A stretch of 64,000 nt of DNA from Streptomyces nigrescens. GTDB lineage: Bacteria; Actinomycetota; Actinomycetes; Streptomycetales; Streptomycetaceae. The stretch is taken from the NCBI GenBank assembly GCA_024349765.1, contig AP026073.1, positions 4,402,001 to 4,466,000 on the forward strand. Reading direction: 5' to 3'. Below, piece after piece: positions 1-64,000 of this stretch. Within the stretch, counting starts at the first letter, position 1; every line of letters begins with the position of its first letter. Below the pieces are notes generated by a model that was not told the DNA's origin, did no database searches, and saw only the letters and a list, made by a program, of their open reading frames with translations. The position numbers were made by a program, and so were the translations under genes.

Positions 1-1700
1 TTGAGCGCGCACAGGGTGAACTCCAGCCCGGCCGGCATGGACTTGGCGACGCCGAGGAGGAAGCGGGCGACCTTGTCGGCGGACTCGATGATCCGCAGCG
101 GCGCCTTGGCCTTGCCGCCGCTGTCGCCGACCAGCCGGGCGTCCGCCGCCAGCAGGCTCAGCAGCCCCGCCAGGTCGTCACCGGCCGCCGCGGCCAGGAA
201 CCGTTCGGTCAGATCGCGCTGCTGCTCCGGATCCACCTCGTAGCGCGGGCTGCCCTCCTCGACGTGGCGCCGGGCCCGGCCCGCCAGTTGGCGCACCGCG
301 GCCTCGCTCCGGTCGAGGACCGCGCCGATCTCCGCGTAGGGGTAGCCGAACGCCTCGCGCAGTACGAACACCGCGCGTTCCAGAGGGGAGAGCGACTCCA
401 TGACGACGAGCACCGCGAGGGTCACGGTCTCGGCGAACACCGCCCGCTCCGCGCCGTCCGGCGGGCTCCCGGCGGCGTCCGTCGCCAGCGGCTCGGGCAA
501 CCAGGGCCCCACGTAGGACTCGCGCCGCGACTGGACCTGGCGCAGCCGGTCGATGGCCAGCCGGGTGGTGATCCGTACGAGGAAGGCGCGCGGCTCGCGG
601 ACCTCGGCGCGCTCCACGCCGGCCCAGCGCAACCAGGCGTCCTGCACCACGTCCTCGGCGTCGGCCACCCGGCCGAGCATCCGGTAGGCCACCCCGAACA
701 GAACGGGCCGGTATTCCTCGAAGACCTCGGTCGCGGTATCGCTTCGCACCCGCCCATCCCACCCGCCGACCCGGCCGTTGTCCAGCGCAAACGCCCCGGT
801 GCGAGCCACGCCACTGCCCCGGCGGGCGAGGCGCGGCCGCACCCCGGCGCCCAGCACCACGCCCGCGCCCACCAGCAGGCTGCCGCCCAGCTGGGCCGGG
901 CCGTATCCGCCGGTTCCGACCAGTGGCGCGGTGAGTGCGGCGAACACCGGGATCAGGCCGGAGAAGAGAGTGGCGCGTTGGACGCCGATCCGCTGGATGC
1001 CGGCGTACCAGCAGACGAAGCCGACGACGGTGACGATGACGGCCTGCCAACCGAGGGCGGCCGCCTCGACCGCGTCCGGCATCCGCAGCCGGCCGGCGCC
1101 CCCGGTGACCGCGCCGACGACGGTGGCCTCCACCGCGGCGAGCGCGCTGACCACCGCCGACAGCAGCCGGGGGCCGAGCGGCGGCAGGACGGGCACCGCC
1201 AGTACGGCGAAGCCCACCTCCCCGCACAGCGCGGCCACCGACCAGAACAGGCCCGGCGCGTCGGTGCGTCCCCACCCCTGGACGACCCAGGCGCCGGCGG
1301 CCACCAGGAGGGCGCCGCGTACCACGGCCGGGCTCGGCCGGCGCCCCGCCAGGGTGGGCACGAGCACGGCGACGACCACCGGGGCACAGCCGACGAACAC
1401 CCCCGGCACGGCCGGTTCCGCGGTGCGTTCGGCCGCCAGGATCGCGAGGTTGAAGCCGAGCATGCCGAGGGCGGCGAGCAGGGCGAGGCGTCCCCACTGG
1501 CGGCCGGTGAGGGCGCGCAGCGGCGGGCCGGCGCGGCGGCCGACGAGGGCGAGCAGGATCAGGGCGGCGAGGCCGTAGCGCAGGGCCTGGCCGCCCGCCC
1601 ACGGGTAGTCGCCCAGCAGGCTGTTGGCGGTGAAGGAGCCGCCCACCAGGAAGCAGGCGAAGGCGGCGCAGAGCGCGCCGTGCAGCGGAGTCCGGTTCAT
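1..1700 (-). CDS. DMT/EamA transporter fused in frame to an ECF41-type sigma factor (3' partial)
   Basis: One uninterrupted minus-strand frame runs from an ATG at 1700 to the window edge. Residues 1 to about 295 are a hydrophobic ten-helix DMT/EamA permease, which usually exports small metabolites. After a short Arg-rich linker, residue 318 onward is an ECF sigma factor. Its region 2 has VADAEDVVQDAWLRW, the ECF41 signature WLPEP is present, region 4 reads PYAEIGAVLDRSEAAVRQL, and a SnoaL-like C-terminal extension has DSGGK in place of the family's DGGGR. I checked the triplets between 750 and 1000 and found no stop. The sigma factor could instead start alone at a GTG at 749, but the transporter then has no stop codon of its own. 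A fusion or a sequencing indel are both possible. Each half is recognised confidently; the fusion is the uncertain part. Confidence 0.75.
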   Translation of the reverse strand, partial: MNRTPLHGALCAAFACFLVGGSFTANSLLGDYPWAGGQALRYGLAALILLALVGRRAGPPLRALTGRQWGRLALLAALGMLGFNLAILAAERTAEPAVPGVFVGCAPVVVAVLVPTLAGRRPSPAVVRGALLVAAGAWVVQGWGRTDAPGLFWSVAALCGEVGFAVLAVPVLPPLGPRLLSAVVSALAAVEATVVGAVTGGAGRLRMPDAVEAAALGWQAVIVTVVGFVCWYAGIQRIGVQRATLFSGLIPVFAALTAPLVGTGGYGPAQLGGSLLVGAGVVLGAGVRPRLARRGSGVARTGAFALDNGRVGGWDGRVRSDTATEVFEEYRPVLFGVAYRMLGRVADAEDVVQDAWLRWAGVERAEVREPRAFLVRITTRLAIDRLRQVQSRRESYVGPWLPEPLATDAAGSPPDGAERAVFAETVTLAVLVVMESLSPLERAVFVLREAFGYPYAEIGAVLDRSEAAVRQLAGRARRHVEEGSPRYEVDPEQQRDLTERFLAAAAGDDLAGLLSLLAADARLVGDSGGKAKAPLRIIESADKVARFLLGVAKSMPAGLEFTLCAL

Positions 1701-1795
1701 GAGACGGACGCTAGGAAGAGCGGCGGACCGTCTTAAGGTCCACTTCAGCGGCTGCGTAGGGGACCACTTGGCGGCGGCGGAACGGGGGACCTGCG
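1701..1795. promoter_or_regulatory. Divergent promoter region between transporter and MocR genes
   Basis: These 95 bases separate two divergently read genes, so both promoters and the operator of the MocR regulator are expected here. A GGGGGA ribosome binding site precedes the MocR ATG. No clear -10/-35 pair could be assigned. Confidence 0.45.
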
Positions 1796-3316
1796 ATGTC
1801 TGACGACAACGGGCGTGCCGGCGACGGGAGTTGGACCGCCGCCTGGGAGCTGCTGCTGCCGACGGCCGGCGCGCCCCGGCGGCGGCGCGGCCGCGCGCTC
1901 CAGGAGGCGCTGCGCGAGGCGGTCCGATCGGGCCGGCTGGCGGCCGGGACCCGGCTGCCGTCGGGCCGGGAACTGGCCGCCGATCTCGGGGTCTCGCGCG
2001 GTCTGGTGACCGAGGCGTACGAGCAGCTGACCGCCGAGGGCTATCTGGACAGCCGGCGCGGCGCGGGCACCTGGGTCGGCGGTGCGGTGCGCGGCGCGGG
2101 CACCTGGGTCGGCGGTGCGGTGCGCGGCGCGCGCCCGCCGAGGAACGCCGTGGCCCCCGCGGCCGGCACCCCGTTCATCGACTTCACCCCCGGCACCCCC
2201 GACCTCTCGCTGTTCCCACGAGCGGCCTGGTCGGCCGCCCACCGCCGGGCGCTGCACCGGCTGCCGCACCGCGCCCTCGGCTACCCGGATCCGCGCGGCC
2301 TGCCCGAACTGCGCCGGGAACTGGCGCAGTTGCTGACCCGGCGGCGCGGTGTGGCCGCCGATCCGGAGCGGCTGGTGGTGTGTTCGGGCGTGGCCCAGGC
2401 GATGACACTGCTCGGCTTCGCGCTGCGCGCGGCCGGACACCGGGCGGTGGCCGTGGAGGACCCGGGCAGCCCCGAGCACGCCCAGCTGTTCGCCGCAGCC
2501 GGGCTGGCGTCCGTACCGGTGCCGCTGGACGGTGAGGGCCCGGTCATGGCGGAGCTGGCGGCTTCCGGGGCGCGGGCCGCGGTACTGACGCCGTCCCACC
2601 AGTTCCCCTCCGGGACGGCCGTGCCGGCGGCCCGCCGGGCGGAGCTGCTGGGCTGGGCGCGGGCGGCCGGCGGGCTGCTCGTCGAGGACGACTACGACGG
2701 CGACTTCCGCTACGACCGGGCTCCGGTCGGCGCGTTGCAGGGCCTGGATCCGGAACGGGTGGCGTACACCGGCTCGGTGAGCAAGTCGCTGGCGCCGGGG
2801 CTGCGGCTGGGCTGGCTGGTGGTGCCCGGATGGCTGGCCGACGACGTGGTGGCCCGTAAGCGGACGATGGACCTGGGCAATCCGGTGCTGGACCAGGCGC
2901 TGCTGGCCGAGCTCATCGCCCGGGGCGACTACGACCGCCAGCTGCGCCGTTGCCAGCGCGCCTACCGGGAGCGCCGGGACGCGCTGACCGCGGCGCTGGC
3001 CGCGCACTGCCCGGGCGCCGAGGTGACCGGCATCGCCGCCGGACTGCACGTCATCGTCACGCTGCCCGCGGCGTACGGGGCCGAGGCGGAGCTGCTCGCC
3101 CGGGCCCGGCGGGCAGGACTGGCGCTGCGCGCGCTGTCCGCCTACAGGAGCGCGCCCGCGCCGCCGGGCGACGGGCGGGTCCGACTGGTCCTGGGGTACG
3201 CCCATCTGGCCCCGTCGGACCTCGACCGCGGGGTACGGCTGCTGGGCACACTGCGCCGGGACCGGTCGCGGGGACGGGGCGTGGCCCCGGCCCGGAACGG
3301 GAGCACCGGCCGGTAA
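1796..3316 (+). CDS. MocR/PdxR-type GntR regulator with aminotransferase domain
   Basis: A 506-residue chimeric regulator. The N-terminal winged helix (about 20-90) has the GntR pattern SGRELAADLGVSRGLVTEAY. A linker follows, then a fold-type I aminotransferase-like domain binding PLP, with DDYDGDFRYDR and the Schiff-base lysine in GSVSKSLAPGLRLGW. MocR proteins use the enzyme-like domain as an effector sensor. The linker carries an exact 11-residue tandem duplication, making the protein slightly longer than the usual 460-490 residues. Divergence from the transporter at 1-1700 suggests it controls that exporter, but its ligand cannot be told. The ATG at 1796 follows a GGGGGA site. Confidence 0.9.
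   Translation: MSDDNGRAGDGSWTAAWELLLPTAGAPRRRRGRALQEALREAVRSGRLAAGTRLPSGRELAADLGVSRGLVTEAYEQLTAEGYLDSRRGAGTWVGGAVRGAGTWVGGAVRGARPPRNAVAPAAGTPFIDFTPGTPDLSLFPRAAWSAAHRRALHRLPHRALGYPDPRGLPELRRELAQLLTRRRGVAADPERLVVCSGVAQAMTLLGFALRAAGHRAVAVEDPGSPEHAQLFAAAGLASVPVPLDGEGPVMAELAASGARAAVLTPSHQFPSGTAVPAARRAELLGWARAAGGLLVEDDYDGDFRYDRAPVGALQGLDPERVAYTGSVSKSLAPGLRLGWLVVPGWLADDVVARKRTMDLGNPVLDQALLAELIARGDYDRQLRRCQRAYRERRDALTAALAAHCPGAEVTGIAAGLHVIVTLPAAYGAEAELLARARRAGLALRALSAYRSAPAPPGDGRVRLVLGYAHLAPSDLDRGVRLLGTLRRDRSRGRGVAPARNGSTGR
2056..2131. repeat. 33-bp tandem duplication in the MocR linker
   Basis: A 33-base unit beginning at 2061 is repeated exactly from 2094, with about 2.3 copies in total. The period is divisible by three, so it adds 11 residues (GAGTWVGGAVR twice) without breaking the frame. 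It lies between the DNA-binding and aminotransferase domains. Confidence 0.9.
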
Positions 3317-3508
3317 CCGTCCGGCCGCCGGAGCGCGCCCCGGCGGCCCGGTACAGGCTGTGGGCGGCGGCGTGTACGGGCAGCGTCATCGTCGCGGCGC
3401 AGTCCTGGCCATCCCCCCTCCGTCTTGCGACCATGACCCGGACCCGACCGGTCCCCTGGGCCGGGCCGGCGTGCAGCGCACCCCCGCACCGCCCGTGAAC
3501 CACTGCGC

Positions 3509-3530
3509 GTTCACCGGGAGTTCGACCGCG
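3509..3530 (+). promoter_or_regulatory. PHO box (PhoP binding site)
   Basis: Two adjacent 11-bp direct repeat units, GTTCACCGGGA and GTTCGACCGCG, match the Streptomyces PhoP repeat consensus. The site is 62 bases upstream of the PhoD-type phosphatase start and on the same strand. Induction by phosphate starvation through PhoR-PhoP is inferred. Confidence 0.75.
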
Positions 3531-3591
3531 GGGCACCGAACAGCGATACGAACAGGTCATCAGTGAGTCGGTCGAGGCATGGAGGTTGGAG

Positions 3592-5175
3592 ATGGCGCAG
3601 GGATCCGGCGGTGGCTGGGGGCGGCGCGCGGTGCTGCGGGGTGCGGCGGCGGGGTCCGCGGCGCTGGCGCTGCCCGCGCCCGCCGGGGCCGCGCCCGCGC
3701 TGGCCCGCGGTGGGCGGCCGAGTGCCGACTGGGGCGTGCAGGTCGGGGACGTGACGACGTCCTCGGGCCTGGTGTGGGTGCGGTCCGACCGGCCGGCCCG
3801 GATGGTGGTGCAGACCGCGGCGACCGAGTCGTTCCGCGATGCGGAGACCACGCAGACCTGGCGCGGCCCGGTCCTCGGCGCGGGTACGGACTTCACCGGC
3901 GTCACCCCGCTGCACGGCCTGCCGCCCGGCGAGCAGGTCCACTACCGGGTGCTGCTGGCCGACCCGGACGATCCGCGGCGCACCGGCGAGCCGGTGACCG
4001 GCACCTTCCGTACCGCTCCCGAGGGGCGCCACGCCGACGTGCGGTTCCTCTGGTCGGGCGATCTGGCCGGCCAGGGCTGGGGCATCAACCCGGACCGCGG
4101 CGGCTACCGCGTCTACGAGGACATGCGGCGCCGGAACCCGGACTTCTTCCTGTGCAGCGGCGACAACATCTACGCCGACAACCCGATCACCGAGCGGGTG
4201 ACGCTGCCGGACGGCCGCATCTGGCGGAACGTGACGACCGAGGAGAAGGCGAAGGTCGCCGAGACGCTTCAGGAGTTCCGCGGCGCGTTCCGCTACAACC
4301 TGCTGGATACGAACCTGCGCCGGTTCAACGCCCAGGTGCCGACGATCACCCAGTGGGACGACCACGAGGTGCACAACAACTGGTACCCGGGGCAACTGCT
4401 CGACGACGACCGGTACACCGAGAAGCGCACGGACGTGCTCTCCGCGCGGTCGCTGCGGGCCTTCGCCGAGTACTTCCCGATCCGTACGCTGCGGCCGGAC
4501 GGCACCGGGCGGGTCTACCGGGTGGTGCACCACGGCCCGCTGCTGGACGTCTTCGTGCTGGACATGCGGCGCTACCGCAACGCCAATTCGCCGGACCGGC
4601 AGACCGACGACCCGCAGGGCATCCTCGGGGCGGAGCAGCTGCGCTGGCTCAAGCGTGAGCTGTCCCGCTCACGTGCGGTGTGGAAGGTGATCGCCTCGGA
4701 CATGCCGCTGGGGCTGGTCGTCCCGGACGGCAGGACGAACTTCGAGGCGGTGGCGCAGGGCGATCCGGGGGCTCCGCTGGGGCGGGAGCTGCAGCTGGCG
4801 GAGCTGCTGCGGCACATCAAGCACGCCCGGGTGACCGGCACGGTGTGGATCACCACGGACGTGCACTACACCTCGGCGCAGCACTACGCGCCGGAGCGGG
4901 CGGCGTTCCGGGACTTCGCGCCGTTCTGGGAGTTCGTGTCGGGGCCGCTGAACGCGGGCGGGTTCCAGGCCGTGAAGCTTGATGGAACGTTCGGGCCGGA
5001 GCAGGCGTTCATCAAGGCACCGGACCGCGCGAACGTCTCCCCGGCGGAGAGTCCGCAGTACTTCGGCGAGATCGACATCGACGGGGGAAGCGGGGAGCTG
5101 ACGGTGCGGCTGCGTCAGGAGGGCGGGGACGTGTTGTTCAGCAAGGTGCTCCAACCCGGACGGGTAGGACAGTAG
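3592..5175 (+). CDS. phoD: Secreted PhoD-family alkaline phosphatase
   Basis: A 527-residue calcium/iron-type phosphodiesterase-phosphatase of the PhoD family, predicted to release phosphate from organic esters outside the cell. The N-terminus carries a twin-arginine motif (RRAVLRG, from residue 11) and an Ala-rich hydrophobic stretch typical of Tat export. A fibronectin-like N-terminal domain precedes the metallophosphatase domain, with CSGDNIYAD near 190, WDDHEVHNNW near 255 and TTDVHYTS near 422. The ATG at 3592 is preferred because GGAGG lies six bases upstream; an in-frame TTG at 3586 has no such site. The PHO box upstream supports the assignment. The gene appears monocistronic. Confidence 0.92.
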   Translation: MAQGSGGGWGRRAVLRGAAAGSAALALPAPAGAAPALARGGRPSADWGVQVGDVTTSSGLVWVRSDRPARMVVQTAATESFRDAETTQTWRGPVLGAGTDFTGVTPLHGLPPGEQVHYRVLLADPDDPRRTGEPVTGTFRTAPEGRHADVRFLWSGDLAGQGWGINPDRGGYRVYEDMRRRNPDFFLCSGDNIYADNPITERVTLPDGRIWRNVTTEEKAKVAETLQEFRGAFRYNLLDTNLRRFNAQVPTITQWDDHEVHNNWYPGQLLDDDRYTEKRTDVLSARSLRAFAEYFPIRTLRPDGTGRVYRVVHHGPLLDVFVLDMRRYRNANSPDRQTDDPQGILGAEQLRWLKRELSRSRAVWKVIASDMPLGLVVPDGRTNFEAVAQGDPGAPLGRELQLAELLRHIKHARVTGTVWITTDVHYTSAQHYAPERAAFRDFAPFWEFVSGPLNAGGFQAVKLDGTFGPEQAFIKAPDRANVSPAESPQYFGEIDIDGGSGELTVRLRQEGGDVLFSKVLQPGRVGQ

Positions 5176-5258
5176 GGACCAATGCCCCGATTGCGTCTTT
5201 TACCCGTCGGACACAATGTGTTGGCGACCAGGCAACACCTGTCGGCGAGGCTGTGTGC

Positions 5259-6656
5259 ATGACTGAAGCAACCTCTGCCAAAACCTCCCGCCGTCACCAC
5301 TGGCGGCGGGAGCTCGTCGAGCTGGCGGCCCTGTTCACGGCCGTCGCGGTGGCCGACGCGGTCGCCAACACCGTCGCACACGGCCCGTCCGGGCCGGGGC
5401 TGCTGTGCGCCTCCGCGGTGGCCCTGCTCGCCACGGCCGGCTTCCACGTCTGGTGGTCACGGCGCCACGACCACGCCCCGCCGCCGACCGATACCGGCGC
5501 CACGGCGCCGTCCCCGGCCGGTGCGTCCCCCAGGGCCGCCGGCAAGGAGACGACGCTGTGGCGGATGCGGACCACGGTCCGCGACGCACCGGGCAGCCTG
5601 GCCGCGCTGTGCACGGCACTGGCCGCCCGGGAGGTGGACATCCTCAGCCTGCAGACCCACCCGCTGTCCGAGGGGACCGTCGACGAGTTCCTGCTGCGCG
5701 CGCCGGCCCCGCTGACGCCCGCCGAGCTCACCCGTACGGTGGCCGGCGCCGGCGGCGTCCACAGCTGGCTGGAGCGGGCCGACGCGCACGACCTCGTCGA
5801 CGCACCGACCCGGATGCTCGGCCTGGCGACCCGTACCGCCCTGGATTCCGCCGAACTCCCGCTGGCGCTGCGGCAGTTGCTGGGGCGCTGCACGATCCAC
5901 TCGGTGCCCGCCCGCTCGCTGACCGGTCAGCCGCTGGCCGAGCAGGTGCCCGCGGAGGGCGTGCTGGAGGACCATGTGATGAAGTTCCGCGACCCCTCCG
6001 GGGGTTCGCTCACGATCGAAAGGCCGCAGTTGCCGTTCACCCCCACCGAGTTCGCCCGGGTGCGGGCACTGGTCGAGCTGGACACCCGGCTGGGCCAGCG
6101 GGTGCCGCCGCGGCGGGACGTGCTGACCCTGCCCGAGGGCAACGAGATCACCGTCCGCCGCGCCGACACCTCCGATCTGGTCGCGGCCCGGGAGATGCAC
6201 GACCGCTGCTCGGCGCGGACCCTCGCGCTGCGCTACCACGGCCCGGTCGGGGACGCGGACCGCTACCTCGGCCATCTGCTCAGCCCGCGCTTCGGCCGCA
6301 CCCTGGCGGTGGAGACCGCGTCCGGCCGGCTGGTGGCGCTCGGCCATCTGCTCTGGGACGGCGACGAGACCGAGGTCGCCCTGCTGGTCGAGGACGCCTG
6401 GCAACAGCGCGGCATCGGCGCCGAGCTGCTGCGCCGGCTGGTGGCGATGGCGGCCGAGACCGGCTGCGAGAGCGTGTACGCGATCACCCAGGCGTCCAAC
6501 ACCGGCATGGTCGCCGCGATGCGCGGCCTCGGCCTGCCGCTGGACTACCAGATCGAGGAGGGCACACTGGTGATCACGGCCCGCCCGGCCGGCCTGCCCG
6601 CCCGGCGGGAGCCCCGGGAGACCGTGCACATCCAGGACGCGACCGGCCGCCGCTGA
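5259..6656 (+). CDS. ACT-like/GNAT acetyltransferase with N-terminal membrane segments
   Basis: A 465-residue protein. Two hydrophobic stretches (about 19-40 and 48-68) are followed by a disordered Pro/Ala linker, an ACT-like regulatory domain (near 95-165, TVRDAPGSLAALCTALA) and a C-terminal GNAT N-acetyltransferase domain with the acetyl-CoA loop QQRGIGAELLRRL. The substrate is unknown; the ACT-like domain suggests small-ligand control. The ATG at 5259 follows GCGAGG; a GTG two codons upstream is less well placed. It stands alone between phoD and the DUF885 gene. Confidence 0.82.
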   Translation: MTEATSAKTSRRHHWRRELVELAALFTAVAVADAVANTVAHGPSGPGLLCASAVALLATAGFHVWWSRRHDHAPPPTDTGATAPSPAGASPRAAGKETTLWRMRTTVRDAPGSLAALCTALAAREVDILSLQTHPLSEGTVDEFLLRAPAPLTPAELTRTVAGAGGVHSWLERADAHDLVDAPTRMLGLATRTALDSAELPLALRQLLGRCTIHSVPARSLTGQPLAEQVPAEGVLEDHVMKFRDPSGGSLTIERPQLPFTPTEFARVRALVELDTRLGQRVPPRRDVLTLPEGNEITVRRADTSDLVAAREMHDRCSARTLALRYHGPVGDADRYLGHLLSPRFGRTLAVETASGRLVALGHLLWDGDETEVALLVEDAWQQRGIGAELLRRLVAMAAETGCESVYAITQASNTGMVAAMRGLGLPLDYQIEEGTLVITARPAGLPARREPRETVHIQDATGRR

Positions 6657-6809
6657 GGCCGGACCACGGCCCGCGGTCCGGCCGGGTGGCGCGCACCACC
6701 CGGCCGGCCGCTCACCGCGCCCCGCGAAGGCAATGACGCCGTAAAGTGACAGGCACGTAGGGGCTGTTGATGGTGACGCGGCGGGTCGATCCGTACGAGG
6801 ATGGTCCAC

Positions 6810-8504
6810 ATGCCCCACACCACTACTCCCGCGAGCGGCCCACTGCCCCGTCAGGTCGCCGACGCCTATGTCGACGCACTCGTCGAACTGGACCCCATCA
6901 CCGGCACCTTCCTCGGCGTCCGGGAGAGCTCCTCGAAGCTCCCCGACTTCTCCCCGACGGGCCAGGAAGCACTGGCCCAGCTCGCCCGCACGACGCTGGA
7001 GCGACTCACCGAGGCGGAGGCCCGGCCGGGCGCGGAACACCCCACCGAGAAGGTCTGCGCGCGGCTGCTGCGCGAGCGGCTCACCGCCGAGCTGGCGGTG
7101 CACGAGGCGGGCGAGGGCCTGCGCGCGGTCAGCAACCTCAGCTCGCCGCTGCACCACGCCCGCCAGGCAATCATCCTCACCCCCTCTGAGACCGAGGAGG
7201 ACTGGGCGGCGATCGCCCAGCGGGTGCGGGCGCTGCCGGCCGCCCTGGAGGGCTACCGCGCCGCACTGGACGCCGGCCGCAAGCGCGACCTGCCCGCCGG
7301 ACCGCTCCAAGTCGCCACGGTCATCGGCCAGTTGGACGAATGGATCGGCACCGACCGCAGCTGGTTCGCCGAGTTCACCGAGTCCGGCCCCGACGCGCTG
7401 CGCGCCGAGCTGACCGAGGCCGCCGGGGTGGCCACCGGCGCGCTGGTGGAGCTGCGCGACTGGTTCCGCGACGTCTACGCCCCGGCCATCGAGGGCGCCC
7501 CGGACGTGGTGGGCCGGGAACGCTACATCCGGCTCGTCCGTTTCTTCAGCGGCACCGACCTCGACGCGGACGAGGCGTACGCGTACGGCTGGTCGGAGTT
7601 CTACCGGCTGCTGGCCGAGATGGAGACCGAGGCGGAGCGGGTGCTGCCCGGCGCGAAGACGCCGTGGGAGGCGCTGGCCTGGTGCGACGAGCACGGCGAG
7701 GCGGTCGAGGGGGTCGAGGAGACCCGCCAGTGGCTGCAGTCGCTGATGGACGAGGCCATCGACGGCCTGGACGGCACGCACTTCGAACTCGCCGAGCGGG
7801 TGCGCCGGGTGGAGTCCATGATCGCCCCGCCCGGCAGCGCCGCCGCCCCGTACTACACCCAGCCGTCGCTGGACTTCTCCCGCCCCGGCCGCACCTGGCT
7901 CCCGACCATGGGCGAGACCCGCTTCCCGGTGTACGACCTGGTCTCCACCTGGTACCACGAGGGCGTGCCCGGCCATCACCTCCAGCTGGCGCAGTGGGCG
8001 CACGTCGCCGATGCGCTCTCCCGCTACCAGACGACGGTGGGCATGGTCAGCGCCAACGTCGAGGGCTGGGCGCTCTACGCCGAGCGGCTCATGGACGAAC
8101 TGGGCTTCCTGACCACGCCGGAGCGCCGGCTGGGCTACCTGGACGCCCAGATGATGCGGGCCATCCGCGTCATCATCGACATCGGCATGCACCTGGAGCT
8201 GGAGATCCCCGCGGACTCGCCGTTCCACCCGGGCGAGCGCTGGACGCCGCAGCTGGCGCACGAGTTCCTGGCGAGCCACTGCAGCCGCCCGGCCGAGTTC
8301 GTCGAGAGCGAGATCATCCGCTACCAGGGCATGGCCGGCCAGGCCATCGGCTACAAGCTCGGCGAGCGCATCTGGCTCCAGGGCCGCGAGGCCGCCCGTG
8401 CCCGCCACGGCGCCGACTTCGACCTCAAGGCCTGGCACATGGCCGCCCTCTCCCAGGGCTCCCTGGGCCTGGACGACCTGCTGAGCGAACTCTCGGCGCT
8501 CTGA
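6810..8504 (+). CDS. DUF885 family metallopeptidase
   Basis: A 564-residue protein of the DUF885 family, related to zinc metallopeptidases. The metal-binding motif is visible as WYHEGVPGHHLQ near residue 381, with a downstream helix containing a conserved EGWALYAERL that supplies a further ligand. No signal peptide is seen, so it is probably cytoplasmic. An in-frame ATG at 6801 is possible, but GAGG ending at 6800 is correctly spaced only for 6810. The physiological substrate is not known for this family. Confidence 0.88.
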   Translation: MPHTTTPASGPLPRQVADAYVDALVELDPITGTFLGVRESSSKLPDFSPTGQEALAQLARTTLERLTEAEARPGAEHPTEKVCARLLRERLTAELAVHEAGEGLRAVSNLSSPLHHARQAIILTPSETEEDWAAIAQRVRALPAALEGYRAALDAGRKRDLPAGPLQVATVIGQLDEWIGTDRSWFAEFTESGPDALRAELTEAAGVATGALVELRDWFRDVYAPAIEGAPDVVGRERYIRLVRFFSGTDLDADEAYAYGWSEFYRLLAEMETEAERVLPGAKTPWEALAWCDEHGEAVEGVEETRQWLQSLMDEAIDGLDGTHFELAERVRRVESMIAPPGSAAAPYYTQPSLDFSRPGRTWLPTMGETRFPVYDLVSTWYHEGVPGHHLQLAQWAHVADALSRYQTTVGMVSANVEGWALYAERLMDELGFLTTPERRLGYLDAQMMRAIRVIIDIGMHLELEIPADSPFHPGERWTPQLAHEFLASHCSRPAEFVESEIIRYQGMAGQAIGYKLGERIWLQGREAARARHGADFDLKAWHMAALSQGSLGLDDLLSELSAL

Positions 8505-8601
8505 GGGGAGTTCGCGGTACACCGGGGCCGGGTCCGGCAGGGAGCTGCCGGACCCGGTACGGGACCGCCGGGCCCCGCCGCCCGGTTCTCGCCCGGCCCG
8601 C

Positions 8602-9108
8602 TCAGCAGCCGCACTCCCCCTCGCCGACCGGGGCCGTCAGCGGGTCGACGGGCCGGGTCCGGGTGCCCTGCCAGGTCTCGGTCGGGTAGCCCTCGCGGAT
8701 CCAGTACTCGATGCCGCCGAGCATCTCCTTGACGCGGTAGCCGAGCCGGGCCAGGGCGAGGGCGGCGCGGGTGGCGCCGTCGCAGCCGGGGCCCCAGCAG
8801 TGCACGACGACCGGCACCTCCGGGTCGAGCAGCTGCCGGGCGTCCGCGGGGATCCGGGCGGTGGGCAGGTGGACGGCGCCGGGGACGTGGCCCTGGTCCC
8901 AGGCGGCGGTGCTGCGGGAGTCGACCACGACGAAGTCCGTGGCGCCGGCCGCAAGGGCGGTGTGCACATCGGCGACGTCGGTGTGGAAGGCGAGCCGCGC
9001 GGCGAAGTACGCGGCGGCGTCGGCCGGCGCGGCCGGCGGGGTGGCGAGTACCGGGCTGGCGGGGGCGGCCGGGGACTGCCGGGCCGGGCGGGGCTGCTGA
9101 GTGATCAT
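8602..9108 (-). CDS. Rhodanese-like sulfurtransferase
   Basis: A 168-residue single-domain rhodanese. A Pro/Ala-rich N-terminus precedes the domain: VVVDSRSTAAWDQGHVPGAVHLP is the CH2-A type motif, and the active-site loop contains the catalytic cysteine in CWGPGCDGA. It would transfer sulfane sulfur or act as a binding module. Its C-terminus ends GECGC, adding two cysteines that could bind metal or relay persulfide. It diverges from the Lrp/AsnC regulator 94 bases away, which suggests regulation by that protein. Confidence 0.88.
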   Translation of the reverse strand: MITQQPRPARQSPAAPASPVLATPPAAPADAAAYFAARLAFHTDVADVHTALAAGATDFVVVDSRSTAAWDQGHVPGAVHLPTARIPADARQLLDPEVPVVVHCWGPGCDGATRAALALARLGYRVKEMLGGIEYWIREGYPTETWQGTRTRPVDPLTAPVGEGECGC

Positions 9109-9202
9109 GGCGGTAAATCTATGGTCCGCCGCGGCGGCCGAGAACCGACGATCCCCGGCGGAACCCTTGCCGTACCGGGGATTCCACTGCTAGACAGCGC
9201 AG

Positions 9203-9649
9203 ATGACCGGATATTCCCCCGACGCCACCGACTGGCGCATCCTCGACGTCCTGCAGCGCAACGGCCGCGCGGGCTACGCCGAGCTGGCCCGCGCCGTGAA
9301 CATGTCCGCCAGTGCCGTCACCGAGCGGGTCCGGCGGCTGGAGGAGGCCGGGGTGATCTCGGGGTACGCGGCGGTGGTCGCCCCGGAGCGGATCGGGCTG
9401 CCGGTGCTGGCCTTCGTACGGCTCCGCTATCCGAACGGCAATTACAAGCCGTTCCACGATCTGCTGGAGACGACGCCGGAGATCCTGGAGGCGCACCACG
9501 TCACGGGCGACGACTGCTTCGTGATCAAGGTCGCGGCCCGTTCCATGAAGCATCTGGAGGAGGTGTCCGGGCGGATCGGCGCGCTCGGCTCGGTGACCAC
9601 CAGCGTGGTGTATTCGTCACCGCTGCCGCGCCGGCCGGTCGGCCACTGA
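9203..9649 (+). CDS. Lrp/AsnC family transcriptional regulator
   Basis: A 148-residue feast/famine regulator. An N-terminal winged helix (residues 5-55, DWRILDVLQRNGRAGYAELARAVNMSASAVTERV) is followed by a RAM/AsnC ligand-binding domain with HHVTGDDCFVIKVAARSMKHLEE. Such proteins assemble as dimers to octamers and respond to amino acids. Divergence from the rhodanese gene makes that gene the likeliest target. Length is normal for the family. Confidence 0.92.
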   Translation: MTGYSPDATDWRILDVLQRNGRAGYAELARAVNMSASAVTERVRRLEEAGVISGYAAVVAPERIGLPVLAFVRLRYPNGNYKPFHDLLETTPEILEAHHVTGDDCFVIKVAARSMKHLEEVSGRIGALGSVTTSVVYSSPLPRRPVGH

Positions 9650-9679
9650 CCGGCCCGCCCGCCCCCACTCCCCCGGGCC

Positions 9680-12600
9680 TCAGTGCGGCACGTGGTGCCG
9701 TACCGCCGAGCCCGTGCGGGCCTTGACGACCTCCAGCTGGGCGGGGATGCGGGCCTTGAGGTCCGCGACGTGGCTGACGATGCCGACGCTCCGGTCGCGT
9801 TCGCGCAGCGAGTCCAGGACGTCCAGCACCTCGTCGAGGGTCTGCTCGTCGAGGCTGCCGAAGCCCTCGTCGATGAAGAGGGTGTCCAGCCGCGTGCCGC
9901 CGGCCTCGTCGGTGACGACGTCGGCCAGCCCGAGGGCGAGCGCGAGCGAGGCGAAGAAGGTCTCCCCGCCGGAGAGGCTGGCGGTGTCCCGCTCCCGGCC
10001 GGTCCAGCCGTCGATGACGTGCAGCCCGAGCCCGGAACGGCGGGTGCCGCCGGCCCGCTCGTCGGAGTGGACGAGGGTGTAGCGGCCGGCCGACATCCGG
10101 TGCAGCCGGGCGCTGGCCGCGGCCGCGACCTGTTCGAGCCGGGCGGCGAGGACGTACGACTCCAGCCGCATCCGCCGCTCGTTCTCGCCGGACGTGCCGG
10201 CGGCCAGGGCGGCGAGCCGGGCGATGCGGTCGTGGGCGGCGCGCAGCGGGGCCAGCGCCCGGGCGTCGGCCCCGGCACGCGCGGAGAGCCGGTCGAGTTC
10301 GGCAGCGCGGTCCTGGGCGGTGGCGTGGGCCGTGGCGGCGGTCCGCAGCCGCGCCGCCGCCTCCTGGTGCGCGGTCCGGGCGGCATCCGGGTCCGCGGGC
10401 GGCAGGGCAGCCGCGGCGGAGACCTCCGGGTCGGCCAGTTCCGCCTCGGTCGCGGCGGATTCCCGCTGCCAGTCGTCGAGCCGCTGCTGCAGGGCCCGCC
10501 ACTCGTCGTCCCGCAGCAGTGCCCCGGCGACCTCCCGCGGGGTGTCGAACCCGGCCCGGTAGGCGGCGTCGGCGAGCGCGGCGTCGGCCTCCTTGAGCCG
10601 CTCGGCGCAGGAGTGCGCCGTACGGGACGCCTCGGCCGCGGCGGCCAGCCGGGCCACCTGCCGCTCCAGGTGCCCGGCCCGTTCGGCCACGCTCGCGCAG
10701 TCCGCCCGGGCCCGCGTCAACTCCTCCTCCAGGGCGGCCCGTTCGGCGTCCAGTGCCTCGCGGCGGGAGGTGCGGGCGGCGGCCCGGCGCTCGGCCTGCT
10801 GCTGCTCGGTGCGGCGCCGTTCGTGTTCCCGCTCGGCGCGCTGGAGCGCCTCGCGGGCGGCGTGCAGATCGGCGCCCCGGGCGTGCTCGCGGGCCAGACC
10901 GTCCCGCAACTCCTCGACCTGCGCGGCGAGTTCGGCGACCGGGGTGTCGCCCGCGGTGGCGGCGGCGCCGGCCAGCTCCTCCTTGGCGGACTGGCGGCGC
11001 TGCTCCGCCTGCCGGCGGGTCTCCTCGGCCCGGCGGTACGCCGCGAGTGCGGCTTCCTCGGTGGCGCGGTCGACATGTCCGGCGCCGGCCCGGGCCGGCG
11101 CCGGGTGCTCGGTGGCACCGCACACCACGCAGGCCGCGCCGTCCGTCAGCGCCTCCGCGAGCTCGGCGGCGATCCCGCGCAGCCGCCGGTCCTTGAGGTC
11201 GAGCCAGTCCTCGTGGGCGGCCGCGGACCGCTCCCGGGCGGCGAGCAACTCCCGTTCGGCGGCGTGCACTTCTTCGGTGAGGCGGTCGCGCCGCCGGGCC
11301 GCGGCGAGCCGTTCGGCGGCCGGTTCGACGCGGGCGGCGAGCTGCTCGGCCCGGGTCGCGGCCTCCTGGGCCGTCTCGATGCGCCGCTGGTGGGCGCCGC
11401 GGGCCCGGTCCCACTGGGCGAGCCACTCGGCGGCGTCCAGCAGGGTCTGTTCGTCGGCGCGCGCCTCGCGGTCCAGCGCGGCCCGTTCCGCGCCGATCTC
11501 GGCGGCCCGCCGCTCGGTCCGCCGGGCCGCCGCGAGCGAGCCCAGCTCCTCCCGCAACTCCCGCTCCCTGGCGGCGAGTTGGTCACCCGCGGCATCGGCG
11601 AGCGCCGGCGGCAGGAGGCCGCGGCAGTCCGCGTCGGCGCGCTGGGCGGCGTCCAGGTCGCGTCCGGCGGCGTCGCGCAGGGCGAGCGCGGGCGCCACCT
11701 CCGCGGCGGTGCGGGCCCGGGCCAGCCTCGTCCGGGTCGCGTCCCGTTCCGCGGCCCGGGCCTCCAGCGCCTCGGCCCGGCGGCGGGCGTCCGCGTACCG
11801 CTGCTGCAGCCGGTGCCGTTCGCCGGCCTCCGCCAGCCGGCCGGCCGCGGTCCGTTCGGCCTCCTCGGCCCGGTGCAGTGCGCAGCGGTGGATGTCCAGC
11901 CGCTCCCGTGCGGTCACCCGGGCGACGGCGGCGGCGGCCAGCACCGCGTCGGCGAATCCCGGCTCGCCCGGCCCGGGCACGTCCGGCCCGGCGGAGGCGG
12001 TCCCGGTGCCGCGTCCGGCACGCCCGGCCGCGCCCGCGGTACGCCGCCCGGCGGCGCCGCCCTGGGCCGGGACCGCGGCCGCGGTACGCCGGCCGGAGTC
12101 CGCGGCGGACAGCAGCCCCGCGAAGACCGCGGCGTCACCGGACTCCGCGTCCGCGGTCCCGCCGGCCGCCTGCGCCATCCGGTGCGCCAGCGCCAGCAGC
12201 CGTTCGTCGCCCGCCGCGACCTCGTCGGCGGCGGCCCGGCGGCGCGCGGTCAGCTGCTCTTCGAGCGCGGCGAACCGGCGGGTGTCGAAGAGCCGGCCGA
12301 GCAGCCGGGCCCGGGCCTCGGCGTCGGCCCGCAGGAAGCGCGCGAACTCGCCCTGCGGCAACAGCACGACCTGGCAGAACTGCTCCTTGCTCATGCCGAG
12401 CAGCTGCCCGATCTCCTCCCCGATCTCCTGGTGCGAGCGGCTCAGCGCCTTCCAGTGCCCCTCGCCGCCGGCCGCCCGCTCCGGCACTCCGGCCGGTACG
12501 AACTCCCGCAGCCGGCTCTGCGCCTTCTCCCTCGTCGTGCCGCTGCCGCGCTTCTTGGGCCGCGGCTGCTCGGGCAGCCGGGTGATCTCCAACCGCCTTT

Positions 12601-12859
12601 CGGCCACGGTGAGTTCGAGGACGACCTCGGTGAGGGTCAGCGGGTCGGCCAGGTCGCTGCGCAGTGCCTGGCCGCTCTGCCGCGCCCCGGGCACCGACCC
12701 GTACAGCGCGAAGCAGACCGCGTCGAGGACGGAGGTCTTGCCGGCGCCGGTCGGCCCGTGCAGCAGGAACAGGCCGTCCCGGGCGAGCCGGTCGAAGTCG
12801 ATGGTCTGGGTGCCGCCGAACGGCCCGAACGCGGTGACGGTCAGCCGGTGCAGCCTCAT
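9680..12859 (-). CDS. sbcC: SbcC, ATPase subunit of the SbcCD nuclease
   Basis: A 1059-residue Rad50-like SMC-type ATPase. Walker A is GPTGAGKT (35-42). A long Ala/Arg/Glu-rich coiled coil is broken near 577 by the zinc-hook CVVC. The second nucleotide-binding half carries the signature LSGGETFF near 960 and Walker B LDTLFIDEGFGSLD. With SbcD it opens hairpins and trims double-strand ends. The start ATG overlaps the sbcD stop by four bases, so translation is coupled. An upstream open extension of the frame overlaps sbcD and is not coding. Confidence 0.95.
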   Translation of the reverse strand: MRLHRLTVTAFGPFGGTQTIDFDRLARDGLFLLHGPTGAGKTSVLDAVCFALYGSVPGARQSGQALRSDLADPLTLTEVVLELTVAERRLEITRLPEQPRPKKRGSGTTREKAQSRLREFVPAGVPERAAGGEGHWKALSRSHQEIGEEIGQLLGMSKEQFCQVVLLPQGEFARFLRADAEARARLLGRLFDTRRFAALEEQLTARRRAAADEVAAGDERLLALAHRMAQAAGGTADAESGDAAVFAGLLSAADSGRRTAAAVPAQGGAAGRRTAGAAGRAGRGTGTASAGPDVPGPGEPGFADAVLAAAAVARVTARERLDIHRCALHRAEEAERTAAGRLAEAGERHRLQQRYADARRRAEALEARAAERDATRTRLARARTAAEVAPALALRDAAGRDLDAAQRADADCRGLLPPALADAAGDQLAARERELREELGSLAAARRTERRAAEIGAERAALDREARADEQTLLDAAEWLAQWDRARGAHQRRIETAQEAATRAEQLAARVEPAAERLAAARRRDRLTEEVHAAERELLAARERSAAAHEDWLDLKDRRLRGIAAELAEALTDGAACVVCGATEHPAPARAGAGHVDRATEEAALAAYRRAEETRRQAEQRRQSAKEELAGAAATAGDTPVAELAAQVEELRDGLAREHARGADLHAAREALQRAEREHERRRTEQQQAERRAAARTSRREALDAERAALEEELTRARADCASVAERAGHLERQVARLAAAAEASRTAHSCAERLKEADAALADAAYRAGFDTPREVAGALLRDDEWRALQQRLDDWQRESAATEAELADPEVSAAAALPPADPDAARTAHQEAAARLRTAATAHATAQDRAAELDRLSARAGADARALAPLRAAHDRIARLAALAAGTSGENERRMRLESYVLAARLEQVAAAASARLHRMSAGRYTLVHSDERAGGTRRSGLGLHVIDGWTGRERDTASLSGGETFFASLALALGLADVVTDEAGGTRLDTLFIDEGFGSLDEQTLDEVLDVLDSLRERDRSVGIVSHVADLKARIPAQLEVVKARTGSAVRHHVPH

Positions 12860-14022
12860 CGTGCCCCCTCGGCCGCCATCTCCTGGGCGCGCACCTCGTC
12901 GATCGCGGAGCGCAGTTCGGCCCGCTCGTGCGCGTCGGCCGCGCGGCCGGGCCGTACGTGTGCCACGAAGTCCTCGGCGATCTCCTGGTCGCTGCGGCCG
13001 CGCAGCCGCTGGGCGTACGAGGCCAGCGAGCGGGCGGGCCCCTCGTCGGGGTCGAAGACCAGGCTGACGAGGTGCGGGAAGCGGCGGGCGAGCCGGGCCA
13101 TGGGCTCGTGCGGGCGGGCGCTGTCGGTGAGCGTCGCCTCGACCCAGGAGTCCTCGTGCCCGGCCAGTGCCGGGTCGTCGAGCAGCCGCTCCAGCGGCCC
13201 CCGGATGCGGGCCAGCGGCCGCGGCACCGGGCAGTCCACCCGCTCCGCGTGCACCGCCCCGTCCGCGTCGAGGTCGACCAGCCACATCGATTTGCGGTGC
13301 GTGGCCTCGGAGAACGAGTACGCCAGCGGGGAGCCGGAGTAGCGGATCCGTTCGGTGAGGGTCTGGCAGCCGTGCAGATGGCCGAGCGCGGCGTAGTCGA
13401 CGCCGTCGAACACGGCCGCGGGCACGGAGGCGACGCCGCCGACGGTGATGTCCCGTTCGCTGTCGCTGACCGCGCCGCCGGTGACGAAGGCGTGCGCCAG
13501 CACCACCGAACGGGTCCCCGGCGGCCGGCCGGCGAGGTCGGCGCGCACCGTGTCCATCGCCGCGCCCAGCACCGCCGCGTGGTCGGCCCGGGGCGCGCCG
13601 AGGGCGTCGCGCACCATGGCGGGTTCGAGGTACGGCAGGCCGTAGAGCGCGACCGGGCCGTGCGCGTCGTGCAGCAGCACGGGGGTGCCGCAGCCGGCCG
13701 GGTCGGTGCGCAGGTGGATGCCGGCCCGTTCCATGAGCCTCGAGCCGACGCCCAGCCGGCGGGCGGAGTCATGGTTGCCGGAGATCATCACGGTCGGGAC
13801 GCCGAGGTCGGCGAGCCGGTGCAGCGCCTCGTCGAAGAGTTCGACGGCGGCGAGCGGCGGCACTGCCCGGTCGTAGACGTCGCCCGCGACGAGCACGGCG
13901 TCGATCTCCCGGTCGCGCACCGTCGCCACGAGGTGGTCGAGGAAGGCGCGCTGGGCGGTGAGCAGGCCGACCCGGTGGAAGGACCGGCCCAGGTGCCAGT
14001 CGGAGGTGTGCAGAAGCCTCAA
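12856..14022 (-). CDS. sbcD: SbcD, nuclease subunit of SbcCD
   Basis: A 388-residue Mre11-type exonuclease. The metallophosphoesterase motifs are in order: DWHLG at residues 8-12, GDVYDRAVP near 47, SGNHDSARR near 81, and a GHLHG near 205. It binds two manganese ions and supplies the nuclease activity of the complex. It is the first gene of a two-gene operon with sbcC. Length and motif spacing are normal. Confidence 0.95.
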   Translation of the reverse strand: MRLLHTSDWHLGRSFHRVGLLTAQRAFLDHLVATVRDREIDAVLVAGDVYDRAVPPLAAVELFDEALHRLADLGVPTVMISGNHDSARRLGVGSRLMERAGIHLRTDPAGCGTPVLLHDAHGPVALYGLPYLEPAMVRDALGAPRADHAAVLGAAMDTVRADLAGRPPGTRSVVLAHAFVTGGAVSDSERDITVGGVASVPAAVFDGVDYAALGHLHGCQTLTERIRYSGSPLAYSFSEATHRKSMWLVDLDADGAVHAERVDCPVPRPLARIRGPLERLLDDPALAGHEDSWVEATLTDSARPHEPMARLARRFPHLVSLVFDPDEGPARSLASYAQRLRGRSDQEIAEDFVAHVRPGRAADAHERAELRSAIDEVRAQEMAAEGAR

Positions 14023-14331
14023 TCGACCGCTCCGACCTGCACGTTTCCCCTCCCGGTCCGTCCTTCGCGCCGCCCGGGGTCCGCCGGCCGGCCGTGCCCA
14101 GGGTAGCCGCCGGCGCGGGCCGGCCCGGTACCGGCCTCGCGTCCCGGGGCGGCGCGTCGGTGCCTTCCGGGCGTCGCCTCTTCTTCCGCAGGGCCCCGGG
14201 TTCGTGCACGGTCTTCCTCCGCAGGGCCCCGCGTTCGTGCACGGCCGCCTTGCCGGACTTCTCGCTGCGCACCTCGTACCGCGGTTCCTCCTCGGAGGCG
14301 TCGACGGTGCGGCCGGCGGCCCGGGTGGGAC
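14023..14331. other. 309-base region upstream of sbcD with a 33-bp duplication
   Basis: The interval holds the expected sbcDC promoter and a near-perfect tandem duplication of 33 bases (14181-14213 and 14214-14246). The two copies differ at positions 4 and 19. A minus-strand GTG frame begins at 14335 and overlaps the hydrolase stop, but it runs 250 bases into sbcD, so I do not call a gene here. Confidence 0.5.
14181..14246. repeat. 33-bp imperfect tandem repeat
   Basis: Two adjacent 33-base copies share ccgcagggcccc and ttcgtgcacgg blocks. No protein-coding role is established. Confidence 0.85.
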
Positions 14332-15894
14332 TCACCTCCCGGGGGAATTCTCCCGGAGGCCGGTCCCCGCGGCCTGCGGGGCGGCGGCCGGGTCCGCGCA
14401 GCGGACGTCGTGGGCCGGGCGGCGGCCGGTGGTGAGGAAGGTGGTGACCGTGCGGTCGCCGCAGGCGGTGCCGTTGGCGAGGTAGGCGCCGTGGCCGCCG
14501 TGGTCGAGGGTGACCAGGCGGGCGCGGTCACCGAGGGCCTGCCGCATCTTCAGGGCACCGAAGTAGGGGGTGGAGGGGTCCCGGAGGTTCTGCAGCATCA
14601 GGATGTTGGACGGTCCGTCGCCGGTGATCCGGGTGGGCCGGGGGTCCGGCGCGTCCTTCCAGAAGGAGCAGGGCGTGATGTTCGCCGGCATGCCGGCGGT
14701 GAGCGGGTGGCGGGCCCGGTCGGCGGCGACCGCGCGGCGGTGGGCGGGGACCGACGCCGGCCAGCGCACGTCGTTGCACAGGGTCGCCATGATGGCGGTG
14801 GCGTCGGTGTCGGGCAGCGGCCCGGCGAGGTCGGCGGGCAGCTCCGGGCGGGCGGCCGGGTCCTGGGCCTGCTGGACGAGCCGGGCCAGCGGCGCGAAGA
14901 AGGCGTCGCTGTAGAGGGCGTTCTGCAGCGCCTGCCGCAGCATGTTGCCGGTCAGCGGCACGGACGCGGTGGTGGACTCCTTGGGCGCGCGGTCCAGTTT
15001 GGCGGCCAGTGCGAGGAACAGCGGGCGGACGTCCTCGGGTCGGGCGGCCAGCCGCAGGCCGTCCTTGTCGCGGGCCGGGTCGGCGGCCCAGGCGGCGAAG
15101 TCGGGGAACCGGTCGTCCGCGGCGGCCGACATGTTCGCCAGCCAGCCCCGCTCGACCCGCGCCGGGTCGGGGTCGCCGCTGCTGTCCAGCACCCAACGGC
15201 CGGTGTGCTGCGGGTACTTCTGGGCGTAGACGGCGCCGACGTACGTCCCGTAGGAGACGCCCCAGGCCGAGAGTTTCCGCTCGCCGAGCGCCTGCCGGAA
15301 GCGGTCGATGTCGCGGACCTCGCTGGCGGTGGAGATGCTGCGCAGGACGGCGCCGCCGTGGCGGTGGCAGGCGTCGGCGACGCGCCGGGCGCGGGCGACG
15401 TTGTCGGTGATGGCGCCGTCCGGGGAGGGCCAGGAGCGCAGGCTCACCAGATAGCGGTCGGCGGGCGCCAGGCCGCAGCCCGCCGTGGTGCTGCCGCCCA
15501 CTCCGCGCGGGTCCAGACCGACCAGGTCGTACGCCCCGCCCGTGGCCTTGCGCAGCGCCTCCCCCTTCTGCGCGAGCCGCTGCACCCCCGAGCCGCCGGG
15601 GCCGCCCGGGATCAGCAGCAGGGTGCCGCGCCGGGCGGCGGGCCGGTCACTGCGCAGCCGGGACACCGCGACGGTCAACTGCGGGCCGTCCGGGTGCCGG
15701 TAGTCGACCGGTACGGCCAGGTCGGCGCACTCCTGTCCGGCGGGGCCGCCGGGTCGGGCGCAGGGCCGCCAAGCAAGGGGCGCGGGTGCGCCGGCGGGGG
15801 CGGCGGGGGCGGGCGGGGCGAAACCGGTCAGGGTGGCCGCGACCGCCGTCGCGGAGAGGCCGAGGAGGAGGGCGCGTCGTGGGTAACTCGTCAT
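14332..15894 (-). CDS. Secreted alpha/beta hydrolase, tripeptidyl aminopeptidase-like
   Basis: A 520-residue S33-type serine peptidase/hydrolase of the Streptomyces TAP class. An N-terminal signal region (RR at residues 6-7, a hydrophobic core, then PPAPAAPA) indicates export. The nucleophile elbow is WGVSYGTYVG (Ser near 211), the oxyanion region is LLIPGGPGGSG, and the C-terminal TAP-like domain supplies the catalytic His in LDHGGHGAY. The ATG at 15894 is chosen because it starts directly at the signal sequence; a longer frame upstream lacks any such signal. It is unlinked to the neighbouring permease. Confidence 0.88.
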   Translation of the reverse strand: MTSYPRRALLLGLSATAVAATLTGFAPPAPAAPAGAPAPLAWRPCARPGGPAGQECADLAVPVDYRHPDGPQLTVAVSRLRSDRPAARRGTLLLIPGGPGGSGVQRLAQKGEALRKATGGAYDLVGLDPRGVGGSTTAGCGLAPADRYLVSLRSWPSPDGAITDNVARARRVADACHRHGGAVLRSISTASEVRDIDRFRQALGERKLSAWGVSYGTYVGAVYAQKYPQHTGRWVLDSSGDPDPARVERGWLANMSAAADDRFPDFAAWAADPARDKDGLRLAARPEDVRPLFLALAAKLDRAPKESTTASVPLTGNMLRQALQNALYSDAFFAPLARLVQQAQDPAARPELPADLAGPLPDTDATAIMATLCNDVRWPASVPAHRRAVAADRARHPLTAGMPANITPCSFWKDAPDPRPTRITGDGPSNILMLQNLRDPSTPYFGALKMRQALGDRARLVTLDHGGHGAYLANGTACGDRTVTTFLTTGRRPAHDVRCADPAAAPQAAGTGLRENSPGR

Positions 15895-15957
15895 GGGACA
15901 AGAGTGGTTGAGCCGCGCCCCGGCTCCCATCCGGCAGCCACGAGACCCGGGGTGGGG

Positions 15958-17469
15958 TTATCCCCCGGCGCCGGAGGCGCTGGCCTCGCCCTCTGCCGGG
16001 CGGTCGTCCGCGCCGTCGTCCTCGTCCGCCTCCCGGTGCGGCGCGCCACCGTCCAGGTAGCGCTCGTCGATCCGCTTCGGCCCGAACGGCCACTCCTTCT
16101 CGACACGGGCCCAGAGGAGGAACGCCACGACACCCGCGGCGACCCAGGCAAGCGACCATTCGATGGGGTGCCGGCCGGGCGCGTTGCGGTCCGCGTAGCC
16201 GTAGATCACCAGCCAGCCGACGAGCGCGAGGAGTCCGGGGAGCGGGTAGAGCCACATCCGGTAGGGGCGGCGCAGGGCCGGCTGGCGGCGGCGCAGCACG
16301 GTGACCGCGGCGACCTGGGCCAGCGACTGCACGATCACCATGACGGTGGTGAGCAGCTGGATGATGGTGGCGAGGTCGGTGTGCCGGCCCAGGAGGAAGC
16401 CGGCCGCCATCACCACCCCCATGGTGAGCAGGCCGAGTACCGGGAACCGGTGGCGCGGGTGGAGGGTGCCGTACGGGCGGAAGAAGACCCGGTCGCGGGC
16501 GGCGTCGTAGGGGACCCGGGAGCCGCCGAGGAGCCCGGTGAGGACGGAGGCGACGGCGGTGACGAGGATGAGCACGGTGACGGTGTCGGCCGCGCCCCTG
16601 CCCCAGGCCCGTTCCAGCACGGCGGAGGCGACGGACGAGGACGCCGTCGAGTGGGGGTCGAGCATCTCCCGCCAGTCGACGACGCCGAGCGTGCCGATCT
16701 GCAGCAGCAGGTAGATGGCCATGATGCCGAGGATGGCGGCGATGATCGCGCGCGGGACGGTCCGGCCGGGGTCGCGGATCTCGGCGCCCATGTAGGCGAT
16801 GGTGTTGTAGCCGAGGTAGTCGTAGATGCCGATGGTCAGCCCGGCCGCGAAGCCCACCCAGAAGTGACCAGCCGTCAGCTCGAAGGCGTGCGCGGGGTAG
16901 GTGAAGGCACGCTCCGCGCTGAAGTGGGTGAACGCGGCGACGATGACGAGGACGACGGCGGCGATCATCACCGCCCAGAGGACGACGGTGAGCCGGGCGA
17001 TCCGCTCCACCCGCCGCCACAGCAGCACCATGATGCCCACGGTGACCACGAGTCCGACGGCGTCGCCCTGGCCCTGGCTCATCCCCGGCCACAGATAGCC
17101 CAGGTACTGCACGAAGCCGATCACGCCGGTGGACATCCCCAGCGGGATGAACAGCATGGCCGTCCAGACGAACAGGAACGGCATCAACTTGCCGGTGCGG
17201 TACTGGAACGCCTGCCGCAGATAGACGTAGCTGCCGCCGGCGCCGGGCAGCGAGGCGCCCAGCTCGGCCCAGACCAGCCCGTCCGCGAGCGCAAGGACCG
17301 CGCCGGCGAGGAACCCGACGACGGCCTGCGGTCCGCCGAAGGCGGCGACCATCAGCGGGATGGTGACGAACGGGCCGATGCCGCACATCTGGCTCATGTT
17401 GATGGCGGTGGCCTGGAACAGTCCGATCCGGCGGACGAATCCCACGTGCTGGTCGAGGAGTTCAGGCAT
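15958..17469 (-). CDS. APC-superfamily amino acid permease
   Basis: A 503-residue integral membrane transporter with about twelve hydrophobic helices. The APC signature in the first helix reads INMSQMCGIGPFVTIPLM, the unwound glycine-rich helix that binds substrate. A cytoplasmic tail rich in Asp/Glu ends the protein. It likely imports or exchanges amino acids or polyamines by proton coupling; the specificity cannot be read from the sequence. The gene is 63 bases from the hydrolase start and probably has its own promoter. Confidence 0.88.
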   Translation of the reverse strand: MPELLDQHVGFVRRIGLFQATAINMSQMCGIGPFVTIPLMVAAFGGPQAVVGFLAGAVLALADGLVWAELGASLPGAGGSYVYLRQAFQYRTGKLMPFLFVWTAMLFIPLGMSTGVIGFVQYLGYLWPGMSQGQGDAVGLVVTVGIMVLLWRRVERIARLTVVLWAVMIAAVVLVIVAAFTHFSAERAFTYPAHAFELTAGHFWVGFAAGLTIGIYDYLGYNTIAYMGAEIRDPGRTVPRAIIAAILGIMAIYLLLQIGTLGVVDWREMLDPHSTASSSVASAVLERAWGRGAADTVTVLILVTAVASVLTGLLGGSRVPYDAARDRVFFRPYGTLHPRHRFPVLGLLTMGVVMAAGFLLGRHTDLATIIQLLTTVMVIVQSLAQVAAVTVLRRRQPALRRPYRMWLYPLPGLLALVGWLVIYGYADRNAPGRHPIEWSLAWVAAGVVAFLLWARVEKEWPFGPKRIDERYLDGGAPHREADEDDGADDRPAEGEASASGAGG

Positions 17470-17636
17470 CGGCGGCCCCCTTCTCGTGCCGGCACGGCGG
17501 AGCTTCGGCCCCCGCCGCTCGCCGGTGCGGCACCCGTCCGCCCCGCCACAGGCTGACACGCCCGGCGCCCCCGCGCACCGGTACGGACCGGACTTTCCGC
17601 CGCGCCCGGCCGCTCTCCCGCAGGGCCCGCCGCCGG

Positions 17637-18272
17637 TCAGACCTCCCCGGCCTCCCCGTACGCCTCGCCGCCGAGCTCCAGCCGGGCCGTGCCGGCCGTC
17701 GCGTCCGCGAGCCAGCCGCGGAACGCGTCCAGCTCGGCCTCCGGCAGCCCGACCTCGATGCGCACCTCCGCGCCGTACGTCACCTCCCGCACCGCGCGGC
17801 CCGTGGTCCGCAGGTCGTTCTCGACCCGGCCGGCCCGCTGGTGGTCGACGGTGACCGTGGCCAGCCGGAAGCGCTGCCGGGTGACCGTGCCCAGCGTGTC
17901 CAGGGCCTCGCCGACGACGCCGGCGTAGGCGCGTATCAGCCCGCCGGCGCCGAGCTTGACGCCGCCGAAATAGCGGGTGACGACGGCGACGACGTAGCGC
18001 ACCTCGCGGCGGAGCAGCATCTGCAGCATCGGGACGCCCGCGGTGCCGCCCGGCTCGCCGTCGTCGCTGGCCTTCTGCACGCCGCCGTCGGCACCGAGGA
18101 CGTACGCCCAGCAGTGGTGGCGTGCGGTGGGGTGCTCCTTGCGGATGCGCGCGATGAAGTCCTGCGCCTCGGTCTCGTTCGCGACGGGCGCGAGCGCGCA
18201 GAGGAAGCGGGACTTGTTGATCTCGATCTCGTGGACACCCTCGCGCGCGAGCGTGCGGTACTGCTCCTGCAT
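17637..18272 (-). CDS. YigZ/IMPACT family protein (UPF0029)
   Basis: A 211-residue protein with the two-domain YigZ layout. An N-terminal IMPACT domain (about 15-125) contains ASDDGEPGGTAGVPML and RYFGGVKLGAGGL; a C-terminal DUF1949 ferredoxin-like domain follows. Eukaryotic IMPACT homologues modulate translation control, while the bacterial role is unsettled. Length is typical. It stands alone, read toward the permease. Confidence 0.92.
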   Translation of the reverse strand: MQEQYRTLAREGVHEIEINKSRFLCALAPVANETEAQDFIARIRKEHPTARHHCWAYVLGADGGVQKASDDGEPGGTAGVPMLQMLLRREVRYVVAVVTRYFGGVKLGAGGLIRAYAGVVGEALDTLGTVTRQRFRLATVTVDHQRAGRVENDLRTTGRAVREVTYGAEVRIEVGLPEAELDAFRGWLADATAGTARLELGGEAYGEAGEV

Positions 18273-18536
18273 CGCTCCAGCCTATGCGGCCCCTGTGACA
18301 GCGGGCTCCCGGTCCCGGCCGCCGGCGCCGCGCTGGGCCGTCCGCCAAAAGGGCGCGGGGGTCCGCCGGACGGGCGCAGTCCGCACGGCCAGGCGGCGTA
18401 CCCGCCCCGTCCGCACGGTGCGTCGGGGAGACGTCGGGGCCGGCCGTGGGCACTGTGAGGCCAGTGCGAGAGCCTCGTGTTTCCGGGGCCCCGCGCGTAC
18501 GCGCAGGAACGGAACGGCGGGTTGGCGGAGGGCTGC

Positions 18537-19328
18537 ATGGAAGAGAGCACACAGTCGGCGATGACGGCGGGCGAGCCCCTGACGGGCGAGGACATGCCCG
18601 AGCCCCCGCCGGAGGTCGTCGAGGCGGCACGCGAGGCGCCCGACCACTGGCTGGCCCTGGTGGATCTGACGTGGCAGGGCGAGGGGCCGCCCCCGCTCTG
18701 GGCGCTGATCGGGCAGTGGCGCTCCGGGCCGACCGGCGAGATCGAGGAGTGGCGGGACAACCCGGAGTACCGGCCGTCGCCGCAGATGCTGGAGTGGTCG
18801 GAGCCGGCCGATCCGGTGGACCGCGCGGTGCAGCTGGCCGCGACCGGTTACGGGCCCGGGCAGGACGTCACCGAGGCGCTGGCGCGGGCCGAGGTGTCCG
18901 TCCTGGTCACCGCGACCGGCACCCCGCTGGCCGCCGCCTCGCCCGAGGGCACCCCGGTGATCCCGGTCTACACCTCGGAGGGCTACCTGGAGTCGGTGGG
19001 ACGGCTGCTGTACGACCGGCGCCCGGTGGCCGACCTCGTCGACCAGCTTCCGCCGGGCCACGCGCTGTACCTCAACCCGACCGGGCCGGTGAGCATGCTG
19101 GTCGACACCGAGGAACTGCGTGCCGCGCTGGCCGGGACGTCCGCCCAGGCTCCGGAGGGGGCCCGGGAGGCGGCCGCGAACGGGGCGCTGCGGCCCGGCA
19201 CCGGGGCCGGCGGCGCCGAGCCGGTGGGCGGCGGCCGGGCGATCGGCAAGCCGGCCCGGGCCGCCACCGGCAGCACCGTCGTCGGCGCCGGGCTGGCCGG
19301 CGGCACAGTCGTCCGCGCCCGCCGCTGA
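18537..19328 (+). CDS. SseB-like / type VII secretion-associated protein
   Basis: A 263-residue soluble protein. Residues about 10-85 form an acidic region with LWALIGQWRSGPTGEIEEWRDNPEYRPSP, and 90-215 resemble the SseB N-terminal fold (VLVTATGTPLAA..., VIPVYTSEGYL). A Gly/Ala-rich tail follows. Similar proteins occur beside ESX/type VII secretion genes in actinobacteria, but no secretion gene is seen here. The ATG at 18537 follows GGAGGG; an ATG at 18477 is an in-frame alternative. Confidence 0.6.
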   Translation: MEESTQSAMTAGEPLTGEDMPEPPPEVVEAAREAPDHWLALVDLTWQGEGPPPLWALIGQWRSGPTGEIEEWRDNPEYRPSPQMLEWSEPADPVDRAVQLAATGYGPGQDVTEALARAEVSVLVTATGTPLAAASPEGTPVIPVYTSEGYLESVGRLLYDRRPVADLVDQLPPGHALYLNPTGPVSMLVDTEELRAALAGTSAQAPEGAREAAANGALRPGTGAGGAEPVGGGRAIGKPARAATGSTVVGAGLAGGTVVRARR

Positions 19329-19360
19329 CCGCCTCCGCCCCGCCCCACTAATAAAGAACC

Positions 19361-19392
19361 CGCCCCGCCCGCCTTCCCCTTCGGGCGGGGCG
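19361..19392 (+). terminator. Strong hairpin terminator after the SseB-like gene
   Basis: A perfect 11-bp GC stem (cgccccgcccg / cgggcggggcg) encloses a 10-base loop. There is no T-run, as is common in Streptomyces. Confidence 0.75.
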
Positions 19393-19492
19393 CCTGCGTC
19401 CGCGGACCCGCCCGCCGTGGCCCGGGCGGGAATCTTCCGGCGGTGCCGGCCGTTGATCCGCACGAGAACCTTCCCTGAGCAGGAGGCAGTGC

Positions 19493-19900
19493 GTGTACGG
19501 CGATCCCAGTACGATCCGCAGGATCCTCACCGAGCTCGGCGACACCTGGGCCGTCGTGGGCCTGTCGAACAACGAGCGGCGGGCCGCGTACGGCGTGGCC
19601 GAGGTGCTGCAGCGCTACGGCAAGCGCATCGTTCCGGTGCACCCGAAGGCCGAGACGGTGCACGGCGAGCCGGGCTACTCCTCGCTGGACGCGATCCCGT
19701 TCCCGGTCGACGTGGTCGATGTGTTCGTCAACAGCGAGCTGGCGGGGCCGGTCGCCGACGAGGCCGTGGCGGCCGGTGCGAGGGCCGTCTGGTTCCAGCT
19801 CGGCGTGGTCGACGAGGGGGCCTGGAACCGCGTGCGCGATGCCGGTCTGGACATGGTCATGGACCGTTGTCCGGCCATTGAACTTAACTCCCTACGTTAG
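19493..19900 (+). CDS. CoA-binding domain protein with phage-altered C-terminus
   Basis: A 135-residue Rossmann-fold CoA_binding_2 protein (YccU type). WAVVGLSNNERRAAYGVAEVL forms the nucleotide-binding beta-alpha-beta unit, PVDVVDVFVNS follows, and the family ending MDRCPAIE is present. The last five codons (LNSLR) depart from the GC-saturated host pattern, consistent with replacement of the native 3' end by phage DNA. The protein is probably still functional because the conserved core is complete. Start is the GTG at 19493 after GAGCAGGAGG. Confidence 0.85.
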   Translation: MYGDPSTIRRILTELGDTWAVVGLSNNERRAAYGVAEVLQRYGKRIVPVHPKAETVHGEPGYSSLDAIPFPVDVVDVFVNSELAGPVADEAVAAGARAVWFQLGVVDEGAWNRVRDAGLDMVMDRCPAIELNSLR

Positions 19901-19905
19901 CAGTC
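19860..19905. other. Putative attL (left prophage junction)
   Basis: Host-like composition and the conserved CoA-binding sequence end at about 19,882. AT-richer sequence (aacttaactccctacgtta) follows at once, and all genes to the right are phage-like. A crossover within this interval is inferred. The exact core cannot be set without attR, which is outside the window. Confidence 0.5.
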
Positions 19906-19953
19906 GGCCCAGCCCCGGGTGCTCCATCTGCAGCTTCTACCTACCGTCGCCCC

Positions 19954-20193
19954 ATGGACTTCACCATCACGGCGGAGGAAGAGGCCCTTGTGATCCGCGT
20001 CGCGGCTCAGCTTCGCGCAGGCCACTCCCCCACTGACGACAGCCTGGCCGAAGAGCTGGGCGACGAGGTCCGCCCGCGTATGCAGGCGCTGCTTCAGAAG
20101 GGCTGGTTCATCGTCGACGCGGAGGGCTCCCTCACGCTCTCCAGAATGGCGCAGGCGGCTCTCTCCAGCCGGCGTGACGTCGGGGGCGTGTAG
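19954..20193 (+). CDS. Small prophage-edge protein, unknown
   Basis: A 79-residue acidic protein, the only convincing rightward gene in the prophage part of this window. It is predicted mostly helical (EEEALVIRVAAQLRAG; ELGDEVRPRMQALLQKGWF) and resembles a small winged-helix or adaptor, but I cannot name it. No ribosome binding site is obvious before the ATG at 19954. A hairpin terminator follows. Confidence 0.6.
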   Translation: MDFTITAEEEALVIRVAAQLRAGHSPTDDSLAEELGDEVRPRMQALLQKGWFIVDAEGSLTLSRMAQAALSSRRDVGGV

Positions 20194-20203
20194 GCATGCG
20201 AAA

Positions 20204-20240
20204 GCCCCGTCCGCGGGCCGTGGAGGCTCACGAACGGGGC
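20204..20240 (+). terminator. Hairpin terminator after the 19954 gene
   Basis: A 7-bp stem gccccgt / acggggc encloses a 23-base loop, directly downstream of the rightward gene. Confidence 0.55.
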
Positions 20241-20255
20241 AAGTGACGCTAATGA

Positions 20256-20396
20256 CTACTGTCGCCCGCAGACGTTGCAGGGAAACGCCGTCTGCGAGAT
20301 GCAGATCCCGTCGTCGTCGTACACGTAGATGGTGCTCTTACTTCCGGGGCATGCCGGGTCCCCGCAGCTGGTTGCTTGGTCTTCCTGGTGACCCAT
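20256..20396 (-). CDS. Small Cys-rich (zinc-ribbon-like) protein
   Basis: A 46-residue frame starting MGHQEDQATSCGDPACPG and ending CNVCGRQ. The paired cysteines could bind zinc. It overlaps the end of the gene at 20338-20547 by 59 bases in another frame, so the two could be parts of one frameshifted protein. Confidence 0.45.
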   Translation of the reverse strand: MGHQEDQATSCGDPACPGSKSTIYVYDDDGICISQTAFPCNVCGRQ

Positions 20397-20547
20397 AGCA
20401 GTACTTCCTCCGATCGCTATCGGAGGGCTCGAAATGCTTCCAACACCCCGTACACGTCCAGTACCAGTACTCCGGTCCCTTTTCCGTGGCGGTCGTGTCC
20501 TTCCACAGAAGGCACTTACAGTTCGGGCATGGGGGCGGAAGATCCAT
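20338..20547 (-). CDS. Small zinc-ribbon-like protein
   Basis: A 69-residue protein with two cysteine pairs, CPNC near residue 7 and CTGC near 32, spaced like a zinc ribbon. GAAGGG precedes the ATG. Many actinophages carry such short Cys-rich proteins near their edges; the function is unknown. Confidence 0.55.
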   Translation of the reverse strand: MDLPPPCPNCKCLLWKDTTATEKGPEYWYWTCTGCWKHFEPSDSDRRKYCYGSPGRPSNQLRGPGMPRK

Positions 20548-20570
20548 GACGGGCCCTTCGCTGGAGGCAA

Positions 20571-20603
20571 TCGCGGGTACGGGTTAGCCTTACGTGCCCG
20601 CGA
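20571..20603. terminator. Inverted repeat upstream of the Cys-rich genes
   Basis: A 10-bp stem with one G-U pair (tcgcgggtac / gtgcccgcga) encloses a 13-base loop. It may terminate transcription arriving from the right. Confidence 0.4.
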
Positions 20604-21010
20604 TTACCGGGTGGGGCGGCGCGTCGTCCGCCATCCAAACGAGTGACGCGCCGCCGTCTTGCATCTCTTGCAGCCCGCCCCGGCCGCGCCTCATTGGTCG
20701 ATCAAGGGGACCGGTGCGGGGGCTTGTGCGGACCGTCCAGACCCGGACGGAGAGTCCGGACGGCCCCTCCACACACACCAGTCGTGAGCCGCCGGCGGTG
20801 TGGGATTCCCAGCTCTAGACCGATCCACGGGGGCTCTCACGGCCGAACTGGGCATCTTGGGTTGGCAGCCACCCGGGTTCATCAGTGGGCGGCCGGGTGG
20901 CTGCCGTGCTCCCCCCTTCGTCCCCCGTCCCGTAAAGAGGGAGACTGGGGCCGATTGGAATGTGTGGGCCCACCGTGAGGAGCACTCCCGGCGCGGTGTT
21001 CGCCGGGGGT
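20604..21010. other. 407-base stretch without a firm gene
   Basis: The interval contains a very stable hairpin (20864-20905) and two weak leftward frames that overlap ATGA-style, 20691-20882 (63 residues) and 20590-20694 (34 residues). Neither has a ribosome binding site, and the larger start lies inside the hairpin, so I do not call them as genes. Confidence 0.5.
20864..20905. terminator. 13-bp perfect hairpin
   Basis: Arms ggcagccacccgg and ccgggtggctgcc pair perfectly around a 16-base loop. It lies about 105 bases past the end of the leftward small-gene cluster (21011-21651) and probably terminates it. No T-run is present. Confidence 0.55.
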
Positions 21011-21094
21011 CTAGTAGGAGCGCCACACTCCGACGCCAAGGACGAAGAGGATCGTCGCGGCGGCTAGTGCGGTGCTCAGGATCTGCTTCTTCAT
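21011..21094 (-). CDS. 27-residue single-pass membrane peptide
   Basis: MKKQ followed by about 18 hydrophobic residues and WRSY makes a classic small transmembrane peptide. Its ATG overlaps the stop of the preceding gene by four bases. It is too short for homology-based naming; small phage membrane peptides often act in lysis timing or host takeover, but nothing here proves that. Confidence 0.5.
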   Translation of the reverse strand: MKKQILSTALAAATILFVLGVGVWRSY

Positions 21095-21291
21095 CGCGCC
21101 CACCAGATCACGACTCCCCACCGGGGTTGGTCGGAGACGTGATAGGAGAGCATGTGCCGGTACGGCAGGCTGCACCGGATCCACTTCGGTGCGCCCGCGG
21201 GGCGGGTGCCGGACCACTGGGCGCGCTTCGCGCACTGACGCCGCCCCCTACCCACGGTGGTAGCCGTACAGCCGGCATACGCGGCAGACAC
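21091..21291 (-). CDS. Hypothetical small basic protein
   Basis: A 66-residue protein starting at GTG, with several Cys, Trp and Arg (CAKRAQWSGTRP; LPYRHMLSYHV). It is coupled by ATGA overlap to the membrane peptide gene and overlaps the preceding gene by 44 bases. Not recognised. Confidence 0.5.
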   Translation of the reverse strand: MSAAYAGCTATTVGRGRRQCAKRAQWSGTRPAGAPKWIRCSLPYRHMLSYHVSDQPRWGVVIWWAR

Positions 21292-21439
21292 CCTTGCACC
21301 GCGGAAGTCGGTCGTAAACGATCATGCCGCGGAAACCGGGACGAGCACGCTTCGGGGCCGGGGGCCACCCGTCAGGAACACGGTCGACGTACGGGCGCAC
21401 TAGCGGGCCGTCGACGAGCGGTGCCGCCGGGGGCGTCAT
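21248..21439 (-). CDS. Hypothetical small Pro-rich protein with C-terminal Cys pair
   Basis: A 63-residue protein starting MTPPAAPLVDGP. The C-terminus has CKGVCRVC, a compact cysteine cluster. Its start overlaps the upstream gene's stop (TGATG). Not recognised. Confidence 0.5.
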   Translation of the reverse strand: MTPPAAPLVDGPLVRPYVDRVPDGWPPAPKRARPGFRGMIVYDRLPRCKGVCRVCRLYGYHRG

Positions 21440-21651
21440 CACGGCCTCCGCCTCCGCCCGTTGTGCGGGTGGCAGGCGATCTCCGTGCTGGCGATCGCGG
21501 CTGCAGCGTAGTCCCTGCGTTCTCGTGCTTCGGCTCGTTGCGTCACCAGCGCCGTGCACACGTCACAGTCCGCGACCGGCTCTTTGGTCAGATCGCCGTA
21601 CGGGTCCATGAGCTGCACTGGCGGGGTGAGCGTTCTCTGTCGCTCCGTCAT
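21439..21651 (-). CDS. Hypothetical small protein with CxxC
   Basis: A 70-residue protein (MTERQRTLTPP...) with CDVC near residue 29 and a predicted helix rich in Glu/Arg. It is the first gene of a four-gene leftward cluster ending at 21011. A short leader with a GATAGT -10-like hexamer lies directly upstream. Confidence 0.5.
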   Translation of the reverse strand: MTERQRTLTPPVQLMDPYGDLTKEPVADCDVCTALVTQRAEARERRDYAAAAIASTEIACHPHNGRRRRP

Positions 21652-21723
21652 GCTGTAACTATCGGGCGACGCAGCGTGACACTCCACGGGCGTAGCCCGG
21701 TAGTTCGCAGTGGTGATCCACAA

Positions 21724-21746
21724 AACTACCGCCTAGCGCGGTAGTT
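21724..21746. promoter_or_regulatory. Operator-like palindrome
   Basis: A perfect 9-bp inverted repeat, aactaccgc and gcggtagtt, flanks five bases. It lies at the end of the XRE regulator gene and upstream of the leftward small-gene cluster. A half-site (cggtagtt) occurs at 21699. Similar motifs recur at 29967 and 30699. Repressor binding is inferred. Confidence 0.55.
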
Positions 21747-22983
21747 AGCCCGAAATCCCCAGGTGAGACGCCATCAGACGCATATCCTTCGTCAGGGTCC
21801 GCCGGCGCCTTTTCAGGATGTCTTGCATCAGCTGCCGTGCAATCGACTGGTGCTTAAGCCACTCGGGCGCCTCGATGCGAAGCCCCGTCAGCTCGTCCAT
21901 GGCGTCTTGATGAGAACCCAGCAGTGCATGAGCACGGACCACGTCCAACCGGTGACGGTTCCAGCTGCTAGGGCTAGGTCGGCCAAGACGTCGCAACGCG
22001 GCTGTCGCAAGCGGACCTTGATCCGAATCCCTAAGGACTCCGCGGGCATCACGCTTAAGGGATAGATCTTCGATGGTCTTGACGGCCGCCGTAGCGGGCC
22101 CGAACGTGCCCCAGTGAGTGCGGAAGTTGCTGGATTCACGCCCCAGTGCGGACGCTGCGCTAGCAGCCATGCGGCGAGCGTCCCGGGCGTCTTCCGCCCG
22201 GTTGTTCCTGACGGCTGCGGAGGCAATGCGGAGTGCCAGCTCACCCCATGCAGCCAACTGTCCCGGGGTGGCAGTCGACATGCGGGGCTCCACGACGTCG
22301 GCCGTCGTAACTGCCAGCTCCTGCGCTTCGGAGAAGCGATCTTGTCGGAGCAGCAGCCAGCACAGTCCAATAACGCCGACGGCGGCCGTGATCTGGTCCT
22401 CCGCTGCGCGGGCGTCCCGGATGCCGGCAGAGAGCGCCTGATAGGCCAAGTCGTACTGACGTACCTGCGTCAGATACTTGCCGGTGACCAACTGCGCGCG
22501 AGCGTGGGTGCTGAGCATCGCCTGACGACTGGCATCGTCCTCCGCCGCGAACAGCGCGGCTTGAGTGCCGGCCAGGACGCCAGGCAGGCATCGGGCCATC
22601 TCGTCGTACTCGTCGGCGTGGTAATGGGTGTGCGCTGCGTCAATCTGGCGCTCCAGGTCAGCCCGACTTGCCACCGTGACCGACGTCGCCGTCGCATCGA
22701 CGAGGCCGATCGGCGGCATGAGCTGACGCCGTAGCGCCAGGAGGTAGCGGCCGTTGCCTTTGTCGTCCGGCACCGGGTGCGGAGAGCCGGACGCAAAGAG
22801 TGCTTCTGTGTCCACGCCCAAAGCGTGAGCCAACCGGGCGAAGGTTTCCATCCTGACCGACCCGCCTTGTTCGATCTTGCCGACGGTGGTAGTGGAAAGC
22901 CCGGCCGCTGCTGCTAGTTCCTCTTGAGAGAGCCCAGCTCGGCGGCGCAGGCTACGGATGTTGTTGGAGATCTGCGGAGACAT
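21745..22983 (-). CDS. XRE-family regulator with TPR-like C-terminus (repressor candidate)
   Basis: A 412-residue protein. An N-terminal lambda-repressor-type HTH (5-60, RRAGLSQEELAAAAGLSTTTVGKIEQG) is joined to a long helical region resembling the tetratricopeptide repeats of Streptomyces BldD/RapA-like regulators. The C-terminal basic helix is KRRRRTLTKDM. It is the only full-length HTH repressor candidate in the left regulatory region, so a role in lysogeny is likely, though such proteins are also common host regulators. A terminator lies upstream, so it has its own promoter at about 22990-23030. Confidence 0.8.
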   Translation of the reverse strand: MSPQISNNIRSLRRRAGLSQEELAAAAGLSTTTVGKIEQGGSVRMETFARLAHALGVDTEALFASGSPHPVPDDKGNGRYLLALRRQLMPPIGLVDATATSVTVASRADLERQIDAAHTHYHADEYDEMARCLPGVLAGTQAALFAAEDDASRQAMLSTHARAQLVTGKYLTQVRQYDLAYQALSAGIRDARAAEDQITAAVGVIGLCWLLLRQDRFSEAQELAVTTADVVEPRMSTATPGQLAAWGELALRIASAAVRNNRAEDARDARRMAASAASALGRESSNFRTHWGTFGPATAAVKTIEDLSLKRDARGVLRDSDQGPLATAALRRLGRPSPSSWNRHRLDVVRAHALLGSHQDAMDELTGLRIEAPEWLKHQSIARQLMQDILKRRRRTLTKDMRLMASHLGISG

Positions 22984-23032
22984 CGCCTCACCTACCTTGA
23001 CGCCAAGGGTACTCGTGTGAAGTAACGCAAAA

Positions 23033-23062
23033 AGCCCCCGCCGGATGATCCCGACGGGGGCT
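23033..23062 (-). terminator. Rho-independent terminator
   Basis: Stem agcccccg / cgggggct followed on the minus strand by TTTTT. It ends the leftward unit that includes the gene at 23067 and separates it from the XRE gene. Confidence 0.85.
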
Positions 23063-23066
23063 CTCT

Positions 23067-23279
23067 TCAGTGCACCTTCTCCGCGTGCACGACGATCTTG
23101 TACGTGTTCAGGGCGTCTCCGGTGTGATGGCGGTCGTAGCCGTTCCGATAGCCCTCGTGCTCCATGGCGTCCCGCTCGCGGTCGAACGTGTTGCCCGCTG
23201 CGTACTTCTCCAGCGCCTCCATCTCATCGACGGCGACAACGAAGGTATGAGCGGTGACGCGCTCCGCGGTGATCTTCAT
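23067..23279 (-). CDS. Hypothetical phage protein
   Basis: A 70-residue soluble protein with many charged residues (DRERDAMEHEGYRNGYDRHH). It is last in a leftward group of four coupled genes (24364 to 23067). Its ATG overlaps the upstream stop by four bases. Not recognised. Confidence 0.6.
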   Translation of the reverse strand: MKITAERVTAHTFVVAVDEMEALEKYAAGNTFDRERDAMEHEGYRNGYDRHHTGDALNTYKIVVHAEKVH

Positions 23280-23563
23280 CGGGTCTCCTCCGTCTGTGGT
23301 CTGCAGCAGCGTTCAGGGTCGTAACACTCGTCCGCAGGATGCCAGTCTCCGCGGCATCCACACGGACAGCCCCCGATCAGTCCGCGTGCGAGCAGTCGGC
23401 GGGCCTTCGCCATGAAGAGGTTCTCCGGGACGGGGCCGAGGGTGCTCTCCAGTTCCGTCGCAACGTCCCACCTTGTTCGCCAGCGGGCAGCCGAGGACGC
23501 GGGGGCGTTCCGCACGGCGGACACGAAGACGTCGTCTGGTATGTCTTTGCACTGCATGGTCAT
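23276..23563 (-). CDS. Hypothetical Cys-rich phage protein
   Basis: A 95-residue protein. The N-terminal half is helical (RWRTRWDVATELESTL) and the C-terminus has a Cys/His cluster (CPCGCRGDWHPADEC...CC) likely to bind zinc. GGAGG precedes the ATG at 23563, which overlaps the upstream stop. Confidence 0.6.
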   Translation of the reverse strand: MTMQCKDIPDDVFVSAVRNAPASSAARWRTRWDVATELESTLGPVPENLFMAKARRLLARGLIGGCPCGCRGDWHPADECYDPERCCRPQTEETR

Positions 23564-23724
23564 TGTTCCGCCTCCTCCGTGATTCGGTCGCAGAGCGCTC
23601 GTACTGTGTTGAGTGCCTTCTCCAGCTCGTCGCGCTCTTCCTCGGTCAGGTCCACGCATTCCCATAGAGACGCAAGGGCTGACAGTGCGCGCTTTGCCTT
23701 CGGGTACGTGAGCTTCTTCGCCAT
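23560..23724 (-). CDS. Small helical protein
   Basis: A 54-residue protein, MAKKLTYPKAKRAL..., ending in an acidic helix (EEERDELEKALNTVRALCD). It has a GAGGAG ribosome binding site and ATGA coupling to the next gene. Not recognised. Confidence 0.6.
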   Translation of the reverse strand: MAKKLTYPKAKRALSALASLWECVDLTEEERDELEKALNTVRALCDRITEEAEQ

Positions 23725-23737
23725 CGTCTCGCTCTCC

Positions 23738-24364
23738 TCACACGCCTGCCGTCAGGCGACGGCTCTTGACACTGTGGCACTCCCGAAGGTCCACGCGGAC
23801 CGAATTCGCCGTCGGGCCGGCGTGCTTGCCGATCTTGCCGTCCATCGCCCACGCCCGGACCGTCTCTGGGGCGACGCCCAGTGCTTCCGACGCCTCCCGG
23901 TAGGAGACGAGGACGGGCTTCTGGGGGCCGTTCTCGCGCTCCTGGGGCTCCTGGTCCGCCGGGACGCTGGCAGGCTCCTCAGAGCCCGCGTGTGACTCCT
24001 GCGGGTCTTCCGTCCGTCGCCCGTGGACGAGTAGCGACCCGCCCAGGAACGCGACCGCCGGCCAGCCCGCGACGATGACCCGGAGAGCGTCGGGCGGGTT
24101 GCCCAGATCCATCACGCCGGACGTCAGCACGTTCGCGCTCAGGGACGCCGCCATGGCGACAGCGAACCAGAGCCAACCCATGCCGTCACGGCGGGCCTTG
24201 ATACGCCGCCACGCGACGATCAGCAACAGGTCGACGCTGACCGGATACGCCCACGCCTTCCAGCCGTCCTGCCCCGCCGTCTCCGCGATGTCATGGATGT
24301 GGGCGAAGCTGAGGGCGGCGGCAATGGTCGCCTGGATCAGGACGGGGTCGGGGCGTCTGCGCAT
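23738..24364 (-). CDS. DUF2637-type membrane protein with HTH domain
   Basis: A 208-residue protein. Residues 1 to about 120 contain four hydrophobic helices of the DUF2637 type, typical of actinobacterial plasmids, integrative elements and phages. The C-terminal third holds a MerR/excisionase-like HTH, VSYREASEALGVAPETVRAWAMDGKIGKHAG. Membrane location plus an HTH suggests membrane-tethered regulation or DNA transfer; neither is shown. It is the first gene of the 24364-23067 group. Confidence 0.7.
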   Translation of the reverse strand: MRRRPDPVLIQATIAAALSFAHIHDIAETAGQDGWKAWAYPVSVDLLLIVAWRRIKARRDGMGWLWFAVAMAASLSANVLTSGVMDLGNPPDALRVIVAGWPAVAFLGGSLLVHGRRTEDPQESHAGSEEPASVPADQEPQERENGPQKPVLVSYREASEALGVAPETVRAWAMDGKIGKHAGPTANSVRVDLRECHSVKSRRLTAGV

Positions 24365-24407
24365 GGGTGGTCCTTAGTGTGCGTGGGGTGTGAATGGGTA
24401 GTGCGGC

Positions 24408-24440
24408 GAAGCCCCCGCGTCCTCTACTCGCGGGGGCTTC
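24408..24440 (-). terminator. 12-bp perfect hairpin terminator
   Basis: Arms gaagcccccgcg and cgcgggggcttc enclose tcctctact. The identical hairpin, loop included, recurs at 24952-24984. Confidence 0.8.
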
Positions 24441-24449
24441 AGGGCGTGT

Positions 24450-24830
24450 TCAGCTACGGCCGAACCGAATCTCAGCCTCCGGGGACTCGTCGCCGTCCTC
24501 GTCGGTGCGGGCGTACTCGCTCCAGTGACGAACGCACAACCAGGCCGACCCGCACGGCTCACCGTTACGCGTCACCACACGGTGCGTGGTGGCGTCTGCG
24601 TGAAACACAGCGCCGGCCTGATGGGTGCCAATGCCGCACTCCCAGTCCTCCCCAGAGAAGACGACGTTGCCGGAGGCGACGAGGACGGGCTCCTGTGCAA
24701 GCGCCCCGTCCGGCTCCTCCCGGCGCGCACGGCACACGCGGCGAGCGTGGGCGTTCAGCGCGCGCATTAGCTCCCTGTCGCTGCCGTACGGGCGGGTGGC
24801 GACGAAGTGGGCGGTGTGGTCGCTACGCAT
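24450..24830 (-). CDS. Hypothetical phage protein
   Basis: A 126-residue protein with basic helices at the N-terminus (RELMRALNAHARRVCRARR) and a later segment CGSAWLCVRHW. GGAG lies before the ATG. It is a single-gene unit: a TTGTGC-type promoter lies upstream and a terminator downstream. Not recognised. Confidence 0.6.
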   Translation of the reverse strand: MRSDHTAHFVATRPYGSDRELMRALNAHARRVCRARREEPDGALAQEPVLVASGNVVFSGEDWECGIGTHQAGAVFHADATTHRVVTRNGEPCGSAWLCVRHWSEYARTDEDGDESPEAEIRFGRS

Positions 24831-24867
24831 GGCGTTCTCCTTAGCTCGCGTGTCCTTCGCGTGAGCC

Positions 24868-24897
24868 AGTATGACGAACACTTACCGTGCGGCACAA
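24868..24897 (-). promoter_or_regulatory. Early promoter-like element A1
   Basis: Minus-strand TTGTGC (-35, plus positions 24892-24897) and CATACT (-10, 24868-24873) are spaced 18 bases apart. The surrounding TTAGCCACTTGTGCCG block is shared with the copies at 25607 and 28848. Confidence 0.6.
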
Positions 24898-24951
24898 GTG
24901 GCTAAGCCAAAGAACCGCGAAGATATTCACGGGACTTGGCGACCGCAGAAC

Positions 24952-24984
24952 GAAGCCCCCGCGTCCTCTACTCGCGGGGGCTTC
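24952..24984 (-). terminator. 12-bp hairpin terminator, copy of 24408
   Basis: Identical stem and loop to the terminator at 24408-24440. It ends the gene at 24988-25560. Confidence 0.8.
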
Positions 24985-24987
24985 CTG

Positions 24988-25560
24988 CTAGATGTGGATG
25001 GAACAAGTTTCGTGACCGCTGACCTTCATGCGCTTGCACTTGCCCCCGCAAGCCGTGGGAGCACCACACTGCCGGCGCGGGTCGTGGCTGGCGCATACCG
25101 CACAGCCGGGCTGCGGCGGGTTGATACAGCGGTAGTCAGCACCCGTGGTCGCCGGGCCCTCACCGTGGAACTTGTGGGCAAGGACGCTGGCCGCCGTGGT
25201 GCCCCATTCCTCCGGCTCTTCCGTGGTGTCTGACTCCGCCGGCGTTCCCTCGTTGTTGAACCAGCGGAAGGACCAGGCTTCAGACGCCTTGGTGTTCCGG
25301 TGGGGACCGATGTGTCCAACCTCCAGGGCGCACACATCCTTTCCGTACTTCCACTGGTTCCCGCACACGCCGCCGACCTGGACCAGGCGGACGCTCCGGC
25401 CGTCCTTGTACTCAATGGCGAAGTCCGTGCGGGTGATGGACGACATCGTTCGGACGTCGCGCTTGCCGGCCATCTGCGCGTGGTTGATCTCGGCCAGGCC
25501 CTCGCGAACGGTGATGACGGTGGTAAAGCCGTTCTCGGTGCGCTCGTAGACCTTGGTCAT
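24988..25560 (-). CDS. Hypothetical phage protein with Cys-rich tail
   Basis: A 190-residue protein. The N-terminal part is beta-rich (TKVYERTENGFTTVITV), and the C-terminal 50 residues hold ten cysteines (CAVCASHDPRRQCG; CGGKCKRMK; CSIH), suggesting zinc clusters. GGGGAG precedes the ATG. It is flanked by its own promoter and terminator. Not recognised. Confidence 0.65.
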   Translation of the reverse strand: MTKVYERTENGFTTVITVREGLAEINHAQMAGKRDVRTMSSITRTDFAIEYKDGRSVRLVQVGGVCGNQWKYGKDVCALEVGHIGPHRNTKASEAWSFRWFNNEGTPAESDTTEEPEEWGTTAASVLAHKFHGEGPATTGADYRCINPPQPGCAVCASHDPRRQCGAPTACGGKCKRMKVSGHETCSIHI

Positions 25561-25606
25561 CGTTCTCCCCTTCCGCCGAACTCCCGTGAGTTCCTCGCGT
25601 GAGTCG

Positions 25607-25636
25607 ACTATGACAGACATTAGCCGTACGGCACAA
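25607..25636 (-). promoter_or_regulatory. Early promoter-like element A2
   Basis: TTGTGC at 25631-25636 and CATAGT at 25607-25612 (minus strand) are spaced 18 bases apart, with the shared TTAGCCACTTGTGCCG block. Confidence 0.6.
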
Positions 25637-25640
25637 GTGG

Positions 25641-25832
25641 CTAAGTCCAAGAACCGCGAAACGACTCACGGACCACGGCCACCAGCGACCCACCGGGCAG
25701 CGTCACCACCCATCCCCCACGCACCCGCGTCCGTTCGTACTGCCGACGCACGGCCTGGCGGAGGAAGTGACGTTGCTCGAAGTCGCCGACAACGCCCGTT
25801 ACGCCGGACTCGAAGGTGATGCGGTACTTCAC
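25641..25832 (-). CDS. Hypothetical small phage protein
   Basis: A 63-residue basic protein (GTG start, MKYRITFESG...) with alternating hydrophobic strands. The start overlaps the preceding stop by GTGA. Not recognised. Confidence 0.55.
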   Translation of the reverse strand: MKYRITFESGVTGVVGDFEQRHFLRQAVRRQYERTRVRGGWVVTLPGGSLVAVVRESFRGSWT

Positions 25833-26029
25833 GCCTCGTCCTTCGACGGACGACGGACGTGGAACTCCCGGTCGTCGTCGATGTACACGAGACCGCCACC
25901 TTCCGTCTTGATGAACGCCGTTTCGCGCCTGCCGCGGAGGACGTCGACGACGACCCATTCCCGGCCGTGGTGGGTGAACCGATCACCGGGGATGAGCTCA
26001 AGGGCAGTGACTGGCAGCGTGGTCGTCAT
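25829..26029 (-). CDS. Hypothetical small phage protein
   Basis: A 66-residue beta-rich protein (LIPGDRFTHHGREWVVVDVL) resembling a small SH3-like barrel. It has a very strong AGGAGGTGG ribosome binding site. It is coupled to the gene at 25641. Confidence 0.6.
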   Translation of the reverse strand: MTTTLPVTALELIPGDRFTHHGREWVVVDVLRGRRETAFIKTEGGGLVYIDDDREFHVRRPSKDEA

Positions 26030-26055
26030 GTAGACCACCTCCTGTGTTTCGGGAG

Positions 26056-26105
26056 TGCCCCGGGCCGGATTCGATCCGGCGCCCCTCACGGCTGAATGCC
26101 GGGGC
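26056..26105 (-). ncRNA. Minimal tRNA-like element (50 nt)
   Basis: On the minus strand a 7-bp acceptor-like stem GCCCCGG / CCGGGGC, a 5-bp T-like stem GCCGG / CCGGC and the 7-base loop ATCGAAT fold like the top half of a tRNA with an unpaired A at the end. Only 18 bases replace the D and anticodon arms. It fills an 84-base gap between the TerD gene and the next gene. It may be a tRNA remnant or tRNA mimic; a terminator is the alternative. Confidence 0.35.
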
Positions 26106-26113
26106 GACGATGC

Positions 26114-26701
26114 TTACTGACTGATGGCGAAGCGCATCAGGCTGAACTGATCTCCCTGCGTCACGGTGCCCATCTTGTTGACGACTTCGAGCGTCCAGCT
26201 ATTGCCGGCTCGCTCGGCCTTCGCCACGGCGCACGCGTTGCCGCGGGACATGAGGGACGGCCAGATGTCGGCCACCTTGCCGGGGACGCCGTCGGACGAG
26301 TCGTAGACGTTGAAGCTGACGTTCTGCGCGTTGCCGAACGCCGACCCCCGCTTGAAGGCAGCGACGATGAAGACGATGCCGGTCACGTTCGGCGGGACGT
26401 TGGCAAACACGACATCAATCGTCTCGTCGTCGCCCTCCCCGTGGCCGGTGTGGTTGTCGCCGGAGTGGACCATGGAGCCATTGCCGAACGGGTCCAGGTT
26501 GTCCAGCCCGCACATGCGGACCGGGTCCGGCCCCTGCATGGCGACGGCGACGACGTCCAGGTCCGTCCCGATGCGCTTCTTGATGGCGCCCAGCAGCCGG
26601 CCAGAGCCACCCGTGCTGGTGTCCCACGCGGCACCGATCGTCATCTTTGAGACGTTGTCCAGGTCGGCAGCGCCCATGTCCTTGGTTAGGGTGATGGTCA
26701 T
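26114..26701 (-). CDS. TerD-family stress/tellurium-resistance protein
   Basis: A 195-residue TerD-domain protein. The calcium-binding acidic loop is visible in GHGEGDDETIDVVFANVP, with the paired GAAWDTS and DVVAVAM strands of the fold. TerD proteins act in membrane-linked stress responses and have been tied to phage inhibition in other bacteria. A TerD gene in a prophage is a candidate moron that alters the lysogen. It lies between a protease gene and a tRNA-like element. Confidence 0.85.
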   Translation of the reverse strand: MTITLTKDMGAADLDNVSKMTIGAAWDTSTGGSGRLLGAIKKRIGTDLDVVAVAMQGPDPVRMCGLDNLDPFGNGSMVHSGDNHTGHGEGDDETIDVVFANVPPNVTGIVFIVAAFKRGSAFGNAQNVSFNVYDSSDGVPGKVADIWPSLMSRGNACAVAKAERAGNSWTLEVVNKMGTVTQGDQFSLMRFAISQ

Positions 26702-26740
26702 GCGTCTCTCCTCGTGTGCGTTGCTGATGCGCGGTGACGG

Positions 26741-27445
26741 CTAGTTGATTCCGAGAAGGCGGGCGTTGTTGAGCAGCGCCGTGAAGCCTGCGCGGTCCTG
26801 ATCACTCAGACGGCCGGCGTACTGCGTCGACTTGAAGCCCCCGTTGGGGGAGCACATAACAGGCTTGGCGCCCTCCGTGCCGTAGGGGCACTCGTAGGCC
26901 TCCGTCACGCCGTCCCCGTCGCCGTACTTGTCGTCGTTGGGGTGGTCTAGGCCCAGCGCGTGCCCCATCTCGTGCGTGGGGAAGTTGCGCCACTGGTTGT
27001 AGGTCAGTGGAACTGCGCCATCTATGTACTCCGTGTCCATCGCGACCCAGCCACCCCATGCGCTGTGATCCGTGGTGTTGTAGCAGGGGATGCCGGAGCT
27101 GTAGCCCTTCTGCCCGTAGGGCTGGAAGCGCTCCATAAAGAAGACGTGGCCCTTGTCGGGGCACATGGCGGTGTCGGGGTAGCTCTCGATGCCCCCCACC
27201 GTCACGTGGGCCCCGAGCGTGTTGAGCTGGGCGATAGCGGTGCTGAGCATGGGTGCCCAGTGATCTTTGACGGTCTGTGACTCGAAGGTGATCGTGAACT
27301 GTTGCGTCGGGCTCATTGCCTCGACGCCGTACACCGTCGCGATCTTCCAGCCGGGCCCGGAGTACGTCGGGGACGCCGCGCACGCGGGGGCCGCGACAAG
27401 GGCCAGCGCCACGCCGATGGCAGCTGCGGTGAGTCGTCTCTTCAT
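26741..27445 (-). CDS. Secreted matrixin-like zinc metalloprotease
   Basis: A 234-residue protein with a clear signal peptide (MKRRLTAAAIGVALALVAAPACA). The metzincin zinc site THEMGHALGLDHP (HExxHxxGxxH) lies near residue 160, with a candidate Met-turn in GAKPVMCSP. It is expected to be an exported peptidase. This is not a usual phage function and suggests a lysogenic-conversion gene. The ATG at 27445 overlaps the upstream stop (ATGA). Confidence 0.85.
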   Translation of the reverse strand: MKRRLTAAAIGVALALVAAPACAASPTYSGPGWKIATVYGVEAMSPTQQFTITFESQTVKDHWAPMLSTAIAQLNTLGAHVTVGGIESYPDTAMCPDKGHVFFMERFQPYGQKGYSSGIPCYNTTDHSAWGGWVAMDTEYIDGAVPLTYNQWRNFPTHEMGHALGLDHPNDDKYGDGDGVTEAYECPYGTEGAKPVMCSPNGGFKSTQYAGRLSDQDRAGFTALLNNARLLGIN

Positions 27446-27606
27446 CGTTTGTTCCATCCGTGGAGGGCGGTGTTCGCCCGGTTCGAGGTGGCCACCTGCC
27501 GGCGCTCCGGACTACGGGAGTTGCGCCAGATGCCGAACCGCTCCTTCGCGATCTCCTGAAGGGAGAAGGCGTGCGGGTGGCGGCGTTCGAGAATGCGACT
27601 GAGCAT
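27442..27606 (-). CDS. Small basic protein, paralogue of 27689-27868
   Basis: A 54-residue basic protein. Its second half shares an RSP-x-xR-x4-SNRA-x3-LH-x-W pattern with the protein encoded next door. AGGGGA precedes the ATG, and it is coupled to the protease gene. Not recognised. Confidence 0.6.
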   Translation of the reverse strand: MLSRILERRHPHAFSLQEIAKERFGIWRNSRSPERRQVATSNRANTALHGWNKR

Positions 27607-27688
27607 GGGTGTCCCCTGAAAGTGGTGGGTGGAGTGCCCGCGGGTGAGCTGCGACGCTCGCACGGCTTGACCGTCCCGGGGCTGATGA

Positions 27689-27868
27689 CTAGCGCTGGCG
27701 CCACTCCGGGTGCAGCGACAGGTACGCGCGGTTCGACGCGATCAGCTCCCGACCCTGCGGGCTGCGGTAGTTGCGCGCCTGGCCGTGCAGGCGCTTCAAC
27801 TCACGCTGCATTCCCATGCCGTACCGGTGTGTGCGGAGGAACGTCCGCTTCATGGTCTCCGGGCTCAT
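27689..27868 (-). CDS. Small basic protein, paralogue of 27442-27606
   Basis: A 59-residue basic protein (MSPETMKRTFLRTHRYG...) ending NYRSPQGRELIASNRAYL..., matching its neighbour. GAGGAG precedes the ATG at 27868. The tRNA-like element at 27903 lies directly upstream. A basic charge suggests nucleic-acid binding, unproven. Confidence 0.6.
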   Translation of the reverse strand: MSPETMKRTFLRTHRYGMGMQRELKRLHGQARNYRSPQGRELIASNRAYLSLHPEWRQR

Positions 27869-27902
27869 GCCGATCTCCTCGCGGATAGACGTGATCTTCG
27901 AG

Positions 27903-27971
27903 TGCCCCGCCGCGGAGTCGAACCGCGAGGCCCAGCGCTGGGGGCGCCGTCGGGCCGGCCGGTTGCGGGGC
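27903..27971 (-). tRNA. Degenerate tRNA-like gene (69 nt)
   Basis: The minus strand gives a perfect 7-bp acceptor stem GCCCCGC / GCGGGGC, a canonical T-arm CGCGG-TTCGACT-CCGCG and an unpaired final A. A 3-bp D-like stem and a 4-of-5-bp anticodon-like stem with loop CAGCGCT can be drawn. U33 is missing and the variable loop is too short, so it is not a normal tRNA. It occupies the only gap (110 bases) in this gene group. Confidence 0.35.
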
Positions 27972-27978
27972 TGGTGGT

Positions 27979-28128
27979 TCAGGCGTTGCGGTCTACCATC
28001 CGGAAAAGCTGCTTCGTGACGATCTCCAACCGGCCGAAGTGGTACGCGGCCCGCGCCGGGTCCGCCTCCATCTCGGCGACGATCTCCGTGTACATCTTGC
28101 GCAGTTGCTCCAGCTCGTTCGTTTCCAT
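27979..28128 (-). CDS. Small acidic helical protein
   Basis: A 49-residue protein, METNELEQLRKMYTEIVAEM..., probably a single helix or dimeric coil. GGAGGAGAG precedes the ATG. Not recognised. Confidence 0.6.
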   Translation of the reverse strand: METNELEQLRKMYTEIVAEMEADPARAAYHFGRLEIVTKQLFRMVDRNA

Positions 28129-28179
28129 CTCTCCTCCTACGGCCTGCCATCCTCAGCGCGGGTAGGCCACCTCCCGCGG

Positions 28180-28195
28180 ACGCCCCGAAGGGCGT
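28180..28195 (-). terminator. Short hairpin terminator
   Basis: Stem acgccc / gggcgt with loop cgaa lies just after the stop of the gene at 28202. Confidence 0.55.
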
Positions 28196-28201
28196 TTCGG
28201 C

Positions 28202-28807
28202 TCACTGTCCGTTGTCGACGATCTCCGCGTCGGGCGACCATCCGCCGTCCTTCCGGACCGGGACCGTAGCGATCCAGTTCGTCCCGGGCTCCGTGTTGCG
28301 CACGCCAGCCTCGGCGGGCACGCGGACCGTCCCGACGTAGTAGCCCTTCTTGGCGTTGTTGCGGCGACGCGTCTCGGGGTTCTTCGCCTTGGACTCGTTG
28401 AACCAGCCGATACGGCGTCCCCGCTCGTTCAGGAGCTCCCAGTACCACCCGTACTGGCCGCGCTCGCGCCGGGCCGGCACGAGGGTGCCCTCAAGGTCGA
28501 ACAGGGCCGGAAACTCCCACTTGCCGCCCTGTGCGACGATGTCTGCGTCGAGGCTGTAGGCCTGCGCGGAGACGCCAGCTGCCCATTGGGTGAGAAACCC
28601 GTCGTTGTCGCAGCGCCGGAAGCTCTCTTCCCGCGAGGATTCACACGCCTCAGCCCGCTCGCGCAGTGCCTTCGCTTCTGCCTCACGCTTGCGCTGCGCC
28701 TCCGCCGTGCGCTGCGCCTTCGCTTCTGCCTCCTTGCGCTGACGCTCCTTGCGGAGGGCGCGCATGATGCCGTCGCCGTTGAGTTCGGAGAAGGGGACGG
28801 TGACCAT
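28202..28807 (-). CDS. Hypothetical protein with N-terminal coiled coil
   Basis: A 201-residue protein. Residues 15-65 are a highly charged Lys/Arg/Glu/Ala coiled coil (KERQRKEAEAKAQR). The C-terminal domain is beta-rich with many aromatics (GQYGWYWELLNERGRR). It is a single gene between element A3 and a terminator. Not recognised. Confidence 0.65.
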   Translation of the reverse strand: MVTVPFSELNGDGIMRALRKERQRKEAEAKAQRTAEAQRKREAEAKALRERAEACESSREESFRRCDNDGFLTQWAAGVSAQAYSLDADIVAQGGKWEFPALFDLEGTLVPARRERGQYGWYWELLNERGRRIGWFNESKAKNPETRRRNNAKKGYYVGTVRVPAEAGVRNTEPGTNWIATVPVRKDGGWSPDAEIVDNGQ

Positions 28808-28847
28808 TGCGGGGCTCCTATGTCTCGTGAGTCCTTTGCGTGAGACC

Positions 28848-28876
28848 AATATTGCAGAGCGATCCGTACGGCACAA
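28848..28876 (-). promoter_or_regulatory. Early promoter-like element A3
   Basis: TTGTGC at 28871-28876 and AATATT at 28848-28853 on the minus strand are spaced 17 bases apart, with the shared TTAGCCACTTGTGCCG block. The leader to the ATG at 28807 is about 35 bases. Confidence 0.6.
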
Positions 28877-28914
28877 GTGGCTAAGCGAGAGAACCGCGAG
28901 TCGCTTCGCGGGTC

Positions 28915-29055
28915 TCAGTGGTCGGCGTACCAGTCCGCGGCCGTGGCGGACTCCAGCGCCTCCACGCGAAGGACGGTCTCCTCTCCGTAGAGCGCGGCTT
29001 CGTCGGGGCGCACGCCCTGGACGTCGTAGTCATCGAGGCTGGGAAGACGGGTCAT
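28915..29055 (-). CDS. Small very acidic protein
   Basis: A 46-residue protein, MTRLPSLDDYDVQGVRPDEA..., strongly acidic. GGAG precedes the ATG. It lies directly downstream of the sigma-like gene and may be co-transcribed with it. Acidic size and position would suit an anti-sigma or DNA-mimic role, but this is only a guess. Confidence 0.6.
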   Translation of the reverse strand: MTRLPSLDDYDVQGVRPDEAALYGEETVLRVEALESATAADWYADH

Positions 29056-29082
29056 GGTTGGCTCCTTAGTCGTGCGTGTGAT

Positions 29083-29829
29083 TCACGCGGCGAGGTTGTT
29101 GTTCGCGGCGACGGACCGGGCGCTGATCAAGCCCCGACTACGGAGGTTGCGCAAGACGCCGGGCTTGACCTGGAGCTGGTTCGCGGCGTCGACGTCGGGG
29201 ACGGGCGACATGCCCACACCGTGGAAGGCGCGAAGCGCGTATGCCTGTCGGGCTGGAATCTGCTCCATCAGCCATCGGGCCAGCGCGCGGCGCTCCGCGG
29301 GGTCGGTGACCTCCGACGTGGGGTCGGCGATGGTGTCGGCCAGCGTGGCTCCGCGCTCGTCGTCGGCGGACATGGGCGCCTCCAGCGACTCCATGCCGGC
29401 CAGCGCCTCCACCACGGCGAGCACGCTTCCCTTGTCCACCTCTGCCGCCAGTGCGCGGCTCGCGGCCTCTACGTCGCCATCCTGGCGGGCCAGTTCAGCC
29501 CGGACGCGAATCACGGTGCCGGCACTGATCGTCAGTCCGGTGCTCATGCGCAACCATTCCTCGGTGATCGCACGGCGCAGGTAGACGTAGGCGGCCGTGG
29601 TCAGGGAGCCTCCGCCGACCTCCGCGTCGTAGCTCCGCAGCCGCTCCAGGATCACGGCCCGACCTTCCTGGAGCAGATCCTCCGCGGCCTCCCGGCTGGC
29701 TCCCGGGGCGACGGACGACACGATGGACCGGATCAGGTAGTCGTGAGCGCTGACCACCTCCCACAGGGCCGACTCATTGCCCGCCTGTGCTTCGCGAATC
29801 AGTTCGGGGGTAACCGTGGAGTGGCTCAT
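29083..29829 (-). CDS. Phage-encoded sigma-70-like factor
   Basis: A 248-residue protein resembling an ECF-sized sigma factor. Region 2-like helices lie at about 25-95 (AAEDLLQEGRAVILERLRSYD, then AAYVYLRRAITEEWLR). A variable linker follows. A region 4-like HTH is at the C-terminus (ARQAYALRAFHG; VDAANQLQVKPGVLRNLRSRG). The spacing and helices fit the sigma fold, but the match is distant. The ATG follows GAGGAG. The 33-bp element B1 lies 28 bases upstream, so it may drive its own expression. Redirecting host RNA polymerase to phage promoters is the likely role. Confidence 0.7.
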   Translation of the reverse strand: MSHSTVTPELIREAQAGNESALWEVVSAHDYLIRSIVSSVAPGASREAAEDLLQEGRAVILERLRSYDAEVGGGSLTTAAYVYLRRAITEEWLRMSTGLTISAGTVIRVRAELARQDGDVEAASRALAAEVDKGSVLAVVEALAGMESLEAPMSADDERGATLADTIADPTSEVTDPAERRALARWLMEQIPARQAYALRAFHGVGMSPVPDVDAANQLQVKPGVLRNLRSRGLISARSVAANNNLAA

Positions 29830-29856
29830 GACGTTCTCCTCTGTGAGTGCCTGACG

Positions 29857-29889
29857 AGTTACGTGCGCCAGGGGCGAAAATGTCTCGCG
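29857..29889 (-). promoter_or_regulatory. Conserved phage promoter-like element B1 (sigma-like gene)
   Basis: First of four near-identical 33-bp elements. On the plus strand it begins agttacgtgcgc and ends aaaatgtctcgcg. Read on the minus strand, GACATT (-35 position) and GTAACT (-10 position) are spaced 16 bases apart. The expected start of transcription is about 20 bases before the ATG at 29829. Confidence 0.65.
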
Positions 29890-29966
29890 GGAGTTGCAAG
29901 ATTTTTTGGGAGGTAGTCGGGGGCTGTTTCTGAGCAGCACTGGCCAACGCTTGGCGCTGTGTGATT

Positions 29967-29982
29967 AACTACCGCCGGGTAG
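29967..29982. promoter_or_regulatory. Operator-like motif
   Basis: The half-site aactaccgc seen in the palindrome at 21724 recurs here, with the inverted repeat ctacc-gccg-ggtag. It lies upstream of element B1 and could bind the same repressor. Confidence 0.4.
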
Positions 29983-29995
29983 TAGAGATGACGAA

Positions 29996-30022
29996 GCCCC
30001 CGTCCCTGGTAGGTCCGGGGGC
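29996..30022 (-). terminator. Hairpin terminator
   Basis: Stem gcccccg / cgggggc lies downstream of the gene at 30062 and isolates the sigma-like gene unit. Confidence 0.65.
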
Positions 30023-30061
30023 GTCAGTCGGTGATGGAGAACCGCGAGTCGCTTCGCGGGT

Positions 30062-30289
30062 CTAGTTGAGCGGGAGATCCTTAACGGGGACTCCGAAGCA
30101 CTCGGCAAGGGCGACGTCAGAGAGCGCATCGGCGCACGACTGCCAGCCGGCCACGCAGTACAGGACGCTGACCGTCAGCCAGTCGACCCGGGTAGCGATG
30201 ACGGGCAGGAGGCCATAGAGTCCGGCCAGCTCACACAGCGTCCCCCGCTGTTCTTCCGTGCCCTGCGGTCCAGTAAGTACGCTGATCAT
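30062..30289 (-). CDS. Hypothetical phage protein
   Basis: A 75-residue hydrophobic protein (LCELAGLYGLLPVIATRVDWLTVSVLYCVAGW), mostly helical with four Cys. It overlaps the upstream stop by ATGA. Not recognised. Confidence 0.6.
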   Translation of the reverse strand: MISVLTGPQGTEEQRGTLCELAGLYGLLPVIATRVDWLTVSVLYCVAGWQSCADALSDVALAECFGVPVKDLPLN

Positions 30290-30654
30290 GGAATCAGTCC
30301 CCCATGTGACGCCGGAGGCTCCCCCTCCCACTGGGAAAGGGCCCGGTCCAGTGCTGCTGTGACCCCGCGCACCAAAGCAATGACGCTCGTCAGGTGCTGC
30401 TGTGCGGTTGTGAGTTCGTGCTGTACGCGGAGCCTGGCACCGTTCAAGGCGATGTCCTCCGTCGGTCGGCCTGGACCGCGGGTTGCTGTGCGGCCGGTTC
30501 CGTCCGGGTCCACGTCTGGCCGGAGGCCGGGCGTGTATTGGATCTCCTGACAGATACTCATTAGCCGCTGCATCTCAGCCAGATCGGCGGCTAGCCGGTC
30601 GGCAAGTAGTTGAAGCGTCGTCGCATCTGTGCAGTGGTCAGGACTGTAAGTCAC
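30286..30654 (-). CDS. Hypothetical helical phage protein
   Basis: A 122-residue protein starting at a GTG preceded by AGGAG. Long helices (LQLLADRLAADLAEMQRLMS; LTTAQQHLTSVIALVRGV) suggest a coiled coil. First gene of the unit ending near 30000. Not recognised. Confidence 0.6.
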   Translation of the reverse strand: MTYSPDHCTDATTLQLLADRLAADLAEMQRLMSICQEIQYTPGLRPDVDPDGTGRTATRGPGRPTEDIALNGARLRVQHELTTAQQHLTSVIALVRGVTAALDRALSQWEGEPPASHGGLIP

Positions 30655-30921
30655 GGTGTCTCCTGTGGGCAATGAGCGTGCGCGTGACGAAGGGGGTGCT
30701 TACCGGCGGTAAGTACCGCTTTGAGCAACCCGGTAGAGCGTGACCGACCGCGACACTTATGCCGAGTGTGCCGCCCGACCTGGACTTATGCCGGTCGTCA
30801 TAGGTCAACTTTCAACATCCACGGCGTTATCAAGTCGTAACCGAAATTCCACGATTTCCACGCGCCGTTGGGCGTGGTGCGCGCGTACGACAACGCTGTC
30901 TAACGGGAGCATCGCTGCAGG
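30655..30921 (-). promoter_or_regulatory. Intergenic control region
   Basis: This gap upstream of the gene at 30654 contains the inverted repeat cttacc-ggc-ggtaag (30699-30713) and a 10-bp direct repeat acttatgccg at 30755 and 30784. On the minus strand the repeat reads CGGCATAAGT, and the upstream copy has TTGAAA about 19 bases before CATAAG. A regulated promoter is likely. Confidence 0.5.
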
Positions 30922-31263
30922 TTAGGCAAGCCAAAGCCCCACTTCTTGCGCCCCCTTCGCGCGATTGCACGTGGCACATGCAGGGGCGAGGTTCCACATT
31001 TCGTCCACACCACCGTTCGCAAGCGGATGGACGTGGTCCAGTTCGCATACAACCGTTTCGTTGAATGCGGCGTCACAGTACGTGCAAGCGAACCAGTCCC
31101 ATTCCTCCCACAGCTTCAGCACGTCTTGACGTGACGGTGTGTGGGGGGACTGCGACGGACGGAGGCTGATACGTGGCGTCAGGCGGGGTATGGAGCGCGT
31201 GGCAGCCGGCCGGGGAACTAGAGGTTTCCGGCCAGCCGCAACACCCCTGCGGCTTGCGATCAC
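30922..31263 (-). CDS. HNH endonuclease
   Basis: A 113-residue HNH protein. The zinc pair CTYC near residue 62, the catalytic CELDHVHPLANGG and the second pair CATC with CNRAKG are all present. The basic N-terminus is Arg/Pro-rich. Its ATG overlaps the polymerase stop. It could be a homing or DNA-processing nuclease. Confidence 0.88.
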   Translation of the reverse strand: MIASRRGVAAGRKPLVPRPAATRSIPRLTPRISLRPSQSPHTPSRQDVLKLWEEWDWFACTYCDAAFNETVVCELDHVHPLANGGVDEMWNLAPACATCNRAKGAQEVGLWLA

Positions 31264-33185
31264 TTGCGCCGCTCCTCCGCGGCCCGCGCCTCGTCGGGGT
31301 GCGCCGCGTAGTACGCGTCGTGCTTCATCATCACGTCCGCCTTCTTCATGTAGAGGGAACCCCAGCTCACGCCCCCGACCTCCGGATCTGTGTCGAGCGG
31401 GACCCCGAAGAAGTCCATCGACATCGTCTTGCCGACCTCCCGCGCAACGTCCTCCGCGATGTCGGCTGGCGCGCAGCCCAACGCCTCGTCATGGATGGGG
31501 AGAAGCAGGTACTCCGTCAGCCCCTTGTCGTCCATGTCGACGAGGGCCTGACACAGCACGTCGCGGGCTGTGCTCTGGACCATGTAGTTGGTCGCCGCGT
31601 ACACCCGGTCCCTGTCGAGCGGGAGTCGCCGGCCAACAGGGGTGCGAACCACGAAGCCTCGCGCGCGTGCTTCACGCTGCAGGTGGCTGCTGTACCGCTT
31701 GATACCTCGGTACGTTCGGTCGTACGCGCTGATGGCCTTCTTCACGTCGGGGAGCGGGGCGCCGGTCTGCCGGGACAACGTCAGCGCGCCGCCTCCGTAG
31801 ACCTTGCCGAAGCCCACGCCCTTGCACAGCTTGCGATGAAACGACGTGAAGTCGGGGCCGTAGATCAGTTCCGCCGTGAAGGCGTGGAGATCACGCCCCT
31901 CCGCGATCGCCCGCTTCATCACGGACTCATCCGCCAGCGCCGCAAGCACGCGCATCTCTACCGCGGAATAGTCCACGGAGAAGATCCGGTGTCCCTCGTC
32001 GGGCAGGAGCGCCCGGCGAATCGTCCAGTCCCCTGACGGGAGCTGCTGGAGTGGCGGCCCGGATATGGACATGCGCGCTGTCCGGGCCTGAAGGCTGTTG
32101 ATGTTGTAATGAATACGCCCGGCGGCGTCCAGGCCGTCGCGCATGGCTATGCCGTACGACGACCTCCACTTGCCAGCGCGCTTACTCCGAAGTACGGCGT
32201 CCGCTAGGGGGTTAGGCGTCCGTGCTCCTCGTCGTTGCCAGGACGTGTCCAGGTCGGCCAGGTCCAGGAGGATCGCCTTATCCACCTTCAGCGCCCCGGA
32301 CGGCGTCTTCTCCGTCAGGGTCTCGCCCATTCCAACGAGGGCGGCGCTTACCTGCGCCGTGGCGTTCACGGATGTCACGCCGTAGCGCTCCGCTATGAGC
32401 GCCTGCTCCCGGGCCTCTTCCTCCAGCCGACCAACGAGGGCCGTGACGTAGTCGTGGTCGACCCTCATCCCCCGCCGCATCATCTTGCAGCAGATCGTCA
32501 TAACCCGGTGCTCGAAGTCGACGAGCGGCCGGCCGACACCCACCTTCCGGAGTTGCTCCTCCAGAATGGGCAGCAGGCGAGACGCAAAAATCACGTCCAG
32601 CCCTGCGTACTGCAGATACGTCGGGTGGTTGATGTCGATCGCGCGCCAGCCCGTAGCCTTCGTCTCACCGATGCTGCGGAAGACGGCCGTCAGGTCGCCC
32701 TGCGTGTCGGGGGCGGACGGGTCGACGTGGAGTGCGGACAACTCCTTCAATCCCAGCCCTGTACCGCCCTCCGCCCGAAGGCGGGGGTCGTACATGTGGG
32801 CCAGGATCTTGGAGTCGGTCACGCGCGGCGCCAGCGTCTCCAGGGGCGTGGAGAGGTGGCGGTCCAGAACCAGCAGATCGAACGGGGCGTTATGCACCAC
32901 CATCCGCGGCAGGACGGAGAGCGCCCAGCGGGCAGCCTCCGCCATCTCCGGCCGGCCTTCGACCTGGAGGACGTAGGCGTCCACGGCGTTGCCCAGCTGC
33001 ACCGTGCGCAGGCCGTACGTCGGGCTGTAGATGTCCAGGCCCGTCGTCTCCGTGTCCAGGGCGGTGACAAGGCCGTTGCGCGCCTGGTGCTCCACGAACG
33101 CACGGAAGGACTGAAGATCGCGACCGTCCTCCGGGACGTGCGTCACGGTCTCAGTGCCGGCCACGGTATAGCGCAGATGCTTCAT
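31260..33185 (-). CDS. Phage family A DNA polymerase
   Basis: A 641-residue polymerase. The N-terminal 3'-5' exonuclease has TALDTETTGLD near 45 and further Asp residues in NAPFDLLV and YAGLDVIF. The palm motifs are A (FSVDYSAVEMRVLAAL), B (RKLCKGVGFGKVYGG) and C (PIHDEAL). There is no 5' nuclease domain, as in most phage enzymes. It would replicate the phage genome together with the neighbouring primase/helicase, whose stop overlaps its ATG. The ATG at 33185 is preferred over a long upstream extension that lies inside the primase gene. Confidence 0.95.
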   Translation of the reverse strand: MKHLRYTVAGTETVTHVPEDGRDLQSFRAFVEHQARNGLVTALDTETTGLDIYSPTYGLRTVQLGNAVDAYVLQVEGRPEMAEAARWALSVLPRMVVHNAPFDLLVLDRHLSTPLETLAPRVTDSKILAHMYDPRLRAEGGTGLGLKELSALHVDPSAPDTQGDLTAVFRSIGETKATGWRAIDINHPTYLQYAGLDVIFASRLLPILEEQLRKVGVGRPLVDFEHRVMTICCKMMRRGMRVDHDYVTALVGRLEEEAREQALIAERYGVTSVNATAQVSAALVGMGETLTEKTPSGALKVDKAILLDLADLDTSWQRRGARTPNPLADAVLRSKRAGKWRSSYGIAMRDGLDAAGRIHYNINSLQARTARMSISGPPLQQLPSGDWTIRRALLPDEGHRIFSVDYSAVEMRVLAALADESVMKRAIAEGRDLHAFTAELIYGPDFTSFHRKLCKGVGFGKVYGGGALTLSRQTGAPLPDVKKAISAYDRTYRGIKRYSSHLQREARARGFVVRTPVGRRLPLDRDRVYAATNYMVQSTARDVLCQALVDMDDKGLTEYLLLPIHDEALGCAPADIAEDVAREVGKTMSMDFFGVPLDTDPEVGGVSWGSLYMKKADVMMKHDAYYAAHPDEARAAEERRK

Positions 33186-35665
33186 GATGCCTCCCTTTGC
33201 TGTCCGAAGATGTCCCGGCCCGCATCCGGCTTGCCCGGTGGTTCTGCGTCGACGACTTCCGCGAGTCGATTCGCGGTCTCCCGCTCCGCGTCCGTCATGA
33301 GACGGATGTTGTTGAAGCCCCAGCGCCCGGCGCGCTTGTCCTTCGGGAAGTGACGGCTCTCCATCTCGACGCCAAGTGCCCAGCCAGAGAGCACTTCCTT
33401 CCGGCTCAGGCCGGCGTCCTCGGCCCACTCCGCGTAGGCCCGGCGGAGAGCCATAGGAGCGACTCGGGCGCCCTCTTCCTGGACGAGGCGCGCGGCGATG
33501 AACTCGGCCAATCTGTCTTCGCTCTCGCGATAGTCCTGCGTGGCGGAAGCAACCGACGTCGGTTCGCCTAGCCCGCCCTCGTACCACTCCTGCGCGCCGC
33601 GGACGGCCCAAGCGAGAATGCCTTCCGCCTCCGCGCGGAGCGCCGCAGGCAGGGTCTTGTCCGCCTTCGCCCCGCGGAACGTGGCTTCGAAGGGGATCAG
33701 CTTCACCCGTCTCCAGACGCCGAGATCCTGCGACAAGATGGCCGGCTTGTAGTTGCCGGCGACCATGAGCAGGAACGACGGAACGTAGGTGAAGGGGTTG
33801 CTGTGCAGGAAGCGCGCCGTCACCGGGTCGCCACCGGTCAATTGCTTGACCAGCGCCTCCGCCAGGCGTGAGTACTTCTCTGTCTCGCTCGCCGTCACGA
33901 GGCGCGCGCCACGGAGGGACGCCAGTTCTGGCGACGCTTGACCTACGGCCGTGCGCTGCTCAAAGGTGCTGAACTCCGTCGACTTAGTGACGCCGTGGAA
34001 CACATGGAGGACGGCGTCCAAGAACACCGACTTTCCGTTCGCCCCTTGGCCGTGCATGAAGACGAAGCACTGTTCCGCGGTGCTGCCGGTGATCCCGTAG
34101 CCGACGAGCCGACGCATGAACGCCGGCATCTCCGGGTGATTCGGGAAGACCTCCGCGAGGAATCGCTCCCACCTGTCCGCCGGTGCGTCCGGTCGGTATG
34201 CGACGTTTAGGCGCCGGGTGATGAGGTCTTCCGGACGGTGGGGGTGAAGCTCTCCCGTCCGCAAGTTCACCGTCCCGTTTTTCACGCTCAGAAGCTCCGG
34301 GTCCGCGTCGAAGTCGACAGCCCGCGTCGGCACCCCGGGCACAGACGGAAGCTCCTTCAGGACGGCGTCGATGCTGCGGTTCGTCAGGGCCTTCAGCGCC
34401 AGCCTGCGCGACGAGTCGTCGCCGGACGCCAGCAACTCCGCGCCCATGTGGTGCAGTGCCTCACGGACCGCTTCAGAGTCCGGCGTCCAGATCGTCCCGT
34501 CCCAGACGAGGAACCCAAGCCCGCGTGCGTACCGCACTCCCCCACCGTCACGAGCCATGAAGTCCCGCAGGCGGACGGCAATGCCGACGTCGGTGTTGTC
34601 GAACATCTGCCGCGCGGACATGTCCATCTCCGCCAGGGCGGCGTCCGTCGCGGGGAGGTCCGGCTCCGCGGACGGCGGGAGCGCCGGTGCCGACGTCTTC
34701 TCCTCCACGACAACGGCCGCACGAACGGCCGCATGGAGTTGCCCCGGGAAGGTCTCCGGGTCCCGCTCGCGCCAGTCCGTCAGGTCGTCGCCCTCGTGCG
34801 GGATCTCCAGGCGACGGACCATGACGCCAGCCCGAACGAGCGAGACGGCCAGGGAGTCAGTGAAGCCCTGGCCGGCCCGGTCCCGGTCGCCGCACAGGAC
34901 GACGTCAAGGCCCTGCAGCCCGGCCGCCAGTTCGGCCACGAGAGCGCCGTTACGGGCCAGCCCGGCACCGCGGATAGCCACGGCGTCGTAGCCCGCTCCA
35001 ACGGCCGTGAGAGCGTCGCCAGGGCCCTCACAGATCAGGATCGTGTCGTACCCGGCACCGCTCCGGAGAACGGAGTACTTGCTCCAGACCTTCCCCGGCA
35101 AGTTGGCCAGGCTGACCCAGCGGGCAGGGCACTTGCCGGAGAGATCCCGGCCCTGCAATCCGCGGATCACCCCGTCAAAGCCGACGAACGGGACCGTCAC
35201 CCGCGGGTACCGAGTGAAACCCCGCGACAGCCACGGCTGCGGACGGTCACCCGGCGCCGCGTACCCCACGCCCAGATCTTCCGACTGCTCAGCCGTCAGA
35301 CCGAACCGCTTCGCCAGGTAGGCGACAGCTTCCGCCGACGAGGAGAGCGCCGCCGACGTCTCGTCGACGAACATCTTCAGGCCCGCAATCTCCGCCGGGC
35401 CGATGCTCTCCGGCGCCTTTGCGCTGACGGTCTTCACGCCCTGGCCGTCGACGTCGAAGAGGTCGCTTGTCGTCAGCTTCAGCTTCTCCAGGATCGCCGT
35501 CCGGTCGCACCCGGTGCGGCAGACGATCAGAAGCTTCCCGTCATCCTTCAACGTCAGCTTCAGCGACGGGTGGGCACGGTCGTTGTGCGCCGGACACAGC
35601 GCGAGGTAACCATCATGGTCTTCTTCTACGCCCTTCAGCCGGCTAAGGATGTCGGTCAGTCGCAC
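33182..35665 (-). CDS. Phage primase/helicase (Toprim, SF3)
   Basis: An 827-residue fusion. Near the N-terminus, CPAHNDRAHPSLKL...CRTGC is a CHC2-type zinc finger. A Toprim domain follows (ILICEGPGDALTA; GDRDRAGQGF), then a D5-type linker domain. The C-terminal half is a superfamily 3 helicase with Walker A GQGANGKSV near 620. One protein can thus prime and unwind. The GTG at 35665 is chosen for its GGGGAG site; the open frame upstream is a hairpin-containing leader. It forms an operon with the polymerase and HNH genes. Confidence 0.93.
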   Translation of the reverse strand: MRLTDILSRLKGVEEDHDGYLALCPAHNDRAHPSLKLTLKDDGKLLIVCRTGCDRTAILEKLKLTTSDLFDVDGQGVKTVSAKAPESIGPAEIAGLKMFVDETSAALSSSAEAVAYLAKRFGLTAEQSEDLGVGYAAPGDRPQPWLSRGFTRYPRVTVPFVGFDGVIRGLQGRDLSGKCPARWVSLANLPGKVWSKYSVLRSGAGYDTILICEGPGDALTAVGAGYDAVAIRGAGLARNGALVAELAAGLQGLDVVLCGDRDRAGQGFTDSLAVSLVRAGVMVRRLEIPHEGDDLTDWRERDPETFPGQLHAAVRAAVVVEEKTSAPALPPSAEPDLPATDAALAEMDMSARQMFDNTDVGIAVRLRDFMARDGGGVRYARGLGFLVWDGTIWTPDSEAVREALHHMGAELLASGDDSSRRLALKALTNRSIDAVLKELPSVPGVPTRAVDFDADPELLSVKNGTVNLRTGELHPHRPEDLITRRLNVAYRPDAPADRWERFLAEVFPNHPEMPAFMRRLVGYGITGSTAEQCFVFMHGQGANGKSVFLDAVLHVFHGVTKSTEFSTFEQRTAVGQASPELASLRGARLVTASETEKYSRLAEALVKQLTGGDPVTARFLHSNPFTYVPSFLLMVAGNYKPAILSQDLGVWRRVKLIPFEATFRGAKADKTLPAALRAEAEGILAWAVRGAQEWYEGGLGEPTSVASATQDYRESEDRLAEFIAARLVQEEGARVAPMALRRAYAEWAEDAGLSRKEVLSGWALGVEMESRHFPKDKRAGRWGFNNIRLMTDAERETANRLAEVVDAEPPGKPDAGRDIFGQQREAS

Positions 35666-35691
35666 GCCTCTCCCCTCTCTTGTGCATGGCG

Positions 35692-35717
35692 AAGGGGCGC
35701 CCCGGAGGACGCCCCTT
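35692..35717 (-). terminator. Hairpin in the primase leader
   Basis: Stem aaggggcg / cgcccctt lies between the small genes at 35742 and the primase start. It may terminate or attenuate readthrough into replication genes. Confidence 0.6.
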
Positions 35718-35741
35718 GCGTGCGTGTGTGATGTGCGGTTG

Positions 35742-35897
35742 TTAGTCGGCGAACATCTCAGCCCAGCTCTCCGGCGGAACGGCCTCGTACACAGGCCCTC
35801 CGGGGGTGTGGTCCAGGGCAAACAGCATCAGTTGCTCCCGTCCCCGGTCGTACGCGATGGCCATGCGGACGGCCTTTTCGTCGCGTGCCCCTTCCAC
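35742..35897 (-). CDS. Small acidic protein (possibly frameshifted with 35828-35938)
   Basis: A frame of up to 51 residues from a GTG at 35897, or 40 from an ATG at 35864. It contains DEKAVRMAIAYDRGREQLML and ends WAEMFAD. The sequence is protein-like, but no good ribosome binding site precedes either start. The gene at 35828-35938 has an excellent site and would continue naturally into this frame after a -1 shift at AAGGGGC. Confidence 0.45.
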   Translation of the reverse strand: MEGARDEKAVRMAIAYDRGREQLMLFALDHTPGGPVYEAVPPESWAEMFAD

Positions 35898-35938
35898 TCC
35901 TCGCGACGCCACGGGACGTAGCTGATGTATGGGTCCAT
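35828..35938 (-). CDS. Small protein with strong ribosome binding site
   Basis: A 36-residue frame beginning MDPYISYVPWRREEWKG. GGAGG lies seven bases before the ATG, which overlaps the upstream stop (TAATG). The first half looks coding and the second half does not, consistent with a shift into the overlapping frame. Confidence 0.45.
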   Translation of the reverse strand: MDPYISYVPWRREEWKGHATKRPSAWPSRTTGDGSN

Positions 35939-36342
35939 TACGACGCCTCCCGGTGTTCCTCGTCGATGTCGTACCAGCGGTCGAAGTCGGCGTCCTTCAA
36001 CGCCTCCTCCATATCCCGGAGCCGCGCAACCAGCCGCACGTCCGTCGCGATGGAGCGCACCGCGTAGCCGTCACCCGTCGCCCCGCGAGCCTTCTTCACG
36101 AAGGCGACGCCAAAGGGCTCACCGGCGTTGATCGCCTCCCGGTCGGCCTGGCGGACGAAGGAGGGGAGGTCGATGGACTTCACGTTCTTGGCTTCGATGA
36201 TGTGGAGCGGGTAGCCGTGAAGGTCGCCCTGATCCTTGTTGCCCATCTGGACAACGCGCCGGACGGTGAAGCCGAGATCGTTCAGGTAGTCGCGGAGTTC
36301 GGACTCGTAGCGAGTGCCCTTCGCCTTGTTGGCGTTACTCAC
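35938..36342 (-). CDS. Putative PD-(D/E)XK-type nuclease/resolvase
   Basis: A 134-residue protein whose layout fits a small restriction-fold nuclease: RYESELRDYLNDLGFTVRR (catalytic Glu helix), KDQGDLHGY (Asp) and LHIIEAKNVKS (ExK). Such proteins serve as phage Holliday-junction resolvases or repair nucleases. The GTG start overlaps the preceding stop. Its place upstream of the replication genes supports a DNA role. Confidence 0.7.
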   Translation of the reverse strand: MSNANKAKGTRYESELRDYLNDLGFTVRRVVQMGNKDQGDLHGYPLHIIEAKNVKSIDLPSFVRQADREAINAGEPFGVAFVKKARGATGDGYAVRSIATDVRLVARLRDMEEALKDADFDRWYDIDEEHREAS

Positions 36343-36482
36343 CCTTCCTCCGTCTCCCTCATCAGCTCCGGCGTGAGCCACGAGGCGTACACGCACTGCG
36401 GCATGGTGAACTCCGCCGGCTCTTGGTCGGGCCAGGCACGGACGACGCGTGTGTCCGGCTCGCGGATCAGACGTCCGTCCAC
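36339..36482 (-). CDS. Hypothetical small protein
   Basis: A 47-residue frame from a GTG at 36482 (VDGRLIREPDTRVVRAW...). GGAGGTG lies upstream. It is coupled to the nuclease gene by GTGA. Not recognised. Confidence 0.5.
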   Translation of the reverse strand: MDGRLIREPDTRVVRAWPDQEPAEFTMPQCVYASWLTPELMRETEEG

Positions 36483-36667
36483 GTCGGCGTCACCTCCACC
36501 AAGGGGCCGAAGTTCCCTTCGACGTTGCTCGCCGGAACCACGTCGAAGGGCTCTACGTCGTCGTACATCGAGGCAGCGAACGCGATGAAGAGCAGGGCGG
36601 AATGACTCACTGCCTGCCACACGTCGCCAGTCCGGTCGCGGTAGAAGTGCCCGGTCTCGTAGGTCAC
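36467..36667 (-). CDS. Hypothetical small protein
   Basis: A 66-residue acidic protein (MTYETGHFYRDRTGDVWQAVSHS) resembling a small beta-barrel. It overlaps the next gene by 16 bases. Not recognised. Confidence 0.6.
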   Translation of the reverse strand: MTYETGHFYRDRTGDVWQAVSHSALLFIAFAASMYDDVEPFDVVPASNVEGNFGPLVEVTPTWTDV

Positions 36668-36951
36668 TGGACATCACTCCACGTCGTGTGTGCTTCCTGA
36701 ATCCCGCACGAGACGACACCCCGCCGCATCAGACGGACGTCCTCCCCAGTCTCCGGGTCGGTGTAGTCGACGAAGCCCAGCGACGTGCGCTGTCCGCGGG
36801 CGGCGCCAATGGTGTTGTACGGGCCGTAGTACTCGGTGACGGTGTCGTCCGTTTCAACGTGCCTGCGCGCCTCGTCGTCCCACTTCGTCGCGTTTCGGAC
36901 AACGACCACGCGGTACACGTCCTGGCCGTCGCCGACCATGTGGCGCGCCAT
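36664..36951 (-). CDS. Hypothetical phage protein
   Basis: A 95-residue protein with YRVVVVRNATKWDDEARR and YYGPYNTIGAARGQRT. The latter resembles GPY...A...R segments in the next gene, suggesting the two share a fold. The ATG overlaps the upstream stop (TGATG). Confidence 0.6.
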   Translation of the reverse strand: MARHMVGDGQDVYRVVVVRNATKWDDEARRHVETDDTVTEYYGPYNTIGAARGQRTSLGFVDYTDPETGEDVRLMRRGVVSCGIQEAHTTWSDVQ

Positions 36952-37304
36952 CAGCCACCCCACTTGTTCGTCTCGGGGTCACGCTCGTCGAACGGCTCCC
37001 ACGCGAGGGAGGCGCGTTCCACGTAGATGCGAACGACACGGACGCCAACCTTCTCCGGGGGCGGTGCCGTGCGGTATCCCCCGCGCAGCAGCTCCGCAGC
37101 CTCCCGAGTCGCCTGACGTCGGGCGTTCTCTGCACTCTGATACGGGCCGCGGACGGCGGTCTGAATCTCGTCGTCCCACTCGTTCAGGTAGTAAGGGACG
37201 TCGCGGTTGTCCTGCCAGTGGTACGCAGGGTTGATCTTGCGATCCTGGTACTCCACGACAGAGCGCCACTGCTCCATGTCGTTGAGGCTGCCGTTGGTCG
37301 CCAT
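36951..37304 (-). CDS. Hypothetical phage protein, related to 36664-36951
   Basis: A 117-residue protein. YLNEWDDEIQTAVRGPYQSAENARRQATREA parallels the WDDEARR...YGPYNTIGAARGQ of its neighbour, so the pair may be diverged duplicates. Not recognised by family. Confidence 0.6.
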   Translation of the reverse strand: MATNGSLNDMEQWRSVVEYQDRKINPAYHWQDNRDVPYYLNEWDDEIQTAVRGPYQSAENARRQATREAAELLRGGYRTAPPPEKVGVRVVRIYVERASLAWEPFDERDPETNKWGG

Positions 37305-37501
37305 TACTTCTCTCCTCCATTCATCACGTGCACGAACGCCCCACGCGCGAATGCCACGCCCAGCGCATCCCAGTAACGGGGCCAGTCCTTGCGCGACGTC
37401 GCGGAGCGGAGGACGTAGATCAGGTCGTCCGGGCCGGCGTCACGGATAGTGCCAATGGCGGGCGCCATGGCGTCGGTGATGGTGTGCATGGTGCCGGGCA
37501 T
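37304..37501 (-). CDS. Hypothetical small protein
   Basis: A 65-residue protein (MPGTMHTITDAMAPAIGTIR...). TGATG couples it to the upstream gene. Not recognised. Confidence 0.55.
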   Translation of the reverse strand: MPGTMHTITDAMAPAIGTIRDAGPDDLIYVLRSATSRKDWPRYWDALGVAFARGAFVHVMNGGEK

Positions 37502-37668
37502 CAGTCGGCCACGTCCCCGCACAGCCAGACGACGCCCTCCGACTCGGAGTAGTCAACCCGGCGGATATCGAAGGCATCAGCGGCGTCAACATCGAGAAAC
37601 GCCACTGTGTCGCTGTGGGCAGTAATCGGCACCGTGTTGAGGGCGCGGATCAGCTCTCCGAAGGTCAT
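37501..37668 (-). CDS. Hypothetical small acidic protein
   Basis: A 55-residue acidic protein, MTFGELIRALNTVPITAH..., resembling the protein at 44088 (MTYGELRRRLNEMPLSA). The two appear to be paralogues. GAGGAGAG precedes the ATG. Confidence 0.6.
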   Translation of the reverse strand: MTFGELIRALNTVPITAHSDTVAFLDVDAADAFDIRRVDYSESEGVVWLCGDVAD

Positions 37669-37678
37669 ATGTCTCTCC

Positions 37679-37777
37679 TCAGTACGGCATCGGTTTCCCG
37701 CTCGGCGTCCGCGTGTCTTGCTCCTGCGGCCGGCGGGGCGTGGTCTGCTTGGGCTTCTGGATCTGGCGGGGGCTCAT
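37679..37777 (-). CDS. Very small basic protein
   Basis: A 32-residue Pro/Gln/Lys/Arg-rich peptide (MSPRQIQKPKQTTPRRPQ). Its ATG overlaps the upstream stop by four bases. Probably disordered. Confidence 0.45.
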   Translation of the reverse strand: MSPRQIQKPKQTTPRRPQEQDTRTPSGKPMPY

Positions 37778-37968
37778 GGAAGAACCCGCTCCACGTGTTC
37801 CAGCGTCAGCGTGGGTTGGCACGTGTTCGACGCGAACCCGGAGACCCGGTACAGGTCATACGACATGTCGAAGTTGTCGACCCGGACCCACACGGGGTCA
37901 CTCCAGAATTCCGGCGACCGGTGTTCGCCGTCGCTCGCTGCTGCGGCTGCAATCTGTTCGACGTTCAC
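37774..37968 (-). CDS. Hypothetical small protein
   Basis: A 64-residue protein from a GTG with GGGGAG upstream. Contains FWSDPVWVRVDNFDMSYDLYRV. Not recognised. Confidence 0.55.
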   Translation of the reverse strand: MNVEQIAAAAASDGEHRSPEFWSDPVWVRVDNFDMSYDLYRVSGFASNTCQPTLTLEHVERVLP

Positions 37969-38002
37969 GGCACTCCCCTCAGATCGTCGTCCTACGCACT
38001 CA

Positions 38003-38030
38003 GCCCCCGGGCCACGTGGGCGCCGGGGGC
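38003..38030 (-). terminator. Hairpin terminator
   Basis: Stem gcccccgg / ccgggggc with a 12-base loop, just after the stop at 38039. Confidence 0.75.
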
Positions 38031-38038
38031 GGGGTGTG

Positions 38039-38770
38039 CTAGATCTTGGTGAAGGGGCCGTACTGGTTGACGGCGCACGCAATGCTGTAACCGCTGGTAG
38101 ATGTGATCTCGTTGCGGGACAAGCCCCAGTCGCCGAAGATCTCACCGTCGATCCTGGCGAACTTCCAACGATCGCCGTCCCTGTCCTCGTAGGTCGCGCC
38201 CAGGTCGTACGTCACGCCGTCGTGGGTGAAGGTGTTCGCCGCCTGGCCGGTGACCTTCTCCACGTTCTCCGCGCAGAACCACCACACACGGCCCGACCCA
38301 CGGTCGACGTGGACACTGTTGTCATCGGTCTCCACGGAGAGCACGGTGAACTCGTCGCCCGCGCGGACACTCGCACCGTCCGCGCCGTCCGTGAGGACGC
38401 GGATACGGTCACCCGGCTTGATGGGGGCCGGCTCCACCTTCGTCAGGCTGTTCTGCGTCGGCGTCATGTGCGTGCCGTTGGGCTTCTCCACGACCCAGAG
38501 AAGCTCACCGTGGTACTCCGACTTGAACGGGCCGGCGACCAACTTCCCGCCACCTCCGTAGACGTAGGTCACTTCGTCGCCGACGGCGAAGGCGGGTACG
38601 GGGGTGAGCCACGCACCCCGCAGCTCTCGGCACGAGCTGTCGCCGAAGTCCACCAAGTAGTAGCCAGTCAGGTACGTACCCGCCTTCTGGTACGGCCCGT
38701 ACTTGATCTCTCCGGTCTCGGTGAATTCCGGGTGGGTTACCTTGTCGCCGATCTTGAACGTCTCTGCCAT
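38039..38770 (-). CDS. Multi-module SH3/KOW-like phage protein
   Basis: A 243-residue protein. Three similar beta modules start KIGDKVTHPEF, FAVGDEVTYVYGG and IKPGDRIRVLTDG, each in the GD-x-V style of KOW/SH3-like barrels. Such repeats bind nucleic acid or proteins. It is flanked by terminators on both sides, so it forms its own unit. The function is unknown. Confidence 0.65.
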   Translation of the reverse strand: MAETFKIGDKVTHPEFTETGEIKYGPYQKAGTYLTGYYLVDFGDSSCRELRGAWLTPVPAFAVGDEVTYVYGGGGKLVAGPFKSEYHGELLWVVEKPNGTHMTPTQNSLTKVEPAPIKPGDRIRVLTDGADGASVRAGDEFTVLSVETDDNSVHVDRGSGRVWWFCAENVEKVTGQAANTFTHDGVTYDLGATYEDRDGDRWKFARIDGEIFGDWGLSRNEITSTSGYSIACAVNQYGPFTKI

Positions 38771-38795
38771 GGTCTCTCCTCCATGCCGAACGAAA

Positions 38796-38822
38796 GCCCC
38801 CGCGTCGTCGGTGCGCGGGGGC
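38796..38822 (-). terminator. Hairpin terminator
   Basis: Stem gcccccgcg / cgcgggggc with a 9-base loop, downstream of the gene at 38849. Confidence 0.75.
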
Positions 38823-38848
38823 AAAGAAGCGCGAGTTGACTCGCGGTA

Positions 38849-39112
38849 CTACTCCGGGTCGCCGATGACTACCACATGTGCTGCCGCGATGACCTGCGGC
38901 GTCAGGGTCTGGCGTGCGATGAAGCCACTGTCCCGCCCCGTCGGTTGGACACGCAGCTTGGGGACCACGCGGCCGGTGCTCTTGTCGGTCAGCCGCTCCA
39001 GTACCTTCGCCTCAGTGTTGCGAACTACGTTCCCTTGGCGGGTCGGGTAGGCGATCATGGAGCCGACGCGAATTTCGGCGCCGGTGAAGTCGCACAGACG
39101 ACTCTTGCCCAT
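38849..39112 (-). CDS. Hypothetical phage protein
   Basis: An 87-residue beta-rich protein (FTGAEIRVGSMIAYPTRQGN; VVPKLRVQPTGR) similar in style to small SH3-like barrels. Not recognised. Confidence 0.65.
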   Translation of the reverse strand: MGKSRLCDFTGAEIRVGSMIAYPTRQGNVVRNTEAKVLERLTDKSTGRVVPKLRVQPTGRDSGFIARQTLTPQVIAAAHVVVIGDPE

Positions 39113-39120
39113 ATCTCTCC

Positions 39121-39597
39121 TCAGATGTGTGACCAGCTTTTACGCCGGACGATGAACGACACCATGGTTTTAGTAACGCCGAAGTTCCGCCCCAGATCAG
39201 TGCAGGTTTCCCCGAGCGCTGCGCGTCGGCGGATCTCGCGAACATCGGCCTCCGCCAACCTGGAGTTGGCGTTATCGACTCCCTTACCGCCCCCGCCGTA
39301 ACGACGGTTGTCGGCTGCCAGGCGCCACCGAAGATTCGACGCACGGTTGTCGTCTCGCACACGGTTAACGTGGTCGACGTCGAAGTCTGGGGCCGGACGA
39401 GGACCGTGAAACGCTTCGGCTACCAGCGTATGTACTCTGCGCCGGTGTCGAGCACCACGGTTGTACAGCCCCACCTGCAGGTACCCGCCTCGGTTCGGGT
39501 GCGCAGACAGTTTCTTCCGCGGGCCGTAAACGTCCCCGTCACTGCTCACGACGTAGCCGGGAAAGCCCTCGATCGGTACGAAGCTGACGCCGCCCAT
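39121..39597 (-). CDS. NUMOD4/HNH homing endonuclease
   Basis: A 158-residue free-standing homing endonuclease. NUMOD4 lies at the N-terminus (EGFPGYVVSSDGDVYGP), HNH_3 in the middle (FDVDHVNRVRDDNRASNLRW), and an HTH resolvase-like DNA-binding region at the end (LGETCTDLGRNFGVTKTMVSFIV). It is inserted between early genes and is probably selfish. Confidence 0.9.
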   Translation of the reverse strand: MGGVSFVPIEGFPGYVVSSDGDVYGPRKKLSAHPNRGGYLQVGLYNRGARHRRRVHTLVAEAFHGPRPAPDFDVDHVNRVRDDNRASNLRWRLAADNRRYGGGGKGVDNANSRLAEADVREIRRRAALGETCTDLGRNFGVTKTMVSFIVRRKSWSHI

Positions 39598-39625
39598 ACT
39601 CCCCCAGACTGGTAATCTCGTGGAT

Positions 39626-39671
39626 GCGCCCCGGGCCCCCGCCGACCTCTACTCGGCAGGGACCGGGGCGC
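39626..39671 (-). terminator. Nested hairpin terminator
   Basis: Outer stem gcgccccgg / ccggggcgc encloses a second stem gccga / tcggc. It lies after the stop of the gene at 39686. Confidence 0.7.
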
Positions 39672-39685
39672 TCGTGCGTGGTGGG

Positions 39686-40426
39686 TCAGGCAGCCTTGCT
39701 CAGGTCCGCGGCAGCCTCAGCGGCGAGCCCGGTGACCTTCACGACGGGCTTGTTGTACGAGACGTCGCGGCCGGCCTTCGTGGTGTACGAGACGTTCTCA
39801 ATGGAGAGCGTCGCCCGGACGGCCTTGCCACCCTTGCCGTCCTCGTCCGCGCCGCCGACCTCGTCGACGTCAGCGATGATCGTGTGGAGGATCTTGACCA
39901 GCTCCCACGAGCCGGAGTTGAAACGGAAGATGCCCAGCTCCGGGGCGTCGGCCAACTTGAACTGAATGTCAACCGACGGCTTCGGCCCGCGGCCCGACTT
40001 CGCCCGGTCCTTGCGGTCCTGGAAGGCCGGCGGGCAACCACACTTCTGGCCCTTGTCCTCGTCGGGGCTGAGGAACTCGACGCCGTCGCAGTGGTGTACG
40101 AGACCACTCATACCGAAGAGCTTCATGCTCGCGTCGATCTTGGAACTGTTCTCGATGATGATCTCAACCGACGCGGAGTCGGTCAGGATTTCGATGTTGT
40201 CTTCCTTGTCGGTGTCCCACTCCTCAGCGACACCGCCCAGCAGCTCCGCGACACGGGCGGCCGTGGTGGGGTCGCCGGTGGTGACGCGCCACTCATTCAG
40301 GCTCTCGGGCTGCTTCCCGACCAGCCGGCCGGAGCGGAAGCGGCCGACGAAGTCGTCGGAGAACTGACGCGCCTTCGGGGCGGCGTCGGGGTCGGTCTCC
40401 CAGATGCGGCGCAGGTTGTTCGCCAT
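39686..40426 (-). CDS. Gp3-like recombination directionality factor (candidate)
   Basis: A 246-residue protein with the layout of phiC31 Gp3-like directionality factors: IWETDPDAAPKARQFSDDFVGRFRSG at the start, then PESLNEWRVTTGDP and VAELLGGVAEEWDT. A Cys pair (CGCPP) lies in the middle. These proteins bind the phage serine integrase and switch it to excision. The identification is by motif memory, not a search. The promoter-like element B2 and a 5' hairpin precede it, so timed expression during induction is likely. Confidence 0.65.
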   Translation of the reverse strand: MANNLRRIWETDPDAAPKARQFSDDFVGRFRSGRLVGKQPESLNEWRVTTGDPTTAARVAELLGGVAEEWDTDKEDNIEILTDSASVEIIIENSSKIDASMKLFGMSGLVHHCDGVEFLSPDEDKGQKCGCPPAFQDRKDRAKSGRGPKPSVDIQFKLADAPELGIFRFNSGSWELVKILHTIIADVDEVGGADEDGKGGKAVRATLSIENVSYTTKAGRDVSYNKPVVKVTGLAAEAAADLSKAA

Positions 40427-40468
40427 GTGTGTGAATGCCTCTCGTCGCAGCGTGTGATTCGCGGTACG

Positions 40469-40512
40469 ACGAGAGGGCGGCGCGCGGATGGTCGTCCGTG
40501 CCGCCCTCTCGT
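40469..40512 (-). promoter_or_regulatory. 5' leader hairpin of the directionality factor gene
   Basis: A perfect 13-bp stem (acgagagggcggc / gccgccctctcgt) encloses an 18-base loop. It would begin at the predicted 5' end of the mRNA, between element B2 and the gene. It may stabilise or attenuate the transcript. Confidence 0.55.
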
Positions 40513-40517
40513 GATGT

Positions 40518-40550
40518 AGTTACGTGCGCTGAGCGCGAAAATGTCTCGCG
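40518..40550 (-). promoter_or_regulatory. Conserved phage promoter-like element B2
   Basis: Second 33-bp element copy, differing from B1 only in the variable centre and driving the directionality factor gene. Minus-strand GACATT and GTAACT have the same spacing as in B1. Confidence 0.65.
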
Positions 40551-40575
40551 AGTCAGCCGACTTCTTTTCGCTGGT

Positions 40576-40953
40576 TCATGAGTCGTCCGCCAGTCGCCAG
40601 ACTTCGCCGTCCTCGTCCGCGCCCATGTACTCCAGCCGCGGAGTAGCGCGAAGCGACTCGCGGCTCTCCTCCAGCCGGGCCCGCTGCAGCTCTGCCCGCA
40701 GGCGAGCTATCTCCTGGTCCTTCAGCTCCAGGGCCTCCGTCGCGTGAAGGGAGTTCTCCCCGTCGCGTCGGCGGGCGGAGAGCCAGGCCAGGCGGTACCG
40801 GTCGCGCGCCTCCCCAAGCTCCTCCGCATGCTGCTCCGCGGCTTGCTCACGGTCGATCGCAGCGTTCGCGCGGCCGTTCTCTGCGCGGAGGAGATCCCGA
40901 AGCTGCGCTATCTCCGCGTCCCGCGCTTCCACCATGGCGGACCAGTTAGCCAT
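40576..40953 (-). CDS. Coiled-coil protein
   Basis: A 125-residue almost wholly helical protein (RDAEIAQLRDLLRAEN; ALELKDQEIARLRAELQRAR). TGATG overlap with the gene upstream. The end, RLEYMGADEDGEVWRL, is acidic. Not recognised. Its stop lies close to element B2. Confidence 0.65.
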   Translation of the reverse strand: MANWSAMVEARDAEIAQLRDLLRAENGRANAAIDREQAAEQHAEELGEARDRYRLAWLSARRRDGENSLHATEALELKDQEIARLRAELQRARLEESRESLRATPRLEYMGADEDGEVWRLADDS

Positions 40954-41108
40954 CACGAGGCCCCCAGATCCGTCAGGAGCTCCTGCGCAAGGTCCCAGTC
41001 GTCGACCTCACCGAAGGTCTTCACGAGGCGCAGCGCGCGTCGGAGGAGCTCCAACTCCTCGTACGTAGCCTCCACGTCGACCGTGCCTGTGCTCTTGATC
41101 TTGGCCAT
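40953..41108 (-). CDS. Small acidic helical protein
   Basis: A 51-residue protein, MAKIKSTGTVDVEATYEELELL..., coupled on both sides by TGATG overlaps. Not recognised. Confidence 0.6.
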   Translation of the reverse strand: MAKIKSTGTVDVEATYEELELLRRALRLVKTFGEVDDWDLAQELLTDLGAS

Positions 41109-41269
41109 CAGTTCTCCTCCAGCCCAGCAGCGATACGGATAGCGGCGATCAGCGCGGGGACCTCGTCGGGCGCGATAATGAGACCGTCCAAGGTCGTTTG
41201 GAGCCTGACGCCAGCCCTGGCGGGGGTCACGTACAGCCCGCCGTCCGCAGTCCAGTGCTCGTACTTCAC
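41108..41269 (-). CDS. Hypothetical small protein
   Basis: A 53-residue protein from a GTG (MKYEHWTADGGLYVTPAR...). Coupled by GTGA and TGATG to its neighbours. Confidence 0.55.
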   Translation of the reverse strand: MKYEHWTADGGLYVTPARAGVRLQTTLDGLIIAPDEVPALIAAIRIAAGLEEN

Positions 41270-41472
41270 GCTGCACCCCCGATAGCCGCCAGCGTCGCCG
41301 TCAGCCACGCGCCTGCCGACTCCTCCGCCTGCGTGGGCGACCAGCCACGGGAGACGAGTTCGGCCTTCATCCCGTCTGCGGCGTCGTAGATGGGCTGCAG
41401 GATGCCAGCCATGTCGAGAAGTTGCGTAGTCAGGGCGGCGCGCATGGCGTCGGCCGCGGAGCTGTCTGTCAC
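41266..41472 (-). CDS. Hypothetical small helical protein
   Basis: A 68-residue protein from a GTG (MTDSSAADAMRAALTTQLLDMAG). Coupled by GTGA overlaps. Not recognised. Confidence 0.55.
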   Translation of the reverse strand: MTDSSAADAMRAALTTQLLDMAGILQPIYDAADGMKAELVSRGWSPTQAEESAGAWLTATLAAIGGAA

Positions 41473-41645
41473 AGCGCCCACCCGCCCTCTCCGCTCAGGT
41501 AGTCGGCGACCTGGGCGACCTCCATGACGTCGGGGGTGTCGGTGTTCTGCAGGTCCCGCAGCAGCGCCCACGCAGCGCGGAAGTACTCCGCTCGGTCCAT
41601 GACGTCTTCGACTTCGGTCGGCTCGCCTGCGTTGATCTCGCTCAT
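41469..41645 (-). CDS. Hypothetical small acidic protein
   Basis: A 58-residue acidic protein, MSEINAGEPTEVEDVMDRAEYF.... GGAGAG precedes the ATG, which overlaps the upstream stop. Confidence 0.6.
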   Translation of the reverse strand: MSEINAGEPTEVEDVMDRAEYFRAAWALLRDLQNTDTPDVMEVAQVADYLSGEGGWAL

Positions 41646-42091
41646 GATTCGCTCTCCTCCGGGTCGATTTGGTCAGCGGCGTCACGGCACGGCCGGAACT
41701 TGTCTGGCTCCAGCACGCCCATGGCCTTCGCGTACTTCGTCTCCTCTCGAATCTGCTCCGCGCACATGTGTGCCACGGCCGCTTGAAAATCGTCGACAGC
41801 ATCGAAGATCGATGCATTAACGAAGCCTTCGGGCTCCATGCAGGCGGCGTCGATGATCCGCTGACGGGCGACTTCCACCCGCCCCAGCGCCACGACGACA
41901 GCTCTCCCCGTCCCCGGGCAGTCCTCCGCCAGATGGCCAGTACGCATCGTCTTGCATCGCATCGGCGGATGCTGCTTGCACTTGTCGTCGACGTTGTCCA
42001 CGTCGACGAGCCCGCACGGGGCAAGGGGACACGGGCACAGTGCTTCAAGGTGGCCGGGGCCGTCCCAGGAGCGGCCGACGTGTCGGGTCAT
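41642..42091 (-). CDS. Hypothetical Cys-rich protein with IDPE tail
   Basis: A 149-residue protein. The N-terminal 60 residues have a Cys/His cluster (CPCPLAPCG; CKQHPPMRC; HLAEDC) resembling a zinc module. The tail CRDAADQIDPEESES matches a motif in two other genes of this cluster (42088, 42940). Confidence 0.6.
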   Translation of the reverse strand: MTRHVGRSWDGPGHLEALCPCPLAPCGLVDVDNVDDKCKQHPPMRCKTMRTGHLAEDCPGTGRAVVVALGRVEVARQRIIDAACMEPEGFVNASIFDAVDDFQAAVAHMCAEQIREETKYAKAMGVLEPDKFRPCRDAADQIDPEESES

Positions 42092-42327
42092 GAGGTCACC
42101 TCCGGGTCGATCAGCTTGGCGGCTCCGTACCAGCCGCCGTCCGTGTAGCCGATGCCGTGCTCACGGATAATGTCGTCGATGTGGGTGCGGATCTCCTCCG
42201 CCAACTGTCGTGCGTGCTCGCGGAGCATGTCGTCCGCCCATTGCTCCGCGGCCTCTTCGCTTGCGCCGGAACAGCCGTTGCAGACCATCGCGACGAGTTC
42301 GCCGCGGACGTTGACGCGGGCGGTCAT
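42088..42327 (-). CDS. Hypothetical helical protein with IDPE tail
   Basis: A 79-residue protein, helical in the middle (EEAAEQWADDMLREHARQLAEEI) and ending GAAKLIDPEVTS, as in its neighbours. ATGA coupling. Confidence 0.6.
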   Translation of the reverse strand: MTARVNVRGELVAMVCNGCSGASEEAAEQWADDMLREHARQLAEEIRTHIDDIIREHGIGYTDGGWYGAAKLIDPEVTS

Positions 42328-42782
42328 GCGGTGCCGTCCAGGGCATCGCAGAGGTTCATGAAGAATCCCGTTTCGCGCTCGCTCAGGTCCGCAGCGTCGA
42401 CCACCGCGCGCACGCGCTCGATGGTGGCTTCTGCACGGTTGCGATCGGCGCACAGACTCACCCGTTCCCTGTCGTGCTCCGCCCGAAGGCGCGCGATCTC
42501 GCCCCGCATCCTGTCCGCTACGGCTTCCCAGTGCGCGGCGTCGCGGGCGTACCGAGACAGCTCGACATTCGCCTCCCGAGCGTCGTCAAGCTCCTCGCTC
42601 AGCCGGATGCAGTCCCCCTCCAATACGCGCAGTTCCTCGTCCGCCACAGTGATGGCGGCGTCGGCCTCGTCCAACCAGTGATCGTGATCGGGCATGCCTT
42701 CATGCAGATCGACCCACCGGAAGTGGGGGTTAGCGATCTTGTACAGAGCCGCCGCGTACCGCTTGCGCCGTTCGTCGGTCAT
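42324..42782 (-). CDS. Coiled-coil phage protein
   Basis: A 152-residue protein with long helices (EELRVLEGDCIRLSEELDDAREANVELSR). First half begins MTDERRKRYAAALYKIANPHFRW. Not recognised. Confidence 0.62.
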   Translation of the reverse strand: MTDERRKRYAAALYKIANPHFRWVDLHEGMPDHDHWLDEADAAITVADEELRVLEGDCIRLSEELDDAREANVELSRYARDAAHWEAVADRMRGEIARLRAEHDRERVSLCADRNRAEATIERVRAVVDAADLSERETGFFMNLCDALDGTA

Positions 42783-42943
42783 GACTGCTCCTCCGCCCAT
42801 TCCCGCTTCCACAGCCGCGCTTCCCTGCGCCGGACAAGCCGACGAATCAGCCGGCCTTTCTCGCCCTCATCCGCGTACCGGTGTTCGATGATGTGGCTGT
42901 TCGCACTGACTCCGGCGCTAGAGCGGCGGTGCCACCTCCTCAT
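42779..42943 (-). CDS. Small highly basic protein
   Basis: A 54-residue protein with Arg-rich helices (KGRLIRRLVRRREARLWKREW). It may bind nucleic acid. ATGA overlaps link it to both neighbours. Confidence 0.55.
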   Translation of the reverse strand: MRRWHRRSSAGVSANSHIIEHRYADEGEKGRLIRRLVRRREARLWKREWAEEQS

Positions 42944-43143
42944 GACTCCCCCTTGTCCGGGTCGATCAGGTCCGCGGCGTCGCACGGGCAGTTGGTGTCC
43001 CCGTAACCGCACTCGTCCCACTCGTAATCGCGGATCTTCTCCGCCAGCTCGTGCGCGTAGCCATCCAGCAGCTTGCGCGCCAACTCCGCATTGCCGTCGT
43101 AGTAGACGGTCATGGCATGCTCCGCGACGGATCGGAAACTCAC
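42940..43143 (-). CDS. Hypothetical small protein with IDPD tail
   Basis: A 67-residue protein from a GTG (MSFRSVAEHAMTVYYDG...). Middle helix LARKLLDGYAHELAEKIRDY and the end CPCDAADLIDPDKGES resemble the genes at 42088 and 41642. Confidence 0.58.
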   Translation of the reverse strand: MSFRSVAEHAMTVYYDGNAELARKLLDGYAHELAEKIRDYEWDECGYGDTNCPCDAADLIDPDKGES

Positions 43144-43316
43144 TTCGTTACCCCCGCGATCTCCGCGCGCAGCGCGTCCAGCTCCGCGGGGGTCATGGTG
43201 ACGGTCGCCAGCGTCCGGCCGGCCTCGTCGCGGACGTGGAGGTCGTAGTGATCGCCGACCGGGGACACGGAGATGGTGTGTCCGTCGGCGGTGTAGAGGG
43301 TGAAGTGTCGTCGCAT
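43140..43316 (-). CDS. Small beta-rich protein
   Basis: A 58-residue protein, MRRHFTLYTADGHTISVSP..., with a short C-terminal helix. AGAGGAGAG precedes the ATG. First gene of the 43316-to-40576 run. Confidence 0.6.
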   Translation of the reverse strand: MRRHFTLYTADGHTISVSPVGDHYDLHVRDEAGRTLATVTMTPAELDALRAEIAGVTK

Positions 43317-43351
43317 CTGCTCTCTCCTCTGGCTGGTGGTTACACGCCCAA

Positions 43352-43380
43352 AGCCCCCGGCGCCGTAGCGGCCGGGGGCT
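43352..43380 (-). terminator. 10-bp perfect hairpin terminator
   Basis: Arms agcccccggc and gccgggggct, followed on the minus strand by TTTGGG. It separates two early gene runs. Confidence 0.8.
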
Positions 43381-43398
43381 GAAGGCGAGCGTGTATCG

Positions 43399-43596
43399 TT
43401 AGCGCCTCTCGTGGGCGATGTCGTTGATCAGGTGGACGGACCGAAGCCGCTGGAGCTTTGCCCCTTCACCGGGGGCCCACAGCTCCCCGACGCGAGTCGC
43501 GGCGTCCCTCAGAAGATCCCTCAGAGCCTCGTGCGCCACGTCGGGATCAATCCCCGCCTGAACCATGAGGCTCCATGCGTGAGTACGTGGGCTCAT
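43399..43596 (-). CDS. Hypothetical small protein, related to 43802-43990
   Basis: A 65-residue protein (RTHAWSLMVQAGIDPDVAHEALRDLL). Similar organisation to the 43802 protein (AVRAGHTDEMAHKFLETL), so they may be paralogues. Confidence 0.58.
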   Translation of the reverse strand: MSPRTHAWSLMVQAGIDPDVAHEALRDLLRDAATRVGELWAPGEGAKLQRLRSVHLINDIAHERR

Positions 43597-43817
43597 CCGA
43601 CGTCGATCCTCTCCGCGTTGTCGATGTCTTCCACGTAGATCGCGATGTCCCACGATCCGGCGCCGTACATCCGGTGCGTGCCGCCCACGGGGATAGCGGA
43701 CCACGAACCGTCGCCCCGGTACTCCAGCGGGACGCAGATGATGCCTGAGGGCAGCTTCAGGACGTGGCCCCGGACGTCGCGGTACTTGCGTGCTCCGGGG
43801 GTCAGGAAGAACGCCAC
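43593..43817 (-). CDS. Hypothetical small beta-rich protein
   Basis: A 74-residue protein from a GTG with GAGGAGGAG upstream. Contains LKLPSGIICVPLEYRGDGSW. Not recognised. Confidence 0.58.
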   Translation of the reverse strand: MAFFLTPGARKYRDVRGHVLKLPSGIICVPLEYRGDGSWSAIPVGGTHRMYGAGSWDIAIYVEDIDNAERIDVG

Positions 43818-43990
43818 TGCTCCTCCTCTTGCATCAGCTCGGCCAACACCTGAGCGAACTTGGCGGACAGCCCAAGCTGCCTGCGCGCACACAACGTCTC
43901 AAGAAACTTGTGCGCCATCTCGTCTGTGTGCCCGGCCCGGACAGCGAACGCAACCGCTCGGGTCTTCAAGCCGTGGGGGTCTACACTCAT
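43802..43990 (-). CDS. Hypothetical small helical protein
   Basis: A 62-residue protein (MSVDPHGLKTRAVAFAVRAGHTDEMAHKF). Overlaps the next gene by 16 bases. ATGA coupling upstream. Confidence 0.58.
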   Translation of the reverse strand: MSVDPHGLKTRAVAFAVRAGHTDEMAHKFLETLCARRQLGLSAKFAQVLAELMQEEEQWRSS

Positions 43991-44088
43991 GACTCTCCCT
44001 CCCTCTCGTCCTCCGGCCGGCCCGGGGCCTCCGGCTCGATGCGCTGGTGCGTGTGGCAGTACCGTGGGTCGCGCTCGTCGTCGGGCAT
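43987..44088 (-). CDS. Very small acidic protein
   Basis: A 33-residue Glu/Asp/Arg-rich peptide, MPDDERDPRYCHTHQRIE.... Coupled on both sides. Probably disordered. Confidence 0.45.
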   Translation of the reverse strand: MPDDERDPRYCHTHQRIEPEAPGRPEDEREGES

Positions 44089-44288
44089 CAGTGAAGCTCC
44101 CCACTGATCCACACCGTGCCGCCTACCGACGTCACGTTGCCCTCCCCGTCATCGCTCTGCCCCTCGTACACGACGTCGGTCAACTCCAGGAGCTGCGCCG
44201 TGTCGTTGTCCCGGAACATCACCGGGTCTCGGTCCGCACTGAGCGGCATCTCGTTCAGCCGGCGTCGCAGCTCTCCGTAGGTCATCAT
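44088..44288 (-). CDS. Hypothetical small protein, paralogue of 37501-37668
   Basis: A 66-residue protein (MMTYGELRRRLNEMPLSADRDPVMF...). Its start matches the 37501 protein (MTFGELIRALNTVPI). Coupled to the lipoprotein gene by ATGA. Confidence 0.58.
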   Translation of the reverse strand: MMTYGELRRRLNEMPLSADRDPVMFRDNDTAQLLELTDVVYEGQSDDGEGNVTSVGGTVWISGELH

Positions 44289-44509
44289 CGGCGGAATCCC
44301 TTCGAGAAGGACGGCACCCGCGGGGCAGCCGGCTTGAGGGCCGGGGCCCTGTACTTCGGCGTCGTCCGCGGGGTGGTGTGGTGGTAGTGGTGCACGACGG
44401 TGTGGGTGCTCGGCGGGTAGTACGTACCGCCGCTCGCGTTGCAGCCGACGACCAGTGCGACGGCAACGAGGATGCACGCCACGGCCGCCAGGATGTGTCC
44501 GGGCTTCAT
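44285..44509 (-). CDS. Small putative lipoprotein
   Basis: A 74-residue protein. The signal LAAVACILVAVALVVGC ends in a lipobox cysteine at residue 23. The mature part is His/Thr/Pro-rich (HTVVHHYHHTTPRTTP). A surface lipoprotein from a prophage could alter the lysogen's envelope, for example in superinfection exclusion; this is inference. Confidence 0.62.
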   Translation of the reverse strand: MKPGHILAAVACILVAVALVVGCNASGGTYYPPSTHTVVHHYHHTTPRTTPKYRAPALKPAAPRVPSFSKGFRR

Positions 44510-44934
44510 GCGGTCTCTCCCTCCAGCTCCACCAAGCGCTTGGCCTGAGCAACGACAAGATCCTTCAGTTCGCGGATCTCGTTGCGATTGCAGGCGTCGA
44601 CGTCATCCAACGCACGGAGCGTGCCCTCGTAGCCCGCGCGCTCCGACTCCCACTGCTCACGCTCGGCACGAAGTTCGCGGTGATACTCCGTGAGATCTCT
44701 CCGGGCCGTCAGGAGATCGGCCTTCGTGCGGACGAGTTCGCGCTCCAGGGCGTCCGCCCGCGCCGATCGGTCGGGGCAGCGGCTAACCAGCGCCGCGAAC
44801 GACGCGTAGTCACGGTCACCCAGCACGACGCTTATCGCTTTACGCGGCGCGGGAAGGTAGTCCGTCGCCCAGTCCAGTACGTCCGGGAAGCGAAGCGTAA
44901 CGGTGCCGGCCTCGTAGTTCTGGTGGATCTCCAT
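44506..44934 (-). CDS. Coiled-coil phage protein
   Basis: A 142-residue protein. A short beta region (GTVTLRFPDVLDWATDYLP) precedes a long coiled coil (DALERELVRTKADLLTARRDL and on to the end). TGATG coupling to the exonuclease gene. Confidence 0.62.
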   Translation of the reverse strand: MEIHQNYEAGTVTLRFPDVLDWATDYLPAPRKAISVVLGDRDYASFAALVSRCPDRSARADALERELVRTKADLLTARRDLTEYHRELRAEREQWESERAGYEGTLRALDDVDACNRNEIRELKDLVVAQAKRLVELEGETA

Positions 44935-45737
44935 CACGCCGCCCTCCGCTGCGTCCCGGTCTCCTGCTCTCCGCCGCTCGCGATTGGCCGGCCGACCACG
45001 CCCTTCTTGCCGTCGCGCTCCCACGTGAAGACCTCACGCAGGGACTTGAAGACCTCGAAGACCTTCGGCCCGCACTCCACGGGGACGAACGACCATCCCT
45101 CCGGGCGGACGTGGAGGACGGCACCGCCGGCCAGCTCCGGGACGTCGACGCTCTCCCCGTCAGCCGCCTTGATGATGCGGTTCGCGTAGCGGTAGGCGGA
45201 GAGCTGGAGGGCCACCGAGTCGTAGACGCTCCTCGATGTCTTCCAGTCCAGGACGACGGTCTCCCCGTCAACCTTGGCGATGGCGTCGAAGCTGCCGGCG
45301 TACTGGTGCTCGTCGCTCCAGACGGTCTCTTCCAAGTGCAGGAACTCCGGCTGGATCTCCTGAAGGAACTCGTCGAACCACCTGACGTGAGGCTTCACGT
45401 CGGCGTGAACGTGCCGAAGGTTGATCGTCTCTCCGCGCGCCTGGCGCTCGAAGAGGTCGTGAGCGGCCGACCCCAAGTCGCTCGCGGCCTTCGACTTCCG
45501 CATGTGCGCGTTCTTCAGGTAGTCGATCGCGCCGGCAGGGTCGCGCTGGCACAGCTGCGACACGATGTCCCAGTTGGTCACGGCCGCTTCCGCGGACTCC
45601 TTCGCCGCCCAGAAGGTCAAGTAGTTCTTGGGCAACATCCCCACCACGCTCGTCACGCCCGGGACCTTGATCGCCCCGTCGTCGGGGTTGATGTAGAAGC
45701 GGCTCCCGCCGCGCTGCAGTGTGCGTACTCCGGCCAT
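44934..45737 (-). CDS. PD-(D/E)XK exonuclease (RecB/Cas4-like)
   Basis: A 267-residue nuclease of the type used in phage recombination. Its motifs are DLGSAAHDLFERQ, the catalytic Asp in QYAGSFDAIAKVDG, and VVLDWKTSRS (the DxK pair), followed by QLSAYRYAN. It would process DNA ends in single-strand annealing or Cas4-like roles. Element B3 lies 32 bases upstream. It leads the run of small genes down to 43399. Confidence 0.85.
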   Translation of the reverse strand: MAGVRTLQRGGSRFYINPDDGAIKVPGVTSVVGMLPKNYLTFWAAKESAEAAVTNWDIVSQLCQRDPAGAIDYLKNAHMRKSKAASDLGSAAHDLFERQARGETINLRHVHADVKPHVRWFDEFLQEIQPEFLHLEETVWSDEHQYAGSFDAIAKVDGETVVLDWKTSRSVYDSVALQLSAYRYANRIIKAADGESVDVPELAGGAVLHVRPEGWSFVPVECGPKVFEVFKSLREVFTWERDGKKGVVGRPIASGGEQETGTQRRAA

Positions 45738-45768
45738 CTGCTCTCCCTCGTCCTCGTGCTGACAAGGG

Positions 45769-45801
45769 AGTTACGTGCGCTGGGAGCGAAAATGTCTCGC
45801 G
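45769..45801 (-). promoter_or_regulatory. Conserved phage promoter-like element B3
   Basis: Third copy of the 33-bp element, upstream of the exonuclease gene. Same GACATT/GTAACT spacing. An A-rich block (AAAGATCTTG) lies 16 bases upstream of the conserved part. Confidence 0.65.
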
Positions 45802-45860
45802 GGTTTTCAAGATCTTTCGTCCCGCCTCTGCGGGCGGCCGGACAGACTGGAGGTCAAAAG

Positions 45861-45933
45861 GTCAAACTGGACCCTATTTTTCTAAACCCCTAGGGACTCT
45901 CTAAGGCCTTCTGAAAATAGGGGTTAGTTTGTC
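45861..45933. repeat. AT-rich long imperfect inverted repeat
   Basis: The left arm (45861-45882) and right arm (45913-45933) pair with a few mismatches around gtcaaact...ccctatttt and its complement. The centre holds cccctaggg. It is the most AT-rich stretch of this part and contains no gene. It may be a replication origin or protein-binding site. Confidence 0.5.
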
Positions 45934-45949
45934 AATTTGCGCACAGCAG

Positions 45950-45976
45950 CGCCCCCGCCGGTCGTCGACGGGGGCG
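45950..45976 (-). terminator. Hairpin terminator
   Basis: Stem cgcccccg / cgggggcg, just after the stop of the gene at 45993. Confidence 0.75.
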
Positions 45977-45992
45977 GAGGACGCGGGCGACG

Positions 45993-46721
45993 TCAGCCCT
46001 TGGCCTTGGGGCGACGCCGGATCTTGCGGCGGAGTCGGGCAATTTCCTCTTGCATGGCTGCAAGATCCTCGTCCACCCGGTTGCGCTGGCCGTCGGTGAC
46101 GGCTTCGGAGACCAGGACATCGGCATCCAGCCGGCGGACGATGGCGAGTGCTGCGTCCGCAAGCTTCATCTGGTTGGCGACAATACGGACGTCTGTCGTC
46201 TCGGGGAGGGCGCCCTCGTCCGCGCCTGTCGACGTCTTGGAGGACTTCGCCTTCGCTGCCTGCGACGAGACCCGGGCGCCGTTCAGCAGAGTCTGATTCG
46301 CTGCGCGGCTGGCTTTCATACGCTCCAGGGGGCTCGCCTCCTTAAGCCCCAATCGCTTCAGCTCACGCGGCGACAAATGGGCTCGTTGGAGGTTGCCGAC
46401 GTGGTACCTCACAGCGTTGCTCAGCCGCTCGCGCGTCTCGTCGTCAAGATTCGCGCTGTCGTAGATCGCCTTTACAGCCTGCTTGGTGTCCCACCCTTCA
46501 CCCCGCGGGTCGCCCCGATATAGGCGCACGGAGTACACGACTACCGCCAAGTTTTTGACCATGGTTGCAGCCACGTCCCGGGCCCTGACGTACTCCTGCG
46601 CGTAGGCCACCCCGCGCGCGTGGAGCTGCTGCTCGTCCTCATTCTTCAGGTCGTCAAGGTCCAGTTGCCCGACGCCAGCAACGGCGGCTTGTGAGCGCTT
46701 AGCGACGGACTTGGATGGCAT
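45993..46721 (-). CDS. Hypothetical DNA-associated-type protein
   Basis: A 242-residue, highly charged protein. The N-terminal half is helical (EYVRARDVAATMVKNLAVVV), a Ser/Ala/Lys linker sits near 150, and the end is a coiled coil with a basic tail (IARLRRKIRRRPKAKG). Not recognised. The AT-rich inverted repeat lies just downstream. Confidence 0.62.
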   Translation of the reverse strand: MPSKSVAKRSQAAVAGVGQLDLDDLKNEDEQQLHARGVAYAQEYVRARDVAATMVKNLAVVVYSVRLYRGDPRGEGWDTKQAVKAIYDSANLDDETRERLSNAVRYHVGNLQRAHLSPRELKRLGLKEASPLERMKASRAANQTLLNGARVSSQAAKAKSSKTSTGADEGALPETTDVRIVANQMKLADAALAIVRRLDADVLVSEAVTDGQRNRVDEDLAAMQEEIARLRRKIRRRPKAKG

Positions 46722-46808
46722 GACGAAGACTCCTGTGTGTGGGCACAGTGGCGGGCACTGGCCAGCGTAGCGCGAAGCACTGACACTAGCCAGAGCCGGC
46801 CCCGGACG

Positions 46809-47420
46809 TCACTCGAAAACGCCGCCGCAGACTCCGCAGACGATCGGGCCTTGCGCAAGAATCGTTTTTCCCACGTAGATAGTCCGCGCCGGGGCGCAGT
46901 GGCACTTGACGCTGACACGCTCCGTGCGCCGGGCCCTGGCCGTCGGGACTGTGAGAGCCGGAAGGGCTACGTCGATGGCCTCCCGCAGCGCCGGCATCAG
47001 TGGGGCGTAACGCTCCGCTGTTTCTGGCGGGACGCTGAAGTCCGTCCACCCGGTCTGAGGGGTGTATTCACTGGACTCCAGCCGTAGCCCCACGGTCTGA
47101 GCGGCGTCGACGAATGCCTTCGTGTGGTACCGCCCGCGGGTTGTGGTGTCCTTGATCCCCCGTGCCCAGTTGATCGCGTGCGCCGAGTCATGCAGGAGAA
47201 AGTGCAGCACCGCATCCGCGCCAGCCTCCAGCGTCGCCAGGGGGACGACGCACCCAGTCAGGCGCCCGTCTACCGCGCTCCATCTCTCTGGCCCATGGTT
47301 CGTCGTGCGCTTACCAGCTCCGACGGCGATCGTGGCGGGCAGTAAATCGGCATGGTCGCGCCTGATCTCGTCCCAGATGGTCTCCAGGGCAGCACTCAGG
47401 GGGCCCGGCGATGTCGGCAT
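46809..47420 (-). CDS. SprT-like zinc protein, apparently leaderless
   Basis: A 203-residue protein. A metal-binding helix HFLLHDSAHAINWARG (near residue 75) resembles SprT-like HxxxH sites, and the C-terminus has a zinc ribbon (CHCAP...CGVCGG). The ATG at 47420 has no ribosome binding site and lies about seven bases from the -10 of element A4, so the mRNA may be leaderless. A longer frame from a GTG at 47453 would overlap the promoter. Confidence 0.65.
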   Translation of the reverse strand: MPTSPGPLSAALETIWDEIRRDHADLLPATIAVGAGKRTTNHGPERWSAVDGRLTGCVVPLATLEAGADAVLHFLLHDSAHAINWARGIKDTTTRGRYHTKAFVDAAQTVGLRLESSEYTPQTGWTDFSVPPETAERYAPLMPALREAIDVALPALTVPTARARRTERVSVKCHCAPARTIYVGKTILAQGPIVCGVCGGVFE

Positions 47421-47427
47421 AGGGCGG

Positions 47428-47455
47428 ACCGTATCAGTTGTGACGGTCGGCACAA
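47428..47455 (-). promoter_or_regulatory. Early promoter-like element A4
   Basis: TTGTGC at 47450-47455 and TACGGT at 47428-47433 (minus strand), 16 bases apart. The ACTTGTGCCG core is shared with A1-A3. Confidence 0.5.
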
Positions 47456-47508
47456 GTCGTCCCGCGAAGCGACTCGCGGTTCTCCGTCAAGGGGGCGCAA
47501 ACACAAAA

Positions 47509-47545
47509 AGCCCCCGCCCTCCCATGATCAGGGAGAACGGGGGCT
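47509..47545 (-). terminator. Rho-independent terminator
   Basis: Outer stem agcccccg / cgggggct with an inner ctccc / gggag stem, then TTTTTG on the minus strand. It ends the lysis-region unit. Confidence 0.85.
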
Positions 47546-47569
47546 TCAGGGTCGTGCGGGTGAGCTAGC

Positions 47570-47833
47570 TCACTTTTCAGTGGGCGAGACCTTTGAACGT
47601 GCGTCCTCCCCCGCCACGAGGACGAGGGCAGAGACGAGGACACCAGCGATCGTGGAGGCGACGCTCCCGACAGCCAGGGCGGGTACCAGGGTGCCGACGA
47701 GGACGACGGCGGACGTGATCATTGCGCGGAGACGGACGGGTTCATTCACGGCCATGATTTGTGCGGCTACGTAGAGCCGGATGCAGACGTGGTCGACCAC
47801 GTCGCGCAGGGCGCGGAGGATCTTCAAGGGCAT
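47570..47833 (-). CDS. Small membrane protein (holin candidate)
   Basis: An 87-residue protein with two hydrophobic helices (ITSAVVLVGTLVPALAVG and ASTIAGVLVSALVLVAG) and a short charged tail, typical of a two-helix actinophage holin. AAAGGA precedes the ATG. It lies two genes from the tail-fibre/endolysin block; 50013 is a second candidate. Confidence 0.55.
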   Translation of the reverse strand: MPLKILRALRDVVDHVCIRLYVAAQIMAVNEPVRLRAMITSAVVLVGTLVPALAVGSVASTIAGVLVSALVLVAGEDARSKVSPTEK

Positions 47834-47838
47834 TCCTT

Positions 47839-48456
47839 TCAGGCGAAGGGGAGGGAACGGGCGTCGTGCCGGCGGGACTCGAAGCGCTCCACCTTTCCGG
47901 CGAAGTGCTGGACTTCGCGGAGGAAGTGCGCGCGGTCGCCGTCGTTGTGGATCAGGTAGTCCGCGTTCTCTTCCGTCAGCTGCTCCGACTCGTGCGTCAT
48001 CCGAGGCGTCCCGGGCCGGTCGATGTAGACGAGGTGCCAGCCGGCTTTGCGGAGGGCGAAGACTTCGTTGGGATAGCGGACGTCAGTGATGACCACCGGG
48101 CGGCCGAAGCGCTCGTTGACGTCGGCCGCCTTCTTCAGGGCCTGGCGAAGCCAGAAGTCCGGGTCCAGGGCGCGGATGCTGGCGCCCAGCTCCTGGAGGA
48201 TGCGGCGGGCCTCCGGCTGCTCCTTCGTCCGCTCCCAGCCGAACTCCCGCACTGCATGACTCAGGCGGTAGTCGTCGTGGTAGCTAGGGTCCTCGTGCTC
48301 CGGGTGGGCGCTGTCCAGGATTGGGTCAAGGTGAAGCGCCGCTTCCTTCAGCGGGTCCGCGAAGGCCACACGCTCGTAGCCCCGGTGCTCGACGAGCCAC
48401 TTCCCCGCCGTGTCCTTGCCGGAGCCCGCCAGGCCCATGATTCCGATGTTCGGCAT
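47839..48456 (-). CDS. Deoxynucleoside monophosphate kinase
   Basis: A 205-residue P-loop kinase of the phage dNMP kinase type. Walker A is MGLAGSGKDTAGK near the start, the lid has RLSHAVREFGWERTKEQPEARR, and VVITDVRYPNE is the Walker B-like strand. It phosphorylates dNMPs for phage replication. Element B4 lies 29 bases upstream. Confidence 0.9.
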   Translation of the reverse strand: MPNIGIMGLAGSGKDTAGKWLVEHRGYERVAFADPLKEAALHLDPILDSAHPEHEDPSYHDDYRLSHAVREFGWERTKEQPEARRILQELGASIRALDPDFWLRQALKKAADVNERFGRPVVITDVRYPNEVFALRKAGWHLVYIDRPGTPRMTHESEQLTEENADYLIHNDGDRAHFLREVQHFAGKVERFESRRHDARSLPFA

Positions 48457-48485
48457 CTGCCCACTCCCCTCGTTGGTGACAGGGG

Positions 48486-48518
48486 AGTTACGTGCGCTGA
48501 GGGCAAGAATGTCTCGCG
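48486..48518 (-). promoter_or_regulatory. Conserved phage promoter-like element B4
   Basis: Fourth copy of the 33-bp element. It differs from the others at a few internal positions (gcaagaatg). Minus-strand GACATT and GTAACT spacing is kept. It drives the dNMP kinase unit. Confidence 0.62.
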
Positions 48519-48534
48519 GCGTGGGTGTGATTCT

Positions 48535-50016
48535 TTAGCTCACGCCGTACCACTGCGCGCCCCAGCCGGTATTGATGATTGTCGTCGTCTGCCCGGAGAG
48601 GGTAAGGGACGAGGGTAGGGAGGTCTGGCCCGTCAGCATGTTGGAGTAGCGCAAGTTCGGCGCGCTGAGGCCGGCGTTTACGCTGATGCCGGCGCCGCTC
48701 CCCTTGAACGTCAGCGCGTTCGTGGCCCAGGTCCCGTTCAGCAGCATCGCGACGAAGTACGCACCCGGGGTTGCCGTGAAGGGCGCCGCCAACGCGAACG
48801 CCTTCGCTACGGCGTTCGTCATCAGGAGACTGGAGATATCGGCCGTTGTGCCCTTCAGCGTGCCCGACGCGTCGTACACACCGAGATAGCAGTTGGACAA
48901 GACCGCGGATCCGTCGATGCCTGCCAAGCCGAGCCAGACGTTAGACCACGTGATCGTCTTTCGGATCATGATCCGGGTCAAGGTGATGCGCCCGGCGACG
49001 CCGGAGTTGCTCTGCGCCGTCACGTGGCCCGCCATCGAGGGATCATAGGTCCACGCCAATAGCCCATTTTCTGACGGCTGATCGCCGTGCATGACATCGG
49101 CGACGTGCCCTGCGAGAGCCGTCGTGATGTCCGTCGACGTCGCAGCGCCGATGGCGGCAGGCGTGATGGCGTCCGTTCCGCCCGTGGAGTGCGTCGAGGC
49201 GTGCGCCGTCGGAGTCCTGGCGTTCGTCAGGCGTGCGTCAGAGCCGCCCACGTACGCACCGTTTGCCCGCGCCACCTCCGACGCGATGGCGTTGTCCGTG
49301 TACGTGTGTGCGCTGGACAGGGCAGACGTGGCGGCACCGGATGCGTCGTAGGCGCCGTTCGCCCGCGTCACGTCAGCCGCAATGGCGGTGTCGGTGTAGC
49401 TCTGGGCGGCGCTCGTGGCGGCCGTCTGTGCGGCGGATGCAGCGCCGGCAGGGTCCGCCCCGACATCGGAGTACGTCAGGCTGACGACTCCGCCGTTCAG
49501 TGCGTGGCCCGACGGCCAGGCGCCGGAAGTCTTCGGACCGTAGATCGTCCACGACGACGTATCTATGTAGAAGTCTCCAGTGGCGCCCATGCCGGAGGCC
49601 GGCGCGCTTGTGCCGGAGAGGATCGTCCGACCGTCCGCACCCGCCGGGCCGGCCACGGTGACATAGTTCCCCGTCGCAGGGTCGGCGGGCGCAACGTCGG
49701 CGATGTCCACTGTCGGGGTCGTCGACGGCAGGTCGATGCTGTACGTACGGCCAGAGACTCCGGTGAACTTCTCCGTCACGGAGTAGCGCCAGCCGGTCGG
49801 CTGCATGTTGGCGTTGTCGGTCGCGACGAGGACGACGGAGAACGACCCGGCGTTGTCCAACGTGAGTACCGTCGATCCAGCAGCGACGGAGTTCGCGCCG
49901 GAGAGCGTCAACATACTGGGCGTCGTGATGGTCACCGTGCCGGACAGAGGCGTCCCGTCCGGCCGGATGTATCGCCCGGTGAGAGTCACCGTGGCGATAC
50001 CGCCGGGCATGGTCAT
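48535..50016 (-). CDS. Tail fibre / receptor-binding-like minor tail protein
   Basis: A 493-residue protein. A beta-rich N-terminal domain (VTLTGRYIRPDGTPLSGTVTITTPS) leads to a collagen-like/Ala-Thr-rich stalk with the repeated element (A/G)NGAYD/VGGSDARLTNARTPTAH, typical of phage fibres, and a C-terminal carbohydrate-type domain. Its start overlaps the upstream stop (ATGA). It is expected at the tail tip. Confidence 0.82.
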   Translation of the reverse strand: MTMPGGIATVTLTGRYIRPDGTPLSGTVTITTPSMLTLSGANSVAAGSTVLTLDNAGSFSVVLVATDNANMQPTGWRYSVTEKFTGVSGRTYSIDLPSTTPTVDIADVAPADPATGNYVTVAGPAGADGRTILSGTSAPASGMGATGDFYIDTSSWTIYGPKTSGAWPSGHALNGGVVSLTYSDVGADPAGAASAAQTAATSAAQSYTDTAIAADVTRANGAYDASGAATSALSSAHTYTDNAIASEVARANGAYVGGSDARLTNARTPTAHASTHSTGGTDAITPAAIGAATSTDITTALAGHVADVMHGDQPSENGLLAWTYDPSMAGHVTAQSNSGVAGRITLTRIMIRKTITWSNVWLGLAGIDGSAVLSNCYLGVYDASGTLKGTTADISSLLMTNAVAKAFALAAPFTATPGAYFVAMLLNGTWATNALTFKGSGAGISVNAGLSAPNLRYSNMLTGQTSLPSSLTLSGQTTTIINTGWGAQWYGVS

Positions 50017-50336
50017 TTCGGATCGCCTCCGGTCCGCGGCTGGCCAATGATCAGGTGCTCCGCGTCGTGGCCAGCCTGCCACTCACGAACGCGCGCGACG
50101 TCCTCCCGGACGCCGTCGATGTCGTCGCGGACGTCGTCGATGCGCGCGTTAAAGCGCGCCTGCAGACGGATCCCCATGGCGTCCAGGGCGTCCAGGGTGA
50201 CGGCGCGCGTCTGCTCCCCCTGAGCCTCCACAGCGCCACGAGTGCGGCGGAGGACGAGGGGGAGCAGGATTCCCACGACAGTGGTCAGTAATGCGGCAGC
50301 ACCGCCGATGATGGCTGCTGCAACTTCCGGGCTCAT
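50013..50336 (-). CDS. Single-pass membrane coiled-coil protein (holin/lysis accessory candidate)
   Basis: A 107-residue protein. One N-terminal transmembrane helix (AAIIGGAAALLTTVVGILLPLVL) is followed by a coiled coil (ARIDDVRDDIDGVREDVARVREW). This layout (DUF2746-like) is often found beside actinophage endolysins. It lies four bases from the endolysin stop. Confidence 0.65.
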   Translation of the reverse strand: MSPEVAAAIIGGAAALLTTVVGILLPLVLRRTRGAVEAQGEQTRAVTLDALDAMGIRLQARFNARIDDVRDDIDGVREDVARVREWQAGHDAEHLIIGQPRTGGDPK

Positions 50337-50340
50337 GTCG

Positions 50341-51207
50341 TCACGCCTTCACGGTGAAGCCGTGCTTGACGCCCAGCTTCTCCAGGCTGGTCTTGCCCGG
50401 GATGCCGTCAGCATCGGAGCCGGTGAAACCACACTTCCGCTGCCATGCCTTGTAAGCAGCGACGGTCAGGGAGCCGAAGGAGCCGTCCGCGGCGTAGGAC
50501 GCCTTGAGCAGGCCCTCCGCCTTGAGAGCCGCTTCCACGATCTTCACGTCGGCCGGGTGGGTCGTGTGCCCCTGCGCGGCGCCCGGGTCGGCCTTCGCGG
50601 CAGCCACGACGTTGGACAGGTCGACGACCGGCTTCGGAGTCGGCTTCGGCTTCGACGGGGCGGGCTTGCTCGGAGCGGGCTTCGACGGCGACGGCTTCGG
50701 GGCTTCCTTCGCGTACTTCGGGTCGGCGCTCTTGATGCCACCGAGGAACGCCGGGTACCCGTAGCCGTAGACGTGGGCGTCCCGGCGCAGGTGCTTCTTG
50801 GCGTACACGCCGTCGCCCTCCGCCGAGCCGGAGTCGTTGGTGTTGCCCTCCACGGTGTAGACGTAGGTGTCGTCATAGTCGACGACGAGGCCAGTGTGAC
50901 TGCCGCCTCCAGGGCCGAAGAAGATCTGCGCCCCAACGGCGGGGTACTGGCTGAACCGCCCCTTCGCCCGGAACCAGCCCACGGCCGTCAGGCAGCTAGC
51001 GGTCCGCGGGTAGAGGTCGGAGGCGCCAGCCTGCATTGCGCACCACGAGACGAAAGTGCAGCACCACGCCTGGAAGTTGCTCCACGCCATTCCAGGGACG
51101 GCCTTGCTGTACTTCTGGTCATTGTTCCAGTGGCCGTTACTCCGGCCCTCGTGATAGCCGATCTCCGCCTTCGCGACGGCGATGATCTTTGCGGCGTCCA
51201 CGGTCAT
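50341..51207 (-). CDS. Endolysin (CHAP amidase/endopeptidase plus peptidoglycan-binding domain)
   Basis: A 288-residue lysin. An N-terminal CHAP-type domain has the catalytic Cys in AWCCTFVSWCA and His in GGGSHTGLVVD. A repeated Pro-Lys-Ser linker (SKPAPSKPAPSKP) joins a C-terminal peptidoglycan-binding domain (VKIVEAALKAEGLL...DGSFGSLTVAAYKAWQ). It degrades the host wall at lysis and probably needs a holin to reach it. Confidence 0.92.
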   Translation of the reverse strand: MTVDAAKIIAVAKAEIGYHEGRSNGHWNNDQKYSKAVPGMAWSNFQAWCCTFVSWCAMQAGASDLYPRTASCLTAVGWFRAKGRFSQYPAVGAQIFFGPGGGSHTGLVVDYDDTYVYTVEGNTNDSGSAEGDGVYAKKHLRRDAHVYGYGYPAFLGGIKSADPKYAKEAPKPSPSKPAPSKPAPSKPKPTPKPVVDLSNVVAAAKADPGAAQGHTTHPADVKIVEAALKAEGLLKASYAADGSFGSLTVAAYKAWQRKCGFTGSDADGIPGKTSLEKLGVKHGFTVKA

Positions 51208-51233
51208 GCGATCCCCTCCAGGGCATAGAAAAA

Positions 51234-51251
51234 GCCCCGGCGCTGCGGGGC
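51234..51251 (-). terminator. Rho-independent terminator
   Basis: Stem gccccg / cggggc with loop gcgct, then TTTTT on the minus strand. It lies between the tail gene at 51270 and the endolysin. Confidence 0.8.
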
Positions 51252-51269
51252 GTGAAAGTCGTGCATGTG

Positions 51270-51875
51270 TCAGAGGCTGTAGCTCAGGCCGTCAATTCCG
51301 GCCCAGTGCAGGCCGTTGACCGTCGACGTGGAGCCGGGCGGCACCTGGACGATTACCTGACCCGTGTCGTAAGCCAGCTGCGTCCGGGCGTAATAGATGC
51401 CGGCGCCCATCTCCACAGGCGTCACCCAGTACTGGTACGTGGGCGGTCGATAGGCGGCAGGGATTGTCGTGAGAAGCCAGTCCGTGCCGGTCGTGTATTG
51501 GCCTCCGTTGGACCGCGCAAAACGCCCGCGGAGTTGTACGGATCCGTTGACCACCTGATATCCCGGGGATCCGCTCTGCGTCACCATTCCCGACGCGGGG
51601 GTAAGAGGCTTCCAACCGCTCGGGGAAAGCGCCTGCCAGGAGCCGTCAGCCATTCTCCCGTCAAAACGGTCTTCGGCTATCAGGTACGTGATCATTCCCG
51701 GCTTAGGAACCCAGCCGTTGACGAGCGCTGCGGCGCGCGCTGATGCGCTTGCGAACCTCATAACGGTCTGCGGAACAACTCCATTGACCATTGCCTGCAT
51801 CGCCGTTTCAATGTCCGGCGCGTCGGTGAGAATGGGGTACGGGATATTCTGGCTGTACCCGTCGTAGCTAGGCAT
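51270..51875 (-). CDS. Minor tail protein
   Basis: A 201-residue beta-rich protein (MPSYDGYSQNIPYPILTDAPDIETAM...). The C-terminal domain with YWVTPVEMGAG resembles that of the next gene (YWVRGTVQTSS), suggesting a shared baseplate or receptor-binding fold. Confidence 0.75.
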   Translation of the reverse strand: MPSYDGYSQNIPYPILTDAPDIETAMQAMVNGVVPQTVMRFASASARAAALVNGWVPKPGMITYLIAEDRFDGRMADGSWQALSPSGWKPLTPASGMVTQSGSPGYQVVNGSVQLRGRFARSNGGQYTTGTDWLLTTIPAAYRPPTYQYWVTPVEMGAGIYYARTQLAYDTGQVIVQVPPGSTSTVNGLHWAGIDGLSYSL

Positions 51876-51923
51876 GCGTCCTCCTCCCCACCGCTGAATA
51901 GCGTGGGGTGCATAAAGTCGAAT

Positions 51924-52520
51924 TCAGCGGTAGCGGCCCTGAACGCCGTCCAGTTGGAACCATCCGGTCGCGCTGTGATTGGCGACGGGAAGGAGCCGGC
52001 AGACTCCAGCAGGGCTCACGTCGATACCGGCCAACTGACCGACGGATGAAGTCTGTACGGTGCCGCGGACCCAATACGTCGGCGTCAATGAAGCTGGGAG
52101 CGTGGCGAATTGAATTGCTACTCCGGCGGTAGCTGCGCCCTTAACCACGCCCGAGAGTTGGAGTGACCCGTCCGCGGTCCGTCGGGCTGCGGGTGGCGGG
52201 TCGTTGGTGCCGCCGTTGGCGCTGAAGCCGGAGGACATCGTCAGGGCGAGCCAGCCCCCCGCCCCAGTGCTTAGCGCGTCCACTACCAGCCAGTTTCCGT
52301 CAGCCTTGCGGTCCACGCGAACCACGTCTCCGACGACCGGGGAGGCGTAGGAGCGGAGTCGGCGAACGCTGGAGACAGGGCCGGTGGCCGTCAAGACGTC
52401 CACGGTTCCGTCCACGTTCACGGCATTCACGGTGGCCAGGAGCCACGCTGCCGCCTGTTGTGTCACGGCGTTTGTCGCGGAGCGGGAGACAGCGTCTGCA
52501 AGCCGTCGCTGGATTGTCAT
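51924..52520 (-). CDS. Minor tail protein, related to 51270
   Basis: A 198-residue protein. An N-terminal helical/beta part (MTIQRRLADAVSRSATNAVTQQ) contains an OB-like segment (VVGDVVRVDRKADGNWLVVDAL), and the C-terminal domain parallels the 51270 protein. Tail-tip role likely. Confidence 0.75.
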   Translation of the reverse strand: MTIQRRLADAVSRSATNAVTQQAAAWLLATVNAVNVDGTVDVLTATGPVSSVRRLRSYASPVVGDVVRVDRKADGNWLVVDALSTGAGGWLALTMSSGFSANGGTNDPPPAARRTADGSLQLSGVVKGAATAGVAIQFATLPASLTPTYWVRGTVQTSSVGQLAGIDVSPAGVCRLLPVANHSATGWFQLDGVQGRYR

Positions 52521-53626
52521 CCGCCGTCGTCCTCCTTTCCTCCGCGGAGCGTGATTGAGAAACTGCCTTCAGCCGTCAGAGGGACGGTGAGGGACTGTGC
52601 AATGAACAGGTCTTTACGGCCGGCGTAGTTCACGCGGAGACAGTCACCGGCTTCGAGCGCCGGGTTAGGGATTGTCCCCAACGACGTCTGGATATTCGGC
52701 GCCATGGCGTCGGTCAGCATGTATCCGGCAGCTGCAGCGCACGCGCCGTTGGTGGTGAAGAGCGAACTGGAGTAAGTCTTGGTGACCTTCCCGAATGGGC
52801 CGCCCCACCGTGTCGGGCTGTTGGGGTCGTTGTCGTAGGCAACGCCGCTAACCGGCGCCGTTCCGGACGCCGCATTCTCGCCCGTCACCACAACGCGGTT
52901 AAAAACGCTGCTCCGTGACATTTGACGGCCGGCAGACATCAGCGTTCCGCCCTCTCCGTCCGCCACTTCCCACGCAACAGGAGTCGTATCTACCGTTGGG
53001 ATATCGACGATGACGAATCGGTCTAGGGCATCCACGAAAATCTCCGCGTTCATCGACGTGGCGATCTGAGTAACAGCGTCCCAGCGATCCGTATTCGCGT
53101 CCCACGTCGCAACGGCGCAGACTGGATCACGTCCGTCCGACGTGGCGTTGACAATTACAGCGGCTGGCAGCGTGGCACGAATGAGAGCGGTGATCGCCAG
53201 GACACAACTGCCGTATCCGCGGGTCGTCGCAGGGGCGGTAAACTTGTCGTCCTGGACAGCCGCTTCAGACGACTTCCCCGTCAGCGTGATAGGGCCCTCG
53301 TGCACGTCGGCCGACGGCTCGTCGATTCGGAACGTCCCCAGCGGCACCATTTCCGGCGCGTCCGCAAACCAGATTCCGCGGCTAACTACGAGCGTCTGCC
53401 CGTAAACAGCCAGAGGGTCCGTCGCGTCCCACGGGAGGAGCGACAGATCTGGAATCGTCAGCGAGAGCGATCGACGGATCTTGCTTCCTCGGTCCACCGT
53501 GACCGACCCATCCGAGATGGGCAGGTCGGCCAAGGTGAGCGCGCCGTTGTAGAACGCGTCGACTCGGGTCACGATTCGGTGCGACCCGGTAAGCGCCTTC
53601 AGGAATCTGGAGCTGACGGCGTACAT
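52517..53626 (-). CDS. DUF5047-type minor tail protein
   Basis: A 369-residue tail-tip protein. It starts MYAVSSRFLKALTGSHRIVTRVDAF as DUF5047 siphovirus proteins do, and continues with a hub-like region (MNAEIFVDALDRFVIVDIP). It would connect tape measure/distal tail proteins to the fibres. ATG overlaps upstream gene by one base. Confidence 0.85.
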   Translation of the reverse strand: MYAVSSRFLKALTGSHRIVTRVDAFYNGALTLADLPISDGSVTVDRGSKIRRSLSLTIPDLSLLPWDATDPLAVYGQTLVVSRGIWFADAPEMVPLGTFRIDEPSADVHEGPITLTGKSSEAAVQDDKFTAPATTRGYGSCVLAITALIRATLPAAVIVNATSDGRDPVCAVATWDANTDRWDAVTQIATSMNAEIFVDALDRFVIVDIPTVDTTPVAWEVADGEGGTLMSAGRQMSRSSVFNRVVVTGENAASGTAPVSGVAYDNDPNSPTRWGGPFGKVTKTYSSSLFTTNGACAAAAGYMLTDAMAPNIQTSLGTIPNPALEAGDCLRVNYAGRKDLFIAQSLTVPLTAEGSFSITLRGGKEDDGG

Positions 53627-55845
53627 CAGGACCCCCTGATTCCGGTAAGAACGTCAAGCCAGGTGGTCGATGTGGAGAGCAAGTCGCGGAAGGTCGTCGC
53701 GCCAGCCTTCACGTCCTGCCACGTGCGGGTAGCGCTGCCGACGAGCCCGCCTATCGGCCGGTCCACTTCCGTCAGCGCGATAGACCATGAGCGGTCGGAG
53801 TGGCCGGCATAGGTGCTGATGCGGGATTCGGTGACGTCGCCGACCTGGACGTACATGTCCGTCAGTCCCCAGTCGGCCGGCCACTGGAGGAGCAACGTGT
53901 TACCTGTCTCCAGCGTCCACCAGAGAGCGGTAGCTTCCTCGGTCGTCTCGGTCGTGACGACGAGCGTGCCGGTGCGGCTCGTGCGGACGTCAGAGATGAC
54001 GATCGGGCGGGCACGGCCGCGGATGGCGAAGTTGCCCTGCCGGGCCGAACGCTGCCAGTCAGGGAGCGTGTCAGCTATCGCGACGGTGGTGCGGGCCGGC
54101 AACACGGGGTCCTTGATGATGACCCCGGAGTCGTCCCGCGTGGGCAACGTGATCGGCGGTGTGCGGTAGTACCAGCCGTCGCCCCGGGCCGCGTTCCAGG
54201 TCTCCAGGACGTAGGTCAGCTCCACACCGAGCGGAGCCTCGTAGTCCGTGATTGAGGACCGATCGCTGACGGTCGCAATGTCCGACGTGTCCCCCGTCCA
54301 GCCGCGGAGAGGGGTCTGTACGCCGTCGGGCGTGACGCGCCAGAGTCCCCAGTGTGTCTGCCCAGAGAGGGTCAGTCCCTGCGTGGTGATCTGGATTGCT
54401 GACGTGTCAGCCGTCGGCGTCGCCAGTGCTGCCAGTCCGCCAGGCCCGATCAGGACGCTGTCCAGGTACCACGTCTCACCAGCCGGCGGAGCCTCACGTA
54501 CCCATCGGACGCGGAGGCTGACGGCGCCTGGCGGTGCGATGTCGGCCGTTGTCGTCACGGTCCAGCCGCTGACGCCGGTCGTGTTCGTCCAGTCAATCGC
54601 GGAGGTCCGAATGACCTCCCCGGCGCCGTCCAGCCAGTCGAGGTACGACGTGTGTGTCGTGGTGCCGGGGTAGATCTCGTGCGGCACAAACTGGTACGCC
54701 TGGCCGGGAGTTACCGGCACCGGCGCCGCGAGCGTCATCGTCAGGTCGACGCCGCCCGTGGCGACGAGTTGGTACGAGTAGTACCCGCTGTACGACTGAG
54801 CGTGGCTCTGCGTCAGCGTCCCGCCGGTGGCGATCCACCCGTCGGTTCCCACCTCCGCTGACGATGTCGCGAAGTCGAGGAGCGTCGTCCCCATGTCGAC
54901 CGGCTGGACGGCTGCGTGGTCGCATAGCCACGTCTGGCCGGCCGTGGTCGCCTGTGGGCGGATGACGAAGTCCACCGTCGCAGCGCTGGTCGGCGCAATG
55001 CCCGCGACGCCCTGACGGCTCCAGGTCGCGGAGAGGGCGCCCGTGTGGGTGTAGGTGGTCGTACTGAGGAGCGTCCCGGATCCGTCGTACCAGACAAGAT
55101 CAAGGGCAATGGGGACGTTGTCGGCGGGTGGGCGCACGTGCGTGAAGGCGGAGTAGGTCGTCCCCGGCGTCACAGGGAGGCGAGCCGCTAGAGACACCCG
55201 GGTATCGCCAGCAGCCGTGGCGGCTATCTGGAGACTCCACCAGCCCTCATAGCTGAAGGTCGACACACGAGAAACGGTGGCGTTCGTCCCCGCCAGCCAA
55301 CCAGCCGTGGAAACCTCACACCCCGCCGTGCCGTAGTCCAGGATGCTGGAGACGACATTGTTGGGCGGGCCCAGCGCGATTCCGTCAGACGCCACCTGAG
55401 CGCCAGCCGTGAGCCCCGTGACGGTGACTGTGACCGACGCGTACAGCGCGCCCGCGGGAGCGGTAGCGATCAAGATCGGAGGCGGGGTATTCCAGGTCGT
55501 CGCAGTCGCCAGGGTGGCTGCAGTCGACGTCACGGACGAGATGGCCGTACCGCCTGCGCTGGCTGCCCACCACGACACAGTGACGCTAGCCGTGCGTCCG
55601 GCCGTCGCGACGATGTTCGCGAAGTAGGCGTACGCCGTGTAGACCTGGCTGGCGACCACGGCAACGCGGTTGGTAGTCGTCGCCGACACCGTCCCGGCGG
55701 CCGTGGCAGTCATGCCCAGCGACTTCGCGCCCGACCAAAACCGGGTGGACTGGAAAAGCGTGGTATTCGCTCCAGCAGTCCACCCGGTTATCCCCGTCTC
55801 CAGATCCGCTACCGCGTCGGGCAGCAAATTGGAGGAGACGCTCAT
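53626..55845 (-). CDS. Large minor tail protein with carbohydrate-binding-like modules
   Basis: A 739-residue protein. Three similar modules of about 150 residues carry W(T/L)AG(A/T)N...ATVSR / GGTLTQSHAQSYSGYYS segments of the jelly-roll CBM type, followed by a Fn3/beta region. Such proteins bind host cell-wall sugars. Coupled to neighbours by overlaps. Confidence 0.82.
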   Translation of the reverse strand: MSVSSNLLPDAVADLETGITGWTAGANTTLFQSTRFWSGAKSLGMTATAAGTVSATTTNRVAVVASQVYTAYAYFANIVATAGRTASVTVSWWAASAGGTAISSVTSTAATLATATTWNTPPPILIATAPAGALYASVTVTVTGLTAGAQVASDGIALGPPNNVVSSILDYGTAGCEVSTAGWLAGTNATVSRVSTFSYEGWWSLQIAATAAGDTRVSLAARLPVTPGTTYSAFTHVRPPADNVPIALDLVWYDGSGTLLSTTTYTHTGALSATWSRQGVAGIAPTSAATVDFVIRPQATTAGQTWLCDHAAVQPVDMGTTLLDFATSSAEVGTDGWIATGGTLTQSHAQSYSGYYSYQLVATGGVDLTMTLAAPVPVTPGQAYQFVPHEIYPGTTTHTSYLDWLDGAGEVIRTSAIDWTNTTGVSGWTVTTTADIAPPGAVSLRVRWVREAPPAGETWYLDSVLIGPGGLAALATPTADTSAIQITTQGLTLSGQTHWGLWRVTPDGVQTPLRGWTGDTSDIATVSDRSSITDYEAPLGVELTYVLETWNAARGDGWYYRTPPITLPTRDDSGVIIKDPVLPARTTVAIADTLPDWQRSARQGNFAIRGRARPIVISDVRTSRTGTLVVTTETTEEATALWWTLETGNTLLLQWPADWGLTDMYVQVGDVTESRISTYAGHSDRSWSIALTEVDRPIGGLVGSATRTWQDVKAGATTFRDLLSTSTTWLDVLTGIRGS

Positions 55846-55976
55846 CCGCCGTCGCCTCCCTGGCGCTCAATGTCGCCCTGGTTGACGGTTGACGGGTCGT
55901 ACTCCGGCGGGGGCGCCGGCTCTGCTGGGAACGTCGGACGCGTTTCCGGCTGATCTGTGGTCGGCTCGTCGGCCAT
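55842..55976 (-). CDS. Very small Pro/Glu-rich protein
   Basis: A 44-residue protein, MADEPTTDQPETRPTFP..., probably disordered. It overlaps both neighbours (TAATG and ATGA), so it is translated with the tail genes. Confidence 0.55.
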   Translation of the reverse strand: MADEPTTDQPETRPTFPAEPAPPPEYDPSTVNQGDIERQGGDGG

Positions 55977-58900
55977 TAGACCCACCTTCCGTCATTGATC
56001 TGTGCCGCAGTGGCGGCGTCGTGAGCATGGATTTCGGTGCGGACGATGTCCGTGATTTCGCGGTCACCGACGAACACTCTGGCTTCGACGTGGATATCTC
56101 CGCGTCCCCCGACGTTCGCCTTCAGGGTGTCCCACTGGGACGCGGTGAAGACGGGCTCCGGCTTTCCAGTTCCGTTGGCGACGAGGGACAGCCCCTCGGG
56201 CAAGTAGCCGCCGTTGTCGTACCAATGCGGCGATCGGCCAAGCCACGTCGACCACGCGTGTGCGGGATTGCCGTAGCGGTTCTTGATGTAGCCCAATCCC
56301 CACTTGATCTGAGTACCCGCGTTGGTAGCCCAGTCCGCACCGGCGGAGGCCATCTTCGATCCCGGAAGAGCCTGTGGAATTCCGTAGGCGCCCGAACCCG
56401 CGTTCTTTGCGTTCCAGCGCCAGCCTGATTCGTGCTGCCACAGTGCCTTCAGCGAATCCCACTGTGAGTCACCCCAGCCGAACTCGCCGAGCATCTGCCG
56501 CGCGGTCTGTTGTGCAGTCGCCACATCAGCCAGGGCGCCACCGTGGGCGATTGACGGCAAGAATCCGTAGACAGCGTCGAAGAAGGAGTTCCGAGCACCG
56601 CGTGCACGGTTGCCGACGACTACGCCGTCCCCGCCCCGGCTTTCGACGTTGACGCCGGCCAAGGTGCCGGCAGTGTGACCCTTCCCCTTGTTCGTGACAC
56701 CGATCATGAACGGCGCGGGGACGTCCTTCTTCCAGCCCGCCGGAGCGGTGTTTCCCTGGAAGGAGAAGGTTGACCAAAGGCGGCCCTTCGGGTTGCGCCC
56801 CTGGATCACCTTCTGAATACCGCTCATGAATCCAGAGCAGTCCCACGAAGGATCACCCGCGCCGCCCCACTGGTAGGGCTTACCAGCCTGCGACATTGCC
56901 CACTTCAGCGCACGGCCTACGCCCTCCACGCCTCCGCCACCAAGACCAAGCCAGGAAAGGGCCTTCGTTAGGAGGTTGTCCAGTGCTACGCCCGGAATCC
57001 TCCCGATGTTCTTCACCCACGGGTTTTGAGTGAGCCCGCCGACGAGCGTCGATGCGGCGCTCTTCATGTCGTCGAAGATGCCGTTGGGGTTGTTCGCGTA
57101 GTCCCACGTCTTCTTCGCCAGACCGACAATGCCACCCGTGGCGAACGCAGGCATACCGCCGTTGACGGCACGACGAACAGCGCCCACTCCGCCGGACCTG
57201 GCTGCGGCGTTCATGCTGTTCACGTAGTCTGCACCGACGGCCCGCGTCCACTCCGGACGCATGATCGCCTCACCACCACCCACGGCAATGACTTGGTTAT
57301 CCACGCCCGGCGTGTAGCCCGGCATGATGCCGCCTGTGTGGAATCCGCGAAGGTCGACCTTGTTTATCTTGCCCAGCCCGGTGATGTATGCGACGCCGTT
57401 CCACAGAGGGACAATGCCTTTGTTGTAGACGGTGTCGATGATCAGCCGTGCCGGCTTCTTCAGGATGTTTACAAGGTTGCCCCATTGTTCGGCAATGACT
57501 TTCTTCATGCCCTTGAAGGTCTCGCCTACGTTGCTGGCCAGATCCTTGATCTTGTTGAACGCGGGCTTAATGCCATTGTTCCAGAGCCACGACGCCTTAT
57601 CGCCGATCCACTTAAAGACCGGCTTCACGCCGTGTTCCCAGAGCCACGAGAGCGCGTCACCCAGCTTGCCTAGAATCCACTTCCACGCGTCGAAGGACGG
57701 CTTGACGAGATGAATCCAGACCCAATGGATCTTGTCACCTATCCAGCCAAAGACCGGCTTGACGACCTTGTTCCAAAACCAGCTGATCCCGTCGCCAAGC
57801 TTGCCGAATATCCACTTCCAGGAGTCGAATGTGGGCTTGATCAGGTGGACCCAGACCCATTTGATCCGGTCGCCGATCCAACCCATGATGGGCTTTACAG
57901 CGTGCTCCCACAGCCACTTGAAGACGTCGCCGGTCTTCCCCAGCGCCCAGCGCAGGGCGTCAAAGACGGGCTTCAGGAACGTGCGCCACACGAACCCAAT
58001 GACCGTCTTAATTGCGTTCCAGACCCAATCGACGGTCTTTTTGAACCACGTGAACTTGTTGTAGCAGTAGATGACCACGGCGACGATTCCCGCAATTGCG
58101 AGGATGATCAACGTGATCGGGTTCGCGTCCATCGCCAGGTTCAGCGCTATCTGAGCAAGCGTCCACAGCTTCACAGCGACGATCACGGCATAGATGATCT
58201 GGATCATCCATGGGGCGTGCTCCGCGATGGTGCCAATGAAATCAGCAATGCCGCTGATGAGGTCATACAGCGGCCCCGAGATCGGGGACAGGTCCTTGCC
58301 GACCTGGAAGAGGGCGTTGAAGATCTTCTTCAACGCGCCGGAGATCTTTGGGCCGACGTCCTTCACATACTTGAGGAATTTCTCGAATTCGGGCGAGCCC
58401 TTCAGCCCCTTGCCCCAGTTCGCGAATCTCGCCGTCAGCTTCTGCATCCGGTTAGAGATTCCGTCCATATGCGGGAGGAAGGCGCGGACGATTCCGGCCA
58501 TGCCCTTGAAGAGGTTTCCGAAAGAGATCCCGAAGCCCTTGATTGCGGGCTTCACGCTATGCTGTAGATCCTTTTTGAACCCTTGCCAGAACGGGCTTTT
58601 GAGCTCTTTCGATGCCCGCTTCTGCAGGTCGGATATCGCCGATGCGGCGTCCTTGACGAAGGGCGTCAGGCCAGGCAGGGACTTCTTCATCCCGTTCACA
58701 CCGCGTGTGAACAGGGGCAAGACGTACGGCTGCAGGGTCTTTTGCCACTTGTCGAAAGCAGGCCTCAGGCCGCGCGGGCCGGCTATGGAGTCGTACAACT
58801 TCCGCTGCTCGGGCGTCAGGCGGGCAAGTGCTTGTCGGTAGGCCTCGCTCTTCGTCGCTGCCTGAGACGTCGTCTGCATGCCGGAGAGGCGTGCGGACTG

Positions 58901-60556
58901 GAGGCCGCGCTCCGCGGACGCGATCTGATCTGCCGCGGATATCTGGGCGTTGGATGCGGCCCTGACGGCGTCGCCAACCCTCCGCTGTGCGTCTGCGATG
59001 TTCCGCGCGCCGTCGACCTGCGCCTTAGTGACGCCGGCCTGTGCGTCACGAAGCGCCTGCGTCTGTTCTGTGACGCGTCGCTGGGCAACGGTGACGTTGT
59101 CGGACTGATCCTTCACCGCGCGGCTCGCGGCGCTCAGCCGCTCCATGGCGGTGCGGACGGCGTCGCTGCCTTCAACGCCGGCCTTCTTCTGTGCGGCGGC
59201 GCTCTTCTGCAGGTCCGCGTAATCCTGCTTCTGTTCCTTGGCGTGTTGAACTGCCTGGTCATAGGACAGTTGCGCCTGATCGCGCTGCAGCTGGCTCGCC
59301 TTCGGGTCCGCCATCGTCCGCTGAAGCTCTTGCTGAGCTTCCTGCACACGGAGAGTCGCTTCCCGCTGGTTCAGTGCTCCGTCAGCTAGGGCGTTGTCCA
59401 GGTCCCGGAGCTGCTGTGCGGCCGTCTTGCGTGCGGCCGTCAGGTCGTCCTGAGCCTGGCGTGCGGCGTTCTGTGCGTCCGTGAGGGACTGCTCTGCCTG
59501 GCGGACGCCCCGCTGAGCGTCGACTAGGCCCTGTTCCGCGCGCTTGACGTTGTCGGCCGCTTGCTTGCGTTGCTCCGCCGCACGCTGGACGGCGTCGCCC
59601 ACTGCGCGCTCAGCGTCGGCTACCTGGCGGTTCGCCTGCGCGATGGACTGGGCGGCGTTCCGGTGCGCTGCTGTCAGGGTCTGCTGCGCGTTGGCCATCG
59701 TCAGTGCGCGCTGCGCAGCCTGGTTCGCGGCGTTGCCGCCATCGGTCGTGCTCTTCGTCGCCTCGTCCTGCGCGGCCTTCTGCTGCGTGAGCACGTTGCG
59801 CACAGCGGAGATGGACGGGACAGCAGCTATGGCCAACGCGCCTATGCCAGCGCCGGCAGCTGCCGCTGCGGACACGACGGCGCCGAGGCCGGCGGCGATG
59901 ACCGGGCCAAGGGGGATGGCTGCCACCAGACCCATTTGGATACCGAGGGTCATGAGGGCGGAGGCCGCAGAGCCGGTGTTGACGTCCACCTTCACTTCAG
60001 GCTCTGCGGCGTCCACGGCGGCTATCTCTGCGCGGATTTCCGCGAGTGCTGCGCGGGCTGCGGCAGTGTCTGCGCGGACTGACACGTTCGGGTGTGACGC
60101 GCCCAGCCTCGTCAGCTCAGCCTCGATGCGGACGATTTCCGCTTCCGCGGCTGCCACATCGACATCAACACCGATGCGCTTCCGGGACAGGGTTTCCATG
60201 CGTGCGCGGAGACGGGCTAGCTCTGCGTCCACGCCCGTATCACTCAGCCGGATATTCAGCTTCGGCATTGCCTTGAAGGCGACTTCAAGCTTCGTCTTCA
60301 GCGACCGGGCGAAGGCTCCACCGGCGTCGTCACCCTGCCGCGTGGCGGCCGCTCGGGCTGCGCGGCCACCCTGGTTAACAGCCTGCGGGATTGCGACGAC
60401 GATGTTGTTCGACATTGCCTCCCCCATGCGCCGGCCGGCTTCTTCACCTACTCGGTCAGCAATGGGGAGGACAATGGTCTTCAGCTTCTCGTGAAAGTTC
60501 GGGAGTACCGGGACGACGTCAACGCCGGCAGAGCCGACAATATCCAGATCCGCCAT
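55976..60556 (-). CDS. Tape measure protein with NlpC-like and lytic transglycosylase domains
   Basis: A 1526-residue protein that sets tail length. It has a long Ala/Gln/Arg coiled-coil region (residues about 250-560) and hydrophobic helices (about 770-830). A Trp-rich tandem repeat of 45 residues (FxWLWEH...VKPxFxWIGDK) follows, about 875-1010. A Cys-containing NlpC/P60-like segment (PYQWGGAGDPSWDCSGFMSG) lies near 1235, and a C-terminal SLT transglycosylase (LWQHESGWRWNAKNAGSGAYGIPQALPG) near 1370. The two wall-hydrolase modules fit entry through thick peptidoglycan. Confidence 0.93.
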   Translation of the reverse strand: MADLDIVGSAGVDVVPVLPNFHEKLKTIVLPIADRVGEEAGRRMGEAMSNNIVVAIPQAVNQGGRAARAAATRQGDDAGGAFARSLKTKLEVAFKAMPKLNIRLSDTGVDAELARLRARMETLSRKRIGVDVDVAAAEAEIVRIEAELTRLGASHPNVSVRADTAAARAALAEIRAEIAAVDAAEPEVKVDVNTGSAASALMTLGIQMGLVAAIPLGPVIAAGLGAVVSAAAAAGAGIGALAIAAVPSISAVRNVLTQQKAAQDEATKSTTDGGNAANQAAQRALTMANAQQTLTAAHRNAAQSIAQANRQVADAERAVGDAVQRAAEQRKQAADNVKRAEQGLVDAQRGVRQAEQSLTDAQNAARQAQDDLTAARKTAAQQLRDLDNALADGALNQREATLRVQEAQQELQRTMADPKASQLQRDQAQLSYDQAVQHAKEQKQDYADLQKSAAAQKKAGVEGSDAVRTAMERLSAASRAVKDQSDNVTVAQRRVTEQTQALRDAQAGVTKAQVDGARNIADAQRRVGDAVRAASNAQISAADQIASAERGLQSARLSGMQTTSQAATKSEAYRQALARLTPEQRKLYDSIAGPRGLRPAFDKWQKTLQPYVLPLFTRGVNGMKKSLPGLTPFVKDAASAISDLQKRASKELKSPFWQGFKKDLQHSVKPAIKGFGISFGNLFKGMAGIVRAFLPHMDGISNRMQKLTARFANWGKGLKGSPEFEKFLKYVKDVGPKISGALKKIFNALFQVGKDLSPISGPLYDLISGIADFIGTIAEHAPWMIQIIYAVIVAVKLWTLAQIALNLAMDANPITLIILAIAGIVAVVIYCYNKFTWFKKTVDWVWNAIKTVIGFVWRTFLKPVFDALRWALGKTGDVFKWLWEHAVKPIMGWIGDRIKWVWVHLIKPTFDSWKWIFGKLGDGISWFWNKVVKPVFGWIGDKIHWVWIHLVKPSFDAWKWILGKLGDALSWLWEHGVKPVFKWIGDKASWLWNNGIKPAFNKIKDLASNVGETFKGMKKVIAEQWGNLVNILKKPARLIIDTVYNKGIVPLWNGVAYITGLGKINKVDLRGFHTGGIMPGYTPGVDNQVIAVGGGEAIMRPEWTRAVGADYVNSMNAAARSGGVGAVRRAVNGGMPAFATGGIVGLAKKTWDYANNPNGIFDDMKSAASTLVGGLTQNPWVKNIGRIPGVALDNLLTKALSWLGLGGGGVEGVGRALKWAMSQAGKPYQWGGAGDPSWDCSGFMSGIQKVIQGRNPKGRLWSTFSFQGNTAPAGWKKDVPAPFMIGVTNKGKGHTAGTLAGVNVESRGGDGVVVGNRARGARNSFFDAVYGFLPSIAHGGALADVATAQQTARQMLGEFGWGDSQWDSLKALWQHESGWRWNAKNAGSGAYGIPQALPGSKMASAGADWATNAGTQIKWGLGYIKNRYGNPAHAWSTWLGRSPHWYDNGGYLPEGLSLVANGTGKPEPVFTASQWDTLKANVGGRGDIHVEARVFVGDREITDIVRTEIHAHDAATAAQINDGRWV

Positions 60557-61271
60557 TACGCCTCCTGCGGCTCGTTCCTTAGCCGCGGGTCAAGGGCGCG
60601 GCGCTCTTCGTCCGACAGGCGCTTCGGGCCGCTGGACGTCTCCGGGGGAATCCCGGGCCGCGGAGTCGGTCTGAAATCTCCGGGCTTACCGCCGTTCGCG
60701 GCTACGAGTACGTTCGTGTTCATGCGTACGGCATCAAGTACGGCCGCCAGCAGCATTTCCGCCCCGCTCCACGGAGCCAGGTCCGGGCGAGATTCACCGG
60801 ACGGCTCTTCGTCAGGCTGCGAATTGCGCAGGGCGGTTTTTGTCGCCGACTCAGGCGGGAGATGCTGGATGAGGATCCGGAGACGTCGCAGAGAAAGGCG
60901 TCCGCGGTATGCGTCCAGGACGTCGATACCGCGGAATGCCAAGTCCGCCTCTAGCGCTTCCGCGTGGTCTTCGAGCGCGCGGAGCGTCCACCAGACTTTC
61001 CCGGGGTCTCCCCCGTCGCCTCCATAGCGGCTGCAGTGAAGTCGTTGATCTCGGCGAAGGTTGCGTCCAGCTCGACGAACGTGGCGACGTCGTCGGGGTG
61101 CAGCACGCCGGCCGCCCACGTGTCGTAGTCGCCCTCTCGCAGGGCGCGGAGGTAGCTGGGCCGCCACTGGTCAATGGGCTTCACTCGCAGGTCAGTGCCG
61201 CACAGGGTGGCGGTGCCGAAGGCGCCGTTCGCCTCGTTCTCCTGGGCTTCGGCGGGAGTCATTTCAGTCAT
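60556..61271 (-). CDS. Tail assembly chaperone G-T fusion by -1 frameshift
   Basis: Product of programmed slippage. Translation starts at 61271 and shifts at GGGAAAG (60996-61002) into the -1 frame, which continues GKVWWTLRALEDHAEALEADLAF to a stop at 60556. The fused protein (about 238 residues) is the siphovirus G-T chaperone that loads the tape measure and tail tube. The stop abuts the tape measure start. Confidence 0.88.
60951..61271 (-). CDS. Tail assembly chaperone G (unshifted product)
   Basis: A 106-residue acidic protein, MTEMTPAEAQENEANG..., ending in a basic tail (GKSGGRSARSKTTRKR). It lies between the major tail gene and the tape measure, the conserved siphovirus position. Contains the slippery site in its last codons. 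Confidence 0.9.
   Translation of the reverse strand: MTEMTPAEAQENEANGAFGTATLCGTDLRVKPIDQWRPSYLRALREGDYDTWAAGVLHPDDVATFVELDATFAEINDFTAAAMEATGETPGKSGGRSARSKTTRKR
60996..61002 (-). promoter_or_regulatory. Slippery heptamer for -1 frameshift
   Basis: Minus-strand G-GGA-AAG in the zero frame becomes GGG-AAA after slippage. This is the common actinophage tail-chaperone site. Confidence 0.85.
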
Positions 61272-61322
61272 GCGCGCGGGTCTCCTAAGTCAGTGTTTGC
61301 GCGGGTCAGTTGTGCACGAGAA

Positions 61323-61359
61323 AGCGGAGCCCCGGACCCGCGCGGTACAGGGCTCCGCT
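61323..61359 (-). terminator. 10-bp hairpin terminator after the major tail gene
   Basis: Arms agcggagccc and gggctccgct. It probably limits readthrough from the highly expressed major tail gene into the chaperone genes. Confidence 0.75.
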
Positions 61360-61373
61360 GGAATGCGTCCCAA

Positions 61374-61964
61374 TTACGGAGTCGGGAAGAAGGAGGAAAC
61401 GTCGACACCGCCATACTTGATGGAGCGGGTGACCGAAGCAGCGTTGCCGGCGCCCTTGAAGAACTTCAGGGTCATCTCGACGCTCATCACGTCGTCCGTC
61501 TGCGGCTTCTCGTCGCCTCGGTCGTCGACGTGACCGTTAGGCGCGTACAGGCGAATTCGCTTGCTGCCGTCGATGGTGTCGAAAACGAAGGCGTACCGGA
61601 TGTCGTTCGGCTTGTCCGGCAGAGCGTAGGTCGCCACGTCAGTCGTGGGCTCCAGCGAGTCCACCGGAACATTGTCCCAGAGGGCGCGGACATACGGGTT
61701 CAGGCCCTCCAGGAAGGTGCCCTGAACGGTCTTGGTGCTCTTGGTCATCAGCGTGCGAATGGGCTCAAGAGAACCGGCCGCCTCGATGTCCTTCTTATCC
61801 TCGTCGATCTTCAACGTTCCGCCGTCTGTCGACATCCAGCCCAGGTTCACCCAGCCAGTGCCGGGGTCGGCAAAGGCAGTGGGCGCCGCCGTGTTGGCAG
61901 GAGCGACGTACACGAGATAGTCAGTTGCGCCGAAAGTCAGATCGGCATTGCGGGTATCCGCCAT
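61374..61964 (-). CDS. Major tail protein
   Basis: A 196-residue tail tube protein (MADTRNADLTFGATDYLVYVAPA...). A beta-rich fold with VMSVEMTLKFFKGAGNAASV near the end, typical size, GGAGG before the ATG and the position next to the chaperones all agree. Confidence 0.88.
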   Translation of the reverse strand: MADTRNADLTFGATDYLVYVAPANTAAPTAFADPGTGWVNLGWMSTDGGTLKIDEDKKDIEAAGSLEPIRTLMTKSTKTVQGTFLEGLNPYVRALWDNVPVDSLEPTTDVATYALPDKPNDIRYAFVFDTIDGSKRIRLYAPNGHVDDRGDEKPQTDDVMSVEMTLKFFKGAGNAASVTRSIKYGGVDVSSFFPTP

Positions 61965-62029
61965 GAATGCCTCCAGGGCATGCGAAAGCGCCGAATTCTC
62001 GGAGGAGTTCAGCGCACGGTCAGAATGGT

Positions 62030-62398
62030 CTATGCAGCCCGGAGGCTTATGGTGAACGTGGCGCCACGTCGGTGGACGAGTTCGTTCGCCCACGGCAGGC
62101 GGGAGAATCCGGCGTCGCAACGGACGTCGCGGATCACGGCACCGTTCACGGGGCCGCGGAGGAAGAGGAGCGCCTCCGTCAGCTGGCTGGCCAGAGCGCG
62201 CGCCTCATCGGCCGTGGCGGCAAACACGTCGACGGCCACCCGGGGGTGATCGGCAAACCGCTCGTCGTACCCGCCCAGTCGCTGAACGCGGATCACTGGA
62301 AGGTTCTCCTCCATGCGGTCCGGAGTCTCAGCGGCGCTGAACACCCCCGTTGTCGACTCCGTCCACGGCGCAAGTACGGCTTCGATGTCAGGCACCAT
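62030..62398 (-). CDS. Tail terminator-like protein
   Basis: A 122-residue protein with strand-helix pattern (LPVIRVQRLGGYDERFADHPRVAVDVFAA; LASQLTEALLFL), matching tail terminator proteins in this position. Overlaps the preceding gene by 11 bases. Confidence 0.75.
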   Translation of the reverse strand: MVPDIEAVLAPWTESTTGVFSAAETPDRMEENLPVIRVQRLGGYDERFADHPRVAVDVFAATADEARALASQLTEALLFLRGPVNGAVIRDVRCDAGFSRLPWANELVHRRGATFTISLRAA

Positions 62399-62747
62399 GC
62401 GCCGCCTTCAGTGCGTCGATCGCCGTCCGGAACGGGGCGTAGCGTGGGACTCGTCCGTCACCGTGCTCCACTCGCCAAGCGTGAGGCGCGTCATTGATCA
62501 CGGTTGCGCCGGCACGCATGCGTGGCTTGCCGCGGAAGGGGACGTTCTTCCAGAGGGGGACGACGTCGAAGCTAGCCCGGTACAGGCCCGGGTGCCGGTC
62601 CTCCGTCGGGTCGCCCGTCGGTGACACGGCCTGCGCCTCTTCCATGATCCGAACGGCAGCTTTCCGGCAGGCACGCTGAATCCCGGGGCGCTGCAGGAGC
62701 TTGCCCATTCCGGAGTACCGGCCCCGGTAGGTAGATCGGTGCGTCAT
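62388..62747 (-). CDS. HK97 gp10-like neck/head-tail connector
   Basis: A 119-residue basic protein (QRACRKAAVRIMEEAQAVSP; HAWRVEHGDGRVPRYAPF) typical of gp10-like neck proteins. ATGA coupling upstream. Confidence 0.78.
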   Translation of the reverse strand: MTHRSTYRGRYSGMGKLLQRPGIQRACRKAAVRIMEEAQAVSPTGDPTEDRHPGLYRASFDVVPLWKNVPFRGKPRMRAGATVINDAPHAWRVEHGDGRVPRYAPFRTAIDALKAAHGA

Positions 62748-63097
62748 CCGGTCACCTCCTGAAGCGGGACCTCCAGATGCCGGAGGGTCGTCGCCTCGAA
62801 GATCAGCGGCGTGCCGATCACCTGATAGCGCTTCCCCCGGTGCAAGATCCGGTCCTCCGGGCGCACGTCAGTACCGACGGGGGCGAAGAAAACCCGCCGC
62901 ACGGTAATCGTGTGGCTGGCGTCGTTCACCTCCGACGACGAGCCGACGGCCACGCCGTACGGGCTCATCACTGCACAGCCGGTGACGTGGGTCAGGGTCG
63001 GCGGCCCGGGGACGTACGAGCCGGTGGAGTCGCGCACACGGGGGCCGTCGCGCTCAATGTCCACTTCGTCACTCATCAGAAACCCGAGCAAACTCAC
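62744..63097 (-). CDS. Head-tail adaptor (stopper) protein
   Basis: A 117-residue beta-rich protein from a GTG (VDIERDGPRVRDSTGSYVPG; ITVRRVFFAPVGTDVRPEDRI), resembling head closure/stopper proteins. GTGA overlap upstream. Confidence 0.75.
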   Translation of the reverse strand: MSLLGFLMSDEVDIERDGPRVRDSTGSYVPGPPTLTHVTGCAVMSPYGVAVGSSSEVNDASHTITVRRVFFAPVGTDVRPEDRILHRGKRYQVIGTPLIFEATTLRHLEVPLQEVTG

Positions 63098-63474
63098 ACT
63101 GGCCTCCAGATGGAGAACCGGGGCGCCGAATCTCTGGGCGCGATACTCAGCATTCCGGCGCCAGTGACCAGCCCTACGGCCCGCTTCAGCCGGCGGCGCT
63201 CGTCCTCAGACAGAGCCACACCGGTCTGTGCGTCGGCGTACGACACGATCATGCCGCCCGCCTGTTCGCTCCGAACGCCCGCGGGGTTCGTCAGGACGCG
63301 TGCTCCGACGGCCATTGCGATGCTCTTCACCCCGGGCTGCGGGGGGTCGCCCAGCCGCTCGCCCACCTCGCCGCGCAGGATGTCCTCCGCGGTGTCGTGA
63401 GCTAGGGCGTACTGGGCGTCCGTCAGCGGTCGGCCAAGGAGCGCGCGCAGTTCGTCAGCCGTGAACAGAATCAT
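63094..63474 (-). CDS. Head-tail connector protein
   Basis: A 126-residue helical protein (MILFTADELRALLGRPLTDAQYALAHDTAEDILRGEVGE) typical of gp6/gp15-like adaptor proteins, followed by a C-terminal beta hairpin. Confidence 0.78.
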   Translation of the reverse strand: MILFTADELRALLGRPLTDAQYALAHDTAEDILRGEVGERLGDPPQPGVKSIAMAVGARVLTNPAGVRSEQAGGMIVSYADAQTGVALSEDERRRLKRAVGLVTGAGMLSIAPRDSAPRFSIWRPV

Positions 63475-63697
63475 CCGGAGCCGCCTTCCGTCGCGCGGGA
63501 GCGCGCTTGGCGGGGGCTGCCTTCTTCGCCGGAGGAGTCGCGCTAGTCGACTCGCGCGGCATCTCGGGAGCCTCCGCCCACGCGGCAGGGTTGGTGATGG
63601 CGCTGTGCGCCCACTCCGGAACCTCGTCGTCAGGGCCGAAGACATGCGGGCGGCCCTGCGAGTCACTCAAATGGACATGTACCGCGAGCCGCGCCAT
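63455..63697 (-). CDS. Hypothetical head-region protein
   Basis: An 80-residue protein: a beta-rich first half (LAVHVHLSDSQGRPHVFGPDDEVPEWA) and an Ala/Lys/Pro-rich tail (AKKAAPAKRAPARRKAAP), resembling small capsid-associated proteins. Overlaps the connector start by 20 bases. Confidence 0.65.
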   Translation of the reverse strand: MARLAVHVHLSDSQGRPHVFGPDDEVPEWAHSAITNPAAWAEAPEMPRESTSATPPAKKAAPAKRAPARRKAAPDDSVHG

Positions 63698-63698
63698 G

Positions 63699-64000
63699 TC
63701 AGGACGCCAGGACGGTAGACACCATGGTGACGTCCGGGTTGCCGATGATCGGCAGCACGATCGACGTCGCCCGCGTCCACAGGGTCTGCGGGTCCTCGCT
63801 GTAGTACGCGCCCACAGCGACGCCCGCCTCAGAGCCGGCCAGGCCGTAGCGAGGGTCCTGCGACTCGATGGGCGCGCCCCACAGAGTCTCTCCGAACTTA
63901 ACGTTGGCCGGAGGCAGAAGCGCGATCTTGTTGGCGGGAGTGATTCGCGTCGACACACCCGCTACGTTCACCTGCGCGTCGTAGATGACTGGCGTCGGCA
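63699..64000 (-). CDS. Major capsid protein (gpE-like), C-terminal part
   Basis: About 100 C-terminal residues are in the window; the start lies beyond 64000. PANKIALLPPANVKFGETLWGAPIES matches the gpE-type capsid pattern of a hydrophobic strand followed by G-x-T-x-WG. The end PIIGNPDVTMVSTVL fits the family. It precedes the connectors in transcription, as expected. Confidence 0.82.
   Translation of the reverse strand, partial: PTPVIYDAQVNVAGVSTRITPANKIALLPPANVKFGETLWGAPIESQDPRYGLAGSEAGVAVGAYYSEDPQTLWTRATSIVLPIIGNPDVTMVSTVLAS

Follow-up and report, generated by a model that had tools for sequence, protein, structure and literature searches.

A prophage of Streptomyces nigrescens encodes a small sigma-like protein behind a DNA element that recurs in front of three other phage genes. 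This raises the question of whether the protein reads the element as a promoter class of its own, and whether the arrangement works as an autoregulated switch into lytic growth. The window considered here, a stretch of 64,000 nucleotides (AP026073.1, positions 4,402,001 to 4,466,000), holds a prophage oriented leftward within a chromosome of Streptomyces type. Among named DNA sequences, phage Samy of S. ambofaciens, which is annotated with phiC31 relatives, gives the best match. A host-type permease gene lies at 15958-18630, and no integrase was identified among the selected window frames that were scanned. The identities of the four genes, which an earlier note had read from the letters as sigma-like factor, directionality factor, exonuclease and dNMP kinase, are confirmed by family searches:

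29083 to 29829, minus strand: sigma70-family gene, 248 amino acids, ATG at 29829; homologue of Samy SAMYPH_68 (44% identity).
39686 to 40426, minus strand: recombination directionality factor (RDF), Gp3-like (E 1.4e-14).
44934 to 45737, minus strand: PD-(D/E)XK exonuclease (E 2.3e-5).
47839 to 48456, minus strand: deoxynucleoside monophosphate kinase, dNMPK (E 7.1e-16).

The likely start of the sigma gene is the ATG at 29829, preceded by GAGGAG. The interval 29083 to 29889, earlier taken as the gene, does contain it, yet it comprises the gene plus its upstream element; a 285-aa reading frame from 29940 would swallow that element. The protein matches PHROG 351 (E 9.9e-20) and passes no NCBIfam cut-off. 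Its match to the Pfam region 2 model (E 0.0038) lies under the Pfam cut-off, and it has no match to Pfam region 4. At E≤0.01, Pfam Sigma70_r2 is found in 33 of 34 family members and the general sigma70-ECF model TIGR02937 in all 34, the window protein falling below the cut-off of the latter, while the Pfam region 4 model matches 0 of 34. An alignment of the family profile to RpoD (best E 5.5e-15) runs through regions 2 to 4, covering region 2 and spanning the helix-turn-helix of region 4.2; between the two, a stretch resembling region 3 and an SLDAP motif like that of region 3.2 also align with RpoD. The region 2 helices noticed previously are thus present, at a sub-cut-off score in the window protein, and the region 4-like helices are seen through the family profile, on which this call rests because the Pfam region 4 model matches no member.

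Exact copies of both element ends (AGTTACGTGCGC and AATGTCTCGCG) occur at four sites of the window, all in one orientation and reading leftward:

29857 to 29889, minus strand: sigma promoter element, -35 GAGACA at 29886-29881, 17-nt spacer, -10 CGTAAC at 29863-29858; putative autoregulation.
40518 to 40550, minus strand: candidate promoter element of the RDF unit, -35 at 40547-40542, -10 at 40524-40519.
45769 to 45801, minus strand: candidate promoter element of the exonuclease unit, -35 at 45798-45793, -10 at 45775-45770.
48486 to 48518, minus strand: candidate promoter element of the dNMPK unit, -35 at 48515-48510, -10 at 48492-48487.

When the 33-bp consensus is searched in the organism's own genome (9,326,742 bases) with up to 3 mismatches, the four window elements are recovered with no further match, and the reversed pattern used as a control gives 0 matches. 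The claim of a 33-bp element with common ends at four sites therefore stands, and the described placement of about 30-90 bases before a leftward start agrees with the measured distances from the -10-like end to the start codon, which are 28, 92, 32 and 30 nt for sigma, RDF, exonuclease and dNMPK, respectively. In the leftward direction all four copies have the layout CGC-GAGACA-17 nt-CGTAAC-T, and each reads as a sigma70-type promoter composed of GAGACA, a 17-nt spacer and CGTAAC. An ECF (group 4) sigma with an ECF promoter, suggested by the CGTAAC half, was considered and ruled out by the sigma70 layout, the 17-nt spacer and the presence of a region 3, which ECF factors, having domains 2 and 4 only, lack. 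The 92-nt gap before the RDF gene holds a GC-rich inverted repeat (GAGAGGGCGGC..GCCGCCCTCTC) in the leader at 40427-40518 on the minus strand, a possible attenuator.

Relatives of the sigma protein were sought in 392 Streptomyces genomes. Full-length relatives (39-49% identity) are present in the own genome and 10 others, and two further genomes gave weak, partial matches. A scan of viral sequences with the single sigma protein found no relative, whereas alignment queries did find relatives; a scan of a plasmid collection found no sigma relative. The comparison set accordingly consists of 12 phages, namely the window, Samy and 10 Streptomyces prophages. The gene order dNMPK-exonuclease-RDF-primase-polymerase-sigma is kept in the 10 prophages and in Samy. 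A loose count of a 30-bp motif gave mostly noise in this GC-rich DNA and was replaced by a comparison of the regions upstream of the four anchored genes. Within each of the 12 phages, one common element is found before the sigma, RDF, exonuclease and dNMPK genes, with scores of 68-97; 60 shuffles per phage gave means of 53.7-55.5 and a largest value of 61. The -35 hexamer ends in ACA in 44 of the 48 copies, the exceptions being the four copies of prophage G096, (C/A)AGATN, and a CATAAC-like -10 follows at 17-nt spacing in 48/48. The element-finding script presupposed the 17-nt spacing and favoured ACA and CATAAC, so these three features are partly built in; positions 1 and 2 of the -35 hexamer are free of this. 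With a matrix made for each phage from its own four copies, no fifth site reaches 60% of the weakest copy's score in the range scanned (40 kb for the 10 prophages, the first 50 of 61 kb for Samy and 64 kb for the window). Since the four sites are found by construction, the result here is the absence of a fifth. The RDF gene has the longest gap between element and start of the four genes in 12/12 phages.

The four copies within one phage largely share one version of the element, and the versions differ from phage to phage as dialects. The -35 hexamer is GAGACA in the window and G082, CTGACA in G358 and G321, GTCACA in G152, G155 and Samy, CGAACA in G307 and G361, and GAAACA in G179, while G187 has two copies with GAAACA and two with GTGACA, and G096 has the (C/A)AGATN given above. 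The bases preceding the -10 vary too (GGATTACGA in Samy, CCCCA in G082, GCGCA in the window). Inside some phages the -10 differs among copies (CATAAC, CACAAC, CATTAC), and given these within-phage differences its variation is not all dialect. CGTAAC is found in the window only, in all four copies, the remaining 44 of 48 having A at the second place. In G152, G307, G321 and L001, the sigma and dNMPK copies have a weaker -10 (CATTAC, CACAAC, CACTAC) than those of RDF and exonuclease (CATAAC), perhaps for a graded response.

These dialects bear on the possibility that the elements are read by HrdB or by an alternative sigma of the host. The -35 is related to TTGACA and the spacer is 17 nt, as in housekeeping promoters. 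On the other hand, the -10 boxes CATAAC and CGTAAC lack the consensus T at -7, and in HrdB, the host sigma compared, 10 of the 11 prophage hosts show 100% identity between region 2.3 and the C-terminus (the fragment of the G152 host was unread, and the host of Samy was outside the comparison), although the dialects differ. Variation of the host primary sigma can thus not make the dialects, and any covariation between phage sigma and element would, in a host-sigma reading, have to come from shared descent.

The covariation of sigma residues with promoter bases was therefore analysed in a larger set. The scans supplied 34 loci and later 83 more, and a family-wide genome search added 3 strong matches. 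Removal of 12 sequences that were more than 95% identical to another reduced 46 sigma sequences to 34 non-redundant ones, of which 31 are usable; L056 has no upstream DNA, and L066 and L073 have no clear element. Among the 31, L058 keeps a clear -10 only and G096 has its non-ACA -35. Mutual information over all columns of these 31 sigmas selects residue 232 for the first position of the -35 hexamer (-35.1), 228 for -35.2 and 227 for -35.5.

To correct for kinship, nulls were simulated on a tree built without region 4, using 36 phages and 232 sigma columns. The best columns are then residue 232 for -35.1, residue 228 followed by 225 for both -35.2 and -35.3, and residue 227 for -35.5. All of the best -35 columns (232, 228, 228, 227) lie within the recognition helix. 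For position -14 the best columns are residues 55, 111 and 107, the last two in region 3.0 and the top one, residue 55, outside it. The base at -35.1 changed about 11 times on the tree and that at -35.2 about 10 times.

From the alignment of the family profile with RpoD we take residues 227, 228 and 232 to be R588, Q589 and K593 in E. coli numbering, residues 107 and 111 to be E458 and K462, and residue 79 to be Y430. The equivalents of residues 227, 228, 232 and 107 are listed contacts of E. coli sigma70. R584, E585, R586, R588, Q589 and K593 are among the residues that interact with the -35 box (PMC4943231), -33 and -31 are contacted via E585/R588 and R584 and -14 via E458 (PMC10911233), and Y430 stacks on the -11A (PMC4496690); the equivalent of residue 111 is not named among the sigma70 contacts in the parts consulted of these three papers. 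This agreement between covarying and contacting residues is our strongest argument that the sigma protein reads the elements.

Five rules summarize the correspondence. Rule A (G at -35 with R/K/Q/N/H at the 593 equivalent, C with D/E/A/T/V/S) holds in 34 of 36 phages, as do rule B (T at -34 with Q/K/R at the 589 equivalent, another base otherwise) and rule C (Arg at the 588 equivalent with ACA). Rule E (C at -14 with R111, another base with H111) holds in 32 of 32 applicable cases, 4 being not applicable. Rule D, on residue 79, holds in 36/36 with the His of L079 counted as aromatic, and lends no statistical support because the sole departing case is the window and one His is counted in this way. 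The rules are broken by L051 (A and B), L058 (A), G096 (B), and L048 and L084 (C). G096 and L058 are the two phages without the R588 equivalent and also the two without an ACA or ACG core, in agreement with rule C.

The rules were fixed before later scans brought held-out phages. Eight new subfamily members were obtained, of which five were used (L160 duplicates L052, and L162, 92% identical to L073, and L083 are without a clear element); five more distant sigmas were left unscored. In the five held-out sigmas, which are 32-64% identical to the nearest one in the set, rules A, B and D hold in 5/5, rule C in 4/5 and rule E in the 3/3 applicable cases. The held-out elements and that of L067 were placed by eye. 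No clear element of the bipartite form was found in L066, L073, L083 and L162, which are left out of the counts.

As a control, the columns of the polymerase and primase were treated in the same way in the 30 phages with all alignments. Under the tree null, the best sigma column scores 6.4 at -35.1 (residue 232), against 3.7 for polymerase and 5.1 for primase (column 202), and 6.4 at -14 (residue 111), against 3.3 and 4.2. At -35.2 the sigma score is 4.5 (228) against 3.1 and 4.5, with primase column 62 in a tie, and at -35.3 it is 4.3 (234, then 228 at 4.2) against 3.8 and 4.3, again a tie with primase. A plain shuffle null (60 shuffles) gives 7.1 against 4.9 and 5.0 at -35.1, 10.0 against 4.9 and 7.2 at -14, and 6.1 (sigma 225) against 5.7 (primase 721) at -35.2. 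At -35.5, a position that varies in two phages only, primase 263 (24.2) and sigma 215 (14.4) exceed sigma 227 (5.2). The control thus gives a clear outcome at -35.1 and -14 and a weak one at -35.2, -35.3 and -35.5. The weak positions leave some room for a host sigma and covariation by descent, but the covariation survives the tree-based nulls and, together with the constancy of HrdB, this renders such an explanation very improbable.

The same data bear on the alternative that the elements are operators of another phage regulator, a repressor or activator, with the sigma-like protein acting elsewhere. An imperfect GCGA..TCGC repeat is seen in 3/4 copies of the window element, and phiC31 and Samy have separate palindromic repeats, likely repressor sites, near their early genes. 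In the dNMPK copy, however, the repeat is broken, and on visual inspection most other dialects do not keep it. Furthermore, the elements are promoter-like, with -35-like and -10-like halves at sigma70 spacing, and an unrelated binding protein would not give covariation with the residues that contact -35 and -14 in sigma70. We consider the operator alternative to have only a slight chance of being correct. The earlier proposal, in which the sigma factor has an autoregulated class of promoters to itself, is strongly supported by the recurrence of the same four genes in 12/12 phages and by the recognition-helix covariation across 36 phages, and on this comparative evidence the 248-aa sigma70-family protein very likely reads the four elements.

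In the mechanism that we propose, the sigma protein would direct the host core RNA polymerase to four prophage promoters, those of its own gene and of the RDF, exonuclease and dNMPK unit heads. The region 4.2 helix would read the -35 GAGACA, region 3.0 the bases immediately upstream of the -10, and region 2 would open the -10 box CGTAAC. Snowballing is expected because the sigma activates its own gene, so that a little sigma protein could grow into full expression of the excision and replication genes, as an autoregulated early switch. The anatomy of the elements, the conserved set of four genes and the covariation of residues with bases are observed; we infer from them that the elements are active as promoters and the protein is their factor, and further that relief of lysogenic control acts as the trigger and lytic growth is the result. 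The placement of RDF, exonuclease and dNMPK under one control would fit induction. An early lytic switch is, in our assessment, the probable role of the sigma, held with less assurance than its reading of the elements. The protein could instead read the elements without being such a switch, being expressed in lysogens or serving another function, and the structural genes within the window indeed have no element. However, RDF, exonuclease and dNMPK act in excision and replication, the RDF promoter belongs to the set in 12/12 phages, and constant expression of the RDF of a serine integrase would be expected to destabilise the prophage. A non-switch role is therefore unlikely, although less so than the two alternatives above.

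What may start the loop is suggested by the DNA upstream of the sigma promoters. A TGTGA-N6-TCACA palindrome (at most 2 mismatches in 10) is found in 34 of 36 sigma upstream regions and is absent from those of the window and L084. In 32 of the 36 (e.g., L001, L053, L085) the distance from its centre to the -12 base downstream is 41.5 or 42.5 bp; in L077 it is 52.5, and L050 has a match at 97.5. Counted by gene in the 12 phages and phiC31, it precedes sigma in 12 of 13, RDF in 2, exonuclease in 2, and dNMPK and primase in 0. In phiC31, GTGACCCCGGTCAC lies 74 bp upstream of the gp12 start. Among 46 distant loci, examined for this site alone, 27 have some match within 330 bp, some of them off the usual place, compared with 145 of 1840 random windows. 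BldD was considered as the binder of TGTGAC..GTCACA and rejected; the half-site spacing misfits the BldD consensus, while that of Crp fits. The strict form of the S. coelicolor Crp consensus, given as GTG(N)6GNCAC in PMC10033298, is present upstream of the -35 in 27/36. In our reading, host Crp may tie the expression of sigma to the state of the host in most of these phages, and the fixed place of the site in most relatives points to a possible route from host physiology into the switch. Where the relatives have the palindrome, the window sigma promoter carries AAAAAATCTT (29898-29907), which resembles AAAGATCTT, the consensus just upstream of the exonuclease -35 boxes in the 12 phages.

Phage sigma factors are a known kind: SPO1 gp28 and gp33/34 and T4 gp55 redirect the host polymerase to phage promoters. 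Those of SPO1 and T4, which are lytic phages, act on middle or late genes, whereas the present family belongs to temperate phages and its sigma stands behind a promoter shared with RDF. RpoD, SigF/B/G and FliA/WhiG (groups 1-3) resemble it in the aligned regions 2-3-4 and in the -35/-10 with 17-nt spacer, and differ from it by the low similarity and by its -10 CATAAC/CGTAAC.

The closest known arrangement is that of the phiC31 early promoters, reportedly described by Ingham et al. in 1993. In phiC31, the homology of gp12 to the window sigma family spans regions 2 to 3.2 (hhalign probability 93.7, E 1.9e-7); gp12 has 396 aa and its match stops before region 4, whereas the window sigma has 248 aa. 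In both phages the homologous sigma-like gene follows the DNA polymerase gene downstream, and a repeated element stands before RDF, exonuclease, dNMPK and sigma, the phiC31 box GGGTTGCCGACTYCCTT preceding gp12, gp3 (RDF), gp1 (exonuclease), gp52 (dNMPK) and at least 6 other genes. The promoter sequence and architecture are not the same: phiC31 has a single 17-bp box, conserved but lacking a clear -10 partner, in at least 10 gene-upstream copies, and the window has the bipartite GAGACA-N17-CGTAAC in 4. In the open literature, searched by terms, we recognised nothing on what reads the phiC31 early promoters. The window system is thus a diversified relative of the phiC31 gp12/early-promoter arrangement.

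Samy has the same order of dNMPK, exonuclease, RDF, primase, polymerase and sigma and the same four promoter-bearing genes as the window, but its dialect is GTCACA...GGATTACGA-CAYAAC rather than GAGACA...GCGCA-CGTAAC, and it has the Crp-type site before sigma that the window lacks. The consulted part of the Samy paper (PMC11302927) does not discuss the phage's own sigma, and its main text is without the word "promoter".

New here are the bipartite promoter class, the phage-specific dialects that track the reading residues of the sigma, and the G at -11 of the window together with A79. The window is the only case with G at -11, in all four promoters, and the only one that lacks the Y430 equivalent, having A79 instead. 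It is conceivable, and we advance it tentatively, that temperate phages of Streptomyces carry a family of rapidly diverging sigma/promoter pairs insulated from one another, and that the window has shifted the melting base, which is normally obligatory, G(-11) being matched by A79 in place of the aromatic residue that stacks on -11A. If so, the G(-11)/A79 pair would represent a naturally altered promoter-opening step in addition to a different reading of the -35; the pair bears on how sigma factors begin to melt DNA. If the proposal as a whole is true, these phages offer a natural collection of sigma factors, each matched to its promoters, within a single host genus whose housekeeping sigma is identical, a directly testable residue-to-base code for regions 4.2 and 3.0, candidate orthogonal expression pairs for Streptomyces, and a proposed reader for phiC31-type early promoters.

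Several other features of these phages were observed. A type II hammerhead ribozyme (28138-28202, minus strand; 46.5 bits against a gathering score of 37) follows the sigma gene downstream and has the same orientation. A CGCGAGTCGCTTCGCGG-like hairpin is repeated at 28889-28915, 30037-30063, 38824-38850, 40641-40667 and 47463-47496; these may be terminators without a T run, and one of them precedes the RDF element by about 90 bp. Three dispersed repeat copies containing CGTRCGGCACAAGTGGCTAAG are found at 24870-24944, 25609-25683 and 28849-28923. Phage-specific palindromes are repeated in Samy (L001; CGCGTAAAACGACTCACGCG, e.g., at 44673) and in G082 (L034; containing AGTCGACT) and are likely operators of the phages' own repressors. 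A 412-aa HTH regulator at 21745-22983 on the minus strand (phrog_5823, E 5.3e-120) is a candidate lysogeny repressor.
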